This document shows, in pieces, positions 1 through 64,000 of a stretch of DNA of 64,000 nt; position 1 is the first letter of the stretch; every line of letters begins with the position of its first letter. Source of the DNA: Glaciimonas sp. PAMC28666 (GTDB taxonomy: Bacteria; Pseudomonadota; Gammaproteobacteria; Burkholderiales; Burkholderiaceae_D). Position numbers and translations under genes: made by a program. Below the pieces are notes generated by a model that saw only the letters and a list, made by a program, of their open reading frames with translations, was not told the origin of the DNA and searched no databases. The stretch covers positions 3,534,001 to 3,598,000 of the forward strand of contig NZ_CP070304.1 in NCBI RefSeq assembly GCF_016917355.1, given 5' to 3'.

Positions 1-1493
1 TGCTTGCGGTTGGGCTCATATTTCAGCAGGCGCGCGCACATCATTGGCGTGGTCGTTAATGACACCAATAGTGACACCAGAATCGCCGCTGACAGCGTCA
101 CTGCGAATTCACGGAATAAACGACCAACGATACCTCCCATCAGCAGAATCGGTATGAACACTGCGATCAGTGAAATACTCATCGATAGCACGGTAAAGCC
201 CACTTCACGTGCCCCTTTGATGGCGGCGTCGTACGGCGTCATACCTTCTTCAACGTGTCTGGAAACGTTTTCCAGTACCACGATTGCATCATCGACCACG
301 AACCCGGTCGCAATCGTGAGTGCCATCAAGGATAAATTGTCCAGGCTGTAGCCGAGTAAATACATGATGCCAAAGGTACCGATCAAGGAGATCGGCACGG
401 CCACCGTAGGAATCAGCGCAGCACGCGCATTGCGCAGGAACATAAAGACCACCATGATCACCAGAGCAATCGAGATCAGCAGCGTATGTTCTGTGTCAAC
501 CAGTGAGGCGCGAATCGTCGGGGTCCGGTCCATCGCGACGTCGAGATTGATGGCAGATGGAATCGAAGCCTGCAATTGCGGTAACAAAGCGCGTACGTTA
601 TCCACCGTCTGAATAATATTCGCGCCCGGCTGGCGACTCAAAATCACCAGGATTGCCGGCTTTCCATTCGCAGAACCGGCATTGCGTAAGTCGGCCACCG
701 AGTCCACGACGGTGGCAACATCTTGCACTCGAATTGGCGCACCGTTGCGATATGACACCACTAACGGCATGTATTCAGCGGCGGTTTTGGCCTGATCATT
801 CGCGTAGATCTGCCAGTTTCTGTCGCCGTCTTCAAGGATGCCTTTCGGGCGATTGGCGTTGGTCGCCGCGACGGCGGTGCGAACGTCAGCACTGCCTATG
901 CCGTACTTGTTAAGCGCAGTTGGATTGAGTTCAATCCGCACTGCCGGTTGCGAGCTTCCGCCGACGCTGACACTGCCGATACCCTCAACCTGCGATAATT
1001 TTTGCGCCAATATGGTATCGGCAGCATCGTAAATCTGGCCCTGCGTCATGCTGTCCGAGGTCAACGATAAGATCATGACCGGCGCGTCGGCTGGATTCAC
1101 TTTGCGATAAGTGGGGCTGCTTGGCATACCGGTTGGCAACAGATTGCGGGCAGCATTCAGCGCCGCCTGTACATCCCGTGCGGCACCGTCGATATCGCGA
1201 CTCAAATCGAACTGCAAGGTGATCCGCGAGGAGTTGAGCGAGCTCGACGAAGTCATCTCGGTGACGCCCGCAATCGAACCCAATGCCCGTTCGAGCGGCG
1301 TCGCGACGGTCGCGGCCATCGTTTCCGGACTGGCACCGGGCAGCGAAGCCGAAATCGAAATGGTCGGGAAGTCGACTTGCGGTAACGGTGACACCGGCAG
1401 CATCCGAAATGCCACCAGACCGGCCAGCGCTATCCCGATGGTCAGCAGGGTGGTAGCGATCGGGCGCTGAATAAAAGGAAGAGAAATATTCAT
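1..1493 (-). CDS. mdtC: MdtC-like RND efflux transporter subunit (partial, C-terminus outside window)
   Basis: Inner-membrane proton-driven drug exporter of the resistance-nodulation-division family; MdtB and MdtC form a heteromultimer that pairs with the adaptor MdtA. Reading the minus strand from the ATG at 1493 gives [20 protein letters not shown], the usual cytoplasmic start and first membrane helix, followed by the periplasmic porter domain with the [20 protein letters not shown] segment. About 497 codons lie in the window; the rest runs off the left edge. The gene follows mdtB on the same strand after a 141-bp gap that holds a 12-bp tandem repeat. The ATG overlaps the stop of a small repeat-encoded frame (stop at 1490-1492). 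Family and MdtB/MdtC-type assignment are firm; telling MdtC from MdtB rests on gene order. Confidence 0.9.
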
Positions 1494-1520
1494 AGGGGCA
1501 GCTTATTTTTCCAACTATCT

Positions 1521-1592
1521 ATCCGTTTATTCAGCTGTTTTTTGAGCCTCTTTTTCGGCCTCTTTTTCAGCCTCGTATTCAGCCTAATATTC
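1521..1592. repeat. Degenerate 12-bp tandem repeat between mdtB and mdtC
   Basis: Six units of 12 bp, for example AGCCTCTTTTTC at 1545, GGCCTCTTTTTC at 1557, AGCCTCGTATTC at 1569 and AGCCTAATATTC at 1581. On the minus strand one frame is open across the whole array and encodes a basic four-residue periodic peptide (R-L-N/K-x), ending at 1490-1492, where its stop overlaps the mdtC start codon. Whether that frame is translated is unknown; it could serve translational coupling to mdtC. Confidence 0.8.
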
Positions 1593-1634
1593 AGGCCCGA
1601 TTCGGTCGCTTGTTTAATCAACATAGCCACGCAA

Positions 1635-4600
1635 TCAAGGCCGCGCTGGTTCAGTAGGCATGCGTTCAGTCTGATCGTCGTCGTCCTCAGAGTCGTCGCT
1701 ATCGGCCTTACCGAAGCGCGCCTTAAAGCGCCGCGACAGACGGTCAAACGCCAGATAAATAACCGGCGTCGTGAACAACGTTAAAACTTGCGACACCAGC
1801 AAACCGCCGACCATGGTGATACCCAAAGGCTGACGTAGCTCCGAGCCAACGCCGGTGCCAAGCATCAGCGGCAAAGCACCCAGCAGCGCAGCCATGGTCG
1901 TCATCAAGATCGGCCGGAAACGCAACAGACAGGCTTGAAAGATCGCCTCCCGTGGTGCCAGACCTTCGTTGCGCTCGGCATCCAGCGCAAAGTCGATCAT
2001 CATAATTGCGTTCTTTTTGACGATACCGATCAACAAGATGATACCGATGATGCCGATAATCCCCAGATCGTTACCGGAGATCATCAATGACAATAACGCG
2101 CCCACTCCGGCTGAAGGCAAAGTGGAAAGAATCGTAATTGGATGGATATAACTTTCGTACAACACGCCCAGCACGATATACATCGTGATGATGGCAGCCA
2201 GGATCAGCCAAAGGGTATTACTTAGCGAAGCCTGAAATGCCAGCGCAGCACCCTGGAAGCGGGTTTGGATACTGACTGGTAATCCGATTTCTTTCTCAGC
2301 AACGCGGATCGCATCGACCGCGGCACCCAACGAAGCGCCGGGCGCCAGATTAAATGAAATCGTGGTGGCCGGGAACTGGCCTATATGATTGACCACCAGA
2401 GGGGAGTTGCGCTCACTGACGGTGGCAATACTGGACAGGGGAACCTGATTGCCATCCGCTGCGACCAGGAAAATACTGTCCAGCGCAGACGGTCCCTTCT
2501 GGAATTGCGGTTGTACTTCCATCACCACCCGATATTGATTGGACTGTGTGTAAATGGTGGAAATCAGACGTTGACCAAACGAGTTATAGAGGGCGTTGTC
2601 GATTGCGGCGGTTGTCAGACCAAGGCGCGATGCGGCGTTACGGTCAATCTCAATATAGGCTTGCAGGCCCATATCCTGCTGATTGCTGGCGACGTCAGCC
2701 AACATCGGCAATTGCTGGAGTTTATCGATGAGTTTAGGCACCCATTTTGTCAGTTCGGCACCGTTCGCATCTTCGACACTGAATTGGTATTGGGTACGAC
2801 TGACGCTGTCTTCGATGGTGAGATCTTGCACCGGCTGCATGTATAAAGTGATACCAGGCACATCGCGCGCCAACTTGGGTTGTAATCGGCGAATCACATC
2901 GGTGGCGCTGACATCGCGGGTATCGTGTGGCTTGAGATTGATGAGAATACGGCCGCTATTGAGAGTGGTATTAGTGCCGTCAACGCCGATGAAAGAGGAC
3001 AAGCTCTCCACCGCAGGATCTTCCAATACCACTTTTGCCAAGGCTTGCTGGCGTTCTGCCATAGCACCGAAAGAGGAGGATTGCGAAGCTTCCGAAATGC
3101 CCTGAATGACACCGGTGTCCTGAATCGGAAAGAATCCCTTGGGGATAAAAATATATAACACAACGGTTAATGCTAAAGTCCCGAGCGCGACCACCAGTGT
3201 CGCGTTTTGATGTTCCAGTACCCAGTTTAAGGCTTTGCCGTAGCGGGCAATGATATTGTCAAAAAAAGCGCCGCTTTTGCGATAAAACCAGCTTTGTTCC
3301 TCCTCAGGGGTATGACGCAGCAGCTTGGCGCACATCATCGGCGTCAGTGTCAGAGAAATAAAGGCCGAAATCAGGATCGCGACCGCCAGGGTAATGGCAA
3401 ACTCGCGGAATAAGCGGCCGACCACGTCGCCCATGAACAGCAAAGGAATTAACACCGCGATCAGAGAAAATGTCAGCGAAATGATGGTAAAACCGATTTG
3501 CTCAGCACCTTTTAAGGCGGCTTGCAGCGGCTTCATACCTTGCTCTATGTAGCGGGAAATATTCTCGATCATCACAATCGCGTCATCGACCACAAATCCG
3601 GTCGCAATGGTCAGGGCCATCAGCGTCAGGTTATTGATCGAAAATCCTGCCATATACATAATGCCGAAGGTCCCGACCAGTGACAGCGGCACGGCAACAC
3701 TCGGGATAATGGTAGCGGGGATGTTGCGCAGAAAGACGAAGATCACCATCACTACCAATATCACCGCCAGAATCAACTCGAATTCCACATCTTTGACGGA
3801 CGCGCGAATGGTCGTGGTACGGTCAGTCAGTATCTTGACATCGATAGCGCCGGGTAATGTGTCTTGTAGGCTTGGCAGGATTTTTTTGATGCTATCAACA
3901 ACCCCGATGACATTGGCGCCCGGTTGGCGCTGGATGTTCAGAATCACGGCTGGCGCATTATTGGCCCACGCCGCAAGTCGAATATTTTCTGCGTCATCAA
4001 CCACATCACCGATATCGGAGACGCGAATGGCAGCACCATTTTTATAGGCGATGATCAGATTGCGGTATTCATCGGCAGAAGATAACTGGTCGTTGGCATC
4101 GATGGTCGAAGCGCGGGTCGGGCCGTCGAAACTACCTTTTGCCTGATTCACATTGGCGTTACCAATGGCAGTCCGAATGTCATCCAGATTCAGGCCGAGT
4201 GCTGCTACTGCACGTGGATTGAGTTGTAACCGTACTGCAGGGCGTTGACCGCCGGACAGACTGACCAGACCAACGCCCGGCACCTGCGAGATCTTTTGTG
4301 CGAGTCGGGTGTCGATCAGATCTTGTACCTTAGGCAATGGTAACGTTTTTGACGTTATGGCCAGCGACAAAATCGGTGTGTCCGCCGGATTGACTTTGTT
4401 ATAAATCGGTGGGGTAGGCAAATCTGACGGCAACAAGTTTCCGGCTGCGTTGATCGCTGCCTGCACTTCTTGTTCGGCGATGTCCAGACTGAGGGCCAAC
4501 GTAAACTGGAGCGTAATGACCGATGCGCCGCCAGAACTGGTGGACGACATTTGGTTGAGCCCAGGCATCTGACCAAACTGACGCTCTAACGGTGCTGTGA

Positions 4601-4787
4601 CCGAAGAGGTCATCACGTCCGGACTGGCACCGGGATAAAGCGTCACCACCTGGATTGTTGGATAGTCAACTTCCGGCAACGCCGATAACGGTAACTGCTT
4701 ATAGGCGACGATACCGGCCAAAAAGATGGCGACCATCATTAAGGTGGTGGCGATTGGTCGGAGAATAAATTGCCGGGATGGATTCAT
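1635..4787 (-). CDS. mdtB: MdtB-like RND efflux transporter subunit
   Basis: Inner-membrane RND multidrug transporter of 1050 residues, the usual family length. The N-terminus ([20 protein letters not shown]) holds the first membrane helix; two periplasmic porter loops alternate with two six-helix bundles. The relay segment [15 protein letters not shown] in the fourth helix carries the paired aspartates used in proton translocation. The C-terminus is acidic ([18 protein letters not shown]). The gene lies 108 bp downstream of mdtA and 141 bp upstream of mdtC on the same strand, the gene order of the E. coli mdtABC operon. MdtB is expected to trimerise with MdtC and work with MdtA and a TolC-type outer-membrane channel. 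No channel gene is seen, but it could lie beyond the left edge. Confidence 0.93.
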
Positions 4788-4895
4788 GCGCTATGATCGT
4801 CGTTATACGTTGATGAGTCGTCAGTTGCCTGAGTTGCCTGGATCGCCACTTTGCGCGAAGGCTAAGTGGCGATATTTGCGTATTTCAGATTACGG

Positions 4896-6356
4896 TTACT
4901 TAGCTGGCTGTGGGGCTGGCTGGTCGGTTGTCTGCGCTGGCCGTTTATGCTTTTCACCGCCAGTGCTGGAAGCGGTATCGGCGCTCGCATCCGCGCTTGC
5001 AGTTGCACTTGCACTGGCGGAAGCTCCCTGACCAGCTTGATGGCGATGACCGTGTTTCTGCGTAGCCGCTGGGTTTGGAGCATCGGCGAGTGCGCCGCCC
5101 GCACCGCGCATGACTGGCTCCACTTTGGCACCTTCACGGAGTTTATCGATACCATCAACCACCACAATTTCGCCCGCAGTGATTCCCTTGGCGATGGACG
5201 TATTCTGTCCTTCAACCGGGCCGACGGTTACCGCACGAATAGTCACCGTTTTATCCGCTTTGACGACGTAGACAAAGTTTCCGCTACTGCCACGCTGGAT
5301 TGCTGCGCTTGGAATCACGGTCGCGCCGGATAGCGTATCGAGCAGCATCCGGACGTTGACGAACTGGCTTGGAAATAAGGCGAAGTCAGCATTGGGGAAA
5401 ACTGCCTTCAATTTGACCGTGCCTGTAGTGGCATCTACCTGATTGTCGATCGTCAAAAATTGGCCGCTGGCCAGATTGTTGGCCTGGGCGCGATCCCACG
5501 CTTGGGTTGGCAGGGTTTTCCCGGCCTGAATTTGTTTCATGACGCTGGGAATATTGTCTTCCGGGACGCTAAAGATGGCGGTAATTGGTTGCAACTGAGT
5601 AATAATCACGATGCCGTTGGCGTCCGAGGCATGCACAATATTTCCCAGATCAACCTGCCGCAAACCAAGGCGACCGCTAATCGGAGCGGTCACACGTGAA
5701 TAAAGCAGCTGTAAACGGGCATTATCTAATGTACCCTGATCTGATTGAACGGTACCGCCATATTGTTTGACCAACGCCGCCTGTGTATCGACCAACTGAC
5801 TAGCGATCGAATCTTGGGCCAACAGTGTCTGGTAGCGCTTCAAGTCAATTTGCGCGGCCTTCAGCAATGCAGTGTCATGTCCCAGCTGACCCTCTGCCTG
5901 CGTGACCAGAACCTGGTAAGGACGAGGATCAAGTTCAGCCAGCAAATCGCCCGCTTTGACCATCTGACCTTCTTTGAAATGCAACTTCATCAATTGGCCA
6001 TCGACCCGACTTTTTACCGTTGCTGTGGATTCCGGGGTGACGCTACCGAGGCCCGAAAGATAGATATGGACATCGGAGACCGTGGCGCTGGCAACACCAA
6101 CCGGCATCACGCTATTTGCGCCGCCCGCGCCAGGCCCGCCGCGTCGACCTTTGCCGCCGCTTTGACTGGTCGTGTCGCCTTGACTATTGGCAGGTTGGGT
6201 AATACGACCCCAAAAAAAATATGCCGCGCCACCCAATACGATGATCAACAATAGCCACCACCACCGTCGGAACGACCTGTCAGGCTTATTTTCCATGGTG
6301 TTCGGCTGTTTTGTTGACATAGGATTTTGATTATTCGGTGGTGGGGTTGTGTTCAT
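4896..6356 (-). CDS. mdtA: MdtA-like periplasmic adaptor (membrane fusion protein)
   Basis: Periplasmic adaptor linking the MdtBC pump to an outer-membrane channel. From the ATG at 6356 it has a short proline- and asparagine-rich cytoplasmic tail, one membrane anchor at about residues 32-49 (tryptophan-rich, RRWWWLLLIIVLGGAAYFFWG), a biotinyl-lipoyl-like segment (VTPESTATVKSRVDGQLMKL), a helical hairpin and HlyD-type beta domains. The C-terminus is a low-complexity tail of alternating Ala-Ser and Ala-Asp, encoded by hexanucleotide repeats near 4975-5030. A TTG at 6377 would add seven residues; neither start has a strong ribosome site, so the N-terminus is uncertain. First gene of the mdtA-mdtB-mdtC operon. 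Confidence 0.9.
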   Translation of the reverse strand: MNTTPPPNNQNPMSTKQPNTMENKPDRSFRRWWWLLLIIVLGGAAYFFWGRITQPANSQGDTTSQSGGKGRRGGPGAGGANSVMPVGVASATVSDVHIYLSGLGSVTPESTATVKSRVDGQLMKLHFKEGQMVKAGDLLAELDPRPYQVLVTQAEGQLGHDTALLKAAQIDLKRYQTLLAQDSIASQLVDTQAALVKQYGGTVQSDQGTLDNARLQLLYSRVTAPISGRLGLRQVDLGNIVHASDANGIVIITQLQPITAIFSVPEDNIPSVMKQIQAGKTLPTQAWDRAQANNLASGQFLTIDNQVDATTGTVKLKAVFPNADFALFPSQFVNVRMLLDTLSGATVIPSAAIQRGSSGNFVYVVKADKTVTIRAVTVGPVEGQNTSIAKGITAGEIVVVDGIDKLREGAKVEPVMRGAGGALADAPNPAATQKHGHRHQAGQGASASASATASADASADTASSTGGEKHKRPAQTTDQPAPQPAK

Positions 6357-6520
6357 CGCGGGCCGGAAGTCAGTCAATCGTTGGTAAGTTGGTGCAGTGT
6401 AACGAGTAAATTTTACCAGCGTAATATTTCACGCAAACTATTACAAAGTCCAGGAAATCAAACTTAAGTAAAGCGCCAGGTTGTGAGCATACTGCCGTTG
6501 TTGCCTGTTTTGACAAGTGC

Positions 6521-6547
6521 GTCACGGGCGTCACGGGCGTCACGGGC
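6521..6547. repeat. Three perfect 9-bp tandem repeats
   Basis: GTCACGGGC occurs three times head to tail. It belongs to the set of short tandem repeats scattered through this window; function unknown. Confidence 0.85.
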
Positions 6548-6665
6548 GCAAGGTTCTGGTAACAATCGGAAAAGGGCTATTTAAACACGTTTGTATTCAT
6601 TGGAATGGTTTCATATCTCGTTTGTTCGGCACAGGCAATTTTCATAATAGCCCAGGCGATCGTCC

Positions 6666-6696
6666 AAAAGCCTCGTACAGTGGGTGCGAGGCTTTT
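6666..6696. terminator. Bidirectional hairpin terminator
   Basis: A perfect 10-bp stem, AAAAGCCTCG at 6666-6675 and CGAGGCTTTT at 6687-6696, with an 11-nt loop. A-rich and T-rich stem ends suit termination in either direction. On the minus strand it lies about 170 bp downstream of the Spy-like gene and would insulate that gene from mdtA. Confidence 0.75.
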
Positions 6697-6866
6697 CGGA
6701 AGTTGCGACTGGGTATTTAAATACTAATAAATTAACTTTTTACATCAAGCGACCTTGGTAGACGTTAAGACGCTAGTCGGTACAAATGGATATTGACAGT
6801 CACAGCCCAGGAATGTAACACCTATCTGATTTCACTCCTTTGGTAACGGTTTCCTGGCGACTACTC

Positions 6867-7394
6867 TTACATGCCGCGTTGTCCACCCCATGGACCGCGA
6901 TGACCGCGGTGTTCGTGGATAAAATGTTTATCCAGAATTTTTTGTTGATCTGGCGTCAACACTGCATAGAATTGCTTCAATGCCGCAGCACGGTCACTCA
7001 TACGCGCTTCCATTTTTTTCATAAATTCGATGCGATGATCCATGCGTTCAGGAGCTGTTTGTTTGGCCCACTCTTCCTTGGTTGGACGCTGCATCGGCAT
7101 GGCTGAACGATTTGGTCTCATTTGGGATATATAAGTTTTCCATGCACCTTCCTGCGCTGGCGTAATTTTCAGCGCTGTATGCAGTTTTGCTTCACGCTTT
7201 GCCATACGCGCTTCAAATTTCGCGCGCTGTTCTGCGGTGGGCGGTTGGTGCATTGGCGCGTTGTCCGATTGCGCGATGGCTTTTTCAACTGCAGGAGCGC
7301 CACCAGTAGTGTTCTGTGCGAAGGCGGTCATCCCCATGGCACTAATGCCAATAGCGGTGATGCCGATTAAAAGTTGTTTGCGAAGCTTAACCAT
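6867..7394 (-). CDS. Spy/CpxP-family LTXXQ periplasmic protein
   Basis: Probable periplasmic stress-response chaperone or metal/envelope sensor of the Spy/CpxP family. The ATG at 7394 is chosen because AAAGGA lies just upstream and it opens directly into a signal peptide (MVKLRKQLLIGITAIGISAM, cleavage near AFAQ); a longer upstream frame has no such support. The mature 150-residue protein is helical, rich in Met, Arg, Lys and Gln, and carries two family motifs, ITPAQEGAW and LTPDQQKIL. The C-terminus is His- and Gly-rich (HEHRGHRGPWGGQRGM), which could bind metal. It is transcribed divergently from an OmpR-type regulator 220 bp away and sits next to mdtABC. In E. coli, spy and mdtABCD are both BaeSR targets, so shared control here is a reasonable inference. 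Confidence 0.85.
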   Translation of the reverse strand: MVKLRKQLLIGITAIGISAMGMTAFAQNTTGGAPAVEKAIAQSDNAPMHQPPTAEQRAKFEARMAKREAKLHTALKITPAQEGAWKTYISQMRPNRSAMPMQRPTKEEWAKQTAPERMDHRIEFMKKMEARMSDRAAALKQFYAVLTPDQQKILDKHFIHEHRGHRGPWGGQRGM

Positions 7395-7614
7395 GATGAA
7401 TCCTTTCAGGGAGAGTATCTGGGGCAGGTAATCCTGCACAGAACTTATTAAACCGCATCCGTGTATCAACACTCTTTCGCTGTGCCGTTGGTTTGTAACC
7501 CTCTGTGTTTGGTGGGCTTTACTTTGTATCGCATTGTATCCAGATGCGGTTTGGATATGAGAATATACAAAATTAGCTTCGCCATCGCCTTCATCAATTG
7601 CCATAATCAAGCCC

Positions 7615-8346
7615 ATGGATACTACTGCTCATATATTGGTGGTCGATGACGACCGCGAAATCCGTACCTTGCTGGCCGAATATCTCGATGCCAACGGTTT
7701 GCGTACATCAACAGCCAACAACGGTGCGGAAATGCGCCGGGTATTGGAGGAGGCACGCGTTGATCTGATCGTGCTCGATCTCACCTTGCCCGGTGAAGAC
7801 GGATTAACGCTTTGCCGCACCTTACGGGCGCATCCGACGCATTTCGGGATTCCCGTGATTATGTTGACTGCCCGCGGCGAACCGCTTGATCGGATTCTCG
7901 GACTTGAGATGGGTGCCGACGATTATTTATCCAAGCCATTTGAACCGCGCGAACTGTTTGCCCGCATCCGCAGCGTGTTGCGCCGAACCCAGGCGCTGCC
8001 GCCAAATATGGCAACCCCGGAAGCGCAGCAAATTCAGTTTGCCGGTCTGACGCTAGACCTGATCGCCCGCCATCTGGTGAATCGTGACGGCGTGGTAGTC
8101 GCGTTGTCGGGAGCGGAGTACCGGATTTTGAAAGTTTTTCTCGATCATCCGAACCGTATTCTCAACCGCGACCAATTACTGGAGCTGACGCAGGGCCGCG
8201 AAGCCGATCCGTTTGATCGTTCGGTCGATATTCAAATCAGCCGTTTGCGCCAAAAACTGGGCGACGATGCCCGCACGCCGAGTATCATTAAAACGGTGCG
8301 GAACGAAGGGTACGTTCTGGCGACTTCGGTCTCGGTCGATTCGTGA
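7615..8346 (+). CDS. OmpR-family response regulator
   Basis: DNA-binding output protein of a two-component system, 243 residues. The receiver domain (about 5-120) has the acidic pocket D11/D12, the phosphoacceptor D55 (LIVLDLTLPGEDG), T85 and K107 (YLSKPFEPREL). The winged-helix effector domain (about 140-235) has the OmpR-type RSVDIQISRLRQKLGDD recognition segment and the C-terminal KTVRNEGYVL hairpin. It overlaps the downstream histidine kinase gene by 4 bp, so the two are translationally coupled. It is divergent from the Spy-like gene, and the 220-bp spacer probably holds both promoters. Family certain; target genes inferred only from position. Confidence 0.95.
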   Translation: MDTTAHILVVDDDREIRTLLAEYLDANGLRTSTANNGAEMRRVLEEARVDLIVLDLTLPGEDGLTLCRTLRAHPTHFGIPVIMLTARGEPLDRILGLEMGADDYLSKPFEPRELFARIRSVLRRTQALPPNMATPEAQQIQFAGLTLDLIARHLVNRDGVVVALSGAEYRILKVFLDHPNRILNRDQLLELTQGREADPFDRSVDIQISRLRQKLGDDARTPSIIKTVRNEGYVLATSVSVDS

Positions 8347-9728
8347 AGCGGTTCTTTGATTCTGTCGCAAATCGGGTATTTTTGATTTTGCTGGCGGGTG
8401 TTTTGGTGGCTGCTGGCACCACCAGTTGGTTGGCCGATAACGAACGCCGAAACGCATTCCGTGAGCTGTATGATTTTCGGATTGCCGAAAGGGTAGAGCA
8501 GATTGTGTTGTCGCTCGATGGTGTTAGCCCCGATATGCGGGAGACGGTGCTGCAAGCGAGTGAAAACTTTGGATTGGAAGCAAGTCTGGCGAAGGATACC
8601 GAAAATGTGGTCCCTGAAAATGCCTCCCTTGCGGCCTTGTTAACAAAGCGTCTGGGGACGAATCGCCAGATTGTTGTATCCAAGCAGATCGGGTGCAACT
8701 GGCGCCTCGATCGACCCGGACCTCCCGGTAGCCCGCCCCAGCGCGAGCGCCCACGGTTTGACGAGTGTCAGGTTATATATGTCAGCTTATTGGACGGCTC
8801 GTTACTCAAATTGAAGCTACGGATGATGCGCGATCCTGGAGGATTGCGCGGTCGCCCGCCAGGTTTGCCCTCCTTGTCGCCGTATTTCGCCTTATTCCTG
8901 GTGTTGATCGGATTACTTGCCTACATCGTCGCAAAGATGACGGCACGTCCGATTAGACGGCTGGCTGAAGCGGCGTCCGCGTTGGGCCGTGACATTGATC
9001 GTCCGCCTTTAACGGCAGCCGGGCCAACGGAAATCCGGCAAGCGGCAAATGCATTCAACGCAATGCAGGCAAGGATCAAACGCCAAATTCAGCATCGCAC
9101 CCATATGCTGGCGGCGATCACGCATGATTTGCAAACGCCGTTGACGCGATTGCGGCTGAGGTTTGAAAAAGTTAGTGATCTTGATTTACGCCATAAATTA
9201 ATTGAGGATTTGGCTGTTATGCAAGGTATGGTGCGCGAGGGCCTGGACTTGGCACGCAGCATGGATTCGGCTGAAGCAATGCAATTGCTAGACATTGATT
9301 CGCTGCTCGATAGTGTATGTGCCGATGCCGCCGATGCGGGTCAGGATGTGACGTTGAGCGGGCAGACGCGCGCGTCGATTATGGCGCAGCCTAATGCCTT
9401 GCGTCGCTGCCTGACCAATCTGGTTGACAACGCGGTGAAGTACGGACGGTTTGCACGTTTGGAAATTACCCGTGAAGGCGTGGGTGATCAGTGTTATATC
9501 GTTATTACGGTGCGGGATGGCGGTGCGGGTATTCCTGAAGATCAACTGGCTGCGGTATTTGAACCGTTTTTCCGTCTTGAAACGTCTCGTTCGCGGGATA
9601 CTGGAGGGACGGGGTTAGGGTTGACGATTGCGCGGAATATTGCTGAGAACCATCGGGGGAAGTTGGTGTTGCGGAATCATTTGGAGGGTGGTTTGGAGGT
9701 GGTTTTGAAGTTGCCGGGTAATGGGTAA
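8343..9728 (+). CDS. EnvZ-like sensor histidine kinase
   Basis: Membrane sensor kinase of 461 residues, partner of the upstream response regulator. It starts with GTG at 8343, overlapping the regulator's stop. Membrane helix 1 is near residues 12-30, a periplasmic sensor loop follows to about 175, and helix 2 (YFALFLVLIGLLAYIVAKM) is near 180-200, followed by a HAMP linker. The phosphoaccepting histidine is H261 in THDLQTPLTRLRLRFE, the H-box style of the EnvZ group. The ATPase domain has an N-box (NLVDNAVKYGR) and glycine boxes (RDGGAGIPE, GGTGLGLTIARNI). The periplasmic loop contains a Pro/Arg-rich stretch (RLDRPGPPGSPPQRERPR) not typical of known ligand folds, so the signal is unknown. Confidence 0.94.
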   Translation: MKRFFDSVANRVFLILLAGVLVAAGTTSWLADNERRNAFRELYDFRIAERVEQIVLSLDGVSPDMRETVLQASENFGLEASLAKDTENVVPENASLAALLTKRLGTNRQIVVSKQIGCNWRLDRPGPPGSPPQRERPRFDECQVIYVSLLDGSLLKLKLRMMRDPGGLRGRPPGLPSLSPYFALFLVLIGLLAYIVAKMTARPIRRLAEAASALGRDIDRPPLTAAGPTEIRQAANAFNAMQARIKRQIQHRTHMLAAITHDLQTPLTRLRLRFEKVSDLDLRHKLIEDLAVMQGMVREGLDLARSMDSAEAMQLLDIDSLLDSVCADAADAGQDVTLSGQTRASIMAQPNALRRCLTNLVDNAVKYGRFARLEITREGVGDQCYIVITVRDGGAGIPEDQLAAVFEPFFRLETSRSRDTGGTGLGLTIARNIAENHRGKLVLRNHLEGGLEVVLKLPGNG

Positions 9729-9802
9729 TAGGCGGGGATTTTAGGTCGTCGTTGGTTAATACGGTTTGGACTCTCTAGACGCGGGTGGGGGGGCGACGGT
9801 TA

Positions 9803-9912
9803 ATTACGTTCATCTTTAATTAATAAGGTTACTGCTCCGTGGAGGCTTGTCGGGGGTAGCGCCACGGAGCAATAGCCGTGTTAATTAGAAATGGACGTTA
9901 GCCGTAATTGAA
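9803..9912. other. Long imperfect hairpin with wobble pairs
   Basis: The inner stem pairs TGCTCCGTGG (9833-9842) with CCACGGAGCA (9862-9871) around a 19-nt loop. Outside it, 9809-9832 pairs with 9872-9897 over roughly two dozen further positions; read as plus-strand RNA, most departures from perfect pairing are U-G wobbles, with only a few true mismatches. AATTACG at the left end recurs inverted at the right end (9903-9909) after a 6-nt bulge. It could be a transcription end for the kinase operon, a structured RNA or a small inverted-repeat mobile element; the sequence alone does not decide. Confidence 0.55.
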
Positions 9913-9965
9913 GCCACGCAAAACACGCCATTCAAGAAAAAGACACCAAAGTCGGGACCGCGCGC

Positions 9966-10006
9966 AAAAAAAAGCCCGCCTCCAAATTCAGAAGCAGACT
10001 TTTTTT
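9966..10006 (-). terminator. Rho-independent terminator of the glycine-zipper lipoprotein gene
   Basis: On the minus strand an 11-bp stem (AAGTCTGCTTC with GGAGGCGGGCTT, including G-U pairs) encloses a short loop and ends in a run of eight T. It lies about 40 bp past the stop codon of the lipoprotein gene. Confidence 0.8.
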
Positions 10007-10043
10007 AAAACATTCCTTACACGTGCCAATAACTCAACCCAAA

Positions 10044-10604
10044 TCAATAAGGCACATAATCCGGCGGGGTGTTATAGCCACGTTGCTGCGGAGCATAATA
10101 ATCAGGCGGCGGCGCAGGCGCATAGCGAGGGCGACGATTATCATCATAGCCTGCCGGCACCGGAACCCGGTTACCCTTCGCATACATACACTGCGTGTAC
10201 ACATTGTTATATTGGCGCTGTATGCCAGCACCACTACGATCAGCATTGTTACTCGCCGCGGAGCTGCCGACCAACAACCCACCACCGGCACCAATCGCAG
10301 CACCCGCACCCGCACGACCACTCGCCGCGCCGATTAACGCGCCGACCGTGGCACCGATCAACGTACCCGCCACCGCAGTGCCAGTCGCATTATCGGCTGT
10401 AGCCTGCCCAGCTCCCGGGCCTACACGGTCCTGTGCAGAGCGATGACAATCGTTGTCATCGTTACGGAACTGGTCGTAACTTTTACCAGCGCCCGGCATC
10501 GCCATCACGTTAGGTCCGGTCGGCACGCCAACACAACCACCCAGCATCAACACGGCCGCGGCAGCGAGGATCTTTTTTGGATTGTTTAGAAATGGTTTGT
10601 TCAC
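10044..10604 (-). CDS. Glycine-zipper lipoprotein
   Basis: Putative envelope lipoprotein of 186 residues. The signal peptide ends in the lipobox LGGC with Cys24 as the lipidation site. A central glycine-zipper segment (about 75-115, GTLIGATVGALIGAASGRAG) resembles outer-membrane glycine-zipper domains such as those of SlyB or OmpA-like accessory proteins. Two Cys residues, in NDCHRSAQ and TQCMYAKGN, flank it and could form a disulfide. The C-terminal 40 residues are rich in Pro and Tyr (PAPPPDYYAPQQRGYN), as in the next gene upstream. Function is unknown; a role in envelope integrity is only inferred. The gene lies 27 bp from the Tyr/Pro-rich secreted protein gene, so they may be cotranscribed. 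Confidence 0.8.
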   Translation of the reverse strand: MNKPFLNNPKKILAAAAVLMLGGCVGVPTGPNVMAMPGAGKSYDQFRNDDNDCHRSAQDRVGPGAGQATADNATGTAVAGTLIGATVGALIGAASGRAGAGAAIGAGGGLLVGSSAASNNADRSGAGIQRQYNNVYTQCMYAKGNRVPVPAGYDDNRRPRYAPAPPPDYYAPQQRGYNTPPDYVPY

Positions 10605-10631
10605 AGTGACACCCTTTTATTTATCTTGAGT

Positions 10632-11003
10632 TTATCTTGGTTGAGAGTTGTCGGGAACGACCTTTAACCAGCCTTTAGGGCAACGTCCGACCTGCGGATA
10701 GTAACCAACCGGATTCGAGCAGTAATATCTGAAATCCTGTCCGTTGGCGACATTATCGTTGCGCTCAACATACGTTTGTTGTTGCGGCTCGATATACACC
10801 GGTTGCGGCGCATAATAAACCGGAGGCGGAGCGTAATAAACCGGCGGTGGGCCATAATAATAAGGATCGCCAATACTGATTCCGACGCTCGGACCGTAAA
10901 ATCCCCCGTGACCATAATAGCCGCCTCGACCCCAAGCGTAACTCGCGCTACTTGCCGCTAGCAAGCTCAACGCTGTTAATGCCAATAAAATGAATTTTTT
11001 CAT
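10632..11003 (-). CDS. Secreted Tyr/Pro/Gly-rich small protein
   Basis: Small exported protein of 123 residues, function unknown. The ATG at 11003 opens a clear signal peptide (MKKFILLALTALSLLAASSA, cleavage near SYA) and has a GAGAG-type ribosome site; a GTG or ATG further out lacks support. The mature part starts with Gly/Tyr-rich sequence (WGRGGYYGHGGFYG), continues with repeats of PPPVYYAP, and ends with a compact Cys pair region (FRYYCSNPVGYYPQVGRCPKGW) that is common to many Burkholderiales secreted proteins. Probably in an operon with the downstream glycine-zipper lipoprotein, with which it shares Tyr/Pro-rich composition. Confidence 0.75.
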   Translation of the reverse strand: MKKFILLALTALSLLAASSASYAWGRGGYYGHGGFYGPSVGISIGDPYYYGPPPVYYAPPPVYYAPQPVYIEPQQQTYVERNDNVANGQDFRYYCSNPVGYYPQVGRCPKGWLKVVPDNSQPR

Positions 11004-11385
11004 GATGTCTCTCACCATTTGCTTAGTACTTAATCATAATTCCGCCTTTGAACTATTACCAAGCTAAGTTACTTTCGGTTGCAAATCCTGTGGTACAGGA
11101 ACTAAATTGATACAATTCTCAATAATTTTATTGAGACACATTTCTTGCCAAAATACTGCAAAACGCGTTCGGATTATATATTGCATCTGTATGTGCAACA
11201 TTTTTTGAAATAGCTTGGCGGGAACAACGCCTGGATAAGTCAGTCACATTAACGGGGCCTGTAGCCATAAGTCCCTTGCTTTAACGGCCCATTCCGGTCG
11301 CGTTGGCTTGATTTGACATGGCGATTGCACGTCACCCAATCACTATTTGTTCAAAAGTTATAACTAAAACAAGGATATTTACAGC
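11004..11385. promoter_or_regulatory. Divergent promoter region with two small inverted repeats
   Basis: The spacer lies between the small secreted protein gene (minus) and the aldo-keto reductase gene (plus). It contains the perfect palindrome TCTCAATAATTTTATTGAGA at 11117-11136 and TTGCA-N8-TGCAA at 11181-11198. Either could be an operator, but no regulator gene is adjacent. No small gene is supported. Confidence 0.4.
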
Positions 11386-12420
11386 ATGACTTATCACGCA
11401 TCCACCAAACGCTATGAACAGATGCAGTATCGCTTCTGCGGTCGCAGTGGACTTAAACTTCCATTGTTATCCCTTGGTTTGTGGCACAACTTTGGCGACA
11501 CTACGACACTGGCGCGTCAACGCGAACTGGTTCACACCGCGTTTGATCACGGGATTACCCATTTTGATCTGGCGAATAATTACGGGCCTCCGTATGGCAG
11601 CGCAGAAACCAATTTCGGTCGCATCCTCAAGGAAGATTTAAAGCCCTATCGAGATGAACTGATTATTTCCACCAAAGCCGGTTGGGACATGTGGCCTGGT
11701 CCTTATGGACAGGGCGGCGGCTCGCGCAAATACGTGTTGGCCAGCCTCGATCAGAGTTTGCAACGGCTGGGTCTGGATTATGTGGATATCTTTTATTCGC
11801 ACCGCTTTGATCCAGAAACGCCACTGGAAGAAACCATGAGCGCGTTAGCGACAGCCGTGCAACAAGGCAAAGCCTTGTATGTCGGCGTGTCGTCATACTC
11901 TCCCGAAAAAACCCGTGAAGCAGCAGCCTTATTACGTGAATGGAAGGTGCCGTGCCTGATTCATCAGCCTTCTTACAACATGTTCAATCGATGGATTGAG
12001 AAAGGTTTGCTGGATGCCCTGGAAGCGGAGGGCATGGGTTGCATCACCTTTACAGCATTGGCGCAGGGCTTGCTCACCGATAAGTATCTGAATGGTATTC
12101 CGGACGATGCGCGAGTTAATCAGGCCGGCGGCGGATCGCTGCAAAAAGCGCATTTAAGTCCGGAAAATCTGGAGCGTGTCGGAGCGTTAAACGCAATCGC
12201 GATAGCCCGTGGACAAAGTCTGGCGCAGATGGCGTTAGCTTGGGTTTTACGTGATCCGCGTGTGACTACCACCTTGATTGGAGCCAGTAGTCCGGCGCAG
12301 ATTATCGAAAATGTCGCTGCATTGCAACGTCTGGATTTTTCCAGCCAGGAGCTGGCCGCGATTGATGTGCAGGCGCAAGAAGGCGGTATCAATTTGTGGG
12401 CGAAGTCCTCTCAGGGATAA
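11386..12420 (+). CDS. YghZ/GpR-type aldo-keto reductase
   Basis: Cytosolic NADPH-dependent aldo-keto reductase of 344 residues, close in type to E. coli YghZ (L-glyceraldehyde 3-phosphate reductase, linked to methylglyoxal detoxification). The catalytic tetrad is visible: D61 and Y66 in DLANNYGPPYG, K97 in STKAGW, and H139 in YSHRFD. The C-terminal cofactor region has the IGASSPAQIIENVAAL pattern. The start at 11386 has AAGGA about 12 bp upstream. It is monocistronic: a regulator gene is convergent downstream and a secreted-protein gene is divergent upstream. Family assignment is strong; the physiological substrate is inferred from the subfamily only. Confidence 0.93.
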   Translation: MTYHASTKRYEQMQYRFCGRSGLKLPLLSLGLWHNFGDTTTLARQRELVHTAFDHGITHFDLANNYGPPYGSAETNFGRILKEDLKPYRDELIISTKAGWDMWPGPYGQGGGSRKYVLASLDQSLQRLGLDYVDIFYSHRFDPETPLEETMSALATAVQQGKALYVGVSSYSPEKTREAAALLREWKVPCLIHQPSYNMFNRWIEKGLLDALEAEGMGCITFTALAQGLLTDKYLNGIPDDARVNQAGGGSLQKAHLSPENLERVGALNAIAIARGQSLAQMALAWVLRDPRVTTTLIGASSPAQIIENVAALQRLDFSSQELAAIDVQAQEGGINLWAKSSQG

Positions 12421-12459
12421 CTTTCATAAGCCGGTCTGATTTTCGCGCCAAAATCGAGA

Positions 12460-12481
12460 AGGCCTGCAGAAGTGCAGGCCT
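12460..12481. terminator. Hairpin between convergent genes
   Basis: A perfect 9-bp stem, AGGCCTGCA and TGCAGGCCT, with a 4-nt loop lies 40 bp after the reductase gene. There is no T-run on the plus strand, so it is a weak or Rho-assisted terminator rather than a classical one. Confidence 0.5.
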
Positions 12482-12605
12482 GAGCCATAATTTAGAGTTT
12501 CTAAAAGTCGTTTGGCCGGGCAACCAAAAAAGTAGAATGATCTTATAGGCGGCGGTAGGTTTTTCAGTTCCTACGGCACGCCTCGCCAGCACCAGGCTTT
12601 GGTCT

Positions 12606-13640
12606 CTAAGCTACGTACCCCGCTGGTTCACATTGGGCCGCTGCTGTCTGGCTTAATAAAGGCAGTGAGATAGAGACCGAGGCTTGTTTGCGCCGTTCAG
12701 AGCTCGGTGCAACATTGAACACCTCGCGATAAGTTTTGCTAAAATGGCATGCTGACTGAAAACCGCATGCCATCGTAATACTAAGAATTGACATGTCGGT
12801 TTGGCGTAATAATTCACGTGCCTTGCGTAAACGCAGCGTCAGGTAGTAATGCGTTGGCGACATTCCCATATGCTCCTTAAACATACGCTGAAGCTGTCGC
12901 GGCGATGAGTTGGACAGTTGCGCCAGGTCCTCGAGCGACAACGGTTCTTCGATATTTGCTTCCATTAGCGACACGACTTCCACCATGGCAGGCCGTGCCG
13001 AATTCATCCGCACCGTTAAGGGCACGCGTTGCTGGTCCTTGTCATCGCGCACATGTTCGAGAATAAACTGATCGGCGATAGCCGCAATAGTCGTCTTTCC
13101 CACCTGACGTGAGATCAGATTGAGCATCATATCCAGTGGCGCGATGCCACCGGTACAAGTCAGGCGATCCCGGTCAATCACGAACAGATCTCGCGAAAAA
13201 GAAACTGATGGAAATGTGCGACGCAGAGCCGACATGTTTTCCCAATGCGTGGCGCAGACGTAGCCATCCAGCAAGCCTGCTTTAGCCAAGGCGAAGGTGC
13301 CGGTGCACAAACTGCCCATTGCGACGCCTTGATTGGCGAAGCTTTGCATGAGTACTAAGGCATCCGAATGAATTGCTGTCTCGATCTCGGTGCCGCCGCA
13401 AACAAAAACGACGTCGGGAATGTCTGCCGGATCAGGACGGCCGGATTTTACAGATAGCCCATTACTGGCACATACCATTCCACCTTCCGGCGTAATCACA
13501 GACCAGCGATAAAGTGCTTTACCTTCCAGATAGTTGGCCATTCTTAATACTTCGATCGCATTAGAGAAAGCAATCATCGTAAAGTTATAAAGCGGAAGAA
13601 AAGCAAAGTGCGAGAAAGACGAAATTTCACTTTTAGACAT
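12606..13640 (-). CDS. GlxA-family transcriptional regulator (DJ-1/PfpI plus AraC domains), GbdR paralogue
   Basis: Transcription factor of 344 residues. The N-terminal DJ-1/PfpI-like domain (about 8-185) has the nucleophile-elbow-like GSLCTGTFALAKAG segment; such domains bind small amine ligands in GbdR, SouR, CdhR and ArgR. The C-terminal AraC domain (about 215-315) has two helix-turn-helix units (LSLEDLAQLSNSSPRQLQRM and MSILSITMACGFQSACHFSK). The ATG at 13640 is preferred to a TTG at 13658 because GGAG precedes it at good spacing. It closely resembles the GbdR-like protein at 33028-34158 (both share IAFS-AIEVLRMANY and LYRWSVI). Given the betaine cluster beginning 2.3 kb away, a sarcosine- or betaine-responsive role (SouR-like) is possible but not shown. 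Confidence 0.88.
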   Translation of the reverse strand: MSKSEISSFSHFAFLPLYNFTMIAFSNAIEVLRMANYLEGKALYRWSVITPEGGMVCASNGLSVKSGRPDPADIPDVVFVCGGTEIETAIHSDALVLMQSFANQGVAMGSLCTGTFALAKAGLLDGYVCATHWENMSALRRTFPSVSFSRDLFVIDRDRLTCTGGIAPLDMMLNLISRQVGKTTIAAIADQFILEHVRDDKDQQRVPLTVRMNSARPAMVEVVSLMEANIEEPLSLEDLAQLSNSSPRQLQRMFKEHMGMSPTHYYLTLRLRKARELLRQTDMSILSITMACGFQSACHFSKTYREVFNVAPSSERRKQASVSISLPLLSQTAAAQCEPAGYVA

Positions 13641-14364
13641 GACCGACTCCGTTGGCAAACCTCAGCGACGGTCAATGTACCGTCGATTGACTAAAAAAAA
13701 CAAATGCTTTCGGTTGTGCGGTGCAATAAGCATGCCATTAGGGGGCGCAAGATTTTGGGCTGCTTCTGTGTGCTGCGATAATCTTTAGGCGGTGAGGCGA
13801 GTTGCTCCGCCGTCAATATTTGCGTTCCGGAGCTTGGTGAATTACAACAATTTTTTTGCCGTCGCCTCAGGAAAGGTCATCGATAGAGTAAGAATGTTTT
13901 AAAAAAATAACGTTTGTGTTTTTGTAAATGCGTCTTCATTACGCTCCCTTTCAGCGCGTGGATGATCCAATTTCGAGCGAAGAACGTGCACATTTGGTGA
14001 AGACGAGGATGTTGGTCTGCACCACAACAAAAAATTATATTAGCTTGGTGCGGCAATTGCATTCCCAATTGATGCGCATGCAGCACCGCCCGGAACCATT
14101 TCCCGTACCTCAGTTAAAGATGATGCGCTGTGCGGTATTAGTCAACCGATATGCGGGACGGTAGCGCGTTCTGTTGCCACCAGTTCTTGTCGGGAGTGAC
14201 GCTTCCGTTTGAAAGCGCCGATAGTTTATTCATGGTGCTGACAGTGCAGTTTAACGATGGTGGCAGCTTACCGTGCTGAACGAAAACAGCGCATGTGAGG
14301 CGGATTCATGGGGTTAGGTTCTCAGGTACAATTTGGGAAATGATGGGTTGGCATTGGAGAAAGA
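13641..14364. other. Gene-poor region upstream of the MgtC-family gene
   Basis: About 720 bp. The regulator promoter must lie near 13641-13750. The rest holds only short frames with no recognisable domain (for example 13928-14164 plus, 13877-14086 minus). The sequence reads like decayed or foreign DNA, but no transposase remnant could be identified. Confidence 0.5.
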
Positions 14365-15162
14365 ATGGGCTTCGGTGAGATAGCAGGGCAGGGGTGGCTG
14401 CAGATCGGCGAGTTGGGCCTGGCCTTCGTTCTGTCCGCGCTCATCGGTATGGAGCGGGAAATGCGGCAGAAGAGCGCCGGGCTGCGAACGCATACGCTGG
14501 TCGGCCTTGGCGCCGCGTTGATTATGCTCATTTCTAAATATGGCTTCACTGACGTCCTCTCGACGGGACTTGTGGTTGTCGATCCTTCGCGCGTCGCCGC
14601 CCAAGTCGTCTCGGGCATCGGGTTCATTGGCGGCGGCTTGATTTTCGTGCGCCGTGACAGCGTGCGGGGCCTGACCACTGCGGCCATCGTTTGGCTGACG
14701 GCGTCCGTCGGCATGGCCTGCGGAGCCGGTCTTCCCATTCTTGCCGTGCTGGCGACGGCGGCCCACTTCGTCGTCGTCTTCACTTTCCCGCACATAGCAC
14801 TGCGGCTGCCAAAATCGCGCTGGGCACCGTCGGTGCTTCAAATATCCTACGAGGATGGTCGGGATGTCCTGCGGGACGTGCTGCTGGCTTGTACCCAGCA
14901 CGACTTTTCAGTCAGCCGCCTCAAGGTCGAACGACCGAGCGACTCGCTCGACTCAGCAGACCCACCGGCTGCCGATGGGAAAGGAATGCTGCCGGCACCA
15001 GATGTCGGGCCCGCCTTAACAGGTGCGCAAGCCAAGCGGATCGCGACCGTGGTCCTGGAGGTACAAGGCGTCAAATTGGTCTCGAAACTGGCGGATAGAT
15101 TATCTACGATTCCTGGTGTCGTTTCCGTCCACGCCGGCGATGTTAACATACCCTCCGACTAG
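14365..15162 (+). CDS. MgtC/SapB-family membrane protein
   Basis: Inner-membrane protein of 265 residues in the MgtC family, known for survival at low magnesium and inside host cells through effects on ATP synthase or membrane potential. The N-terminal hydrophobic domain (about 10-150) contains the family features [20 protein letters not shown] and [11 protein letters not shown], followed by hydrophobic helices to about residue 140. The C-terminal cytosolic domain (about 155-260) has an ACT-like pattern ([20 protein letters not shown]). The base composition is unlike its neighbours: 43 of the 60 bases at 14701-14760 are G or C. Flanks are gene-poor on both sides. Acquisition by transfer is likely. 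No strong ribosome site is seen; an alternative start just downstream is possible. Confidence 0.85.
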
Positions 15163-15960
15163 CCCAAAAGGGGTAAGCGGGCAGTTGCGTCGCATTCTAA
15201 AACTAGTATTGCGGCGTGAACAGGCAGTACGGAGTGGGCATTATTTTGCTTGGTGGGAACGTAAGTAACGTATCCAACACTATCTTGAGCCAGACGGCGT
15301 TATCAATACCGAGATTGGATGAAATTGGGTGCTGAGTTTTTGATTCATGTGGCGATAGGAAAGTAGTCCCAAAATGTGGTGTCGCCATGCGTGGCACTCC
15401 AGATCGTCCCCTTAACAATCCGGCTGTTTCGAACCGCCGTAGATTACACTTTCCATCCGCCATCTTAATCTCGGCCGGTTAAAGCGCTGAGGAAGGTCGG
15501 CCACGCCCTATGAGGCGCGATGCGCATTGGACGGCGCCCTCGGCAAATTTCACGACAACGTCACGGCAAATCGGTCTACTCACGCACAATTTAAAGAATT
15601 GTCACCATTATTCTTTAGATTCATAGACTTAATGAAATTTTCCGGTGAATTTGACTTCACGTAAACGCAACAAGGTCAGGTGGGACTGCAAAAAAAGGCT
15701 GGCGTTTTCAGAGTGTACAACGCAATTTTTAATAGCTTACCTTGAGCAGTTACCTCAAACCGGCCTTTTAACCGTCCTTCCACGACTTGCCAAAAAGTGA
15801 CGGCGTTGTCGTAATTTGAAAGGTTCCCGTCCGCTTTAGGAAATAGCACGGCTTGGCTTAGGACAAGATGTTGTCAACAGAGAGAGTTCAGATTAGCCCT
15901 CTCCGAGACGTTAAATCTTCGTGCATTTTTTAATTGCTTGCCTATACCGGACCTGAATTC
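15163..15960. other. Gene-poor region before glyA
   Basis: Nearly 800 bp without a supported gene. The part nearest the MgtC gene (to about 15600) has short frames on the minus strand (15203-15463) with no known domain. The part from about 15600 is more AT-rich and should contain the glyA promoter and leader. I looked for a glycine riboswitch and did not recognise its conserved core. Confidence 0.5.
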
Positions 15961-17235
15961 ATGACCTCTATCAATTCTTTTTTTTCGCAGTCCCTCTCCG
16001 AGCGTGATGCGCCTGTAATGAATGCCATTGCGCTTGAGCTCGAGCGTCAGCAAGATCAGATCGAAATGATCGCTTCCGAAAACATTGTGTCGCGTGCTGT
16101 GCTGGAGGCGCAAGGGTCGGTATTAACCAATAAGTATGCAGAAGGTTACCCGGGGAAACGCTATTACGGTGGCTGCGAGTTCGTCGATCAGATTGAGGTG
16201 CTGGCGCTGGAGAGGGTCAAGCAACTGTTTGGGGCCAGCTATGCAAATGTCCAACCCCATTCCGGAGCGCAGGCAAACGGCGCAGTAATGCTGGCATTGG
16301 TTAAACCGGGCGATACAGTGCTCGGCATGTCACTCGATGCCGGTGGCCATTTGACGCATGGCGCACGTCCGGCCATGTCGGGAAAATGGTTTAATGCAGT
16401 CCAATATGGTGTTCGTCCGGATACCATGTTGATCGATTACGATCAGGTTGAAGCACTGGCGAAAGAACATCAGCCGCGCCTGATCATTGCGGGTTATTCT
16501 GCCTATCCGCGCCAGCTCGACTTTGCGCGTTTTCGCGCCATAGCTGATAGCGTCGGCGCGTTATTGATGGTGGACATGGCCCATATAGCAGGGCTGGTTG
16601 TTACCGGTCATCATCCCAATCCGATTGCGCATGCGCATGTGGTCACCTCAACTACGCACAAAACCTTGCGCGGTCCACGGGGCGGCTTCATTTTGACTAA
16701 TCATGAAGATATCGCCAAAAAAATTAACTCCGCGGTGTTTCCAGGATTGCAAGGCGGCCCTTTGATGCACGTCATTGCCGGTAAAGCGGTGGCATTCGGC
16801 GAAGCTTTGCAACCGGAATTCAAACAATACATCAGTAACGTTGTTGCCAATGCCAGCGCACTGGGAGAAGTGCTAAAAAGGGGTGGTGTTGATCTGGTGA
16901 CTGGCGGTACCGAAAATCATTTGCTGCTGGTCGATTTGCGGCCCAAAGGATTAAAGGGAACCGACGTCGAGCATGCCCTTGAACGTGCAGGCATTACCTG
17001 TAACAAGAACGGCATTCCCTTTGATACCGAGAAACCGACGATAACGTCCGGCATCCGTTTGGGTACGCCCGCTGGCACTGCGCGTGGCTTTGGCATCGAA
17101 GAGTTCCGTACCATCGGTGGTTTGATCGTGGAAGTATTGGACGGCTTGGCCCGCAAACCAGAAGGGTGCTCCGAGACGGAACTAAGCGTCCGATGCCGTG
17201 TTCTGTCGATGTGCAAACGGTTTCCGATTTACTGA
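15961..17235 (+). CDS. glyA: Serine hydroxymethyltransferase of the betaine cluster
   Basis: PLP enzyme interconverting glycine plus 5,10-methylene-THF and serine plus THF. It has 424 residues. The PLP lysine is K234 in [26 protein letters not shown] and the substrate region [12 protein letters not shown] are intact, and the C-terminus ends in the usual FPIY. The ATG at 15961 is preferred over a TTG at 15934. The N-terminus and internal sequence differ somewhat from the housekeeping type, fitting a dedicated GlyA1-like copy as in Pseudomonas aeruginosa, where glyA1 is part of the betaine/sarcosine cluster. It is the first gene of the plus-strand cluster: it consumes the glycine and the one-carbon units made by sarcosine oxidase and feeds serine to the ammonia-lyase encoded at 38373. 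Confidence 0.95.
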
Positions 17236-17241
17236 ATTTTT

Positions 17242-17271
17242 GTGGCGGTTCGACGACTGTTCAGTCGCCAC
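17242..17271 (+). terminator. Hairpin after glyA
   Basis: Outer arms GTGGCG and CGCCAC (17242-17247, 17266-17271) enclose an alternative inner stem GACTG-TT-CAGTC (17255-17266). No T-run follows, so it may partly attenuate or stabilise the glyA message rather than end it fully. Confidence 0.4.
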
Positions 17272-17332
17272 CTAAAAATCAATGTGAAGCAAGAATTTCC
17301 TCTCATTTTCGGGTCATCAAGCGGAGCACGCC

Positions 17333-18304
17333 ATGAATGCATTACACCAACAAAGTCTGGTCATCGACGGTCTGAACATTTCAAAATGGGAACGGCCAGT
17401 TTTTGAAGATATGAAAAAAGGGGGCCTCAGCGCCGTCAATTGCACCGTCTCGGTATGGGAGAATTTTCAAGGCACAGTCGGCAACATTGTAGATATGAAA
17501 AACCTGATCCGCGCCAACTCTGACCTGCTTACATTGGTGCGCGGCGTCGACGATATAACTCGCGCCAAAAAAGAAGGGCGCACAGGCGTGATTCTTGGGT
17601 TTCAGAATGCCCATGCATTTGAAGATAATCTAGGCTACATCGAGGTGTTTGCCGAGTTGGGCGTGCGGGTGGTTCAACTCTGCTACAACACTCAAAACAT
17701 GGTTGGTACCGGTTGCTATGAACGCGATGGTGGTTTGTCTGGCTTTGGCCGCGAAGTTATCGCCGAAATGAATCGGGTCGGTATCATGGTCGACCTTTCC
17801 CACGTAGGCGGCAACACCTCCACCGAAGCAATCCTGGCTTCCAGCAAACCAGTGTGCTATTCCCACTGTTTGCCGTCCGGTCTCAAGGAACATCCACGCA
17901 ACAAGAGCGATGAGCAATTGAAATTTATTGCCGATCACAACGGCTTTATCGGCGTCACCATGTTTCCGCCATTTCTCAAGCGCGGCAGTAATGCAAACGT
18001 CGACGATTACGTCGAAGCATTCGACTATGTAATCAATCTGGTGGGTGACGATTGCGTCGGCATTGGCACTGATTTTACCCAAGGATATGGCAAGCCTTTC
18101 TTTGAATGGCTGACGCACGATAAAGGTCGTCATCGTCGTCTGACGGATTTCGGCACGGTCACCAATCCTGAAGGTTTTCGTACCATCGGCGACTTTCCGA
18201 ACCTGACTGTCGCGATGGAACGCGCAGGTTGGAAAGAAGGCCGAATCCGCAAGGTTCTGGGCGAAAACTGGATGCGTGTTTTTGACGATGTCTGGTCCGC
18301 TTGA
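17333..18304 (+). CDS. M19 dipeptidase-like protein of the dimethylglycine operon (probable non-canonical metal site)
   Basis: Membrane-dipeptidase (peptidase M19) fold protein of 323 residues, corresponding in position and sequence style to P. aeruginosa PA5396, the gene upstream of dgcAB. The start at 17333 has GGAG upstream. The C-terminal metal ligands are in place (DLSHVG; SHCLPSGLKEHPRN), as is the GTDFTQG segment. The first motif, normally D-G-H-N-D with a His and an Asp metal ligand, reads IDGLNIS here, and the bridging glutamate motif is replaced by GFQNAHAFED. So three of the five usual zinc-binding positions are changed. The enzyme may bind metal differently or act on something other than dipeptides. 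It has no signal peptide and so is cytosolic. Confidence 0.85.
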   Translation: MNALHQQSLVIDGLNISKWERPVFEDMKKGGLSAVNCTVSVWENFQGTVGNIVDMKNLIRANSDLLTLVRGVDDITRAKKEGRTGVILGFQNAHAFEDNLGYIEVFAELGVRVVQLCYNTQNMVGTGCYERDGGLSGFGREVIAEMNRVGIMVDLSHVGGNTSTEAILASSKPVCYSHCLPSGLKEHPRNKSDEQLKFIADHNGFIGVTMFPPFLKRGSNANVDDYVEAFDYVINLVGDDCVGIGTDFTQGYGKPFFEWLTHDKGRHRRLTDFGTVTNPEGFRTIGDFPNLTVAMERAGWKEGRIRKVLGENWMRVFDDVWSA

Positions 18305-18368
18305 TCGCACCGTAAACGTCTTTTAAGCACGTTACATATGAATTCATATTGATGAAGGAAAACGGAAA

Positions 18369-18893
18369 ATGAAACCCCAGCTACCGATAGAAGTCGATGC
18401 AGAGACCGGCGTGTGGACCACCGATAGCTTGCCGATGCTTTATGTTCCGCGCCACTTTTTTACAAATAATCATAGCGCCGTAGAAGCTGCGTTGGGACGG
18501 GAAAAGTATGCACAGATTCTGTATGACGCAGGTTACAAATCGGCCTACTTCTGGTGCGAAAAAGAAGCCGGACAGCACGGCATGAGTGGACTGGAAGTAT
18601 ATCAACATTATCTCAATCGCCTGTCGCAACGCGGCTGGGGTTTGTTCAGTTTTTCTGAGGTGAATGCACCTGCCGCCTCGGCAAAAATCAAGCTGGTCAA
18701 TTCATCATTCGTTCTGCAACAACCAGATGCAGAAGGCAAACTTTGCTACATGTTTGCAGGTTGGTTTTCGGGTGCAATGGATTGGGTATCGGACACTACC
18801 GGTCAGAAAATAAAATCAACCTGTATTGAAACGCAATGTGCCGGCGAAGGTCATGCGCACTGTGAGTTCACCGTAACGCCTTTGCCATCCTGA
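18369..18893 (+). CDS. V4R-domain protein (DUF5943-type) of the dimethylglycine operon
   Basis: Soluble protein of 174 residues, equivalent in position to P. aeruginosa PA5397 beside dgcA. The C-terminal half looks like a 4-vinyl-reductase (V4R) small-molecule-binding domain: FAGWFSGAMDWVSDT, then IETQCAGEGHAHCEFTV, where the two cysteines and the histidine resemble the metal-binding end of V4R domains. Its biochemical role is unknown. The conserved neighbourhood (dipeptidase-like, this protein, dgcA, dgcB) argues for a part in dimethylglycine oxidation, perhaps as a sensor or assembly factor. The ribosome site is AAGGA upstream of 18369. A 9-bp tandem repeat follows the gene. Confidence 0.8.
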   Translation: MKPQLPIEVDAETGVWTTDSLPMLYVPRHFFTNNHSAVEAALGREKYAQILYDAGYKSAYFWCEKEAGQHGMSGLEVYQHYLNRLSQRGWGLFSFSEVNAPAASAKIKLVNSSFVLQQPDAEGKLCYMFAGWFSGAMDWVSDTTGQKIKSTCIETQCAGEGHAHCEFTVTPLPS

Positions 18894-18903
18894 CAAGCGC
18901 AGG

Positions 18904-18948
18904 TGGCTTAGTTAGCTTAATTAGCTTAATTAGCTCAGGTAGCTTAAG
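18904..18948. repeat. Five degenerate 9-bp tandem repeats
   Basis: Units TGGCTTAGT, TAGCTTAAT, TAGCTTAAT, TAGCTCAGG and TAGCTTAAG follow one another in the gap before dgcA. Non-coding; origin unknown. Confidence 0.85.
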
Positions 18949-19006
18949 TAGCGGTCGCTCAGAGTTATACCTGTCCATCAGTCCTTTTGGAGTTTGAACA
19001 TTCATC

Positions 19007-21070
19007 ATGCGTTACCCACATCTCTTTTCTCCACTGACATTAAACCAGGTAACGCTACGCAATCGCGTGGTCAGCACCGCACATGCCGAAGTGTATGCGG
19101 ATGCTGGCGGATTACCGGGTGAACGCTATATTCGCTATTACGAAGAAAAAGCTAAAGGTGGTCTGGGTCTGGCAATTTGTGGCGGTTCCAGCGTGGTGTC
19201 GATTGACAGTCCGCAAGGGTGGTGGAAGTCGGTCAATCTGACCACTGACAAAGTCATCGAACCGTTGGCGCGATTGACTGAAACGATGCATCGACATGGT
19301 GCCAGGATCATGATTCAGGCTACGCATATGGGACGCCGCAGCTCCTGGCACGGCGAGAACTGGCCGCATTTGTTGACGCCCTCCGGAATCCGTGAGCCGG
19401 TGCATCGCGGCAACGCCAAAATTATTGAGATTGAAGAGATTCGTCGCGTTATTGCCGACTTTGCCGCTGCCGCCAGACGCGTCAAGGCCGCAGGCATGGA
19501 TGGGATAGAAATTTCGGCCGCACATCAGCAACTGATCGATCAGTTCTGGAGCCCCCGAGTTAATCAGCGGACCGACGAATACGGCGGCAGTCTGGAAAAT
19601 CGGATGCGGTTCGGAGTAGAAGTGCTGACTGCGGTGCGCGCAGAAGTTGGTCCGGATTTTTGCGTCGGTATGCGGATGTGTGGCGATGAATTTCATGAAG
19701 ATGGGATCGATCACGATACCGCCAAATTAATCGCCAAAGCAATGTCGGAAACCGGCCTGATTGACTTCCTCAGCGTAGTAGGCTCAGGGGCGGATACGCA
19801 TAACACCCTGGTCAATTGCATGCCCCCAATGGCACTGCCGCCAGAGCCTTTTGTGCATTTGGCGGCAGGTATCAAAAGCGTGTCGAAAGTGCCAGTGATG
19901 CACGCGCAAAGCATTCGCGATGCCGGGCAGGCCGAGCGCATCCTGGCGAACGGTATGGTCGATCTGGTCGGCATGACTCGGGGCCAGATAGCCGATCCCC
20001 ACATGGTGATCAAGATCCGCGATGGTCGCGAAGATGAGATCAAACAGTGTGTCGGTGCCAATTATTGTATCGATCGACAATATAACGGTCTCGATGTCCT
20101 CTGCATTCAAAACGCAGCAACATCGCGTGAAGAAACCATGCCACATATCATCACCAAAAGCCGCGGTCCCAAGCGTAAGGTGGTAGTGGTTGGCGCAGGT
20201 CCGGCAGGGCTGGAGGCCGCCCGTGTAGCACGTGAACGCGGCCATGATGTGGTGTTGTTTGAGCGTAGCGAGGCTGTCGGAGGTCAAATCAATCTGGCGG
20301 CAAAAGCGCCGCAACGGGAACAAATGGCCGGTATTGTGCGTTGGTTCGATATGGAAACCAAGCGGCTCGGCGTGGATCGGCGACTTGGCGTAGACGCCGA
20401 CGACGCCATGATATTGGCAGAAAAACCGGACATCGTGGTGCTGGCGACCGGCGGAAGCAACTTTATCGGACAGGTGCCAGCCTGGGGCGTGGCGGATGGC
20501 TTGGCGGTAAGTTCGTGGGATATTCTGAGTGGCCGCATTGCTCCCGGCAAGAACGTGCTGGTGTACGACGGGATCAGTACCCACGCGGGATTTGGGGTTG
20601 CCGATTTTTTAGCAAGTCGCGGTAGTCAGGTTGAGATTGTTACGCCCGATGTCAAGATTGCAGATGATACCGGTGGAACCACCTTCCCTATTTTCTATCG
20701 TCGCCTCTATGCGCAAGGCATCATTCCCACGCCTAACTATTGGCTGGACAGTGTCTATGCCGAAGGTGACAAGAAAGTGGCTGTGCTGCGCAATGAGTAC
20801 ACCGAAATTCAGGAAGAACGGGTCGTCGATCAGGTCGTCATCGAGAACGGCATCATGCCCAACGATAGTCTGTATTGGTCGCTGAAGCCCCAATCGATCA
20901 ATCACGGGCAGACCGACATTCAGAAACTGTATGCGGCCGAACCACAGCCAGCATTGGCTGAGTCATTGGGTAATGGGCGCTTCCTTCTATTTCGGGTGGG
21001 CGACTGCATTTCAATGCATAACATACATGCTGCGATTTACGATTCGCTGCGCTTGTGTAAAGACTTTTGA
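19007..21070 (+). CDS. dgcA: Dimethylglycine demethylase catalytic subunit
   Basis: Flavoprotein of 687 residues that oxidises dimethylglycine to sarcosine with release of formaldehyde. The N-terminal 370 residues form an old-yellow-enzyme FMN barrel (RVVSTAHAEVYADAGG; HQQLIDQFWSPRVNQRTDEYGGS). An iron-sulfur motif follows, then a C-terminal pair of nucleotide-binding domains (KVVVVGAGPAGLEAARVA). The layout matches trimethylamine dehydrogenase. In the cluster motif CVGANYCIDRQYNGLDVLC the second cysteine of the usual C-x2-C-x2-C pattern is alanine. The same substitution appears, as I recall, in Pseudomonas DgcA, so it is likely a family trait. The next gene, dgcB, starts 3 bp after the stop. 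Confidence 0.95.
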   Translation: MRYPHLFSPLTLNQVTLRNRVVSTAHAEVYADAGGLPGERYIRYYEEKAKGGLGLAICGGSSVVSIDSPQGWWKSVNLTTDKVIEPLARLTETMHRHGARIMIQATHMGRRSSWHGENWPHLLTPSGIREPVHRGNAKIIEIEEIRRVIADFAAAARRVKAAGMDGIEISAAHQQLIDQFWSPRVNQRTDEYGGSLENRMRFGVEVLTAVRAEVGPDFCVGMRMCGDEFHEDGIDHDTAKLIAKAMSETGLIDFLSVVGSGADTHNTLVNCMPPMALPPEPFVHLAAGIKSVSKVPVMHAQSIRDAGQAERILANGMVDLVGMTRGQIADPHMVIKIRDGREDEIKQCVGANYCIDRQYNGLDVLCIQNAATSREETMPHIITKSRGPKRKVVVVGAGPAGLEAARVARERGHDVVLFERSEAVGGQINLAAKAPQREQMAGIVRWFDMETKRLGVDRRLGVDADDAMILAEKPDIVVLATGGSNFIGQVPAWGVADGLAVSSWDILSGRIAPGKNVLVYDGISTHAGFGVADFLASRGSQVEIVTPDVKIADDTGGTTFPIFYRRLYAQGIIPTPNYWLDSVYAEGDKKVAVLRNEYTEIQEERVVDQVVIENGIMPNDSLYWSLKPQSINHGQTDIQKLYAAEPQPALAESLGNGRFLLFRVGDCISMHNIHAAIYDSLRLCKDF

Positions 21071-21072
21071 GC

Positions 21073-23043
21073 ATGGACTCGTCAACACTCATCAATCTTG
21101 GCCCTGTGCAAAACCTGACAATGGTTAATTTTAATCCCATCATTACTGCCCTATTCTGGATAGCGCTGGTGGGGTTGTTGTCCGGCCTGATGCGTAGGGC
21201 CGCATTGTGGCGCGCTGGCCGCACCGGGTCGGCAGCGCCGGTGCAGTGGATCGCGCTGTTGGCGATCCCCAAGCGCTATTTTGTTGACCTGCATCACGTG
21301 GTGGCACGCGATCCCTACATCGCGCGGACGCACATTGCCACTGCGGGCGGGGCAATAGCTGCGATGGCGCTGGTGGCGGTTAATTACGGCTTCATGCTGT
21401 ATTGGCCGCTATTAAATGCGGGCATTGCGTTATTTGCTGTGGTGATGCTGGTCGGTGTGATCTTTGTCTGGCATCGCCGCCGTCAACCTCCTGCACGTTT
21501 GTCGCTTGGTGCCTGGAATCGCTTGCCGTGGGTGCTCGGCATTTTAGCGTTGGGCTTGTTGCTGATGGGTTTGTTGCCGGTTGGCATCGTATCGGGACTG
21601 ACGGCAGCGGTAACGGTGTTGCTGTTGGGCTTTGGTGCGTGGAACCTGACGGTCGGGATCGGTCGGGGAGGTCCGATGAAACACGCTTTGGCAGGCTTAT
21701 TACACCTGGCATTTCACCCGCGCCCTGAGCGTTTCTGCGCAAAGCAGTCGCATACCGAAGTAGCAAAACGGGGCACGCCACCGACCGCACTTAAGCCGCT
21801 GGCCCTCGATAAAGGTGAGCTCGGTGTGCGCAAGCCGGTAGACTTTCGCTGGAATCAGTTGTTGAGCTTTGATGCCTGCGTGCAATGCGGAAAATGCGAA
21901 GCCGCCTGCCCGGCATTTGCGGCGGGTCAACCGTTGAATCCAAAAAAACTGATACAGGACATGGTGCTAGGGATGGCAGGTGGCAGCGATACCAGTTTTG
22001 CGGGCAGTCCGTATCCGGGAATTCCTTTGGGCCAGCATCAAGGCGCTCCGCAGAAGGCGATTTTTCCTGGATTGCTTTCACCAGACACTATTTGGTCCTG
22101 CACCACTTGTCGCGCTTGTGTTGAAGAGTGCCCGATGTTGATTGAGCACGTGGATGCAGTGGTCGACCTGCGCCGCAACTTAACGCTGGAAGATGGCGCG
22201 GTGCCGGGAAAAGGGCCTGAAGTGTTGGCCAATTTGCGTGAGACAGCAACGGCTGGTGGGTTTGATCTCACTGTGCGCTACAACTGGTCTATCGACCTGA
22301 ACGTTGCCCAGATTACGCCTGAAACGCCGGTAGATGTGCTGTTAATCGTCGGTGAGGGCGGCTTTGACATGCGCTATCAACGCAGCTTAAGAGCGCTCGT
22401 CAAAGTATTACAAGCGGGCAGTGTGAATTTCGCGATACTTGGCGCACTGGAAACGGATACCGGCGATGTGGCCCGACGCTTAGGCGATGAAGCAACCTTC
22501 CAATCGCTGGCCGCTCGCTTGATCGGTACGCTATCGACGCTGTCCTTCAAACGCATCGTGACTCCGGACCCGCACGTGATGCATTGCTTACGCAATGAAT
22601 ATCCGGCATTTGGTGGGCGTTACGAAGTGCTTCACCACACCACGTTCATGGCCGCATTGGCGCAACAGGGGAAGATCACACCGCGGATTGCGGTCGATAC
22701 CGATCAGCGCTTTACGTATCACGATCCCTGCTATCTTGGCCGTTATAACGGTGAGACAGCGGCCCCGCGTGAATTGCTGACTCTGCTCGGCATACCTTTG
22801 CATGAAATGGAGCGAAACGGTAAGCGTGGGCGTTGTTGCGGCGGCGGTGGCGGCGCGCCGCTGACTGATATTCCCGGCAAGCAGCGAATTCCCGATATTC
22901 GTATTCACGACGCGCGCGCCGTTAAGGCTGACACCGTCGTCGTCGGTTGTCCCAACTGCACCGCCATGCTGGAAGGTGTCGTGGGACCGCGCCCCGAGAT
23001 ACGCGATATTGCAGAGCTGGTCGCTGCGGCTTTGGAGGCCTAG
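21073..23043 (+). CDS. dgcB: Dimethylglycine demethylase iron-sulfur membrane subunit
   Basis: Electron-transfer partner of DgcA, 656 residues. The N-terminus has several membrane helices (about 17-35, 85-125 and 155-205). Two ferredoxin-type [4Fe-4S] motifs follow (CVQCGKCEAACPAF and CTTCRACVEECPML), then two cysteine-rich CCG-type domains (DPCYLGRYNGE; CCGGGGGAP; VVGCPNCTAM) as in heterodisulfide reductase subunits and GlpC. It probably passes electrons from DgcA/ETF to the quinone pool at the inner membrane. The ATG at 21073 is used; a TTG at 21067 would overlap the dgcA stop, and a later ATG at 21121 is possible. The stop is directly followed by the etfA start. Confidence 0.93.
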   Translation: MDSSTLINLGPVQNLTMVNFNPIITALFWIALVGLLSGLMRRAALWRAGRTGSAAPVQWIALLAIPKRYFVDLHHVVARDPYIARTHIATAGGAIAAMALVAVNYGFMLYWPLLNAGIALFAVVMLVGVIFVWHRRRQPPARLSLGAWNRLPWVLGILALGLLLMGLLPVGIVSGLTAAVTVLLLGFGAWNLTVGIGRGGPMKHALAGLLHLAFHPRPERFCAKQSHTEVAKRGTPPTALKPLALDKGELGVRKPVDFRWNQLLSFDACVQCGKCEAACPAFAAGQPLNPKKLIQDMVLGMAGGSDTSFAGSPYPGIPLGQHQGAPQKAIFPGLLSPDTIWSCTTCRACVEECPMLIEHVDAVVDLRRNLTLEDGAVPGKGPEVLANLRETATAGGFDLTVRYNWSIDLNVAQITPETPVDVLLIVGEGGFDMRYQRSLRALVKVLQAGSVNFAILGALETDTGDVARRLGDEATFQSLAARLIGTLSTLSFKRIVTPDPHVMHCLRNEYPAFGGRYEVLHHTTFMAALAQQGKITPRIAVDTDQRFTYHDPCYLGRYNGETAAPRELLTLLGIPLHEMERNGKRGRCCGGGGGAPLTDIPGKQRIPDIRIHDARAVKADTVVVGCPNCTAMLEGVVGPRPEIRDIAELVAAALEA

Positions 23044-24381
23044 ATGGAAACGACATTACAGACAGGAAGTGACGCTATTGAGCGGCTAAATCTGCAGACA
23101 AATCAGCAGACAAATCAGCAGACAAATCAGCAGACAAATCAGCATGTAAATCAGCAAATAAATCGGCAAATAAATAAGCGAATAAATCCACGGCGTCCTT
23201 TCACGGTCACCGCCGCTGGGTTAAGAAGGATCGTTCCAGGTCTGATCGATCCCGACGGTTCCTGTGATCTGGATAGCGGTTTGTCAATGATTAGTGGGCA
23301 AACACATCATCAGGCAAAGCCATTGCGCACAACAGAGTTGGCGCTGAAGTCGTTACTTGCCGTGGCGCATAGTGATCGGGGGACGTTGGACGAACATGCG
23401 CGTCAGGTCATTGCAGCAGCGGCGCTGCTGGCCGATGCCGCAACCGAAGTAGTGTTGCTGGTCTTCGGTGGATTAAAGGGCGACAGTGCGACTTTAGGCG
23501 TTGATCGGGTCGTCGTATTGCCGCAATATGGCAGCCACATTTTTGCACCTGAACAGGAACTGGCGGCGCTCTGCAACCTGATCGAGACTGTGCAACCCGA
23601 ACACATTTTCATGCCCGATTGCCCGCTTGCGGGGGGAGATCTGGGAAGACGGCTGGGTGCCAGATTGGCGCAAACCGACGCTACCGGCGGTGCCGTTAGC
23701 GGCATTGCGACCCACGTTGTTGAAATCAATCCGGCTGGACTAGCAACCTATCGTCAGCAACAGTCCGTGATAGCACGTCGCAACTTATCACGGATTATCA
23801 TGCTGGCACCGGATGCCGTCGATCCTCGGTTGCCCTTTATAGGACGGGGCGAATCCGACCAGAAGCTGGCTGCCACGATCAACGCGGCCGCTGTCAATTC
23901 TGCGAAGGATTCGACGCTTTACCGCGACCTCGGCATCGAATTACTGGCAGCATCGCAAATGGCGCTCGACGAAGCTGACTTTATCGTAGCGGCCGGGAAC
24001 GGCGTCGATGATGTTGCGGCTTTCAATGCTTTAGCAAGCGTACTTGACGCGGCGATTGGCGCCAGCCGAGTGGCAGTTGATGCCGGTAAATTTGGCCGTG
24101 AGCAACAAATTGGTGCCACTGGGAAGACCGTGAGCGCCAGCACTTATATGGCTTTCGGTATATCGGGTGCGGTCCAGCATCTGCAAGGTATCAAAGATTG
24201 TCGCCACGTCATCACCGTTAATCTGGATGCCAGTGCGCCGATGATAAAGCGGGCTGATCTGAGTATTATCGATGATGCGCATGCGGTGATCGCGGCCTTG
24301 ATGGCGGAAATAAAATTAGCGCGGAACGTTGATATCGGTCATGTCCACGCCATAGATATTGGTGCAGGGAGCGCAACATGA
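23044..24381 (+). CDS. etfA: Electron transfer flavoprotein alpha subunit of the betaine pathway
   Basis: FAD-carrying alpha subunit, 445 residues, accepting electrons in dimethylglycine (and perhaps sarcosine) oxidation. The FAD-binding C-terminal domain is clear: SRVAVDAGKFGREQQIGATGK, FGISGAVQHLQGIKDC, VNLDASAPMIKRADL. The start immediately follows the dgcB stop. The N-terminal 50 residues contain about nine 4-residue units of the form T/I-N-Q-Q or similar, encoded by a 12-bp tandem repeat (23086-23193). This leader is extra to the ETF fold, although betaine-cluster EtfA proteins usually have longer N-termini than general EtfA. The downstream etfB overlaps by 4 bp. Confidence 0.92.
   Translation: METTLQTGSDAIERLNLQTNQQTNQQTNQQTNQHVNQQINRQINKRINPRRPFTVTAAGLRRIVPGLIDPDGSCDLDSGLSMISGQTHHQAKPLRTTELALKSLLAVAHSDRGTLDEHARQVIAAAALLADAATEVVLLVFGGLKGDSATLGVDRVVVLPQYGSHIFAPEQELAALCNLIETVQPEHIFMPDCPLAGGDLGRRLGARLAQTDATGGAVSGIATHVVEINPAGLATYRQQQSVIARRNLSRIIMLAPDAVDPRLPFIGRGESDQKLAATINAAAVNSAKDSTLYRDLGIELLAASQMALDEADFIVAAGNGVDDVAAFNALASVLDAAIGASRVAVDAGKFGREQQIGATGKTVSASTYMAFGISGAVQHLQGIKDCRHVITVNLDASAPMIKRADLSIIDDAHAVIAALMAEIKLARNVDIGHVHAIDIGAGSAT
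23086..23193 (+). repeat. Coding 12-bp tandem repeat in etfA
   Basis: Nine units, the best copies being ACAAATCAGCAG at 23098, 23110 and 23122, decaying to ATAAATCGGCAA and ATAAATCCACGG at the 3' end. Copies at the 5' side are nearly identical and decay is graded, which suggests recent expansion. The 12-bp period keeps the reading frame. Confidence 0.92.
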
Positions 24382-25205
24382 GCGTTCACAATCGTCCATT
24401 GAAAAAAGTGGCTGTTCTGGTCTCGGTCGGCCGTCACCCTGTCAGCGGCATGGCCCGCTATAGCCGTAACGACGCGGCTGCACTGAGCATGGCGGTCACG
24501 CTGGCGCAGTCAACGGCAGACATCAACGTGGACATTATGCATGCCGGTGATCCCGATAATTCGGCGTTATCAGATTATCTGGCGCTCGGCGCTAAAACCA
24601 TCAAAGTTGTTGCATGCCATGTCGATGAGGACGTTATTCCGGCGCTCAAACAAGCGCTGGAAAACTATGATTTGATTCTGTGCGGCGGTCGGGCCGAAGC
24701 TGGCGAAGAAACCGGCCTCGTTCCCTACTTATTAGCAAGTCAATTGTGCCTCCCGCTGGTCGCTGACGTGATGGAGATTACGTCCGACTCAAGCGTTGGT
24801 ATAAATGATGTCGTGCTGCAGCAGTTTTTGCCAAAGGGCCGCCGCCGCACCATCGTTGTAAGCTTGCCGGCACTTCTGACCGTGCATCCGCTAGCGCCAT
24901 CAAATGCGCGCTACGCCTATGCTAACTTGCGAAATGGCGCTATTGAGCGACAGCAACCGCCTCCGCAACCGCAGCTAGCGGAGATGTCGGTATCCGGGCA
25001 TTCTCCGCAGGACTGGACTCAGGCACCGGCCAGCGCCAGACCACTAAAGCTGGTTGCGCAAGAAAAACGCTCAGGGCATGCCCGCATGCTTTCAGCGACG
25101 GTCACTGAAAGTCGCGGTGGCAAGATAATTCAGGAGGGCAGCACCAGCGAAAAAGCACAGGCGATACTGGCCTATTTGCGGGAGCATCGTCTTGTCGATT
25201 ATTAA
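24378..25205 (+). CDS. etfB: Electron transfer flavoprotein beta subunit of the betaine pathway
   Basis: AMP-binding beta subunit, 275 residues, partner of the upstream EtfA. It starts with ATG at 24378, overlapping the etfA stop (ATGA), so the subunits are made in a coupled way. Family features are VKVVACHVDEDVIPALKQAL-like helix packing and the nucleotide segment CGGRAEAGEETGLVPYLLAS. The C-terminal region is longer than in general EtfB and contains a Pro/Gln-rich linker (ERQQPPPQPQLAEM) before the arm that normally embraces the alpha subunit. The general beta-oxidation ETF is expected elsewhere in the genome; this pair is dedicated by context. Confidence 0.92.
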   Translation: MSVHNRPLKKVAVLVSVGRHPVSGMARYSRNDAAALSMAVTLAQSTADINVDIMHAGDPDNSALSDYLALGAKTIKVVACHVDEDVIPALKQALENYDLILCGGRAEAGEETGLVPYLLASQLCLPLVADVMEITSDSSVGINDVVLQQFLPKGRRRTIVVSLPALLTVHPLAPSNARYAYANLRNGAIERQQPPPQPQLAEMSVSGHSPQDWTQAPASARPLKLVAQEKRSGHARMLSATVTESRGGKIIQEGSTSEKAQAILAYLREHRLVDY

Positions 25206-25225
25206 CGTGAAAAACTTGGTTCCAG

Positions 25226-25235
25226 AGAACGTTCT
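25226..25235. promoter_or_regulatory. Palindrome upstream of gbcA
   Basis: AGAACGTTCT is a perfect 10-bp palindrome flanked by GTTCC on both sides, 47 bp before the gbcA start. It could be an operator for gbcAB. The same core occurs at 59246-59255 in an unrelated place, so significance is unsure. Confidence 0.3.
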
Positions 25236-25281
25236 GTTCCTAAATCTGAGTTAATCAGCGTGTTATTCCATAAATGCATTC

Positions 25282-26592
25282 ATGGAGAAGAAATTGAAAG
25301 TATCCAAACAGACTCAAGATTTGGTGGCCAACCGTCTGAAGGGCCACAGCCTGGATGCGGCTTTTTATCTAAGCCCGGAAATTTTTGAACTGGACATCAA
25401 AGAAATATTCAGCAAGCACTGGATTCAAGTCGCCATCGATCCCGATATTCCAGAGCCCGGTGATTATGTGACGATTGAGATTGGCCGGAACTCTATCGTC
25501 ATCCTGCGCGACGATGACATGTCAGTGCGCGCACACCACAACGTTTGTCGCCATCGTGGCGCTCGTCTTTGTTCGGAGCATAAAGGTTCAGTCGGAAATC
25601 TGGTGTGTCCGTATCATCAATGGACTTACAACCTGTCGGGGGAACTACTGTATGCCGAACATATGGGCGACCAGTTTATCCATAGCGAGCATCATCTGAA
25701 GTCGGTGCATGTCGAAAACCTGGCAGGGCTGATTTTTATCTGTCTGGCCGAAGTGCCGCCGCAGGATTTTTCGGTGATGCGGGAAGCGATGATGCCTTAT
25801 CTGGCACCGCATGCGTTACAAAACTGCAAGATCGCTAAGCAGGTTGATCTGATCGAAGAGGGTAACTGGAAACTGACGATGGAAAATAATCGTGAGTGTT
25901 ATCACTGCGCGACCAACCATCCGGAACTAACCGCATCGCTATTCGAATACGGTTTTGGCTATCAGCCAGCCCCGAACAATATTGAACAAGTTGAAGAATT
26001 TACGCGGTTGGCTGCCGAACGCAGCGCGCAGTGGGAAAGCGCAAATTTGCCATCGAAAGAAATTGATCGTCTGGACGATCTGGTGACCGGTTTTCGAACA
26101 CAGCGCTTGCCTTTGGATCGTGGCGGTGAATCCCAGACATTAGATGGACGGGTTGCTTCTGGCATCTTGCTTGGTGATTTCGATCGTGCGGATCTTGGTG
26201 GGTTGTCGTTCTGGACCCAACCGAATTCCTGGCATCACTTCATGAGCGACCACATTGTCAGCTTTTCGGTATTGCCAATTTCCGCTGAAAAAACCCTGGT
26301 GCGGACCAAATGGTTGGTCCAGAAAGATGCTCGCGAAGGCATCGATTATCAACTCGATAATCTTACAGCCGTATGGAATGCAACCAATGATCAGGACAAG
26401 ATGCTGGTGGAGTTGTCGCAAAAGGGTGCTAGTAGTGACGCGTATGAACCGGGTCCTTATTCACCCTATACGGAAGGCTTAGTGGAAAAATTTTGCAAAT
26501 GGTATATCAACCGTCTGAGCGAAGCCATCGAATCCGACCAGTTCAGCGAATCCGGCGAATCGGTTAAACCGATCAAATTTATCAAATCCTAA
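25282..26592 (+). CDS. gbcA: Glycine betaine monooxygenase oxygenase subunit
   Basis: Rieske non-haem iron oxygenase of 436 residues that demethylates glycine betaine to dimethylglycine plus formaldehyde. The Rieske [2Fe-2S] ligands are C89, H91, C109 and H112 (VCRHRGARLC and CPYHQWTY). The mononuclear iron site is in the MENNRECYHCATNHPEL segment, with its two histidines, and a carboxylate further on. The start at 25282 has GAGAAG-type sequence around it and the family-typical short N-terminus. Its reductase, gbcB, follows. The protein is cytosolic and needs NADH-derived electrons from GbcB. Confidence 0.95.
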   Translation: MEKKLKVSKQTQDLVANRLKGHSLDAAFYLSPEIFELDIKEIFSKHWIQVAIDPDIPEPGDYVTIEIGRNSIVILRDDDMSVRAHHNVCRHRGARLCSEHKGSVGNLVCPYHQWTYNLSGELLYAEHMGDQFIHSEHHLKSVHVENLAGLIFICLAEVPPQDFSVMREAMMPYLAPHALQNCKIAKQVDLIEEGNWKLTMENNRECYHCATNHPELTASLFEYGFGYQPAPNNIEQVEEFTRLAAERSAQWESANLPSKEIDRLDDLVTGFRTQRLPLDRGGESQTLDGRVASGILLGDFDRADLGGLSFWTQPNSWHHFMSDHIVSFSVLPISAEKTLVRTKWLVQKDAREGIDYQLDNLTAVWNATNDQDKMLVELSQKGASSDAYEPGPYSPYTEGLVEKFCKWYINRLSEAIESDQFSESGESVKPIKFIKS

Positions 26593-26611
26593 CGTATTGC
26601 CGGAGCCGGGT

Positions 26612-27943
26612 ATGGACATGTGTGTGGAGAAGCGGACGTCTGTAAAACACGTTTTGCAAGAGGCAGGTATGCAGAAAATTATTCAAAGAATCAATGGCGA
26701 GCGTTTTTGGGATGCGCTGCCGTTGCCTTGGAATGGCGAACTCCAGGAGACGCTCACCTGTGTTCAAGTGCGAGCGGAAACACATGACGTCAAGAGTTTT
26801 ATTTTTGCGGCACCGGATAACAGCGGATTTTCATATCAGCCCGGGCAGTTCATTACGCTGGAGCTGGAGATTGACGGCGAACAGCTTAACCGTTGTTATA
26901 CGCTCTCATCGTCGCCGAGTCGGCCGCACACCGTTTCGATTACCGTGAAACGTGTTCCTAACGGCCCGGTCTCAAACTGGCTGCACGACAATCTGAAAGC
27001 AGGGGATAGCGTGCGCGTTTTAGGTGTTGCGGGTGAGTTCACCTGCGTCACTGTTCCTGCCGAGAAATATCTGTTTTTGTCTGCTGGTTCTGGTATTACG
27101 CCGTTGATGTCGATGTCGCGCGCCCATCACGATCTGTCGGATGATCGTGACATTACGTTCATTCACAGTGCGCGTACGCCGGATGACATCATCTTTGAAC
27201 GTGAGTTGGCTCTCATTGCGAGCAATCAGCAAAACTTCCGCACCCGCTTTATTTGCGAACGTCTGGGAGCGCGGCGGGAGTGGCATGGGCCGACCGGTAT
27301 GCTGTCTTTGCCAGCATTAACATTGATGGCGCCTGATTTTATGGAGCGTGAAATTTTTGTTTGCGGACCCGCGCCGTATATGAGGGCGGTGCGCGCCATG
27401 CTGGATGTGGCCGGGTTTGATCGCCACCATTATCACGAGGAGAGCTTTTCTTTCGAGAGCCTGCCGGAGGAAGTTCAGGGCGATGTCCGGGAGGAGGTGC
27501 GCTTGTCGGTGCATGGGACCGTGCATAAAACGGTGCTTGAAACCGGGCATGAAGCCTTGCCAGGAGTTGTAACTGCGCCCCATCTCGATCCTGCTCCAAC
27601 CATTGCGTTGGAAATGGCGGCATCCACAGCGTCGACCGAAGTTGCCGCGCTGGCTTTGCTGACTGAATCGCCAGAGGTCGGTAGTTTTAAAGTCATGTTT
27701 CAAAAGAGTAGTCGTGAAATTGTTTGTGGCGCGCAACAACATGTACTGGAAGCGGCGCGTGCCACTGGAGTCAGGCTTGCGTCATCTTGTGCCCAGGGCA
27801 TGTGCGGAACTTGCAAGGTGAAATTAATTTCAGGGCGGGTCACCATGCAGCATAAGGGCGGAATTCGTCAGCGCGAAATTGATCAGGGCATGGTTTTGCT
27901 TTGCTGCAGCAAACCGTTGACTGATCTTGTGATCGACAAATAA
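26612..27943 (+). CDS. gbcB: Glycine betaine monooxygenase reductase subunit
   Basis: Ferredoxin reductase that feeds electrons from NAD(P)H to GbcA. Domains in order: FAD domain (NRCYTLSSSPSRPHTVSITVK), NAD domain (FLSAGSGITPLMSM; EREIFVCGPAPYMRAVRAM), a linker, and a plant-type [2Fe-2S] ferredoxin (SSCAQGMCGTCKVKL; LLCCSKP). The linker, about residues 290-355, is longer than in the Pseudomonas protein as I recall it, and includes four-residue units V-H-x-T encoded by a 12-bp repeat (27497-27556). Start: ATG at 26612 has GGAG six bases upstream; ATG at 26669 (GAGG, five bases) would remove 19 residues and matches the family N-terminus better, so the true start is open. Confidence 0.92.
   Translation: MDMCVEKRTSVKHVLQEAGMQKIIQRINGERFWDALPLPWNGELQETLTCVQVRAETHDVKSFIFAAPDNSGFSYQPGQFITLELEIDGEQLNRCYTLSSSPSRPHTVSITVKRVPNGPVSNWLHDNLKAGDSVRVLGVAGEFTCVTVPAEKYLFLSAGSGITPLMSMSRAHHDLSDDRDITFIHSARTPDDIIFERELALIASNQQNFRTRFICERLGARREWHGPTGMLSLPALTLMAPDFMEREIFVCGPAPYMRAVRAMLDVAGFDRHHYHEESFSFESLPEEVQGDVREEVRLSVHGTVHKTVLETGHEALPGVVTAPHLDPAPTIALEMAASTASTEVAALALLTESPEVGSFKVMFQKSSREIVCGAQQHVLEAARATGVRLASSCAQGMCGTCKVKLISGRVTMQHKGGIRQREIDQGMVLLCCSKPLTDLVIDK
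27497..27556 (+). repeat. Coding 12-bp tandem repeat in the gbcB linker
   Basis: Five degenerate units: GTGCGCTTGTCG, GTGCATGGGACC, GTGCATAAAACG, GTGCTTGAAACC and GGGCATGAAGCC. The frame is kept. The array sits exactly between the reductase and ferredoxin domains. Confidence 0.75.
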
Positions 27944-28146
27944 AAGGAAAGTTAGCGCTCAAATTTGTGTTGATATTCAACTGATTGAATGAATAATTAC
28001 GTCGTAATTGACCCAAATTTCGTCGCAAAAAGCGTGCTTTTACACCGGCCGATAGACGATGATGAATATGGCGAAAGTGAACATTCTTGAATGCCGACGG
28101 TTCAAAAAATTCTAACGTACCCTATTACACTTCAAAGAGGCTCTCA

Positions 28147-29025
28147 ATGAAATTGCATTCAAATGCCCTGTTAATAAAGCTGTGTTGGTTGAGTCTCGGT
28201 TTAGGCATCACGGCGATGTCGGGTTTGGCGCTTGCGGATACTAAACCGACAATCAACATCGGCTACGTACAAGGCTGGGCAGATAGCGTCGCCACGACTT
28301 TTGTCGCAGCCGAGATCATGCGTAAAAATCTGGGTTATGAAGTCAAACTGGTGCCGGTCGATGCGGGTTTGATGTGGCAAGGCGTGTCTCGCGGTGATCT
28401 GGATGCGACCATGTCTGCTTGGCTTCCAGCAACCCATGGTGCTTATTACGATAAACTTAAAGACAAAGTTGTTGATCTGGGCGTTAATTTCCATGGTGCC
28501 AGAATCGGTCTCATCGTGCCGGAATACGTGACCGCAAAAACGGTAGGGGATTTGCAGGCGCAAAAAGCTGCTTTTGACGGGCGCATCGTCGGTATTGACG
28601 CCGGCGCTGGCGTAATGATCAAGACTGAGCAGGCAATTAAGGATTACGGACTGGATTATAAGTTGATGGCGAGTTCGGGTAGCGCAATGGCGGCCGAACT
28701 GGATCGTTCAATCCGGGCGCATAAGCCGATCGCTGTCACCGGCTGGGTTCCGCATTGGATGTTTGCCAAATACAAGCTAAAGTTTTTGGAAGATCCTAAA
28801 AACGTATACGGAGACGCAGAACACGTGGATAGCGTTGCAAATCCAGGGCTCGCAACGAAGGCAAAACCGGTTAACGATCTGTTGAAAAATTTCTCCTGGA
28901 AGCCGGGCGAGATTGATAGCGTGATGCTGGCTGTTCAAAATGGTGAAAAGCCAGAGGCTGCAGCTGATAAATGGATTGCCGCCCATCCTGAACGCGTCAA
29001 GGAATGGTTACAAGTAGCGAACTGA
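28147..29025 (+). CDS. Betaine/carnitine-type ABC transporter substrate-binding protein (CaiX/ProX family)
   Basis: Periplasmic binding protein of the OpuAC/ProX family, 292 residues. The ATG at 28147 follows GAGG and opens a signal peptide (LCWLSLGLGITAMSGLALAD). The mature part starts TINIGYVQGWADSVATTFVAAEIM and has the aromatic-rich ligand-pocket segments of quaternary-amine binders (MSAWLPATHGAYYDKL; VTGWVPHWMFAKYKLKFLED). It stands alone after gbcB and ends in a strong terminator, like the orphan caiX of Pseudomonas, which shares one ATPase and permease with other binding proteins. The CbcVW-like pair at 30822-32946 is the likely partner. The ligand could be betaine, carnitine or another quaternary amine. 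Confidence 0.88.
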   Translation: MKLHSNALLIKLCWLSLGLGITAMSGLALADTKPTINIGYVQGWADSVATTFVAAEIMRKNLGYEVKLVPVDAGLMWQGVSRGDLDATMSAWLPATHGAYYDKLKDKVVDLGVNFHGARIGLIVPEYVTAKTVGDLQAQKAAFDGRIVGIDAGAGVMIKTEQAIKDYGLDYKLMASSGSAMAAELDRSIRAHKPIAVTGWVPHWMFAKYKLKFLEDPKNVYGDAEHVDSVANPGLATKAKPVNDLLKNFSWKPGEIDSVMLAVQNGEKPEAAADKWIAAHPERVKEWLQVAN

Positions 29026-29076
29026 TGAGCTTTTGACGCGCATCTTATTATGTGATTCTTTGTCGATAAATTGATC

Positions 29077-29114
29077 AAAACGTACCATCTTGAATAAAGA
29101 TGGTACGTTTTTTT
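29077..29114 (+). terminator. Strong Rho-independent terminator
   Basis: A perfect 15-bp stem, AAAACGTACCATCTT and its complement, with a 5-nt loop and a run of seven T. It ends transcription of the CaiX-like gene. Confidence 0.95.
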
Positions 29115-29199
29115 GTTTGCGTCGCATTGCGTGGTTTTATTCTGCTTCAGATGCTGGATTTTTAAAGTGAGGTTTTTAGTAGTCCCTAATGAGCGGGCA

Positions 29200-30093
29200 T
29201 TAAAATGTTTTTGTGACGGACACCAAAAACGTACTGGCTAGCGGGTTCGATACATCAGCGACACCACCTGAATTCAGCGCGCCCGTAGTGTAGTGCGCAT
29301 AAATACCATTCTTGGCCCAACCTTTAGTAAAGGCGCCGGTCAACGTCCAGGCGCCATCAAGTGCTTTGGAGACTGCGACGCGCGTATCCTGAAAATTATA
29401 GGCGGAGAAGTTTTGGACCCGTTCATAACCGTAATGTAAAAGAAGCGTGTAACCGTGGCTGAGGTCAAAGTTCCCGTTAATGTCGAGATAACCGGACCCC
29501 TGGCTATTTTTGTTATCGCCAACCCCTAACGTTTTGCTATCATCGCCAAAATAAGTTGGCGTATAAGTGAGCCAATATTTGACGTTCAGCCATTTATACG
29601 TCGCGGAGGCAACCACTTCGCCGTAATTATATTTAGTTTTGGCGAACGACATTTCTGCACCGGGATAAACGTAATAGTACAACAGACCGCTATAACTTAA
29701 ATCGCCGATGGTGCCGGAATAACCGCCATATAAGTCCCACTCAACCGTGCCGTTTTCAATGAAATGATCGCTGACGCTTGACATCCAGGTGCCTGCCGAC
29801 CATCCGCTGGGATGCGTGTAATCGACTCCGCCCTGAATTGCTGGCTTGCCCCAGGTCTGGCGGAAGCCGCGCGATACATATTGCGAGGCCAGCGTGACAT
29901 TGGCGGACCATGGAGACACGAGTGCGGGAGTCGCTTCCGGTGCTATCGTGGCAGCCGCACTGGTAGGGTCCGCGGCGCTATTGACGGCCTGCTGCGCAAA
30001 CGCAGTCAGGTGTAAGCTACAGGCGAGCGTCGCAGCAGCACAGATGATGGTTGGCCTTGGCAATGTTGGATATTTTAATAATTTTTTACGCAT
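29200..30093 (-). CDS. TorF-family outer-membrane protein (putative porin)
   Basis: Predicted outer-membrane beta-barrel of 297 residues, matching the TIGR02001/TorF putative porin type. The ATG at 30093 follows AGGGAG and opens a signal peptide that ends in TAFAQ; an upstream in-frame extension lacks signals. The mature domain starts with SANVTLASQYVSRGFRQTWGKPAIQGG, the hallmark N-terminal strand of this family, followed by alternating hydrophobic strands rich in Tyr and Trp, and ends in the C-terminal phenylalanine motif VSVTKTF, the sorting signal for barrel proteins. It lies antisense between two betaine-transport transcription units, so it may be the outer-membrane entry path for quaternary amines; that role is inference. 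Confidence 0.85.
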   Translation of the reverse strand: MRKKLLKYPTLPRPTIICAAATLACSLHLTAFAQQAVNSAADPTSAAATIAPEATPALVSPWSANVTLASQYVSRGFRQTWGKPAIQGGVDYTHPSGWSAGTWMSSVSDHFIENGTVEWDLYGGYSGTIGDLSYSGLLYYYVYPGAEMSFAKTKYNYGEVVASATYKWLNVKYWLTYTPTYFGDDSKTLGVGDNKNSQGSGYLDINGNFDLSHGYTLLLHYGYERVQNFSAYNFQDTRVAVSKALDGAWTLTGAFTKGWAKNGIYAHYTTGALNSGGVADVSNPLASTFLVSVTKTF

Positions 30094-30821
30094 AATTGAC
30101 TCCCTATAGATTAGCCGATATCGGCGTTCGGATGAGCGCATGCAATCCGGTTGAGCGGTCTGGATGGCGATCGACTGATGGCATAAGCACATCAATACAA
30201 AAAGTCGGGCCTTGCGCACCAAGGTGTCAATTATTGCTGCAGCGAATCTATTTTGATGATGGCAAAAACGACAAAAAACAGGCCAGTTACGACAGCGCAT
30301 TGCGGTGCCGGTGGGCGCTGTTGGGGGCTGGAGGGTCCGCAACTATCGTTCGTCTATGGCGACGGAGGCCTGGCGTATCTGGCAGAAAGATTGCGACGTA
30401 CAAAGATGTAAATGCGATAAGGTTTAGAGGTGATTTGATTGTTTGCCCTCGCTAACACAGCGTTGGTCATCGCGCGACGAGGTTGCCGTCGTTTTTGAAT
30501 AAGTGGTTGTCGCAAATTTTCATCCGGTGCAAAACCTTTCTGGCGACTATGGTACTAAGTTATAAAGCGTTTTTATTGGTCGAACAGACGGGCTATAACG
30601 GTGCCTGCAACGGTGCTTATAACGCCCCTTTCAATCGCTTATCCGCGATTTACGACAGGATAATAATAATGATTTTGGATGTCAGGCAGGACGCAGTGAT
30701 CCCCTCACAGGCAAGTCTGCGACGTTCACCATGTAACGGAAAACAGTACAAAGTGATGCCCATCTACCGTCGGCGAGGATAATATCGCGGTAGCAGCGAA
30801 TGATCGATCAGGAGGCAATTG
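30094..30821. promoter_or_regulatory. Divergent regulatory region of the porin and ABC operons
   Basis: About 730 bp between the porin gene and the cbcV-like gene. No protein gene is supported. It holds four 12-bp degenerate tandem repeats at 30597-30644 and presumably the promoters of both units. A site for the GbdR-like regulator is expected here but could not be pinned down by eye. Confidence 0.5.
30597..30644. repeat. Four degenerate 12-bp tandem repeats
   Basis: Units AACGGTGCCTGC, AACGGTGCTTAT, AACGCCCCTTTC and AATCGCTTATCC. Non-coding, inside the divergent regulatory region. Confidence 0.6.
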
Positions 30822-32012
30822 ATGAAATCAGGAAAAGTGGTCGTTGACCATCTATACAAAGTTTTTGGTAGTACGCCCGAAACAGCCTTGAGGTTGCTCA
30901 AAAAAGGATATTCAAAGGATAAGATTTTTGCTGAGACCGGACAAGTGGTGGGCGTTCAGGATGTCTCCTTCGAGGTACAGGAGGGCGAGATATTCGTGTT
31001 GATGGGACTTTCCGGTTCGGGTAAATCCACCCTGATTCGTTTGATAAATCGGTTGGTCGACCCAAGCGCCGGCAGCGTCTGGGTTGATGGTCAGGACGTG
31101 GCAGCGATGTCTAAAGCGGAATTGATCGATTTGCGTCGGCGCGATATGAGCATGGTATTTCAATCATTCGCCCTGATGCCGCATCGGACCGTGCTGTCGA
31201 ACGCTGCTTTTGGTCTTGAAGTTGCCGGGATTTCCAAAAAGGATCGCGAACGTCAGGCGATGAAAGTGCTGGAGCAAGTCGGACTGGCACCGTTTGCGCA
31301 AAAACTGCCCTGTGAATTATCCGGTGGCATGCAGCAACGGGTGGGACTGGCGCGAGCCTTGTCAGTGAATCCTTCGTTGATGATCATGGATGAGGCTTTT
31401 TCTGCACTCGATCCGTTAAAGCGCAAAGAAATGCAGGATGTCTTGCTGGAGTTGCAAAAAGAGCAACGTCGCACGATTATTTTTGTCTCACATGATCTGG
31501 AAGAGGCGTTTCGAATCGGAACGCGTATTGCCATTATGGAAGGTGGGCGCCTGGTCCAGGTCGGCACTGCGCAAGAAATTATCGATAATCCAGCAGAAGA
31601 ATATGTGCGTGCTTTCTTTGATGGTGTCGATACCAGCCGGTATCTGACCGCGAGTGATCTGATGCAATCGAATACCATCCCGTTACTGAGATCAACTGAA
31701 GACCTAAAAGTAAATCCGCATCTTTACGCCAGCAGTGGTTCCGACTTTGCTTTTGTGGTCGATGAAGAACGTAAAGTGCAGGGGATCGTGCCTACGCGAG
31801 GATTTGCTGACGCCAGTGGGGTATTGCAACCGCTAACGTTGCAGAAGGTCGAATTGATTCACTATCGAACCTCCCTGCATGTGGTGATGGGTAAATTGAT
31901 CGTCAGCCCGGTCCCACTTCCCGTGGTCGACGAAAACGGCTGTTATTGCGGTGCGATCAGTCAATCCATGATTCTTCAAGCGTTATCCAAACCGGAGGCT
32001 TCCCATGTCTGA
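30822..32012 (+). CDS. Choline/betaine ABC transporter ATP-binding protein (CbcV/ProV type)
   Basis: Cytoplasmic ATPase of 396 residues. The ATG at 30822 follows a perfect AGGAGG. Walker A is G62 to T70 (GLSGSGKST), the Q-loop glutamine is Q114, the signature is LSGGMQQRVGLARAL near 167-180, and Walker B is LMIMDE (186-191). The C-terminal 110 residues form paired CBS-type domains, as in ProV and OpuAA, where they sense ionic strength or nucleotides. The permease gene overlaps its end by 8 bp. It energises uptake for the binding proteins encoded at 28147 and 34350. Corresponds to cbcV of Pseudomonas. Confidence 0.93.
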   Translation: MKSGKVVVDHLYKVFGSTPETALRLLKKGYSKDKIFAETGQVVGVQDVSFEVQEGEIFVLMGLSGSGKSTLIRLINRLVDPSAGSVWVDGQDVAAMSKAELIDLRRRDMSMVFQSFALMPHRTVLSNAAFGLEVAGISKKDRERQAMKVLEQVGLAPFAQKLPCELSGGMQQRVGLARALSVNPSLMIMDEAFSALDPLKRKEMQDVLLELQKEQRRTIIFVSHDLEEAFRIGTRIAIMEGGRLVQVGTAQEIIDNPAEEYVRAFFDGVDTSRYLTASDLMQSNTIPLLRSTEDLKVNPHLYASSGSDFAFVVDEERKVQGIVPTRGFADASGVLQPLTLQKVELIHYRTSLHVVMGKLIVSPVPLPVVDENGCYCGAISQSMILQALSKPEASHV

Positions 32013-32946
32013 CACAATTCCACTCGGACGCTGGGTTGATCACGGTGTCCACTATATTCTCGACAAGCACGGTAACAGTTTCGATGCCTTTGGCAGCGCA
32101 ATCAGCTGGTTTGCCGAATCCATTGAACACGGTTTACAAATTCTTCCAATTTGGGTTTTGGTGGGCTTCTTCATTGTGATGGGCGTCTGGCGGGTCGGTT
32201 TCAAGTTTGCACTGTTCACGTTAATTGCATTTTTGGTAATTATTGGAACCGGGTTCTGGGATCAAATGGTGGTGACACTCGGCCTCACTATTTCTGCCAC
32301 GCTCATCAGTCTGGCGCTCGGCATTCCTCTGGGCATATGGGCTGCGAATAGCAAAAGGGTCGCGATGGTCGTGCGACCAATACTCGATTTAATGCAAACG
32401 ATGCCTGCCTTTGTGTATCTGATACCAGCGGCGATGATGTTCGGCCTAGGCCGCGTACCCGGAATAATTTCAACCGTCATCTTTGCGATGCCACCGGCCG
32501 TCCGCTTAACCGCGTTGGGTATTCGCCATGTCAATAACGAGATTATTGAAGCCGGCCAGGCTTTTGGTTGCACGCCTTGGCAACTTCTTTACAAAGTGCA
32601 GTTTCCAAATGCGTTACCATCGATAATGGCGGGCATTAATCAAACTATTATGATGGCCCTGTCGATGGTGATCATAGCGTCGATGGTGGGTGCCGGAGGA
32701 CTGGGTAACGATGTGCTGGCGAGTATTCAGCGCCTCGATATAGGGCTCGGGTTTGAAAGCGGCTTAAGTGTTGTACTGCTGGCGATTATACTGGATCGGA
32801 TTACGGAAAGCTTTGGTACCACGCCAGAAGCAGGCAAGGTACAACGATTCTCCAAGGTGCGAAAAATGTTCAGCAAACACCGCGCTGCGGCGGCCAACAG
32901 TGAAGCTGAGAGCCAGACAGCGGGCGCTCAGCTGACCCGGCCTTAG
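32005..32946 (+). CDS. Choline/betaine ABC transporter permease (CbcW/ProW type)
   Basis: Inner-membrane permease of 313 residues. Helices are visible near 45-70, 72-90, 95-125, 140-170, 210-235 and 250-270. The ATPase-coupling EAA loop reads EAGQAFGCTPWQLLYKVQFP. The C-terminus is a polar tail. Its start lies inside the end of the ATPase gene, which gives coupled translation. Only one permease gene is present, so it works as a homodimer, the OpuA/ProU pattern. The GbdR-like regulator gene follows on the same strand after 81 bp. Confidence 0.93.
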   Translation: MSDTIPLGRWVDHGVHYILDKHGNSFDAFGSAISWFAESIEHGLQILPIWVLVGFFIVMGVWRVGFKFALFTLIAFLVIIGTGFWDQMVVTLGLTISATLISLALGIPLGIWAANSKRVAMVVRPILDLMQTMPAFVYLIPAAMMFGLGRVPGIISTVIFAMPPAVRLTALGIRHVNNEIIEAGQAFGCTPWQLLYKVQFPNALPSIMAGINQTIMMALSMVIIASMVGAGGLGNDVLASIQRLDIGLGFESGLSVVLLAIILDRITESFGTTPEAGKVQRFSKVRKMFSKHRAAAANSEAESQTAGAQLTRP

Positions 32947-33027
32947 CAGAACGTCGGGAGCGGTGAAAACGTTTGAATGGGCGGGGGACTTCTCCCGCGC
33001 ATAAAGTGGATGACGGACGGAGACCAC

Positions 33028-34158
33028 ATGGCGTCGCAACAAGTACCGGTAACAGTTTTACTGCAGCCTGCCGGCTTAACGGCCGCTCACAATCGTACCG
33101 AGGTCACAAAATTTGGTGGCACCACGCATTTTGGCTTTCTGACGCTTCCGAACTTTTCGATGATTGCGTTCTCTAGCGCAATCGAAGTATTACGTATGGC
33201 GAATTACATCAGCGGACAGCCTCTTTATCGCTGGTCCGTGATTAGCCTGGATGGCCAGTCTGTGCCAGCTAGTAATGGTTTACCGGTATCGCCGACGCTG
33301 ACGCTGGAGCAAGCCGGTATTCCGGACGTTTTATTTGTTTGTGGTGGCGTGCATATTCATGATGCCGTCAATGAAAAACTGAGTGCATTTCTGTTAAAAC
33401 TGGCACGGTCCAACGTCAAGCTGGGAGGAATTTGCACCGGCAGCTATGCATTGGTCAAAGCCGGTCTGATGAACGGTTATCAATGCGCGATACATTGGGA
33501 AAATATTTCTGCGCTGCGTGAGGAATTTCCCAAGGTGCAGTTCTCTGAAGGCTTATTTGCGATTGACCGGGAGCGATTGAGTTGTTCTGGCGGCACCGCC
33601 CCGATTGATCTGATGTTGCACCTGACCGCTGCCAGCTTTGGTAAAACGTTAGCGGCCGAAATTTCAGAGCAATTCATTCTTGAACGCATAAGAGATAGCA
33701 CCTATCAGCAACATATTCCGATTGCGGCGCGATTGGGATTTAGTCGGAAGGAGTTAATTGAAGTCGCACGTTTGATGGAGTCGCATATTGAAGAGACCTT
33801 GCCTTTTGATGAGATAGCGAGGCTGGTTGGCTTATCACAACGCCAGTTACAGCGTATGTTCAAATATTATCTTGATGTCACCCCGACACATTATTACTTG
33901 CAACTGAGGTTGCGACGCGCCCGCGAGTTGTTGCTTCAGACCGCCATGTCGATTATGAGCGTCACCGTAGCATGCGGATTTCAGTCGTCCTGCCATTTCA
34001 GCAAAGCCTACCGCAATCAGTTCGGTCGGTCTCCAAGCGGTGAGCGCCACTTGCATCATCCGTTTCTTGCTGCCGCCGACCACTTACCCTTGCTCGATGC
34101 CATCGGTTTACCTGAGCGATCCGATCTGGAAAATATTTTTGACGCTGATGGACAATAG
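33028..34158 (+). CDS. gbdR: GbdR-like regulator of glycine betaine catabolism
   Basis: GlxA-family activator of 376 residues. The DJ-1/PfpI-like domain (about 30-205) includes HFGFLTLPNFSMIAFSSAIEV and the GGICTGSYALVKAG elbow. The AraC domain (about 235-335) has two helix-turn-helix units (DEIARLVGLSQRQLQRM and MSIMSVTVACGFQSSCHFSK). The ATG at 33028 has GGAG upstream; ATG at 33010 is a fallback. In P. aeruginosa GbdR binds glycine betaine and dimethylglycine and activates gbcAB, dgcAB, cbcXWV and related units. Its place inside the transport unit, between cbcW and a cbcX-like gene, supports that role. A paralogue is encoded at 12606-13640. Confidence 0.9.
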   Translation: MASQQVPVTVLLQPAGLTAAHNRTEVTKFGGTTHFGFLTLPNFSMIAFSSAIEVLRMANYISGQPLYRWSVISLDGQSVPASNGLPVSPTLTLEQAGIPDVLFVCGGVHIHDAVNEKLSAFLLKLARSNVKLGGICTGSYALVKAGLMNGYQCAIHWENISALREEFPKVQFSEGLFAIDRERLSCSGGTAPIDLMLHLTAASFGKTLAAEISEQFILERIRDSTYQQHIPIAARLGFSRKELIEVARLMESHIEETLPFDEIARLVGLSQRQLQRMFKYYLDVTPTHYYLQLRLRRARELLLQTAMSIMSVTVACGFQSSCHFSKAYRNQFGRSPSGERHLHHPFLAAADHLPLLDAIGLPERSDLENIFDADGQ

Positions 34159-34349
34159 CATGTCGCAATCTATCCACGTTGCGCGATGAACCGCGTGTAA
34201 TTTATGGGTATTGGACGACGCGCCTATGTTGGCCCGTCAATGCTGGCTCGGGTAATAAACAATTCTCCAAATCAGTAGATCGAAAAACATGTCCACTTTT
34301 GGCACCAGTTTATGGGTGCGCACGTAAGCTCTTTGTTCGGAGAATATGA

Positions 34350-35327
34350 ATGAAATCATTTAATCGTGCGGTCGCCGTTCGCATCGCTCATGTCGTCGGT
34401 ATCGCTATGGGGACACTGGGCGCTTTAGCCCTGGCAAATGCTGCATCTGCGAGCGAACCTCAAGCTTGTAAAAATGTCCGTTTTGCCGATGTGGGCTGGA
34501 CCGATATTGCGGCCACCACCGGTCTGGCCTCGGTGGTGTATGACGCTCTGGGATATCACTCAACGAAAACGATCGCTTCTGTGCCGATCACTTTTGCCGG
34601 GATAAAAAATAAGCAGATCGATATATTTCTTGGCTATTGGTCGCCAACGATGGACCCGATGATCGCCCCCTTTTTGAAAGACAATAAGCTCAAGGTATTA
34701 GGTGCACCTAACCTGACCGGGGCCAAATATACACTTGCCGTGCCGACTTACGTCTTCGACGCTGGCCTGAAAACATTCGCCGACATCGCCAAATATTCCA
34801 AAGAACTTGACGGAAAAATATATGGTATTGAGCCAGGTAATGATGGCAATGCGGTGATTTTGAAGATGCTCGGAAAAAACGAATTCAACCTGAAAAGTTT
34901 TAAGTTAATTGAGTCAAGTGAAGCCGGAATGATGGTTGAGCTGGGTCGTGCGGTAAAGCAAAAAAAATGGATCGTATTCCTCGGCTGGGAACCGCATCCG
35001 ATGAACGTTCAACAGAAGATTAGTTTTCTAACCGGTGGCGATGACGTGTTCGGACCCAACTACGGTGAGGCAAAAGTTTATACCGTTATCCCTGCCGATT
35101 ATCAAACGCGCTGCCCAAATGCCGGACAGCTAGCCCAGAATTTGCACTTCACAACCGACATGGAAAATCAGGTGATGTTACCGATTATGGACAGAACTGA
35201 TCCTGAAGTGGCGGCAAAAGCATGGCTTAAAAAGAATCCCGAAGTTCTCAATAAATGGTTGGCGGGCGTCAAGACGTTTGATGGTAAGGACGGATTGCCG
35301 GTTGTCAAAGCAGCGCTCGGACTATAA
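34350..35327 (+). CDS. Choline ABC transporter substrate-binding protein (CbcX/ChoX type)
   Basis: Periplasmic binding protein of 325 residues. The signal peptide (VVGIAMGTLGALALANAASA) leads into CKNVRFADVGWTDIAATTGLASVV, the typical ChoX opening, followed by IFLGYWSPTMDPMIAPF and FLGWEPHPMN, which supply the aromatic cage for the trimethylammonium group. CbcX/ChoX proteins prefer choline. The start follows CGGAGA. It is downstream of gbdR and completes a cbcVW-gbdR-cbcX arrangement. The window holds a choline-type binder but no choline dehydrogenase or betaine aldehyde dehydrogenase, so those must lie elsewhere if choline is used. Confidence 0.9.
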   Translation: MKSFNRAVAVRIAHVVGIAMGTLGALALANAASASEPQACKNVRFADVGWTDIAATTGLASVVYDALGYHSTKTIASVPITFAGIKNKQIDIFLGYWSPTMDPMIAPFLKDNKLKVLGAPNLTGAKYTLAVPTYVFDAGLKTFADIAKYSKELDGKIYGIEPGNDGNAVILKMLGKNEFNLKSFKLIESSEAGMMVELGRAVKQKKWIVFLGWEPHPMNVQQKISFLTGGDDVFGPNYGEAKVYTVIPADYQTRCPNAGQLAQNLHFTTDMENQVMLPIMDRTDPEVAAKAWLKKNPEVLNKWLAGVKTFDGKDGLPVVKAALGL

Positions 35328-35546
35328 GGCCTATCCCTATAGCTTCCTGTCTTTATTGTCCGGATCGCTGTCAATGCAAAAACGACATAGAGCGTGAAGG
35401 AAAGCGTGATAACTAGCGAGATAACGTGATAAAGCAGGAGGCCAGTAACGCTCCGGAAGAATCGTTCGCTGACTTGGCGTATTTTATTTGTTCAGTGACT
35501 TTTTTTACCGGAATATACACTCTGATTCCAATCAGGAGGAGATCAT

Positions 35547-36749
35547 ATGTCAGAAAATCGTGGTGTCGTTTATGTCGGTGACGGCAAGGTCGAAGTACAT
35601 TCCATTCCATTTCCGAAACTGGATAATCCCCAAGGGAGGAAAATTGCGCATGGCGTGATTCTAAAAGTTATTTCAACCAATATTTGTGGCTCCGATCAGC
35701 ATATGGTCCGTGGTCGAACCACGGCCCCGACCGGTTTGGTATTAGGGCACGAAATCACCGGTGAAGTCATTGAATGCGGTTCAGACGTTGAAACGCTAAA
35801 GAAGGGCGATCTGGTATCAGTTCCGTTCAACGTCGCTTGTGGTCGTTGCCGCACCTGCAAAGAACAACACACGGGCGTGTGTGAAACCGTCAATCCGGCG
35901 CGGGCTGGTGGTGCGTATGGCTACGTCGATATGGGCGGCTGGATCGGAGGACAGTCGGAATATGTGATGGTGCCGTATGCAGACTTTAACCTATTACGCT
36001 TTCCGGATAAAGATCAGGCAATGTCCAAGATCCGCGATTTAACATGTTTGTCAGACATTTTGCCGACGGGTTACCACGGTGCTGTTACCGCAGGAGTGGG
36101 GCCAGGTACGACGGTATATGTCGCCGGGGCCGGTCCGGTCGGACTTGCGGCAGCAGCCTCTGCCCGCTTGTTAGGGGCGGCGGTGGTGATTGTCGGCGAC
36201 GTAAATCCTTTACGACTGATCCACGCCCGCAACGTCGGTTTTGAGACGGTTGATCTATCGCTCGATGCTACACTGAGCGATCAGATCGAAAAAATCCTGG
36301 GAACCCCTGAAGTGGATTGTGCTATTGACTGCGTCGGGTTCGAGGCGCGCGGTCACGGACACGCCGGGGCACAAGAGGAAGCACCAGCGACGGTCTTGAA
36401 TTCATTGATGGAAATCACACGGGTTGCTGGCAAGATCGGCATTCCCGGGCTGTACGTCACTGAAGATCCGGGCGCTACCGATCCTGCTGCAAAAAAAGGC
36501 AGTCTGAGCATACGTCTTGGGTTGGGATGGGCCAAGTCGCATAGTTTCCACACCGGGCAAACGCCGGTGATGAAGTACAACCGGCAATTGATGCAAGCGA
36601 TTCTATGGGATCGGATCAAGATCGCCGACATTGTCGGGGTTGAAGTTATCACCTTGGACAACGCGCCAAAAGGCTATGAACAATTCGACGCCGGAGCACC
36701 CAAGAAATTTGTAATCGATCCGCATAATCTTGTGAAGCGCGCGGCCTGA
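35547..36749 (+). CDS. fdhA: Glutathione-independent formaldehyde dehydrogenase
   Basis: Zinc-dependent NAD enzyme of 400 residues that oxidises formaldehyde to formate without glutathione. It detoxifies the formaldehyde released by GbcAB and DgcAB (and by Sox when THF is limiting). The ATG follows a perfect AGGAGG. Catalytic zinc ligands include C47 (NICGSDQH) and H68 (LGHEITGEV). The structural zinc lobe is C98, C101, C104 and C112 (CGRCRTCKEQHTGVC). The nucleotide fold is VYVAGAGPVGLAAAASARLLGA. The family insert around GHAGAQEEAP is present. The gene has its own terminator and corresponds to P. aeruginosa PA5421, which lies beside the sox operon. Confidence 0.95.
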   Translation: MSENRGVVYVGDGKVEVHSIPFPKLDNPQGRKIAHGVILKVISTNICGSDQHMVRGRTTAPTGLVLGHEITGEVIECGSDVETLKKGDLVSVPFNVACGRCRTCKEQHTGVCETVNPARAGGAYGYVDMGGWIGGQSEYVMVPYADFNLLRFPDKDQAMSKIRDLTCLSDILPTGYHGAVTAGVGPGTTVYVAGAGPVGLAAAASARLLGAAVVIVGDVNPLRLIHARNVGFETVDLSLDATLSDQIEKILGTPEVDCAIDCVGFEARGHGHAGAQEEAPATVLNSLMEITRVAGKIGIPGLYVTEDPGATDPAAKKGSLSIRLGLGWAKSHSFHTGQTPVMKYNRQLMQAILWDRIKIADIVGVEVITLDNAPKGYEQFDAGAPKKFVIDPHNLVKRAA

Positions 36750-36822
36750 TGGAGCGAATGGAGGACGCCAGGGAATTTCATCGATAGGTGACGCTTGGAG
36801 GATGCCCCATTTCAAATAAAAG

Positions 36823-36858
36823 AGAGCTTGATCGACATGACGTGATCAAGCTCTTTTT
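36823..36858 (+). terminator. Rho-independent terminator after fdhA
   Basis: An 11-bp stem, AGAGCTTGATC and GATCAAGCTCT, with a 10-nt loop, followed by T-rich sequence. Confidence 0.92.
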
Positions 36859-36928
36859 GACTCCTGGCGCTATTAATCATAGCCAGTCTTTTACATTATC
36901 TTATGACGCTTAATAAAAAGGTTCTGCC

Positions 36929-37816
36929 ATGAAAAATACATCGATTTACGGCCTTACTTTATCCTGCCCAAGCGAGGTTGGACAGGTTGCTGCCGTTGTC
37001 AAATTCCTTGCTGATCGCCAGTGCTACATTGCAGAAATTGCCGTCTTTGACGACGATGATTTTCATACGTTTTTTCTACGATGCATTTTTCGCACACCTA
37101 AGATAACGTCGACACAAACGGGAGACCTGGTTGCTGATGATTATGCCACTTTATGTGCCGATTTTTCTGTGATAGCTGAACAGTTTGGCATGCAGTGGCA
37201 GATTCACGATATGCACCATCGCCCTAGAGTGGTGGTCATGGTCTCAAAGCTGGACCATTGTCTCGCCGATTTACTGTTCCGTTGGAAAATGGGCGAGTTG
37301 CCGATGGATTTTACCGCGATCATTTCGAATCATGCCGATCTGGCACCGCTGGCGGCGGCGCACGATATTCCCTTTCACTATTTACCGGTGACGCCCGCAA
37401 CCAAGGAGCGGCAAGAGGCCGAGGTATTGTCACTGATCGAAGGTTACGGAGCAGAATTGATAGTGTTGGCGCGTTATATGCAAATATTTTCAGAAGAGAC
37501 CAGCGCCAGATTGCGTGGCAAGGCAATTAATATCCATCACTCCTTTTTACCCAGTTTCAAAGGAGCCAAACCGTATCATCAGGCCTATCAACGCGGGGTT
37601 AAACTTATCGGTGCGACAGCGCATTTCATTACCGATGATCTGGACGAAGGTCCTATTATTGAACAAGCGGTCGAGCGCGTCGACCATACCTATACCCCGG
37701 AAAAATTGTTGGCGGTCGGACGCGATGTGGAGTGCCTTGCATTATCGCGGGCGGTGCAATATTTTATTGAACACAGGTTATTCATCAATGCCAATCGGAC
37801 GGTGATTTTACAATAG
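36929..37816 (+). CDS. purU: Formyltetrahydrofolate deformylase
   Basis: Hydrolyses 10-formyl-THF to formate and THF; 295 residues. The N-terminal ACT domain (about 5-85) is followed by a formyltransferase-like domain. The catalytic triad region is visible as N201 and H203 in INIHHSFLPS, and the TDDLDEGPII loop supplies the aspartate. In the betaine cluster PurU regenerates free THF for sarcosine oxidase after methylene-THF has been oxidised. It corresponds to purU2 (PA5420) of P. aeruginosa. It is flanked by the fdhA terminator upstream and a heptamer repeat array downstream. Confidence 0.95.
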   Translation: MKNTSIYGLTLSCPSEVGQVAAVVKFLADRQCYIAEIAVFDDDDFHTFFLRCIFRTPKITSTQTGDLVADDYATLCADFSVIAEQFGMQWQIHDMHHRPRVVVMVSKLDHCLADLLFRWKMGELPMDFTAIISNHADLAPLAAAHDIPFHYLPVTPATKERQEAEVLSLIEGYGAELIVLARYMQIFSEETSARLRGKAINIHHSFLPSFKGAKPYHQAYQRGVKLIGATAHFITDDLDEGPIIEQAVERVDHTYTPEKLLAVGRDVECLALSRAVQYFIEHRLFINANRTVILQ

Positions 37817-38372
37817 CCCTTTACCGCGACGGCTCTTAGGGGCCGAACCTGTCCGAACGGCTTGAGGCTTGCCTGCATGGGGTCTTGTGCCCTAAGTCTT
37901 CTGCCTTTAGCCTTCTGCCTTTCGCCTTTCGCCTTTCGCCTTCTGCCTTCTGCCTTTAGCCTTTCGCCTTTCGCCTTTCGCCTTCTGCCTTTAGCCTTCT
38001 TCTCAGCATTATTCCCTCTCTTTTTATATTTGTGGGCGAGATCTCATTTGCCGAGAGTTCCCTCGTGGTATGAGCGCGCGGGAGCTAACGCCGCCAAACT
38101 TCCCCAAAAACGACATCCCTTGTCGGAAAAATACAAACGCCCGTCATCTTTGGAAAATAGTTGCCGTTCTGTTGGATCAAGAATGGATCAAAGAAAAAGC
38201 GAATAGTCCGAGCGTCTCAATCAGCGACGTTTTGCCGGGTTTTTGCCCAGCGGATACGCCGCTGCGGGATCGGGAAAATCTGATTTCGGTCGTCGCCATT
38301 TCAAATATCGTATCTACCTCAAGGAGTTGTGATGCTTGGTCCCCGCAATGGTTTTTGTTATACAAGCAAGCG
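37817..38372. other. Spacer with heptamer array between purU and the serine ammonia-lyase gene
   Basis: About 550 bp. A 105-bp heptamer tandem array occupies 37898-38002. An open frame crosses the array and another runs in phase into the downstream enzyme from 38070, but the encoded sequences show no family similarity. The rest should include the promoter of the ammonia-lyase gene. Confidence 0.5.
37898..38002. repeat. Fifteen 7-bp tandem repeats
   Basis: Heptamers of three main types, CTTCTGC (A), CTTTAGC (B) and CTTTCGC (C), run in the order A B A C C C A A B C C C A B, followed by CTTCTTC. The block A B with C C C recurs, which shows higher-order duplication. Strong strand asymmetry (pyrimidine-rich plus strand). 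Short heptameric arrays of this sort are known from cyanobacteria but unusual here. Confidence 0.93.
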
Positions 38373-39752
38373 ATGAGCCTCAGTACATTTGATCTGTTCA
38401 AGATCGGTATCGGCCCATCAAGCTCGCATACGGTCGGGCCGATGATTGCGGCTGCGCAGTTTTCCACGTATTTGTTGGAGACTGGTTTGCTGGGTCAGGC
38501 CAGGTCGGTGCGTTCCGAGTTATACGGATCGCTGGGCGCAACCGGCAAAGGTCACGGTACTGACAAGGCGATTTTACTGGGACTGGAAGGATATTTGCCG
38601 CACCAGATAGATCCGGATTTTGTCGAACCGAGGCTAGCCGAGATACGTCGATCCAAACAACTGCTGCTCAATGGGACCCACCCCGTAGCCTTAAGCGAAA
38701 AAGAACATTTACTCTTTTTTCGCCGTGAATCGCTGCCCCGGCACCCAAATGGCATGCGCTTTCTGGCGTTAGATGAATGTGGCGAATTGCTGGCACAAAA
38801 GGAATATTACTCCGTCGGAGGTGGGTTTGTTGTTAGCCCGGAAGGCCAGTCTGTGAACGCAGGACCGGTTGACGGAGACGATGTCAGCTATCCATTTCAT
38901 TCAGGCGATGACTTGCTGCGAATCTGTCGGGAAGAGCGTTTGAGCATCGCGCAGCTAATGATGGAAAACGAAAAGCATTGGCGTAGCGCCGAGGAAGTTC
39001 GCAGCAAGCTGCTGGGTATATGGGACGTGATGGCTGGCACCATCAAGCGCGGTTGTATCACCGATGGTGAGTTGCCGGGGCCGATGCGCGTTAAGCGCCG
39101 TGCGCATGCGTTATCGCAACAATTACGGAACCGCTCGGAGGAATCGCTGAACGATCCATTGTCGATGCTGGATTGGGTCAATCTTTATGCGATGGCAGTC
39201 AATGAAGAAAATGCCGCGGGTGGCCGAATTGTCACCGCACCGACCAATGGCGCTGCGGGAGTGATCCCGGCGGTATTGCAGTATTACATCAAATTCGTGC
39301 CTGGCGCCAATCTGGACGGCGTGATGACTTTCCTGTTGACGGCCGCTGCGATTGGGCTGATCTACAAAGAGAACGCCTCTATCTCAGGTGCCGAAGTCGG
39401 TTGTCAGGGCGAAGTCGGCGTCGCCTGTTCCATGGCTGCTGGCGCGCTTGCGTCGGTGCAGGGCGGCAGTACCGAGCAGATTGAAAATGCTGCCGAAATC
39501 GGCATGGAACACAACCTTGGCATGACCTGTGATCCGGTCGGTGGTCTGGTCCAAATTCCGTGTATTGAGCGCAATGCGATGGGCGCGGTCAAGGCAATCA
39601 ATGCAGCAAGAATGGCATTGCGCGGCAACGGCAAGCATTATGTATCGCTCGATAAGGTGATCAAAACCATGATGCAAACCGGTGCCGACATGAAGACCAA
39701 ATATAAAGAGACATCGCGCGGAGGATTGGCGGTCAACGTCATCGAGTGTTGA
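38373..39752 (+). CDS. L-serine ammonia-lyase (single-chain, iron-sulfur type)
   Basis: Converts L-serine to pyruvate and ammonia; the last step linking betaine carbon to central metabolism. It has 459 residues. The ATG at 38373 ([24 protein letters not shown]) is the conserved family start; a longer in-frame upstream extension has no family support. The [4Fe-4S] cysteines are in [19 protein letters not shown] and GMTCDPVGG. The C-terminal motif [19 protein letters not shown] is intact. The equivalent Pseudomonas gene, sdaB (PA5379), is next to gbdR. The ribosome site is weak. It is upstream of soxBDAG with a 93-bp gap. Confidence 0.94.
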
Positions 39753-39845
39753 CTCTGCGCAAGCCACCAAGTTTATGTCTTACCCATTCATCCCAAAACA
39801 GCTATCCAAAATTGCACCCGGTGCGAGCCCTTTTTTAGGAAAATC

Positions 39846-41090
39846 ATGAGTAATTATTCAATATTCAGTTTGATTCGTAACGGGCTTTCTTACCATGAGA
39901 ACTGGCAGCGCGCCTGGAAAAGTCCGGAGCCGAAAACTGAATATGACATTGTCATTATTGGCGGTGGCGGCCATGGTCTGGCGACGGCTTACTATTTGGC
40001 AAAAGTACACGGCCTGCGCAATATCGCGGTGATCGAAAAAGGCTGGATCGGCGGCGGGAATACGGCCCGCAACACGACGATCGTTCGTTCTAATTATTTG
40101 TGGGACGAGTCTGCGGGTCTGTATGAAAAAGCCATGCAACTATGGGAAGGCCTGTCCGAAGATTTGAACTATAACGTCATGTTTAGTCAGCGCGGCGTGA
40201 TGAATCTGGCGCATACATTACAGGACGTGCGCGATACAGATCGCCGCATCAATGCCAATCGGCTGAATGGCGTTGATGCGGAATGGCTGACCCCGGCGCA
40301 GGTCAAGGAAATCGTACCAATCATCAATCTGAACAGCCACTATCCGGTGCTAGGCGCATCGTTTCAGCGACGCGGTGGCGTCGCTCGCCACGATGCGGTG
40401 GCTTGGGGCTACGCCCGCGGGGCGGATGCGCGCGGCGTCGATATTCTGCAAAATTGTGGCGTGACCGGCATTCGCCGCGAAAATGGTGCGGTAACCGGTG
40501 TAGAAACCGTCAAGGGGTTTATCCGGGCTAAAAAAGTCGCGGTGGTCGCAGCCGGTAGTTCAAGTCTGATTGCCAGCATGGCGGGGATTCGATTACCACT
40601 GGAAAGTCATCCGTTGCAAGCGCTGGTATCCGAACCGATCAAACCGATCATCGATACCGTCGTGATGTCTAACGCCGTCCATGCGTATTTAAGTCAGTCC
40701 GATAAAGGTGATCTGGTGATCGGGGCGGGTGTCGACCAATATACCGGTTATGGGCAACGCGGCAGCTATCAGACCATCGAGAGCACGTTGCAGGCGATTG
40801 TGGAAATGTTTCCGGTGTTGAGTCGGGTGCGGATGAATCGTCAATGGGGTGGAATCGTGGACGTTTCACCCGATGCTTGCCCGATTATTTCGCTTACCGA
40901 TATTAAGGGTCTGTACTTTAACTGCGGCTGGGGAACCGGCGGTTTTAAGGCAACGCCCGGATCGGGTTGGGTGTTTGCGCACACCATCGCTAACGATAGC
41001 CCGCATCCGCTGAATGCGCCGTTTTCGCTCGATCGCTTTTACACCGGCCATCTGATCGATGAGCATGGCGCAGCAGCGGTAGCGCATTAA
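39846..41090 (+). CDS. soxB: Sarcosine oxidase beta subunit
   Basis: Flavoprotein subunit of heterotetrameric sarcosine oxidase, 414 residues; oxidises sarcosine to glycine. The FAD-binding start is [20 protein letters not shown], followed by [19 protein letters not shown]. The likely covalent FMN attachment histidine is H182 in [18 protein letters not shown]. The C-terminal [15 protein letters not shown] segment is typical. The ATG has AGGA upstream. It is the first gene of soxB-soxD-soxA-soxG-folB, with overlaps from soxD onward. Confidence 0.96.
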
Positions 41091-41148
41091 GTCCTGAAAA
41101 ATACACCAATGCTGTTTTAACACAATAGTCTGACTCTGGAGAACCACC

Positions 41149-41484
41149 ATGTTATTGATCACTTGCCCCTGGTGCGGGCCGCGTGCAGAAAGCGAATTTC
41201 ATTGCGGCGGAGAAGCGGATATCGCTCGCCCCTTAAATACAGAGAATTTAAGCGATAAAGAATGGGGCGATTATCTCTTCATGCGTAAAAATCCACGCGG
41301 TATACATCGCGAACAATGGGTGCACAATCAAGGTTGTCGACGCTGGTTCATGGCCGAGCGCGACACCGTAACCTATGAATTTTTGCGGTATAGCAAATTT
41401 GGCGAGGGCGCAGCGCGGAAGGCCAACGCTGCAACGACCCAATCGTCCGCAGAAACCGCTGTCGTCAAAGGGAGCGCAGCATGA
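41149..41484 (+). CDS. soxD: Sarcosine oxidase delta subunit
   Basis: Small zinc-binding subunit of 111 residues. The N-terminal CPWCGPRAESEFHCGGEA supplies three cysteines and a histidine for the zinc site, as in known SoxD. The middle (WGDYLFMRKNPRGIHREQWVHNQGCRRWF) is the strongly conserved core. The C-terminus is an Ala-rich tail. It lies between soxB and soxA and overlaps the soxA start by 4 bp. Confidence 0.95.
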   Translation: MLLITCPWCGPRAESEFHCGGEADIARPLNTENLSDKEWGDYLFMRKNPRGIHREQWVHNQGCRRWFMAERDTVTYEFLRYSKFGEGAARKANAATTQSSAETAVVKGSAA

Positions 41485-44400
41485 ACGCGGTAACTAAGAT
41501 GCATACACCAATAGATTCTGAGGTCGGTACCAAGCCAACCAGGCAAAGTCATCGTTTGGCGGAGGGCGGCCGAATCAACCGGCAACAACCGGTCACATTT
41601 TCCTTTAACGGAAAAACCTATCAGGGTTTTCATGGCGATACATTGGCTTCTGCCTTGCTCGCCAATGGTGTCCATTTTGTTGCCCGCAGCTGGAAATATC
41701 ATCGCCCACGCGGTATCGTCACCGCTGGCGTTGAAGAGCCGAATGCACTGGTGCAGCTGGAGACCGGCGCATACACGGTGCCGAACGCCCGTGCTACCGA
41801 ACTTGAGCTTTATCAAGACCTGACCGCAACCAGTGTCAATGCCAGGCCAAACATCGAAAATGATCGGATGGCAGTGAATCAACTCATTGCACGATTCATA
41901 CCGGCTGGCTTTTACTACAAAACTTTTAAATGGCCGCGCAGTTGGTGGGGCAAGTATGAAGAGCTGATCCGCGCCGCTGCGGGGCTGGGTAAGGCACCTG
42001 CCGAGCTTGATCCAGACCGTTATGAGAAAACCTATGCGCATTGCGATGTATTGATCGCCGGCGGTGGTCCAGCCGGATTGGCGGCCGCCTGGGTTGCCGG
42101 AAAATCTGGTGCCCGGGTGATTCTGGTCGATGATCAGGCGGAACTGGGCGGCAGCCTGCTGTCCGGTCCGGCTGTCATTGATGGCAAGGCTGCCACCACG
42201 TGGGCTGCGCATATCGCCGCCGAGCTGCGCAATATGCCGGAGGTGACGGTTCTCACCCGGAGTACCGTTTTTGGCTATCAGGATCATAATCTGCTGACCG
42301 TAGCAGAACGGTTGACGGAGCACCTGCCCTTGGTCGCGCGTGGGAAACTGCGCGAGCGATTATGGAAAGTCCGGGCTCGGCATGTGATTCTGGCAACCGG
42401 TGCGCACGAACGTCCTATCGTGTTCGGCAATAACGATTTGCCCGGCATCATGTTGGCTTCCGCAGTGTCCACTTACATACATCGATTTGGCGTATTGCCA
42501 GGTCGCAATGCGGTGATCTTCACGAATAATGATGACGGCTATCAGGCCGCGCTGGACCTGAAAAGTGTTGGGGCGCAAGTGGTGGTGATCGATCCGCGCG
42601 CTGTCAGTGATAGTAGCTTGCCCGCGTTGGCAAAACGGCTGGGTATCACCGTCATCAACAATGCGGTAGTGGTCGCCGCCAAAGGCGGGCGGCACGTCAG
42701 GTCGGTAGAAGTGACCACTCACGCCGACGGCGTCCCTGGCACGACAATAAATACCTTTTCCTGCGATCTGATCGGAATGTCAGGCGGTTGGAATCCGGTA
42801 TTGCATCTTTTCGCGCAATCAGGTGGTAAAGCCCAATGGAATAACGACAAAGCCTGTTTCGTCCCCGGCTCCCCAATGCAAAAGGAAACCAGTGTGGGCG
42901 CTTGCAACGGCGACTTCAAACTGGGTGGTGCATTGCGTGACGGGGCACTCGCTGCACAACACGCGGTTAACGTTTTAGGATTCAAGCTGGCGGTGGTGCC
43001 GACCTGGAAGGTGGCCGATATTGCGGAAGCGGCGATTCTGCCTTTATGGTTGGTGGGAGATCGTCAGCGCGTCGGGCGCGGTCCGAAACAATTCGTCGAT
43101 TATCAAAATGATGTTTCTGCAGCCGATATCTATCTTGCAGCGCGTGAGGGCTATCATTCGGTTGAGCACGTGAAGCGCTACACGGCATTGGGTTTCGGCA
43201 CCGATCAGGGCAAGCTGGGAAATATTAACGGCATGGCGATTTTGGCCGAAGTCTTGGGCAAGACCATTCCGGAGACCGGCACCACGACCTTCCGTCCGAA
43301 CTATACGCCGGTAACATTCGGCACTGTAGCAGGGCGCGAATTGGGCGATTTCCTGACGCCGATTCGCAAGACCTGCATCCATGAATGGCATGCAGCGCGG
43401 GGCGCATTATTCGAAGACGTCGGTAACTGGAAACGCCCCTGGTATTATCCGCGCGGCAATGAAAACCTGCACGCCGCGGTGGCGCGTGAATGTTTGTCGG
43501 CGCGTAATAGCGTGGGGATACTGGATGCATCCACGCTTGGGAAAATCGATATCCAGGGACCGGATGCGATCACATTGCTGAATTGGATGTATACCAACCC
43601 GTGGAACAAACTCGAAATCGGCAGATGTCGTTATGGCTTTATGCTTGATGAGAACGGCATGGTGTTCGACGATGGCGTGACAGTGCGTCTGGGGGAGCAG
43701 CATTTTCTGATGAGTACCACTACGGGCGGCGCCGCACGGGTGTTGGACTGGATGGAACGCTGGTTGCAGACCGAATGGCCGGACCTGAAAGTTAACCTGA
43801 CCTCGGTCACCGACCATTTTGCGACCTTTGCCGTGGTCGGTCCGAAGGCTCGTCAGGTATTGCAAAAGGTCTGCAAGGACATCGATTTTTCGAATGCAGC
43901 ATTTCCGTTCATGTCATTTCGGGAAGGAACGATCAAGGAGGTCTTCACCCGTATCATGCGGATCAGTTTTTCTGGCGAGTTGTCGTACGAGGTCAATGTA
44001 CCTGCAAACATGGGCCGCACCATTTGGGATGCCATTATTGCGGCTGGCGAGGAATTTGATATCACGCCCTATGGGACTGAAACCATGCATGTCTTGCGGG
44101 CAGAGAAGGGCTACATCATCGTCGGTCAGGATACCGATGGTTCGGTTACGCCGTTTGATCTGGGAATGGGTGGTTTGTGCGCAAAATCCAAAGATTTTCT
44201 AGGCAAGCGCTCACTCACGCGCTCTGACACTGTTAAGGAAGGACGCAAGCAACTGGTCGGCTTGTTGACTGACGATCCCGCTTATGTGTTGCCGGAGGGT
44301 GGGCAGATTTTGAACGCTCCCCTGGATGGCCAGGTCCCATCGACCAAAATGATCGGACACGTAACGTCGAGTTACTTCAGCCCGATTTTGCAGCGCTCAA

Positions 44401-44543
44401 TCGCGTTTGCGCTGATCAAAGGAGGATTGAGCAAGATGGGCGAGAGCGTCACGGTTCCGACCGCATCGGGCGGTTTTGCCAATGCCAAAATTAATAGTCT
44501 GGTTTTTTACGATGTCGAAGGAGTTCGTCAACATGTTGAATGA
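41481..44543 (+). CDS. soxA: Sarcosine oxidase alpha subunit
   Basis: Large subunit of 1020 residues. An N-terminal ferredoxin-like domain without cluster cysteines (VTFSFNGKTYQGFHGDTLAS) is followed by an NAD-binding oxidoreductase domain (CDVLIAGGGPAGLAAAWVAG). From about residue 600 the chain is an aminomethyltransferase (GcvT-like) domain that binds THF and traps the methylene group as 5,10-methylene-THF (RNSVGILDASTLGKIDIQGP; PYGTETMHVLRAEKGYI). The NAD and THF sites act in the cytosol. It overlaps soxD upstream and soxG downstream. Confidence 0.96.
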   Translation: MNAVTKMHTPIDSEVGTKPTRQSHRLAEGGRINRQQPVTFSFNGKTYQGFHGDTLASALLANGVHFVARSWKYHRPRGIVTAGVEEPNALVQLETGAYTVPNARATELELYQDLTATSVNARPNIENDRMAVNQLIARFIPAGFYYKTFKWPRSWWGKYEELIRAAAGLGKAPAELDPDRYEKTYAHCDVLIAGGGPAGLAAAWVAGKSGARVILVDDQAELGGSLLSGPAVIDGKAATTWAAHIAAELRNMPEVTVLTRSTVFGYQDHNLLTVAERLTEHLPLVARGKLRERLWKVRARHVILATGAHERPIVFGNNDLPGIMLASAVSTYIHRFGVLPGRNAVIFTNNDDGYQAALDLKSVGAQVVVIDPRAVSDSSLPALAKRLGITVINNAVVVAAKGGRHVRSVEVTTHADGVPGTTINTFSCDLIGMSGGWNPVLHLFAQSGGKAQWNNDKACFVPGSPMQKETSVGACNGDFKLGGALRDGALAAQHAVNVLGFKLAVVPTWKVADIAEAAILPLWLVGDRQRVGRGPKQFVDYQNDVSAADIYLAAREGYHSVEHVKRYTALGFGTDQGKLGNINGMAILAEVLGKTIPETGTTTFRPNYTPVTFGTVAGRELGDFLTPIRKTCIHEWHAARGALFEDVGNWKRPWYYPRGNENLHAAVARECLSARNSVGILDASTLGKIDIQGPDAITLLNWMYTNPWNKLEIGRCRYGFMLDENGMVFDDGVTVRLGEQHFLMSTTTGGAARVLDWMERWLQTEWPDLKVNLTSVTDHFATFAVVGPKARQVLQKVCKDIDFSNAAFPFMSFREGTIKEVFTRIMRISFSGELSYEVNVPANMGRTIWDAIIAAGEEFDITPYGTETMHVLRAEKGYIIVGQDTDGSVTPFDLGMGGLCAKSKDFLGKRSLTRSDTVKEGRKQLVGLLTDDPAYVLPEGGQILNAPLDGQVPSTKMIGHVTSSYFSPILQRSIAFALIKGGLSKMGESVTVPTASGGFANAKINSLVFYDVEGVRQHVE

Positions 44544-45249
44544 TGCCAACCACCTGTCCCAGGATAGCCATGCTGGCGATCACAAGATGCCTTTGCCGAC
44601 GATCAATCTGTCCGGCGGTGTGAAAATGGAATCACCGTTAATCGGCGTTGCGGGAGTAATGGGGCCGCTTTCGTCCGGTGTCAATCAGGCCTTTAGTGTT
44701 TACGAGCGACCTTTTTTGGAATTGATCAATGTAAAAGGAGAGGTTGATTCCGATGTTTTTCTGGCGGGAATCAAAGCGGCAACCGGGGTGGTTTTACCGA
44801 TAGTGCCGAATACCGTTGCGGAAGGTGAAGACTACGTCATTTATTGGCTCGCTCCTAATGAGTGGTTGATTCAGTCAACCCAACCACGGGTGCCAGTGCT
44901 TGACGCTGCATTAAGTAAGTTGCTGACCGGACAATTCGCCGCAGTGGTGGATGTCAGCAGCGGCAACACGACGCTAGTGATGTCAGGTGAAAAAGTCCGC
45001 GCCGTGTTGCAGAAAGGGTGTCCCTTGGATTTTCACCCCAGAGTTTTCACTGTCGGACAGTGCGCGCAAAGTCATTATTTTAAAGCGGGCGTCGTGCTGC
45101 GACCGCTCGGCAATGGGAATGTTGAAGTCATAATCCGCCGCAGCTTCGCTGATTATTTTGGGCGCATTCTGGCAGATGCTGCCGAAGAGTATCTGAGGGA
45201 GCATCGCGGGGAGTATGTCGAGGAGTATCCCGAGGAGCATCTTTCATGA
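44533..45249 (+). CDS. soxG: Sarcosine oxidase gamma subunit
   Basis: Gamma subunit of 238 residues with a fold related to the GcvT C-terminal part. Typical features are YWLAPNEWLIQS and AAVVDVSSGNTTLVMSGEKVRAVLQKGCPLDFHP. The ATG at 44533, which overlaps the soxA end by 11 bp, has GAAGGAG nine bases upstream; ATG at 44512 is an alternative. The last 20 residues are a Glu/Tyr/His-rich tail made of four-residue units (E-E-Y-x or E-H-x-x) from a 12-bp repeat at 45184-45243, not part of the conserved fold. The following folB-like gene starts inside the stop codon. Confidence 0.92.
   Translation: MLNDANHLSQDSHAGDHKMPLPTINLSGGVKMESPLIGVAGVMGPLSSGVNQAFSVYERPFLELINVKGEVDSDVFLAGIKAATGVVLPIVPNTVAEGEDYVIYWLAPNEWLIQSTQPRVPVLDAALSKLLTGQFAAVVDVSSGNTTLVMSGEKVRAVLQKGCPLDFHPRVFTVGQCAQSHYFKAGVVLRPLGNGNVEVIIRRSFADYFGRILADAAEEYLREHRGEYVEEYPEEHLS
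45184..45243 (+). repeat. Coding 12-bp tandem repeat at the soxG 3' end
   Basis: Five units, each built on the core GAG-TAT or GAG-CAT, encode the acidic tail of SoxG. The array ends at the soxG stop and just before the start of the folB-like gene. Confidence 0.75.
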
Positions 45250-45701
45250 AAAGTGACAATCTTGTCAGCGGTGTCCGCTGGCAAATATTTATCGAAGGGC
45301 TACATTTGATGACGTTTGTGGGCTTGCATGCGCATGAATATCAACAACAGCAAGCGGTCGAACTGGATATCGAAATGTCCTATCGGCCAGCCTGGCAGGA
45401 TGATAAATCAGGTGAGCAAGCTGACCAGGCCGAATCGATTATCGACTACGACAAATATTGCACGTTGTTATCAACGTTTATGCAATGTAAGCCGCATACG
45501 CGTTTGCTGGAGACCTTGGCCTCAGAGGTCGCCAGCCTATCATTTCGTGACTATCCCATGCTGGAGGAGATCAAGGTTGCCATTCATAAACCAAAGATTC
45601 GGGAGAACGCGGCAAGATTGGGCGTTTCTGCCTGCTGGACACGGTGGAGTTATGAAACATTGCTGATTCCACAACCGCAGGAAGCAGCGCTGCATGCATA
45701 G
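45246..45701 (+). CDS. FolB-like dihydroneopterin aldolase
   Basis: Predicted dihydroneopterin aldolase/epimerase of 151 residues, an early folate-synthesis enzyme. Family features are IFIEGLHLMTFVGLHAHEYQQQQAVELDIEM, with the substrate-binding His-Glu pair, IDYDKYCTLLSTFM, and the basic EEIKVAIHKPKIRENA end. It starts with ATG inside the soxG stop (ATGA) and so is translationally coupled to the sarcosine oxidase operon. Since SoxA consumes THF, making pterin with the enzyme is sensible. Chain length is a little above the usual 115-130 residues because of N- and C-terminal extensions. A folA/folB housekeeping copy elsewhere is expected but not visible. Confidence 0.88.
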   Translation: MKSDNLVSGVRWQIFIEGLHLMTFVGLHAHEYQQQQAVELDIEMSYRPAWQDDKSGEQADQAESIIDYDKYCTLLSTFMQCKPHTRLLETLASEVASLSFRDYPMLEEIKVAIHKPKIRENAARLGVSACWTRWSYETLLIPQPQEAALHA

Positions 45702-46096
45702 CTGTGCCCTGATTGCACATCGATCAGAAATATCCAAATTTAACCAACTGACCGGTCGAGCTTGGGAGTGCGTCTATGATAGGTAGCTTGAGCGCAATGC
45801 CCAAATGATCGGGTGAATTCCCTTTTTTGTTGAAACGCTGCGCGTGTGTAAATAGATGCGTATAAGCAAGGCCTGCAAATTTGCAGGCTTTTTGTTTTGT
45901 GGTGAGACCTGAGGTGAGAGAAATTTGCCGTTAGTTTTTAATTTTTTTCGTGGCGGCTATCCGTATCGGCTATTATTTCGTGCACGCGCTTGAGCGCTGT
46001 GCCGGCATCTAGCAAGATGCGGTAGTTGATGGTCCATTTTGCAGCACACTGTTGCACAGCCTATTAGACAAAACTCACCTATTCTGGAGACCTATC
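45702..46096. other. Intergenic region between the sox operon and maeB
   Basis: About 400 bp, containing the sox operon terminator at 45871-45895 and the presumed maeB promoter. No gene is supported. Confidence 0.6.
45871..45895 (+). terminator. Rho-independent terminator of the sox operon
   Basis: The palindrome GCCTGCAAATTTGCAGGC is followed by a T-run. It lies about 170 bp after the folB-like gene. Confidence 0.9.
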
Positions 46097-48409
46097 ATGA
46101 CCCAAGACAAGACTTTGTCACCCGCCGAACAAACATTGCGCGAAGACGCGCTTGAATATCATCGCAGCCCTTCGCGCGGCAAGATCAAGGTGGTTCCAAC
46201 CAAACCATTATCGAACCAGCGCGATTTGTCACTGGCTTATTCGCCGGGCGTGGCCTATGCGTGCCTCGCCATTGAAGAGAATCCTGAACTGGCGGTTGAG
46301 TTTACTTCGCGCGCGAATCTCGTCGGCGTCATTACCAACGGGACGGCAGTGCTGGGTTTGGGCGATATTGGCCCGTTAGCAAGCAAGCCGGTAATGGAAG
46401 GTAAGGCGTGTTTGTTTCAAACCTTCGCTGGTATCGATGTATTTGACATTGAGTTGGCCGAACGCGATCCGGATAAGCTGGTCGAAATGATCGCCGCGCT
46501 GGAACCGACGCTGGGCGGTATCAATCTCGAAGATATCAAAGCGCCCGAATGTTTTTATATTGAAAAGAAACTGCGCGAACGGATGAACATTCCGGTGTTT
46601 CATGACGATCAGCATGGCACCGCGATTATTTCGGCGGCTGCGCTATTGAATGGCCTGGAACTGGTCAATAAGGCGATCGGCGAGATCAAACTGGTGGCGT
46701 CTGGCGCAGGTGCCGCTGCCATCGCCTGTCTGGACTTGATGGTCGAGCTTGGCGTCAAGCGCGAAAACATGTTTGTCTGCGATTCACGCGGCGTTATTCA
46801 TGCCGCGCGGGAAGATAAGCTTGATGAATCCAAGCAGCGCTATGTCAAGAAAACCGATGCGCGCACGTTAGCCGATGCAATCAAAGGGGCGGACGTGTTT
46901 CTGGGATGTTCCGCAGCGGGTGTCTTGACACCGGAGATGGTCAAAACGATGGGCACCCAGCCGATCATTTTGGCACTGGCCAATCCAGAGCCGGAAATTC
47001 GTCCGGAATTGGCTTTGGCGGCACGTCCTGATTGCATTATCGCGACTGGCCGTTCGGATTATCCGAATCAGGTGAACAACGTTTTATGCTTTCCATACAT
47101 TTTCCGTGGGGCACTGGATTGCGGCGCAACCCGGATTACCGAGGCGATGAAAATCGCTTGCGTGCGTGAAATTGCTGATCTGGCGAAAGCGGAGATTAGC
47201 GAAGAAGTCGCGAGTGCCTACGCCGGTCAGGAACTACGTTTTGGGCCTGAATACATCATTCCTAAACCATTCGATTCCCGTTTGATCCTCCGCATTGCAC
47301 CCGCTGTCGCGCGCGCTGCTGAAGAATCCGGTGTCGCCGCACGCCCAATCAAGGATATGGAAGCGTATCGTCAGTCATTGACGCGCTTTGTTACCCATAC
47401 CGGTATGTTCATGCGCCCGGTGTTTGAAGCTGCGCGGCTTGAACCGCAGCGTATCGTCTACGCTGAAGGTGAAGACGAGCGGGTCTTGCGTGCGGTACAG
47501 ATTGCGTTAGAAGAAAAGCTGGTACGACCTATTTTGATCGGGCGCCCAGCCGTGATTGAGGCGCGCATTGAGCGTGCCGGTTTACGCCTTAAAGTGGGTC
47601 GCGATTTCGAATTGGTGAATCCAGAAGACGATGTGCGCTTTCGTCAGTATTGGGAGGCATACCACGAGCTCAAGGCACGAGATGGCGTTACGCCAGAAAT
47701 GGCTAAGTCGATGCTGCGCCGCTCCAACACGATCATCGCGGCCATGATGGTGAAGTTGGGGGATGCTGATGGCATGCTGTGCGGACTGGTGGGACGTTTC
47801 GATGGTCATCTGGAACATATTGGCGACATCATCGGCTTGCGCGAAGGTGCGACCGGCTTCGCTACCTTGAATGGTTTAGTGCTGGATCACCACACGCTAT
47901 TTATCGCTGATACGTCGGTGAACGATGATCCAACTGCTGAACAATTGGCGGATATTGCCGCCATGGCCGTTGAAGAAGTACGTCGTTTTGGCGTGCCGCC
48001 CAAGGTGGCATTTTTGTCGCATTCGATGTTCGGCTCCAGCACCCGCCCATCCGCTCTAAAGATGCGTGCCGCACGGAATGTATTCGCCGAGCGCATGCCG
48101 GATGTGGAGTCTGACGGCGAGATGCATGGCGACGCTGCATTGAGTGCATCGATTCGGGCGCAGTATCTGCCAAAATCCACGCTGACCGGCAATGCCAATG
48201 TATTGATTATGCCGAATCTGGATTCTGCCAATATTCTTTTTAATGTATTGAAGATGACCGGCGGGCAGGGCGTCACGGTAGGTCCGGTATTATTGGGTGC
48301 AGCAGCGGCGGTGCATGTCCTGACACCTTCCGCAACAGTGCGTCGGGTGGTGAATATGACCGCGTTGGTAGTAGCGAACGCTATTTCTAAAAAGCAGGAA
48401 GCTAAGTAA
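46097..48409 (+). CDS. maeB: NADP-dependent malic enzyme with phosphotransacetylase-like C-terminus
   Basis: Decarboxylates malate to pyruvate with NADPH formation; 770 residues. The ATG at 46097 follows GGAGA; a TTG further out is rejected. The malic domain (about 20-430) has the [13 protein letters not shown] and [16 protein letters not shown] motifs and the nucleotide fold [18 protein letters not shown]. The C-terminal 330 residues are a phosphate acetyltransferase-like domain ([40 protein letters not shown]) that is usually regulatory (acetyl-CoA sensing) rather than catalytic. It lies downstream of the betaine cluster but behind its own terminator-separated promoter, so membership of the pathway is not implied. 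Confidence 0.95.
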
Positions 48410-48452
48410 GCACTGCCGGCAAAAAGTCTGAAATCTCTCTGAAATCTCAAAC

Positions 48453-48487
48453 GCCCTTCCCGACAAATACTCGGTGAGGGCATTTTT
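48453..48487. terminator. Terminator between convergent maeB and araC-like genes
   Basis: Arms GCCCT-tc-CCGA (48453-48463) and TCGG-tg-AGGGC (48471-48481), followed by a T-run on the plus strand. It ends maeB transcription. Confidence 0.75.
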
Positions 48488-48509
48488 ATTGGTTCATCGG
48501 GATGCGGGC

Positions 48510-49559
48510 TTATCGGCTCGATAGCGTCCGGCGATGTTCGCCGGGACGGTTACCGGTCCACTTCTTGAAGGCACGGTGGAAGGCGCTTGGATCGGCGAAG
48601 CCAAGCGCCAGCGCAATTTCTTCGATGCTTGTGCTGGAGCCGCTCAGATGATTGATGGCCAAATCGCGACGCAGATTATCTTTAATCGACTGATAAGATT
48701 GGCCTTCCTGTCTGAGTCTGCGGCGCAGGGTAGACGAGGTGGTGTGGAAATGAAGTGACAACGCTTCAAAGTTCGGCCATTCCATTAATGCTGTGTCTTG
48801 AAGGTGTCGACGAATTTTTGCGGTCAGACTATCGTGATCACTATATTTGACCAGCAAGTTCGCAGGGGCTTCGTTCAAGAAGGCGGTGAGGCTGCGCTGG
48901 TTTTGAACAATGGGCAGCGCCAGATAGCTGGCATTGAAGGTGATTCGGGTGTGGGCCTGGCCAAATCGGGCGTCGTCACAAAATCGGACTTTATAGTCCG
49001 CGCTGCACAGCGGCTCCTCACAGCGAAAATCAGCACGCAGTAATCGTATTCGTTGCCCAATAAGCCAACTACCCAAGCCGTGAATAATAATGAAAAAAGT
49101 GGCGTAGGTGAACATCCGATGACGACGTGCTGATGGACCGGATTCAAACAGCGTCAATTCGGCAACTTGCTCCTTGGTATCGGTGTCCTCCGCACTCCCG
49201 GTAGTAGTGAGCGTTCCGTGCATATCATCGAGTACACATCGCAAAAAAGCCAGGCCATTCTCTAGCGCCTGACCCAGGCTGTCGCTTTGCAGCACGCTGC
49301 GACATAACAACGAAAAACTGCCGACTTTCATGGCGTGACTATCCAACCCAAAAAACTCGTCGTCAATTCGTTGAGCAATCGCGTACCAGAGTCGGCCATA
49401 GCTGATGGCGGTGACGCGTGCGCGTGGTGTGTGTAGCAAGGCGGGTGAAATTCCCGCTTTTGCTAATAATGTTTCGGTTTCAATGTTCTGCGCCACCAAG
49501 GCTGACAAAGCTTCATGAACGAGGTCAATTCCGATGGTGCCTTTTTGCCAGTCTGTCAT
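48510..49559 (-). CDS. AraC-family regulator with arabinose-binding-type N-terminus (OruR/VirS-like)
   Basis: Transcription regulator of 349 residues. The N-terminal ligand domain (about 10-210) follows the AraC_E-type pattern of OruR-like proteins (LSALVAQNIETETLLAKAG; LLCRSVLQSDSLGQALENGL). The C-terminal AraC domain has HFHTTSSTLRRRLRQEGQSYQ and IEEIALALGFADPSAFHRAFKKWTG. The ATG at 49559 is preferred over a TTG at 49601, though neither has a clear ribosome site. It is divergent from an acyl-CoA synthetase gene, which it likely controls together with the following dehydrogenase gene. Confidence 0.87.
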   Translation of the reverse strand: MTDWQKGTIGIDLVHEALSALVAQNIETETLLAKAGISPALLHTPRARVTAISYGRLWYAIAQRIDDEFFGLDSHAMKVGSFSLLCRSVLQSDSLGQALENGLAFLRCVLDDMHGTLTTTGSAEDTDTKEQVAELTLFESGPSARRHRMFTYATFFIIIHGLGSWLIGQRIRLLRADFRCEEPLCSADYKVRFCDDARFGQAHTRITFNASYLALPIVQNQRSLTAFLNEAPANLLVKYSDHDSLTAKIRRHLQDTALMEWPNFEALSLHFHTTSSTLRRRLRQEGQSYQSIKDNLRRDLAINHLSGSSTSIEEIALALGFADPSAFHRAFKKWTGNRPGEHRRTLSSR

Positions 49560-50009
49560 ACGTATAAGGGATGGTATTGATCGGTAAACTGTCTCGGACA
49601 AAGCGATTACGCTTTATTGTGCAGGCAAATGCTGAACGGAAATGCCCCCTATTCTGCGCGATTTTGGTCTGATCCTCCACTAAATAGAGTCGGTTTCGAT
49701 CCTTCAACTGAAGCGGGAGTACGCGTTTGTTGCAAATTCAGTCGCATCGATTGGAAGGATATAACATGGCTGATGTGTAACGAATAACCTAGACTACCAT
49801 GAGGTGCGGACGGGAATGGTTTCGTCGATACATATTAGTCAAGACTTTAGTCAAGACGATTAGTCAATATGATTAGTCAATATGATTAGTTAAGATGATT
49901 AGTTAATATGATTAGTCAATACGATTGGTCAATACGATTACCATCGCCAAAAACGCCAAAATGCCGAGAGCGGCTTGTATGCGCCATTGTGAATCAAAGG
50001 AGAACAAAC
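49560..50009. promoter_or_regulatory. Divergent regulatory region with a 13-bp tandem array
   Basis: 450 bp between the AraC-type regulator gene and the acyl-CoA synthetase gene. The right part holds eight units of a 13-bp repeat (49834-49936) that ends 73 bp before the synthetase start. The frame running through the array into the synthetase is not taken as coding because AAAGGAGA precedes the ATG at 50010. Confidence 0.55.
49834..49936. repeat. Eight 12-13-bp tandem repeats, consensus ATTAGTCAATATG
   Basis: Units differ by one to three bases, such as ATTAGTCAATATG, ATTAGTTAAGATG and ATTGGTCAATACG. The 13-bp period and AT-rich content could place regulator sites on changing helix faces, or the array may be neutral. 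Confidence 0.92.
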
Positions 50010-51746
50010 ATGTCAGCTGAGTTGATCGCGGGCCAGATCCCGACACCACAATTCGAATCAAATCCAGGGCAGAAAAATACCCTCATTGATCTGCAAATTC
50101 CCGACTACGCGCACTATTATGCCGACTTTGACGTCGCAAATATTGCAGACATGCTAAGTGGTGACCTTGAGACCGGGATTAACGCTTGCGTCGAATGTTG
50201 TGATCGTCATGCCATATTGAACCCGGACCGCATCGCATTATTTCATGAGAGTAAGGATGGAATCGGCACGCGTTATACCTTTGCTGAACTTAAGAATCTC
50301 TCCGCGAAGTTTGCCAATTACCTGACACAGCAAGGAATTCAGCCCGGCGACCGCGTAGCCGGATTGTTACCTCGCACACCAGAACTTCTCATCACCATAT
50401 TGGGTACATGGCGCGCGGGCGCCGTTTATCAGCCTTTATTTACCGCATTCGGATCAAAGTCGATTGAACACCGCGTGAACACTAGCGAAGCCCGGCTCAT
50501 TGTCACCGATTCCGTCAATCGTCCGAAGCTTGACGACATTGCCAATTGTCCGCCAGTGATGACTTTCAGTGATGAAAAAGGCAGCGGGATTGACGCGGGT
50601 GACGATAATTTCTGGGAAGCGTTAGACCGGCAATCTATCGAATTTTCCCCCGTCATGCGTTCTGGCAATGATGCTTTCATGATGATGTTTACCTCGGGCA
50701 CGACCGGACCGGCAAAAGGCGTCGTGGTGCCGCTGCGGGCGATGCTTTCATTCTATGTCTATACTCGTTACGCGGTTGACCTGCGCCCGGAGGATGCATT
50801 TTGGAACATCGCCGATCCCGGTTGGGCCTATGGCTTGTATTACTGCGTGACAGGGCCGTTATTGATGGGCCATGCAATTACGCTGTATGACGGGCCTTTT
50901 ACTGTAGAGAGTTGTTACCGTGTAATTCAGAAATATGGGATTACCAATCTAACCGGCGCGCCGACAGCCTATCGCATGCTGATTGCTACTGGCGAGGCTG
51001 CGGCGGCATCTGCCAAAGGCCAGCTGCGGGTGGTCAGCAGCGCCGGTGAGCCGTTGAACCCCGAAGTGATCCGCTGGTTCCGGGAGCACCTGGATGTTCC
51101 GATCTACGATCATTACGGCCAAACTGAAACCGGTATGGTGCTGTGTAATCATCACGCTTTGTCGCATATCTTTCATCCCGGCTCTGCGGGCGCGGCGATG
51201 CCCGGCTATCGGCTGGCAGTGCTGGACGATGACGGCATGGAACTGCCGGTTGGCGAGCCTGGCGTACTGGCGGTTGATCGCGGACGCTCGCCTTTATTCT
51301 GGTTTGAGGGATATTGGCAGCAGAAAACTACGGCCTGGAGCGGGGATTATTACTGCACTGGAGATACAGTTCAAAACAACGCTGACGGAAGCATCAGTTT
51401 CGTTGGGCGGGACGACGATATCATCACCTCGGCGGGTTATCGTATCGGCCCCTTTGATGTTGAGAGCGCCTTGCTTGAACATGCTGCCGTGATGGAAGCG
51501 GCGGTCGTCGGAAAGCCGGACCCTGAGCGAACCGAGTTGGTCAAAGCTTTTGTGGTGCTGCGCTCCGGGTATGATGCCTCGGAAGCGCTGGCGGCTGAAC
51601 TGCAGCAGTATGTTAAAACCCGTCTGGCCGCCCATTCTTATCCACGTGAAATTACTTTTCTGGACGCGCTTCCAAAGACCCCGAGTGGAAAGTTGCAGAG
51701 ATTTATTCTGCGTAATCAAGAAATTGAAAAAGCCAGGAAAGAGTAA
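50010..51746 (+). CDS. AMP-forming acyl-CoA synthetase
   Basis: Acyl-adenylate-forming ligase of 578 residues making an acyl-CoA from a carboxylic acid, ATP and CoA. The start has AAAGGAGA upstream. The P-loop is MMFTSGTTGPAKG; further motifs are YDHYGQTETGM, the CTGDT hinge strand, FVGRDDDIITSAGYRIGPFDVES, and the C-terminal catalytic lysine in LPKTPSGKLQR. The acid substrate is not evident; the sequence style is that of acetyl/medium-chain ligases with short or branched acids. The downstream 3-hydroxyacyl-CoA-dehydrogenase-like gene and divergent AraC regulator suggest a small catabolic module. Confidence 0.9.
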   Translation: MSAELIAGQIPTPQFESNPGQKNTLIDLQIPDYAHYYADFDVANIADMLSGDLETGINACVECCDRHAILNPDRIALFHESKDGIGTRYTFAELKNLSAKFANYLTQQGIQPGDRVAGLLPRTPELLITILGTWRAGAVYQPLFTAFGSKSIEHRVNTSEARLIVTDSVNRPKLDDIANCPPVMTFSDEKGSGIDAGDDNFWEALDRQSIEFSPVMRSGNDAFMMMFTSGTTGPAKGVVVPLRAMLSFYVYTRYAVDLRPEDAFWNIADPGWAYGLYYCVTGPLLMGHAITLYDGPFTVESCYRVIQKYGITNLTGAPTAYRMLIATGEAAAASAKGQLRVVSSAGEPLNPEVIRWFREHLDVPIYDHYGQTETGMVLCNHHALSHIFHPGSAGAAMPGYRLAVLDDDGMELPVGEPGVLAVDRGRSPLFWFEGYWQQKTTAWSGDYYCTGDTVQNNADGSISFVGRDDDIITSAGYRIGPFDVESALLEHAAVMEAAVVGKPDPERTELVKAFVVLRSGYDASEALAAELQQYVKTRLAAHSYPREITFLDALPKTPSGKLQRFILRNQEIEKARKE

Positions 51747-51835
51747 AGCTCAGTCTGGTCAAGTTGACTAAGCCAGACTAATGCTGTTTCACCAGCCCTG
51801 TTCGGCGTTAATCAAGATTTTATAAAGAGCCTGAA

Positions 51836-52603
51836 ATGCAAATTAAAGATAAATGTTTCCTCATTAGCGGCGGTGGTTCCGGCCTTGGCGCAGCGACTGC
51901 ACGCATGATCATTAAAGAGGGTGGCCAGGTGGTTTTAGCTGATCTGAATCAGGAGGCAGGGACCGCGCTGGCTACCGAACTCGGCCCGCGGGCGCATTTT
52001 GTCGTTACCGACGTCTGCAGTGAAGCGAGTGCCGAAGCTGCAGTGAATGCGGCGACCGCTGTTTTTGGTGGTTTGCACGGTTTGATCAATTGTGCCGGCG
52101 TCGCTCCCGCCAAAAAGGTGATTGGTAAAGAAGGTCCGCACGGTCTTGACGATTTCGTTCGGGTGATTCAAATTAACTTGATAGGCACATTTAATATGTT
52201 GCGCCTTGCCGCGCAGGCAATTAGCAAATCTGAACCGAACGCGGATGGTGAACGTGGCGTAATAATCAACACCGCCTCAGTCGCAGCCTTCGACGGTCAG
52301 ATCGGACAAGCGGCCTACTCTTCGTCCAAGGGCGGCGTCGTTGCAATGACGTTGCCGGTCGCTCGTGAACTGGCACGCTTCGGTATCCGCGTGATGACAA
52401 TTGCGCCTGGTCTTATGGAAACCCCGATGTTGTTATGCATGCCTGACGCAGTACAAGATGCGCTGAACCAGTCTGTCCCGTTTCCGGCACGCATGGGGAG
52501 GCCGACGGAATTCGCCGGTCTGGTAAAAACAATCATCGAAAACGCTTATCTAAATGGCGAAGTCATTCGTCTGGATGGTGCTATTCGAATGAATGCAAAG
52601 TGA
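51836..52603 (+). CDS. Short-chain dehydrogenase, 3-hydroxyacyl-CoA dehydrogenase type 2-like
   Basis: NAD-dependent SDR enzyme of 255 residues resembling HSD17B10/2-methyl-3-hydroxybutyryl-CoA dehydrogenase. The cofactor motif is [12 protein letters not shown] at 11-22, followed by D36 in the VLADL strand end, which favours NAD. The NCAG motif is at 85-88; N114, S148, Y161 and K165 form the catalytic tetrad. The insert [16 protein letters not shown] is typical of this subgroup. It lies 89 bp after the acyl-CoA synthetase gene, on the same strand, and so is likely cotranscribed. Confidence 0.9.
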
Positions 52604-52649
52604 TGAGCGCGTTGATCCGGCGTTAATCCGGCGATAAACCTGAAGGGAT

Positions 52650-52685
52650 GGTGCTGTGCTTGGTGCTGTCCTTGGTGCTATTTCA
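52650..52685. repeat. Three degenerate 12-bp tandem repeats
   Basis: Units GGTGCTGTGCTT, GGTGCTGTCCTT and GGTGCTATTTCA lie in the gap between the convergent dehydrogenase and MscS genes. Confidence 0.65.
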
Positions 52686-52795
52686 TTAAGCGATGGATTG
52701 CAGCGGCGATTGCGTCGACATGCGGTTCAAAGCCCCGGGGCACGTTGCGTCTTCCCGGGATCGACGTAATATTGCCAACCTCAGCATCAAAAAAA

Positions 52796-53962
52796 CTATG
52801 TCGACGACGCGTGATCCGATGGTGTGCGGTTTTGCTGCACCGGTCCATCAATGATCGTATTCAAAGCATCAGCGTTGTTCAATCCGGCAGATTGAACGTC
52901 AACTGGGTCAAGCGCGGTGCGGAGGCGTGGCAACGCTTGTGGATAGTGCGTGGCAATGAAGGTAATCATTTCCTCACGGATTTTGCAGCGTAAATCAAAC
53001 GCGGTGCCGGAATCCTGAGCGCTGGTGAGCAATCGAATTTGCATCGCGCGTTCGCTGACGTCGGTGACATGTAGCACGCAGACCCGGCTATCCCACAGCG
53101 GAGAGGATTTACAGATACGCTCAAATTCGACGCGTAATGCCGGTACCGGAACGACAAAATCCAGCCACAAAAATACGGTACCAAGGATAGTGGAAGAGTT
53201 GTGGGTCCAGTTTTCGAAGGGATTTTCGATGAACCATTGCAGCGGCACGATCATCCGACGTTCATCCCAAATGCGGATCACTACGAACGTGCCGGTAATT
53301 TCCTCCACGCGCCCCCATTCGCCTTTAACGATTAGAACATCGTCGATTCGGATGGGCTGGGAAAACGCGATTTGAAGCCCTGCTATAAAGTTTCCCAGCA
53401 CTGGACGCGCGGCCATACCTGCCACTAATCCGGCCACTCCCGCAGAGGCTAATAAACTGGCGCCAAACTGTTTGGCGCCGGGCAAAGTCAGCAACACAAA
53501 ACCGAGACCGAGCAGCCCGACGATAAAATGTGCGCTGCGAGCGAGTACCCGGGTTTGCGTCAGTATCCGACGGGCCTTGAGATTATCGATAGCATCGGCG
53601 GGATTGCGATTGACCACCGTGACGGTGACGGACTTGATACATTGCATCGCGAGCCAGGTCAGTGCGAGGATGAGGCCGATTGAAGTGAGGTAGGAAAGCG
53701 GCAGTAGCCATGGCGTATCTTCGGAAGCGCCGGTTAACACCACACGGACCGCGAACAACAACATGCAAACCTGGCTTGCGCGAAATGCGATGATCGTGGC
53801 ATTGGTGGTAAAGGGGCGATTGCGTGCTATACGCCGCAATAAAAAAATACCAGCACGATGCAGGATAAGGGCCAGCAGACAGGCTAACAAGGCGGTGACC
53901 AGAACGATCAGACCTGAACGTAACGGGCCCTCATGTAGCTCGGATAAAAAGTTGAAATCCAT
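52796..53962 (-). CDS. MscS-family mechanosensitive channel
   Basis: Inner-membrane channel of 388 residues that opens under membrane tension to release solutes. Helices lie near 17-40, 55-75, 85-110 and 150-175. The pore-lining helix and following beta domain read GASLLASAGVAGLVAGMAARPVLGNFIAGLQIAFSQ (glycine/alanine-rich as in MscS TM3), then IRIDDVLIVKGEWGRVEEI and the vestibule domain. The start codon has GGAGG upstream at slightly long spacing. Osmotic release of betaine-type solutes would fit the neighbourhood, but this is not shown. Confidence 0.92.
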   Translation of the reverse strand: MDFNFLSELHEGPLRSGLIVLVTALLACLLALILHRAGIFLLRRIARNRPFTTNATIIAFRASQVCMLLFAVRVVLTGASEDTPWLLPLSYLTSIGLILALTWLAMQCIKSVTVTVVNRNPADAIDNLKARRILTQTRVLARSAHFIVGLLGLGFVLLTLPGAKQFGASLLASAGVAGLVAGMAARPVLGNFIAGLQIAFSQPIRIDDVLIVKGEWGRVEEITGTFVVIRIWDERRMIVPLQWFIENPFENWTHNSSTILGTVFLWLDFVVPVPALRVEFERICKSSPLWDSRVCVLHVTDVSERAMQIRLLTSAQDSGTAFDLRCKIREEMITFIATHYPQALPRLRTALDPVDVQSAGLNNADALNTIIDGPVQQNRTPSDHASST

Positions 53963-54128
53963 AGGCAGTATTTCCTCCGTACATCAAGCATACAGGATTG
54001 ACCAAGGGGACGTGGTTATCGGTTATATGGACATGAACCGTTGGTATGGCGAGAGCGACATCAGTTTATCCCCCTGAATAAGTTGATCTGTACCGCGCCA
54101 TTTCCTGCACAAGGAAAAAATAATGTAA

Positions 54129-54154
54129 AAAAGCCGACTCGGAAGTCGGCTTTT
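54129..54154. terminator. Bidirectional hairpin terminator
   Basis: A perfect 11-bp stem, AAAAGCCGACT and AGTCGGCTTTT, with a CGGA loop. It lies 140 bp downstream of sodB on the minus strand. Confidence 0.9.
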
Positions 54155-54200
54155 ATTGGATCAACGAGGTGCGTTTAATTCGTTAATTCAGGTGGTCTAC

Positions 54201-54260
54201 TTAGCTACCTATTTAGCTACCTACTAAGCTACCAACGCAGCCACCTAAATTAGCTACCCG
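54201..54260. repeat. Five degenerate 12-bp tandem repeats downstream of sodB
   Basis: Units TTAGCTACCTAT, TTAGCTACCTAC, TAAGCTACCAAC, GCAGCCACCTAA and ATTAGCTACCCG. Non-coding, just past the sodB stop. Confidence 0.85.
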
Positions 54261-54293
54261 ACCTGGTTCATCAATTTTTACTTAACAATTAAA

Positions 54294-54872
54294 TTAAGCA
54301 AAGTTTGCTGCGGCAAAATCCCAGTTGGCCAATGCCCAGAATGCTTCCAGATATTTAGGACGGGCATTGCGATAGTCAATGTAATACGCATGTTCCCACA
54401 CGTCCACGGTCAGCAGTGGTTTTGCATCGGTTGTCAGTGGTGTTGCTGCGTTAGAAGTCGAAACCAGATCAAGCGAGCCGTCCGTCTTTTTCACCAGCCA
54501 TGCCCAACCTGAGCCAAATGTGCCAACGGCGCATTTAGTCAGTTCTGTTTTGAAGTTGTCGAACGAACCCCATTTAGCGTTGATGGCATCGGCCAAAGCG
54601 CCAGTAGGTGCGCCGCCGCCATCTGGTGACAAGCTGTTCCAGTAGAAAGTGTGGTTCCAGACTTGCGCTGCGTTGTTGAAGACGCCGCCTGAAGATTTTT
54701 TGATTATATCTTCAAGTGACGCGTTTTCGAATTCTGTGCCCGGAACCAGATTGTTCAGATTGGTCACATAGGTCTGGTGATGCTTGCCGTAGTGAAATTC
54801 CAGGGTTTCTTTGGAAATGTGGGGGGCCAATGCATCGAGTTCATACGGGAGGGGAGGGAGTGTGTATGCCAT
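54294..54872 (-). CDS. sodB: Iron superoxide dismutase
   Basis: Cytosolic superoxide dismutase of 192 residues, the usual length. Metal ligands are H27, H74, D157 and H161 ([11 protein letters not shown]). The active-site sequence [11 protein letters not shown] with Q70 is the iron-type signature. No signal peptide. The gene stands alone, 317 bp downstream of xseA on the same strand, and is followed by a terminator. Confidence 0.96.
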
Positions 54873-55188
54873 GGTGTGTCCTTTCTAAGTTTTATGGGGC
54901 TACTAAGACCCTGTTACGGCCTGTTTTATCCTGTACCTCGCACAGGATAAATTTAAATTCGCTTTTAAACCGACTACATAGAACAATCCAGGTGCCGAGA
55001 TGCTTTCCGACTTTTTGTAAAGTGCGGTTTTTTGTTGCGGCATCATCTTGTTCACCCTGATCGCTTTTGGAGGGCCTCTGCGCTATCTATCGACAGGAAT
55101 TTCACAGGTTCAAGGGCGTTATTGTAAAGCGCTTATCTAATCCATGCAGCAATCGGACGAATTCAATTGTCGTCTGTGTATGGCAATG
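54873..55188. other. Upstream region of sodB
   Basis: About 315 bp with the sodB promoter and the end of xseA. TATCCTGT-like sequence recurs inverted near 54926-54950 (ATCCTGTAC and GCACAGGAT), a possible operator. No gene is supported. Confidence 0.4.
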
Positions 55189-56538
55189 CTAATCGAACGT
55201 TGGCTGGACACTATCGATACCGACTTTCGCACTGCCTTCCGCCAACTGTATTGTGACGATTTGGCGTGGCAGGAGTTCCTTTGGCGTGCGTAAAACAGCG
55301 CCTTTGGCGTTGGTCACAATGGCGTAGCCGCGTTCTAATGTTCGTTGTGGATTTAGCAATTCAAGCTGGGAATTTAGCGCGGACAGTGCGACCCGACCTT
55401 GTTTGTTCTGGTTCAAAAGTGCGCTGCCAAGGCGGCGACTCTGATCTAGAAGCACGGTCTTTGAGCGCCGTGTGTCCGGCAATTGCGTCGACAAGCGGGT
55501 GCGCAAATGCAATAGGGTGTAACGCGATTGTCTTAGGGGAATAGTGGTTGCATGCATCAAGCGGGTTTGCAAGCTCTGCAGTTTCAGGCGTTCGTGATTG
55601 ATTGTGGTCGCGGGACTGACGAGGCGACGCGTCAACCAATCGAGCGTCTGGCCGGTTTCACCCAGTTGGCGCCGGACTGCACGTGTCATATCAGCGGCAT
55701 GGCTGGCCAGGAATGAGAGCCAGTCGTTACGTGGAATGGCGGCCATTTCGGCGGCGGCGGTTGGGGTTGGGGCACGCAGGTCGGCGGTAAAATCCGCAAT
55801 CGTGACATCCGTTTCGTGACCAACGCCGGAAATCACCGGCATCGCGGCCGCGGCAATTGCCCGGGCGACACCTTCGTCATTAAATGACCATAAATCTTCG
55901 ATGCTACCCCCACCGCGACAGACCAGCAGGACATCGCACTCATTACGCGCTGATGCTGTATGAATGGCGCGAGCGATTTTTTCTGCAGCGCCTTCGCCTT
56001 GCACTGGGGTCGGGTATATTACGACGCGCACATGCGGTGCCCGGCGCGCCAGAGTGGTGAGAATGTCGCGGAGTGCCGCGGCTTGCAAACTGGTGACTAC
56101 GCCGATGCATCTGACGAACTGGGGAATAGGGCGCTTGCTTTCAGGGTTGAATAAACCTTCTGCGTTGAGTTTCTCTTTCAGGCGCAAAAATGCTTCGTAT
56201 AAGTTGCCCGCGCCAGCACGCCGGATCGCTTCAACATTTAACTGGTAGTCACCACGCGGCGCGTAGAGCGTTACCAATGCGCGGACTTCAACCTTGTCTC
56301 CCTCGCGCGGGATAAATCCTGCATGCTGGGCCCGTCCCTTGAACATCACTGAGCGCACTTGCGCGCCATCGTCTTTAAGTGTGAAATACCAATGACCGGA
56401 CGCTGCCTTGGTAAAGTTCGATATCTCGCCGGAAACCCATGTGAGAGGGAAGCTGCGTTCCAGCATGCGCGCCACGGCCTGATTCAGCGCGGTGACGGAT
56501 AGTACGGGTGCGGTGCCGACGGGTGGGGCGAAAAGCAT
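55189..56538 (-). CDS. xseA: Exodeoxyribonuclease VII large subunit
   Basis: Large subunit of the single-strand-specific exonuclease VII, 449 residues, with the small subunit XseB encoded elsewhere. The N-terminal OB-fold ([46 protein letters not shown]) is followed by the catalytic domain ([52 protein letters not shown]) and a long helical C-terminal region that binds XseB. The ending LERGYAIV...G is typical. The region directly upstream begins the DnaA-box-rich intergenic zone. Confidence 0.95.
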
Positions 56539-56815
56539 CAGGACTTTCTGTGATTATTTATTAATGTATGACTAAAATGTAAACACTGCATGCCCTGATA
56601 ATGAGGTAACAAGCACTAGCGTCGGTTCATTGCCATTATATCGGCGATATCCAGTGGAGATCGCCTGGTCTTGTGCAAGAACCCGATCTAAAAGCGAATG
56701 CGGCGGAGAGGAGTTCCTGAAAAGCGAGGGTGTCGAAACCGCATGGCTAGCCGACAACAGCCCGCATTAAGGACCGATATGCTATTCCAGTAGGCAGCCG
56801 CAAAATGATACTTTA

Positions 56816-56880
56816 AATCAATAACTTAACTATCTTCGTAGCTGTTTACGCACAAAGTTATCCACATTAACTGTGGAAAA
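56816..56880 (+). repeat. IHF/DnaA-box module A
   Basis: It starts AATCAATAACTTA, a full match to the IHF consensus WATCAANNNNTTR. The 9-mer TTATCCACA begins 42 bp later (56858-56866), preceded by CACAAAG. A 5-bp spacer and the inverted, degenerate 9-mer TGTGGAAAA follow. Confidence 0.85.
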
Positions 56881-56986
56881 TTCTGCAAGCAAATTTGATC
56901 AGCGCTCCTGAATGCATGTAGCCATGGTGAGCGTTCATTATTATTCACAGTGCGTCTGAATTATCCAGTCCCACAAAAGTCATTTT

Positions 56987-57051
56987 AATCAAACACTTAG
57001 GTTCACTTTCCCAACCTTGTACACAAAGTTACCCACAATTTCTGTGGATAA
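56987..57051 (+). repeat. IHF/DnaA-box module B
   Basis: AATCAAACACTTA (full IHF consensus) starts the unit. The box 42 bp on is TTACCCACA (one mismatch), and the inverted box TGTGGATAA at 57043-57051 is perfect. A further perfect inverted box lies at 57060-57068. Confidence 0.85.
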
Positions 57052-57068
57052 CTTGACGCTGTGGATAA

Positions 57069-58379
57069 CTAAATGCCAGGCGGAACGACCGCAGGCTCCG
57101 CGTCCGCCTTTACCTTCGCTCTGGACTTAGGCTTAGCTTCACGCTTAGCCTCGGCCTTGGGCTTAGCCTTGGCCTCAGATTTCGGTTTGGACTCAGACTT
57201 GAACTTGGGCTTAGACTCAGACTCAGACTCAGACTTAGGCTTGGGCGTGGACTCAGGTTCAGATTCAGACGCAGAGTCCGACGCGGACTTAGGCCCAGCC
57301 TCCACATCCACCTTGGCTAACGCAACCTGCGCCAACACCACCTTGTGAACGAAGTGCAATTTGTCTTGCACCGGCGTCGATAGTTTGAAGGGATAAGAAT
57401 CGGGTGTGCCGACGCTGCGGTTTAAGCTGTTCAGCACATAGGTCAAGGCAAACCAGTTAGCGATAATTTCTTCGAATGAATCAATTTTGAGAGGTGGCGC
57501 GGTAATCACCATTTCCGGCTCGGCGTCCTTCGGCGGACTGAGCGATAGACCGCAGGCATGGGCGGTTTCCAAAGTGTCGATCATGTGCAGATAATGTGCC
57601 CAGGTTTCCGCCCAATCCTCCCATGGATGCGAACTGGCGTAGACGCTGATGAAGTTTTTTTCCCAGTCTGGCGGTGTTCCCTGTTCATAATGCAGCTTAA
57701 GGCACTCGGCATAGTCCTGGCGCTCATCGCCGAAAAGTTCGCGATAGCTATCGACCCAATGGCTGTCGGCAATTAAACGGTCGAAAAAATAATGTCCGCT
57801 TTCATGGCGGAAATGCCCAAGCAGAGTACGATAACCTTCGTGCATCTGCTCCCGAGTGCGCTCGCGCTCGGCGGGATCGGCTTCCACAACGTTGATCGTA
57901 ATCAAGCCGTTGTCATGACCGGTCATTATCGGTTCTTCGCTCAGGCCATCTTCCAGGAATTGGAAAGCTAAACCGCGTTCTTCGTCTACCTGCTTTGAAA
58001 CCGGGCGCAAACCCAATGACCAGAGAGAGTAAAGAAGACGGCGTTTGGCCGATTCAAGGCGGTGCCAGAAAACATGGTTCTTTTCGTTTAATAAGGAAGG
58101 AATAATGACTGTCAGCTGGCATGAGGCGCAAAAGTCGTTTTCATCACCCGCATCCAGCATCCAATTGCAGACGTGCTGATTGACATAATTACTGCATTGT
58201 TTATAGAGGCGACCGGCATCCACCGAATTGAGGCTGCGCCAATTCCCGTCGTCTGCTAATTCGAAGCTGTTTACCGCGCGTTGTTCGGGTTGATACCCGA
58301 GCGTGCTGCCACAGCTAAAGCATAAAGTATTTTCAAAAAAGACCTGCTGTCTGCACTTGTCACAATGAAAAGTTTTCAT
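57069..58379 (-). CDS. Putative zinc-binding metallopeptidase (PF10005/DUF2248 type)
   Basis: Predicted cytosolic zinc metallopeptidase-like protein of 436 residues; no biological role is known to me. The ATG at 58379 gives the family-typical start MKTFHCDKCRQQVFFENTLC; ATG at 58391 would add four residues. An N-terminal zinc ribbon has two C-x2-C pairs. The catalytic HExxH-like motif is in HFRHESGHYFFDRL, with a downstream SHPWEDWAETWAHYLHM helix that may give the third ligand. From about residue 365 a low-complexity tail of Lys, Pro, Ser, Glu and Ala follows, made from hexanucleotide repeats. The gene is surrounded on both sides by IHF/DnaA-box modules and appears inserted between xseA and exbB. 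Confidence 0.85.
   Translation of the reverse strand: MKTFHCDKCRQQVFFENTLCFSCGSTLGYQPEQRAVNSFELADDGNWRSLNSVDAGRLYKQCSNYVNQHVCNWMLDAGDENDFCASCQLTVIIPSLLNEKNHVFWHRLESAKRRLLYSLWSLGLRPVSKQVDEERGLAFQFLEDGLSEEPIMTGHDNGLITINVVEADPAERERTREQMHEGYRTLLGHFRHESGHYFFDRLIADSHWVDSYRELFGDERQDYAECLKLHYEQGTPPDWEKNFISVYASSHPWEDWAETWAHYLHMIDTLETAHACGLSLSPPKDAEPEMVITAPPLKIDSFEEIIANWFALTYVLNSLNRSVGTPDSYPFKLSTPVQDKLHFVHKVVLAQVALAKVDVEAGPKSASDSASESEPESTPKPKSESESESKPKFKSESKPKSEAKAKPKAEAKREAKPKSRAKVKADAEPAVVPPGI
57085..57300 (-). repeat. Coding low-complexity repeat, tail of the metallopeptidase
   Basis: The tail is built from units encoding K-S-E-S-E, P-K-x-K and E-A-K. The 6-bp core is a variant of GACTCA/GAGTCT, best seen at 57208-57236. 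Frame is kept throughout. Confidence 0.75.
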
Positions 58380-58736
58380 GAGTATCCCCATTGATTGAAA
58401 AGGTTGGTGCTGGCGGTCCAGGTAAGCCGGAATTGATATCTGGCCTATCTCTCGATGAATACTCCGGTGTAATACATTTGAAGAATACTTTGATTAATAC
58501 CGCTCATCTTTCGGACCGATATTTTTCGTGCGATTCACTTTTGTTCTTACCAAAAGCGACGGTGGTCACCATATTACACAAGCAAATACGGGTTTGGGTT
58601 GCGTTCCTGATTGTTGGCTAATTTATTGTGAAAAAGATCTCACTTGCGCGACTTCTTGAGGTTTCTGGCTATAAATTAGGAAAGAGCGCCTGTTCGTTCT
58701 TGCAACTGAATCGCCCAACAGCAAAAATTCTTTGTT

Positions 58737-58801
58737 AATCATAGGCTTAACTAGCTACAAGGTACGTTGTACACAAAGTTATCCACAAATACTGTGCATA
58801 A
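58737..58801 (+). repeat. IHF/DnaA-box module C
   Basis: AATCATAGGCTTA (one mismatch to the IHF consensus), then TTATCCACA exactly 42 bp on (58779-58787), spacer AATAC and the inverted box TGTGCATAA, which reads TTATGCACA on the other strand and matches TTATNCACA. Confidence 0.85.
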
Positions 58802-58948
58802 GTAAAAGGAGTGAAAGTAATGCGCACGTGCAAATAATTGAGAATTTATTTACTGAGCGTTGCCTGGTTGGCTGTCGAGACAATCGGCTTATCGATAACG
58901 TAACCGGGCTTTTGTAGCATTGCTACACAAAGAGCGAAAACCCCGTTA

Positions 58949-59013
58949 AATCAAAGACTTAATCACATCTCAGTGCTGATATGCACAAAGTTATCCACAA
59001 ATTCTGTGCATAA
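58949..59013 (+). repeat. IHF/DnaA-box module D
   Basis: AATCAAAGACTTA (full IHF consensus), TTATCCACA at 58991-58999, spacer AATTC and inverted TGTGCATAA. Spacing is 42 bp as in the other modules. Confidence 0.87.
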
Positions 59014-59162
59014 CTATTTTTGCGTAGGAGCGTTCAATTTAAAGCTGTCTTTTGGGCTATCGTACATTAGGAAATTTGGTCTGTTTTATCGCGTGAGAAC
59101 CTGCGAGGAGAGAAAAATCTGTGGTCTTTACTTACTTTGAACAGTTCGAAAAAGTCGAGCAA

Positions 59163-59227
59163 AATCAAACGCTTAGGTTCACGGGGGTTAAGTTGTTCAC
59201 AAAGTTATCCACATAAACTGTGGAGAA
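59163..59227 (+). repeat. IHF/DnaA-box module E
   Basis: AATCAAACGCTTA (full IHF consensus), TTATCCACA at 59205-59213, spacer TAAAC and the inverted degenerate box TGTGGAGAA. The first 20 bp are nearly identical to module B. Confidence 0.87.
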
Positions 59228-59310
59228 CTTTCTCCATCATATATAAGAACGTTCTTAGCGAAAGCTTGTTAAGTTGCACTTTTTTAATGCAGGCATAAAA
59301 AACCCTTTGA

Positions 59311-59375
59311 AATCAATGGTTTCCCTTCCTGGGAGCATACTTATCCACAATCTTACACACATAAACTGTGAGAAA
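59311..59375 (+). repeat. IHF/DnaA-box module F (diverged)
   Basis: AATCAATGGTTTC (last base off IHF consensus). The 9-mer 42 bp on is the degenerate TTACACACA, followed by TAAAC and TGTGAGAAA. An extra perfect TTATCCACA sits inside the unit at 59341-59349. Confidence 0.75.
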
Positions 59376-59534
59376 CTTTTGCGCGAATTTTGCGCGATAT
59401 TGCGGCTAATAAAAATTTAACCCTACAATTTTCGTGGGGTTGCTCACTTGGCTGCAACAGTTTACATTCTGCTTTCTTTGCATCCGCTGCTTTCCATGGG
59501 ATAGCGTAGTCTGCATTCCTCACAAGGAGTTGTT

Positions 59535-60140
59535 TTGTTTGCCATTATTCAAGCTGCAGGTTGGCCGATCTGGTTATTGTTGTGCGCCTCTGTGATCGCA
59601 ACGGCTTTAATTATCGAACGTTTAGTCTATTTACGACGTCCTCGTATTTTGCCCCCGCAGTTGCTACAGGAGGTGATCAGGGTTTATCACAACGGGCGCG
59701 TCGACGCTGACGTAGTCGATAATCTGGAAAATAATTCTCCCCTGGGGCGTGTATTGGCTGCCGGATTACGTAACGTTGACGCGCCGCGTGACATGATGAA
59801 AGAGGCAATAGAAGAAGCCGGCATGGCGACGGCGCACGATTTGGCGCGATTCCTGACAACACTTGGAACCATTGCCTCGCTTGCACCGTTGATGGGCTTG
59901 TTTGGCACGGTGGTGGGAATGATTGAAATTTTTGGGTCGACCAACGGCGCTGGCACTGATCCTGCACAACTGGGACATGGAATTTCAGTCGCGCTATATA
60001 ACACGGCATTCGGCATCGGCATCGCGATGCCTGCGCTGGTATTTTATCGCCACTTCCGTGCCACGATTGACAGCTTTATTGTCGATATGGAGCAGCAGGC
60101 GATCAAGTTTGTCGATATCGTCCATGGTGAACGACGCTAG
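59535..60140 (+). CDS. exbB: ExbB/TolQ-family proton channel subunit
   Basis: Inner-membrane subunit of 201 residues of a TonB- or Tol-type proton-motive-force transducer. The start codon is TTG at 59535, supported by AAGGAG six bases upstream and by the short N-terminus leading straight into helix 1 (WPIWLLLCASVIATALIIERL). The conserved MotA/TolQ/ExbB core is TTLGTIASLAPLMGLFGTVVGMIEIF, then helix 3 ALYNTAFGIGIAMPALVFYRHF. The exbD gene follows by about 110 bp. No tonB gene is adjacent. ExbB rather than TolQ is chosen because tol-pal genes are absent. Confidence 0.9.
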   Translation: MFAIIQAAGWPIWLLLCASVIATALIIERLVYLRRPRILPPQLLQEVIRVYHNGRVDADVVDNLENNSPLGRVLAAGLRNVDAPRDMMKEAIEEAGMATAHDLARFLTTLGTIASLAPLMGLFGTVVGMIEIFGSTNGAGTDPAQLGHGISVALYNTAFGIGIAMPALVFYRHFRATIDSFIVDMEQQAIKFVDIVHGERR

Positions 60141-60251
60141 ATGACTTGCGACGTGTTGCTGCGATCAGGTGTATTGATTTGTACAATGAAAACCAATCCT
60201 GGCGCGAAACCACGGTCAAAGTAAGAGGGCATGAATGAAAAGGGATCAGGT

Positions 60252-60689
60252 ATGAACTTTCGCAAAGGCAGAGCACGCGAAGAAATTGAAATAAATCTGA
60301 TTCCGTTTATTGACGTATTGTTGGTGATCGTGATTTTTTTGATGGTGACTACTACCTATAGTAATTTGACCACGCTGAAGATTACGCTGCCGACCGCGGA
60401 TGCGGGGAAGATCGCGGCAGAGCCGTTTCGCATTACCGTAGCGGTAACGGCGCAAGGCCAGTATGCGGTAAACAAGGAGCAGGTGGCGTCGAAAGATGCC
60501 GAGGCGTTAGCGCAGGATCTGCGTAAGGCGGCGCAAAGCGACCCGCACAAATCGAAGGAAACTCCGGTTATCGTCATCAATGCGGATGCGATGTCGCCGC
60601 ATCAAACTGTGATTAATGTTCTGGAAGCCGCGCGTTTAGCCGGATTCGAGAAGGTGACCTTTGCGGCGCAGGCCGGCACCCATAAGTAG
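60252..60689 (+). CDS. exbD: ExbD/TolR-family proton channel subunit
   Basis: Inner-membrane protein of 145 residues with one N-terminal helix and a periplasmic domain. The ATG at 60252 gives the usual MNFRKGRAREEIEINLIPFI start with AGGG at good spacing; ATG at 60231 has the ribosome site too close. The essential membrane aspartate is in LIPFIDVLLVIVIFLMV. The C-terminal part (AARLAGFEKVTFAAQ) is typical. Works with ExbB to energise TonB-dependent uptake. Confidence 0.92.
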   Translation: MNFRKGRAREEIEINLIPFIDVLLVIVIFLMVTTTYSNLTTLKITLPTADAGKIAAEPFRITVAVTAQGQYAVNKEQVASKDAEALAQDLRKAAQSDPHKSKETPVIVINADAMSPHQTVINVLEAARLAGFEKVTFAAQAGTHK

Positions 60690-60870
60690 CAAATCCGCGG
60701 CGAATAGTGGAAGCCAGGCGTTGCCACGAATGAAGTCTGACTGTCTTTTGATCGTAATGCGGTAATCCTCCACATTTTTAGCCTTTTCACGATCCTTTGC
60801 GATCCTTTGGTATCACGGAATGGCGCGCGGTCGTTTATGATTGAGGCAGCGCCATTTTTTGATTTCTGAG

Positions 60871-61956
60871 ATGGTGGTTTTTAATTTTTTTAGCAGGTTA
60901 TTAGATTTGACTCGACAGCGGAGCACTACCGAATCAGTACTTACTGCGGCTTGGCAAGCACGGGGTCCGCTGGCTTGCGCCCTATTGCCCTTATCATTGC
61001 TGTTTCGATGTGTCGCCGGTCTGCGTCGCTTCATGTATCTCAATGGCTGGCGTGCGAGTACCCGTTTGCCGGTTCCTATCATTGTAGTCGGCAATATTTA
61101 CGTCGGCGGCACGGGTAAGACGCCGTTAACTATCTGGCTGGTGCAAGCTTTGCGACTCGCAGGGTATACGCCGGGCGTGATTTCTCGCGGTTATGGCGTC
61201 GCTTCCGAGCTTGAAACGCGCGCGGTTTCGGCCAGATCGATCGCCGCAGAAGTGGGTGATGAGCCTCTATTAATCGCTCTGCGCGCGCAATGTCCGGTCG
61301 TCGTGGGTAAAAACCGCGTTGCAGCAGCGCAAACATTGTTGAAGGTGAATCCGCAGGTCAATGTGATTTTATCCGACGATGGTCTACAGCATTATCGATT
61401 GCAACGCGACATCGAGATTGTCCTGTTCGATAGCCGTGGAAACGGAAATGGCTGGTTGCTGCCAGCCGGGCCTTTACGCGAAGCGACCTCCCGTCCGCGA
61501 GATTTTACGGTGGTAAATCTGGAACCGGCCGTTGCTTTGCCCGCATCGTTACCGCGCACCGCAGTCAGGATGCAGTTGGCGGGAGAGATGGCCGAACGCC
61601 TTGGAGACCGGTCACAGACTCTCCGAATAGCCGATCTCTCTAACAGTCTGCCGGCCCCTCGTATTCTGGCCGCTGCCGGAATTGGCAACCCGCAACGCTT
61701 TTTTAACATGCTGTCCGGTATGGGGTTGGTGTTTGAATCCTTATCTCTGCCGGATCATTACGGTTTTTCTGTGAATCCTTTTGCAGCGGTAGATGCAGAG
61801 ATCATACTGATCACCGAAAAGGATGCAGTAAAATGTAGTCAAATCGAAATCATCAAAAACGACCCTCGTTTGTGGGTCGTACCCGTGACCGCGCAGATTG
61901 ACGTCGCGCTGATACAACAAATTGTGGAGAAACTCCGTGGACACCCAACTGCTTGA
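60871..61956 (+). CDS. lpxK: Tetraacyldisaccharide 4'-kinase
   Basis: Lipid A biosynthesis kinase that phosphorylates the 4' position of the disaccharide precursor at the inner membrane; 361 residues. The Walker A region is [11 protein letters not shown] (74-84), preceded by the hydrophobic N-terminal anchor ([22 protein letters not shown]). [18 protein letters not shown] holds the catalytic Asp-Asp-Gly-Leu-Gln-His signature; PDHYGF and [11 protein letters not shown] are also family motifs. The ATG at 60871 gives the usual length; a TTG at 60841 is less likely. The next gene starts inside its last codons. Confidence 0.95.
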
Positions 61957-62152
61957 TATTTTAGTTTGCCCGATCTGTAAAGGGCCTTTGCAGCATGATA
62001 AAAAAGCTTTGGAATTAATTTGTAACGCCGACAGGCTCGCTTTTCCGATTCGTGACGGGATTCCCATTATGTGGGCAGATCAGGCGCGAGAACTACATAA
62101 TGCGGCAGATATCGGGGTGACTGAGCGTGATCCCTCATTGCCGGCCGCCTGA
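61937..62152 (+). CDS. Trm112-family small zinc protein
   Basis: Small protein of 71 residues of the Trm112/YcaR family. It starts with GTG at 61937 ([19 protein letters not shown]), with GGAG eight bases upstream, and overlaps lpxK by 20 bp. Bacterial members keep one C-x2-C knuckle, here CPICKG, and the ending [10 protein letters not shown]. The lpxK-trm112-kdsB order is common in Proteobacteria. Its role is uncertain; the eukaryotic relative activates methyltransferases. Confidence 0.9.
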
Positions 62153-62319
62153 ATTTAACTCTGCATTTTTTGCATCGTCTGCCGAATAGTCCAGTAAGTA
62201 GCCTTTACGTGGCGTTTGCACTGCACTGAATTGCACCGTTTTTTGAATGACTTCCTCGAACAGTCTCACAGACTACTTACGGAAGAATTCCATCCGATAG
62301 CCCCTATAAAAGATCGTCA

Positions 62320-63072
62320 ATGTCCTTTACTGTCATTATTCCTGCCCGATTGGCCTCAACCAGATTGCCCAACAAGCCCTTGGCTGATCTTGGCGGTAAG
62401 CCGATGATTGTGCGCGTCGCTGAGCGGGCGGCACTTTCAGGCGCGGCGCAAGTCATTGTCGCTACGGATCACGCGGATATTCTGATTGCCTGCGAGAAGC
62501 ACGGAATCACTGTGCGTTTGACACGTCCGAATCATCCTTCCGGAACAGATCGGATCGCGGAAGTGGCAGCGGGTTTGGGCTTAGCCGATAACGCGGTCGT
62601 GGTAAACGTGCAAGGTGATGAACCATTAATTGATCCGGAATTAATCGCCGCCACTGCCGCGCAGATCGTCGATGGCGTTCCGATGGCAACTGCGGCGCAC
62701 GCCATAGAGTGTGTTGCCGATGCTTTTAATCCGAACGTGGTGAAGGTAGTGGTGAGTAAATCCGGTCGGGCGCTGTATTTTTCCCGGGCAACTATTCCCT
62801 GGCATCGGGATGGATTTGCGCAGTCACGACAGGCATTCCCAAATGACTATCTGCCGTTACGGCATATAGGACTATATGCATACAACCATGCGTTTCTACA
62901 AACCTATCCGACGTTGGCGGTATCGCCACTCGAACAGATTGAAGCGCTGGAACAGCTTCGCGTTCTGTGGCATGGCTATCCGATTGCAGTGCATATCGCA
63001 CAGAGCGCGCCGGCTGCCGGGGTCGATACGCCAGAAGATCTGGAGCGCGTGCGGCAATTTTTTAAGAGTTGA
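62320..63072 (+). CDS. kdsB: 3-deoxy-manno-octulosonate cytidylyltransferase
   Basis: Activates Kdo with CTP to CMP-Kdo for lipopolysaccharide core synthesis; 250 residues, cytosolic. Typical motifs are [29 protein letters not shown] at the start, with the nucleotide loop, [12 protein letters not shown] with the magnesium aspartate, and [31 protein letters not shown] near the end. It follows the Trm112-like gene by 167 bp on the same strand. Confidence 0.96.

Positions 63073-64000
<928 letters not shown>

What the first reader, a model, noticed from the sequence alone, without database searches (positions are those of the whole stretch)
56816..59375. Six identical-geometry IHF plus paired DnaA-box modules flanking a metallopeptidase gene: candidate DnaA titration or control locus
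Seen: six 65-bp units (starts 56816, 56987, 58737, 58949, 59163, 59311). In all six, AATC begins exactly 42 bp before a 9-mer of the DnaA-box type, which is followed by a 5-bp spacer and an inverted 9-mer. The left ends fit the IHF consensus WATCAANNNNTTR fully in four units and with one mismatch in two. TTATCCACA occurs perfectly at 56858, 58779, 58991, 59205 and 59341, and inverted at 57043 and 57060; TTATNCACA-type variants add 56941, 58793 and 59005. An exact 9-mer is expected about 0.02 times on both strands in 2.5 kb of random sequence. Known: E. coli datA and the DARS loci combine DnaA boxes with IHF sites to inactivate or reactivate DnaA. Inference: this locus, far from any dnaA/rpmH-type origin context visible here, is an undescribed DnaA-control or titration site, or a regulator of the flanking genes by DnaA.
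Basis: partly seen in the sequence, partly recalled or inferred. Interest (0 to 1): 0.92.

Follow-up and report, generated by a model that had tools for sequence, protein, structure and literature searches.

The report
Array of six DARS-type DnaA sites
Between two ordinary genes this bacterium carries six near-identical sites built to the same plan as the E. coli sites that recharge the replication starter protein DnaA, and related bacteria carry one to seven such sites in the same place, which points to a conserved control of when DNA copying starts.

Summary
Each of the six units holds three DnaA boxes, not two: box III, 3 bp, box II, 5 bp, inverted box I. That is the plan of the E. coli DARS1 and DARS2 cores, where DnaA swaps ADP for ATP. 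Tandem boxes 3 bp apart are common DnaA targets; the inverted third box is the DARS mark, present (<=1 mismatch) only in DARS1 and DARS2 among ten E. coli double boxes checked. The array is neither a dispersed repeat (7 places with <=1 mismatch) nor oriC. Cores recur in same-order genomes at two syntenic places, xseA|exbB (here) and hemE|priA. IHF consensus sites sit in two fixed registers: reverse near -97 in 84 of 91 hemE|priA cores, forward near -30 in 66 of 89 array cores. Cores are conserved islands between congeners. Best reading: a multi-copy DARS-type locus that regenerates ATP-DnaA. Geometry, synteny and constraint are shown; binding and nucleotide exchange are inferred; titration or exbB control may coexist. 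DARS-like sequences in proteobacteria are mentioned in print; nine paper searches showed no account of these loci or arrays.

The parts
56816..56880 (+). Module 1: IHF-type site AATCAATAACTTA 56816-56828 (full match); core 56846-56880: box III TTACGCACA, AAG, box II TTATCCACA, TTAAC, inverted box I TGTGGAAAA
56987..57051 (+). Module 2: IHF-type site AATCAAACACTTA 56987-56999 (full match); core 57017-57051: TTGTACACA, AAG, TTACCCACA, ATTTC, TGTGGATAA
58737..58801 (+). Module 3: IHF-type site AATCATAGGCTTA 58737-58749 (1 mismatch); core 58767-58801: TTGTACACA, AAG, TTATCCACA, AATAC, TGTGCATAA; no counterpart in congener G077
   Evidence: alignment
58949..59013 (+). Module 4: IHF-type site AATCAAAGACTTA 58949-58961 (full match); core 58979-59013: ATATGCACA, AAG, TTATCCACA, AATTC, TGTGCATAA
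59163..59227 (+). Module 5: IHF-type site AATCAAACGCTTA 59163-59175 (full match); core 59193-59227: TTGTTCACA, AAG, TTATCCACA, TAAAC, TGTGGAGAA
59311..59375 (+). Module 6 (most diverged): IHF-type site AATCAATGGTTTC 59311-59323 (1 mismatch); core 59341-59375: TTATCCACA, ATC, TTACACACA, TAAAC, TGTGAGAAA
   Evidence: found with 2 mismatches
56941..56949 (+). Extra DnaA box TTATTCACA between modules 1 and 2, outside the three-box geometry
57060..57068 (-). Extra DnaA box TTATCCACA just after module 2, outside the three-box geometry
55189..56538 (-). xseA (exodeoxyribonuclease VII large subunit), left border of the syntenic interval
   Evidence: TIGR00237, 468 bits, cut-off 180
57069..58391 (-). 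Zinc-ribbon metallopeptidase gene (Peptidase_Mx) that splits the array; incidental
   Evidence: PF15887 and PF10005 over cut-off; no match in the interval of congener G096
59535..60140 (+). ExbB/TolQ-type proton-channel gene, right border of the syntenic interval, followed by an ExbD/TolR-type gene, then lpxK and kdsB (those last two names by similarity recalled, not scanned)
   Evidence: best NCBIfam matches are below their cut-offs; gene order seen in relatives with these proteins as queries

Best explanation
The window carries a multi-copy DARS-type locus. Each 65-bp module is an IHF-type site followed, 17 bp on, by a DARS core: two tandem DnaA boxes (III, II) and one inverted box (I) head-to-head with II. 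By analogy with E. coli, ADP-DnaA molecules on boxes I and II meet head-to-head, lose ADP, leave as apo-DnaA and reload with ATP; IHF bending beside box III would gate this. Six cores in one interval, plus a core (and a degenerate second one) at hemE|priA, would set when ATP-DnaA is high enough to start replication. Shown here: geometry, copy number, intergenic place, synteny, constraint, fixed IHF registers, presence of IHF alpha and beta, a Fis-like protein and a DnaA that keeps the residues listed below. Inferred: DnaA and IHF binding, nucleotide exchange, effect on the cell cycle.
For: Same box order, orientation and gaps (3 and 5 bp) as E. coli DARS1 and DARS2, no such hit in the datA stretch. 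Published passages: boxes I-III have the same spacing in both DARS, box I opposite to II and III (PMC5742627); head-to-head I/II is functionally essential (PMC10380432). The inverted box at 5 bp with <=1 mismatch occurs at 2 of 10 E. coli double boxes located, DARS1 and DARS2. Spacing (3,5) in 118 of the 150 printed matches copied from the 299-genome search. Of 60 order-level stretches with the motif, 29 have the core at xseA|exbB and 18 at hemE|priA. Positive control: a Rodentibacter stretch has the core upstream of uvrB, the DARS1 place. IHF registers: 84 of 91, 31 of 44 and 66 of 89 cores. Constraint: left half 67 of 70 core and 22 of 26 IHF bases kept against 192 of 434 others. DnaA keeps L290, D269, R285 and seven domain IV residues checked. 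IHF alpha and beta over cut-off.
Against: No binding or activity data. DnaA has H at the AID-1 residue R227, reported as important for DARS2, and Q at E21. The -30 forward IHF register of the window is not that of E. coli DARS2 (matches at -87 reverse and -71 forward), and DARS2 also needs Fis sites, not tested here. 18 of 89 array cores and 13 of 44 other xseA|exbB cores have neither IHF register. The distance to the origin is not fixed among genera (by hand: xseA|exbB at 14 to 49% of the chromosome from dnaA), unlike E. coli. 58 of 226 stretches, own-genome duplicates included, have the core at other places and 26 have no core by my scan. In the right half of the interval only 104 of 140 core and 34 of 52 IHF bases align with G077, because module 3 is missing there. 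The 3-bp tandem part alone is a general DnaA target (PMC11317965).
Confidence: 0.68

Rival explanations
1. DnaA titration array: 18 core boxes (and two extra ones) in about 2.5 kb mainly soak up DnaA, without nucleotide exchange.
For: Seven exact TTATCCACA in 2.5 kb; titration on the chromosome is supported in E. coli (PMC12371093, passages).
Against: Titration needs no fixed head-to-head third box at 5 bp and no fixed IHF register, yet both are kept. Most relatives outside arrays have a single core at the locus, which would titrate little.
Confidence: 0.14
2. Transcription control: DnaA at the modules regulates the exbB-exbD-lpxK-kdsB genes here and priA at the second locus.
For: Cores are on the strand of exbB in 126 of 126 pairings and of priA in 100 of 100, own-genome duplicates included. 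E. coli DARS1 overlaps a uvrB promoter that DnaA represses (PMC6015884, passages).
Against: E. coli promoter targets located (nrdA, polA, purH, mioC, nrdD) lack the inverted third box (4-7 mismatches). Modules spread over 2.5 kb, partly beyond another gene. Promoter-like matches in the interval are at chance level, 5 against 3.7. Constant orientation can also be common descent.
Confidence: 0.12
3. datA-like site that speeds DnaA-ATP hydrolysis with IHF.
For: datA also combines DnaA boxes with an IHF site (PMC4585315, passages).
Against: The datA stretch has no three-box geometry, and its double box lacks the inverted box at 5 bp (4 mismatches).
Confidence: 0.05
4. Dispersed repeat, RNA hairpin, or part of the replication origin.
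For: Repeated units; box II and box I could pair as a hairpin in some modules.
Against: 7 places with <=1 mismatch in 5.23 Mb. In many cores box I is TGTGCAGAA or similar, which does not pair fully with TTATCCACA but still resembles a DnaA box. GC skew turns near 2.04 Mb, where 15 boxes lie in one 4-kb bin, not at 3.59 Mb.
Confidence: 0.01

Closest known systems
E. coli DARS2 (rppH-ygdT-mutH region, L007)
   Same: Three-box core with gaps 3 and 5 and inverted box I; IHF-type sites on the box III side
   Different: IHF matches at -87 (reverse) and -71 (forward), not -30 forward; one core, not six; activation needs Fis (PMC4245941), not tested here; other neighbours
E. coli DARS1 (bioD|uvrB, L008)
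   Same: Three-box core with the same gaps and orientation; box II an exact TTATCCACA
   Different: One core; no IHF-consensus match with <=1 mismatch near it in my scan; other neighbours
E. coli datA (glyY-queG region, L009)
   Same: DnaA boxes together with an IHF site; opposite activity proposed in the literature
   Different: No three-box geometry
E. coli double DnaA boxes at promoters (nrdA, polA, purH, mioC, nrdD)
   Same: Tandem boxes 2-3 bp apart (PMC11317965)
   Different: No inverted third box at 5 bp (4-7 mismatches)

Membership tests
DARS (DnaA-reactivating sequence) | Core of three DnaA boxes, box I opposite to II and III | tested here: met
   All six modules
DARS (DnaA-reactivating sequence) | Spacing identical in DARS1 and DARS2 (5 bp I-II, 3 bp II-III) | tested here: met
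   Window modules and E. coli cores compared with one scan
DARS (DnaA-reactivating sequence) | Non-coding location | tested here: met
   All six lie between xseA, the metallopeptidase ORF and exbB; no core inside any of the tested genes in 226 stretches
DARS (DnaA-reactivating sequence) | Promotes ADP release from DnaA | not testable with these tools
   Biochemistry needed
DARS2 | IHF site at a set distance on the box III side | tested here: inconclusive
   IHF consensus present on the right side, but at -30 forward instead of -87/-71; IHF binding unknown
DARS2 | Fis sites FBS2-3 | not tested
   Consensus too loose; a Fis-like 77-aa protein is encoded
DARS1 / DARS2 as loci | Same gene neighbours as in E. 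coli (uvrB; mutH) | tested here: not met
   Neighbours are xseA and exbB; so not an orthologous place, though the core plan is the same
datA | datA arrangement of boxes 2, 3 and 7 around one IHF site | tested here: inconclusive
   datA lacks the window's geometry; the reverse test, datA's own spacings in the window, was not run
oriC | GC-skew switch at the site | tested here: not met
   Skew stays positive across the window; switch near 2.04 Mb
Dispersed repeat | Many scattered copies | tested here: not met
   7 places with <=1 mismatch, 11 with <=2

The most novel reading that the evidence does not exclude
Betaproteobacteria run DnaA reactivation from two ancestral DARS-type loci, hemE|priA and xseA|exbB. 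In one lineage the second locus was rebuilt into an array of three to seven cores with a new IHF register (-30 forward instead of -97 reverse), so that core number and IHF phase set the initiation clock: a multi-core DARS of a kind not known from E. coli.
Probability: 0.45. Interest if true: 0.8.

Novelty: new variant of a known kind. Interest (0 to 1): 0.66.

Why it matters
The DARS work that I saw is on E. coli and near kin. Two syntenic DARS-type loci across betaproteobacteria would show where this control sits in a large group of soil, plant-associated and pathogenic bacteria. The arrays are a natural experiment in core number and IHF phase (one to seven cores; -30 or -97), which makes the question of how DARS dosage and IHF position set the timing of replication directly testable.

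Tried and rejected
Dispersed repeat: rejected by copy number. Origin: rejected by GC skew. RNA hairpin: disfavoured, because box I drifts away from pairing while staying DnaA-box-like. Link to the metallopeptidase: rejected by congener G096. A fixed distance from the origin: not supported (by hand). A fixed orientation to fork movement, by hand from the same calls and taking dnaA as the origin: with the fork at xseA|exbB in 7 genomes, against it in 3, so not fixed. Promoter and terminator scan of the interval: chance level.

Is it more than an ordinary DnaA target? The 3-bp tandem pair alone is generic (PMC11317965), so I tested the third box apart: 22 of 30 double boxes in eight genomes have an inverted box at 5 bp with <=2 mismatches; the eight without include two at the probable oriC and the second own hemE|priA core. 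In E. coli I looked at 11 double-box strings, found 10, and did not look at the rne, rpoH and dnaN regions of that table.

Distribution, exact patterns only, so absence is no proof (the E. coli cores themselves would not match): family 73 of 294 genomes, no reversed-pattern hit in the rows; order 227 of 299, reversed control 4 hits in 3 genomes; class 169 of 232, control 2; phylum sample 73 of 199, of which by my count 35 of 128 outside the class, some with other spacings, control 1. All stretches were fetched because they hold the motif, so its counts say where the motif lies, not what share of genomes has it at each locus. Dropped before the IHF counts: own-genome duplicates L082-L088 and 3 cores (2 of 135 xseA|exbB, 1 of 92 hemE|priA) without 120-bp flanks or identical to another (dropped cores counted by hand).

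Papers: of nine searches I saw listings; none of the listed titles and abstracts describes DARS at xseA|exbB or hemE|priA. Passages only were read of PMC4585315, PMC5742627, PMC12371093, PMC4245941, PMC10380432, PMC8682772, PMC11317965 and PMC6015884. The library holds open-licence papers only. The DARS discovery paper (Fujimitsu 2009) is not held; I know it through those passages and recall.
Full report
Observation. The window is bases 3,534,001-3,598,000 of a single 5,230,360-base contig. The module on the + strand is: IHF-type 13-mer, 17 bp, box III, 3 bp (AAG in five, ATC in one), box II, 5 bp, inverted box I. With <=2 mismatches per box and <=3 in all, this geometry occurs six times in the window and in none of 500 interval shuffles or 30 window shuffles.

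Identity of the module. I fetched the E. coli K-12 DARS2, DARS1 and datA stretches. The same three-box scan finds one hit in each DARS stretch and none in the datA stretch: DARS1 TAATACACA-TGG-TTATCCACA-GGAAT-AGTGGATAA; DARS2 TTCTTCACA-ACT-CTATCCACA-GAAAA-GGTGAATAA. Published passages say that boxes I-III have the same spacing in both DARS and that box I is opposite to II and III (PMC5742627), and that the head-to-head pair is functionally essential (PMC10380432). A further control was needed, because E. coli DnaA in general prefers tandem double boxes 2-3 bp apart (PMC11317965, passages). Of ten double boxes located in the fetched stretches, only DARS1 and DARS2 have an inverted box 5 bp on with <=1 mismatch; a second DARS2 pair has 3, datA and nrdD 4, oriC, nrdA and polA 6, purH and mioC 7. 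The inverted third box is thus the discriminating mark, and all six modules have it.

Genome context. With <=1 mismatch the core pattern has seven places in the genome: five of the six modules, one at 1,997,936 and one at 294,312. The one at 1,997,936 lies between hemE and priA; a second copy about 408 bp away has a degenerate box I with 4 mismatches. The one at 294,312 fails the three-box scan (L086). dnaA is at 1.979 Mb. GC skew, sampled in 40 stretches of 15 kb, the window, the dnaA region and 11 further stretches, is mostly negative from about 4.76 Mb round to 2.04 Mb and mostly positive from there to about 4.45 Mb, with a few stretches of small opposite sign (at 0.262, 1.945, 3.668, 3.799 and 4.323 Mb) and mixed signs at 4.585-4.716 Mb. 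The cumulative minimum over the finely sampled part is at about 2.04-2.05 Mb, where one 4-kb bin holds 15 DnaA boxes (<=1 mismatch). I take that as the probable oriC. The array lies 1.55 Mb from it, the hemE|priA core 42 kb.

Relatives. An exact pattern CACAAAGTTATCCACANNNNCTGTG occurs in 73 of 294 genomes of the family, with no reversed-pattern hit in the rows. I fetched 40 stretches (two own-genome, 38 around hits in the family) and 60 around hits of the order-level search and found gene neighbours by tblastn with the window's proteins, the own PriA and HemE and five E. coli proteins. Of the first 40, 28 have the core at hemE|priA, 10 at xseA|exbB, and 2 have no core by my scan: the dnaA stretch, and L060, which holds the motif in an xseA|exbB interval but with too weak a box. 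Of the 60, 29 are at xseA|exbB, 18 at hemE|priA, 9 elsewhere, 4 without a core by my scan. Of the 119 stretches, 27 are at hemE|priA or next to priA, 23 at xseA|exbB, 1 at uvrB (Rodentibacter, the DARS1 place, a positive control), 49 elsewhere and 19 below threshold (counted by hand from its lists). Ten genomes show both loci among the fetched stretches (G297, G367, G448, G463, G472, G486, G488, G495, G531, G542). Orientation is constant: same strand as exbB in 126 of 126 pairings, opposite to xseA in 130 of 130, same as priA in 100 of 100, own-genome duplicates included. Arrays of three or more cores at xseA|exbB occur in 13 fetched relatives with handles, all of the window's family, and in named Janthinobacterium and Duganella stretches; other members of the family have one core (L063, L069, L080). 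The metallopeptidase sits in the interval of congeners G054 and G077 but has no match in the seven-core interval of G096.

Spacing. With free spacers (0-8 and 0-10) the pattern matches in 227 of 299 order-level genomes; the reversed control has 4 hits in 3 genomes. Of 150 printed matches that I copied, 118 have spacers 3 and 5; the next class, 3 and 3, has 11, several of them nested in a 3/5 match; further matches were not printed. The class sample gives 169 of 232 genomes, control 2. The phylum sample gives 73 of 199; by my count 35 of 128 outside the class.

IHF registers. In 133 xseA|exbB cores (window included) and 91 hemE|priA cores, the IHF consensus with <=1 mismatch is reverse at -96 to -99 from box III in 84 of 91 hemE|priA cores and 31 of 44 single or paired xseA|exbB cores, and forward at -29 to -31 in 66 of 89 array cores (9 of 89 have the reverse one, 3 of 44 the forward one). 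The mean over all offsets, peak included, is 0.4 to 2.0 cores. Neither register: 18 of 89, 13 of 44 and 7 of 91. E. coli DARS2 has one-mismatch matches at -87 reverse and -71 forward, 3 bp apart, which fits the statement in PMC4245941 that IBS1 and IBS2 are only 3 bp apart; that these are IBS1-2 is my inference. The hemE|priA site is then on the same side and in the same orientation, about one helical turn further out, while the window's arrays use another register.

Constraint. Aligned with congener G077, the left half of the interval keeps 67 of 70 core bases, 22 of 26 IHF bases and 192 of 434 others; the right half 104 of 140, 34 of 52 and 378 of 951, module 3 having no counterpart in G077.

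Proteins. IHF alpha and beta pass their NCBIfam cut-offs. A 77-aa protein with the Fis-type HTH_8 domain (the name Fis is recalled) and a second, short DnaA-domain protein of the Hda kind (name inferred) are encoded. DnaA is 51% identical to that of E. coli and keeps L290, D269, R285 and the domain IV residues R399, R407, Q408, H434, T435, T436 and A440 (that list recalled), but has H at R227 and Q at E21.

Conclusion. The locus is a multi-copy DARS-type site. Structure, place and constraint are shown; DnaA reactivation is inferred from E. coli. Titration and control of exbB or priA may coexist: DARS1 itself overlaps a uvrB promoter that DnaA represses (PMC6015884, passages). Reviews state that DARS-like sequences occur in many proteobacteria and that DARS2 spacing is kept in E. 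coli-proximal beta- or gammaproteobacteria, while the primary paper speaks of gammaproteobacteria related to E. coli. So the kind is known; the loci, the arrays and the second IHF register did not appear in my searches. No call names the organism. Window GC is 52%; HemE and PriA are 87% and 86% identical to those of Collimonas silvisoli and 93-96% and 90-92% to those of three congeners, so it lies near Collimonas and probably outside it.

Noticed in passing
L336 13900-15600 (G000:C1 about 2,039,900-2,041,600): Probable oriC about 61 kb from dnaA, in a 1.8-kb non-coding stretch: three copies of a TTTATA(T/G)ATATAAATAGTA... tract with TAG-like triplets, each followed by an inverted DnaA box (TGTGCATAA or TGTGGATAA), at the GC-skew switch. 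Looks like three unwinding units with DnaA-trio-like triplets (that name recalled).
   Followed up: partly
L043 7900-8500 (G000:C1 about 1,997,900-1,998,500): hemE|priA locus: two cores about 408 bp apart, the second with a degenerate box I; both share CCGGTTTCATAAGC(G/A)CTTTT on the box I side, and an IHF-type AATCAAAGACTTA stands 97 bp before box III of the first (distance by hand).
   Followed up: partly
L116 2477-3404; L219 about 4732-5345: Further core arrays beside malate synthase G: L116, titled Alcaligenaceae bacterium, has four cores about 300 bp apart; L219 (G438) has two cores by my scan and three pattern matches.
   Followed up: partly
L227 2549-5100: In G018 two cores about 2.5 kb apart flank an ORF that looks by eye like a UvrD/Rep-type helicase, far from hemE|priA; G056 (L264) has a pair at a like distance. 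Not scanned against Pfam as such.
   Followed up: no
G000:C1 294312-294336: A lone one-mismatch match of the core pattern outside both loci that fails the three-box scan (L086); probably chance.
   Followed up: partly
window 57069-57330: The C-terminal tail of the metallopeptidase is a low-complexity Lys/Ser/Glu/Pro-rich repeat that gives only weak matches to serine-rich adhesin models, far below cut-off.
   Followed up: no
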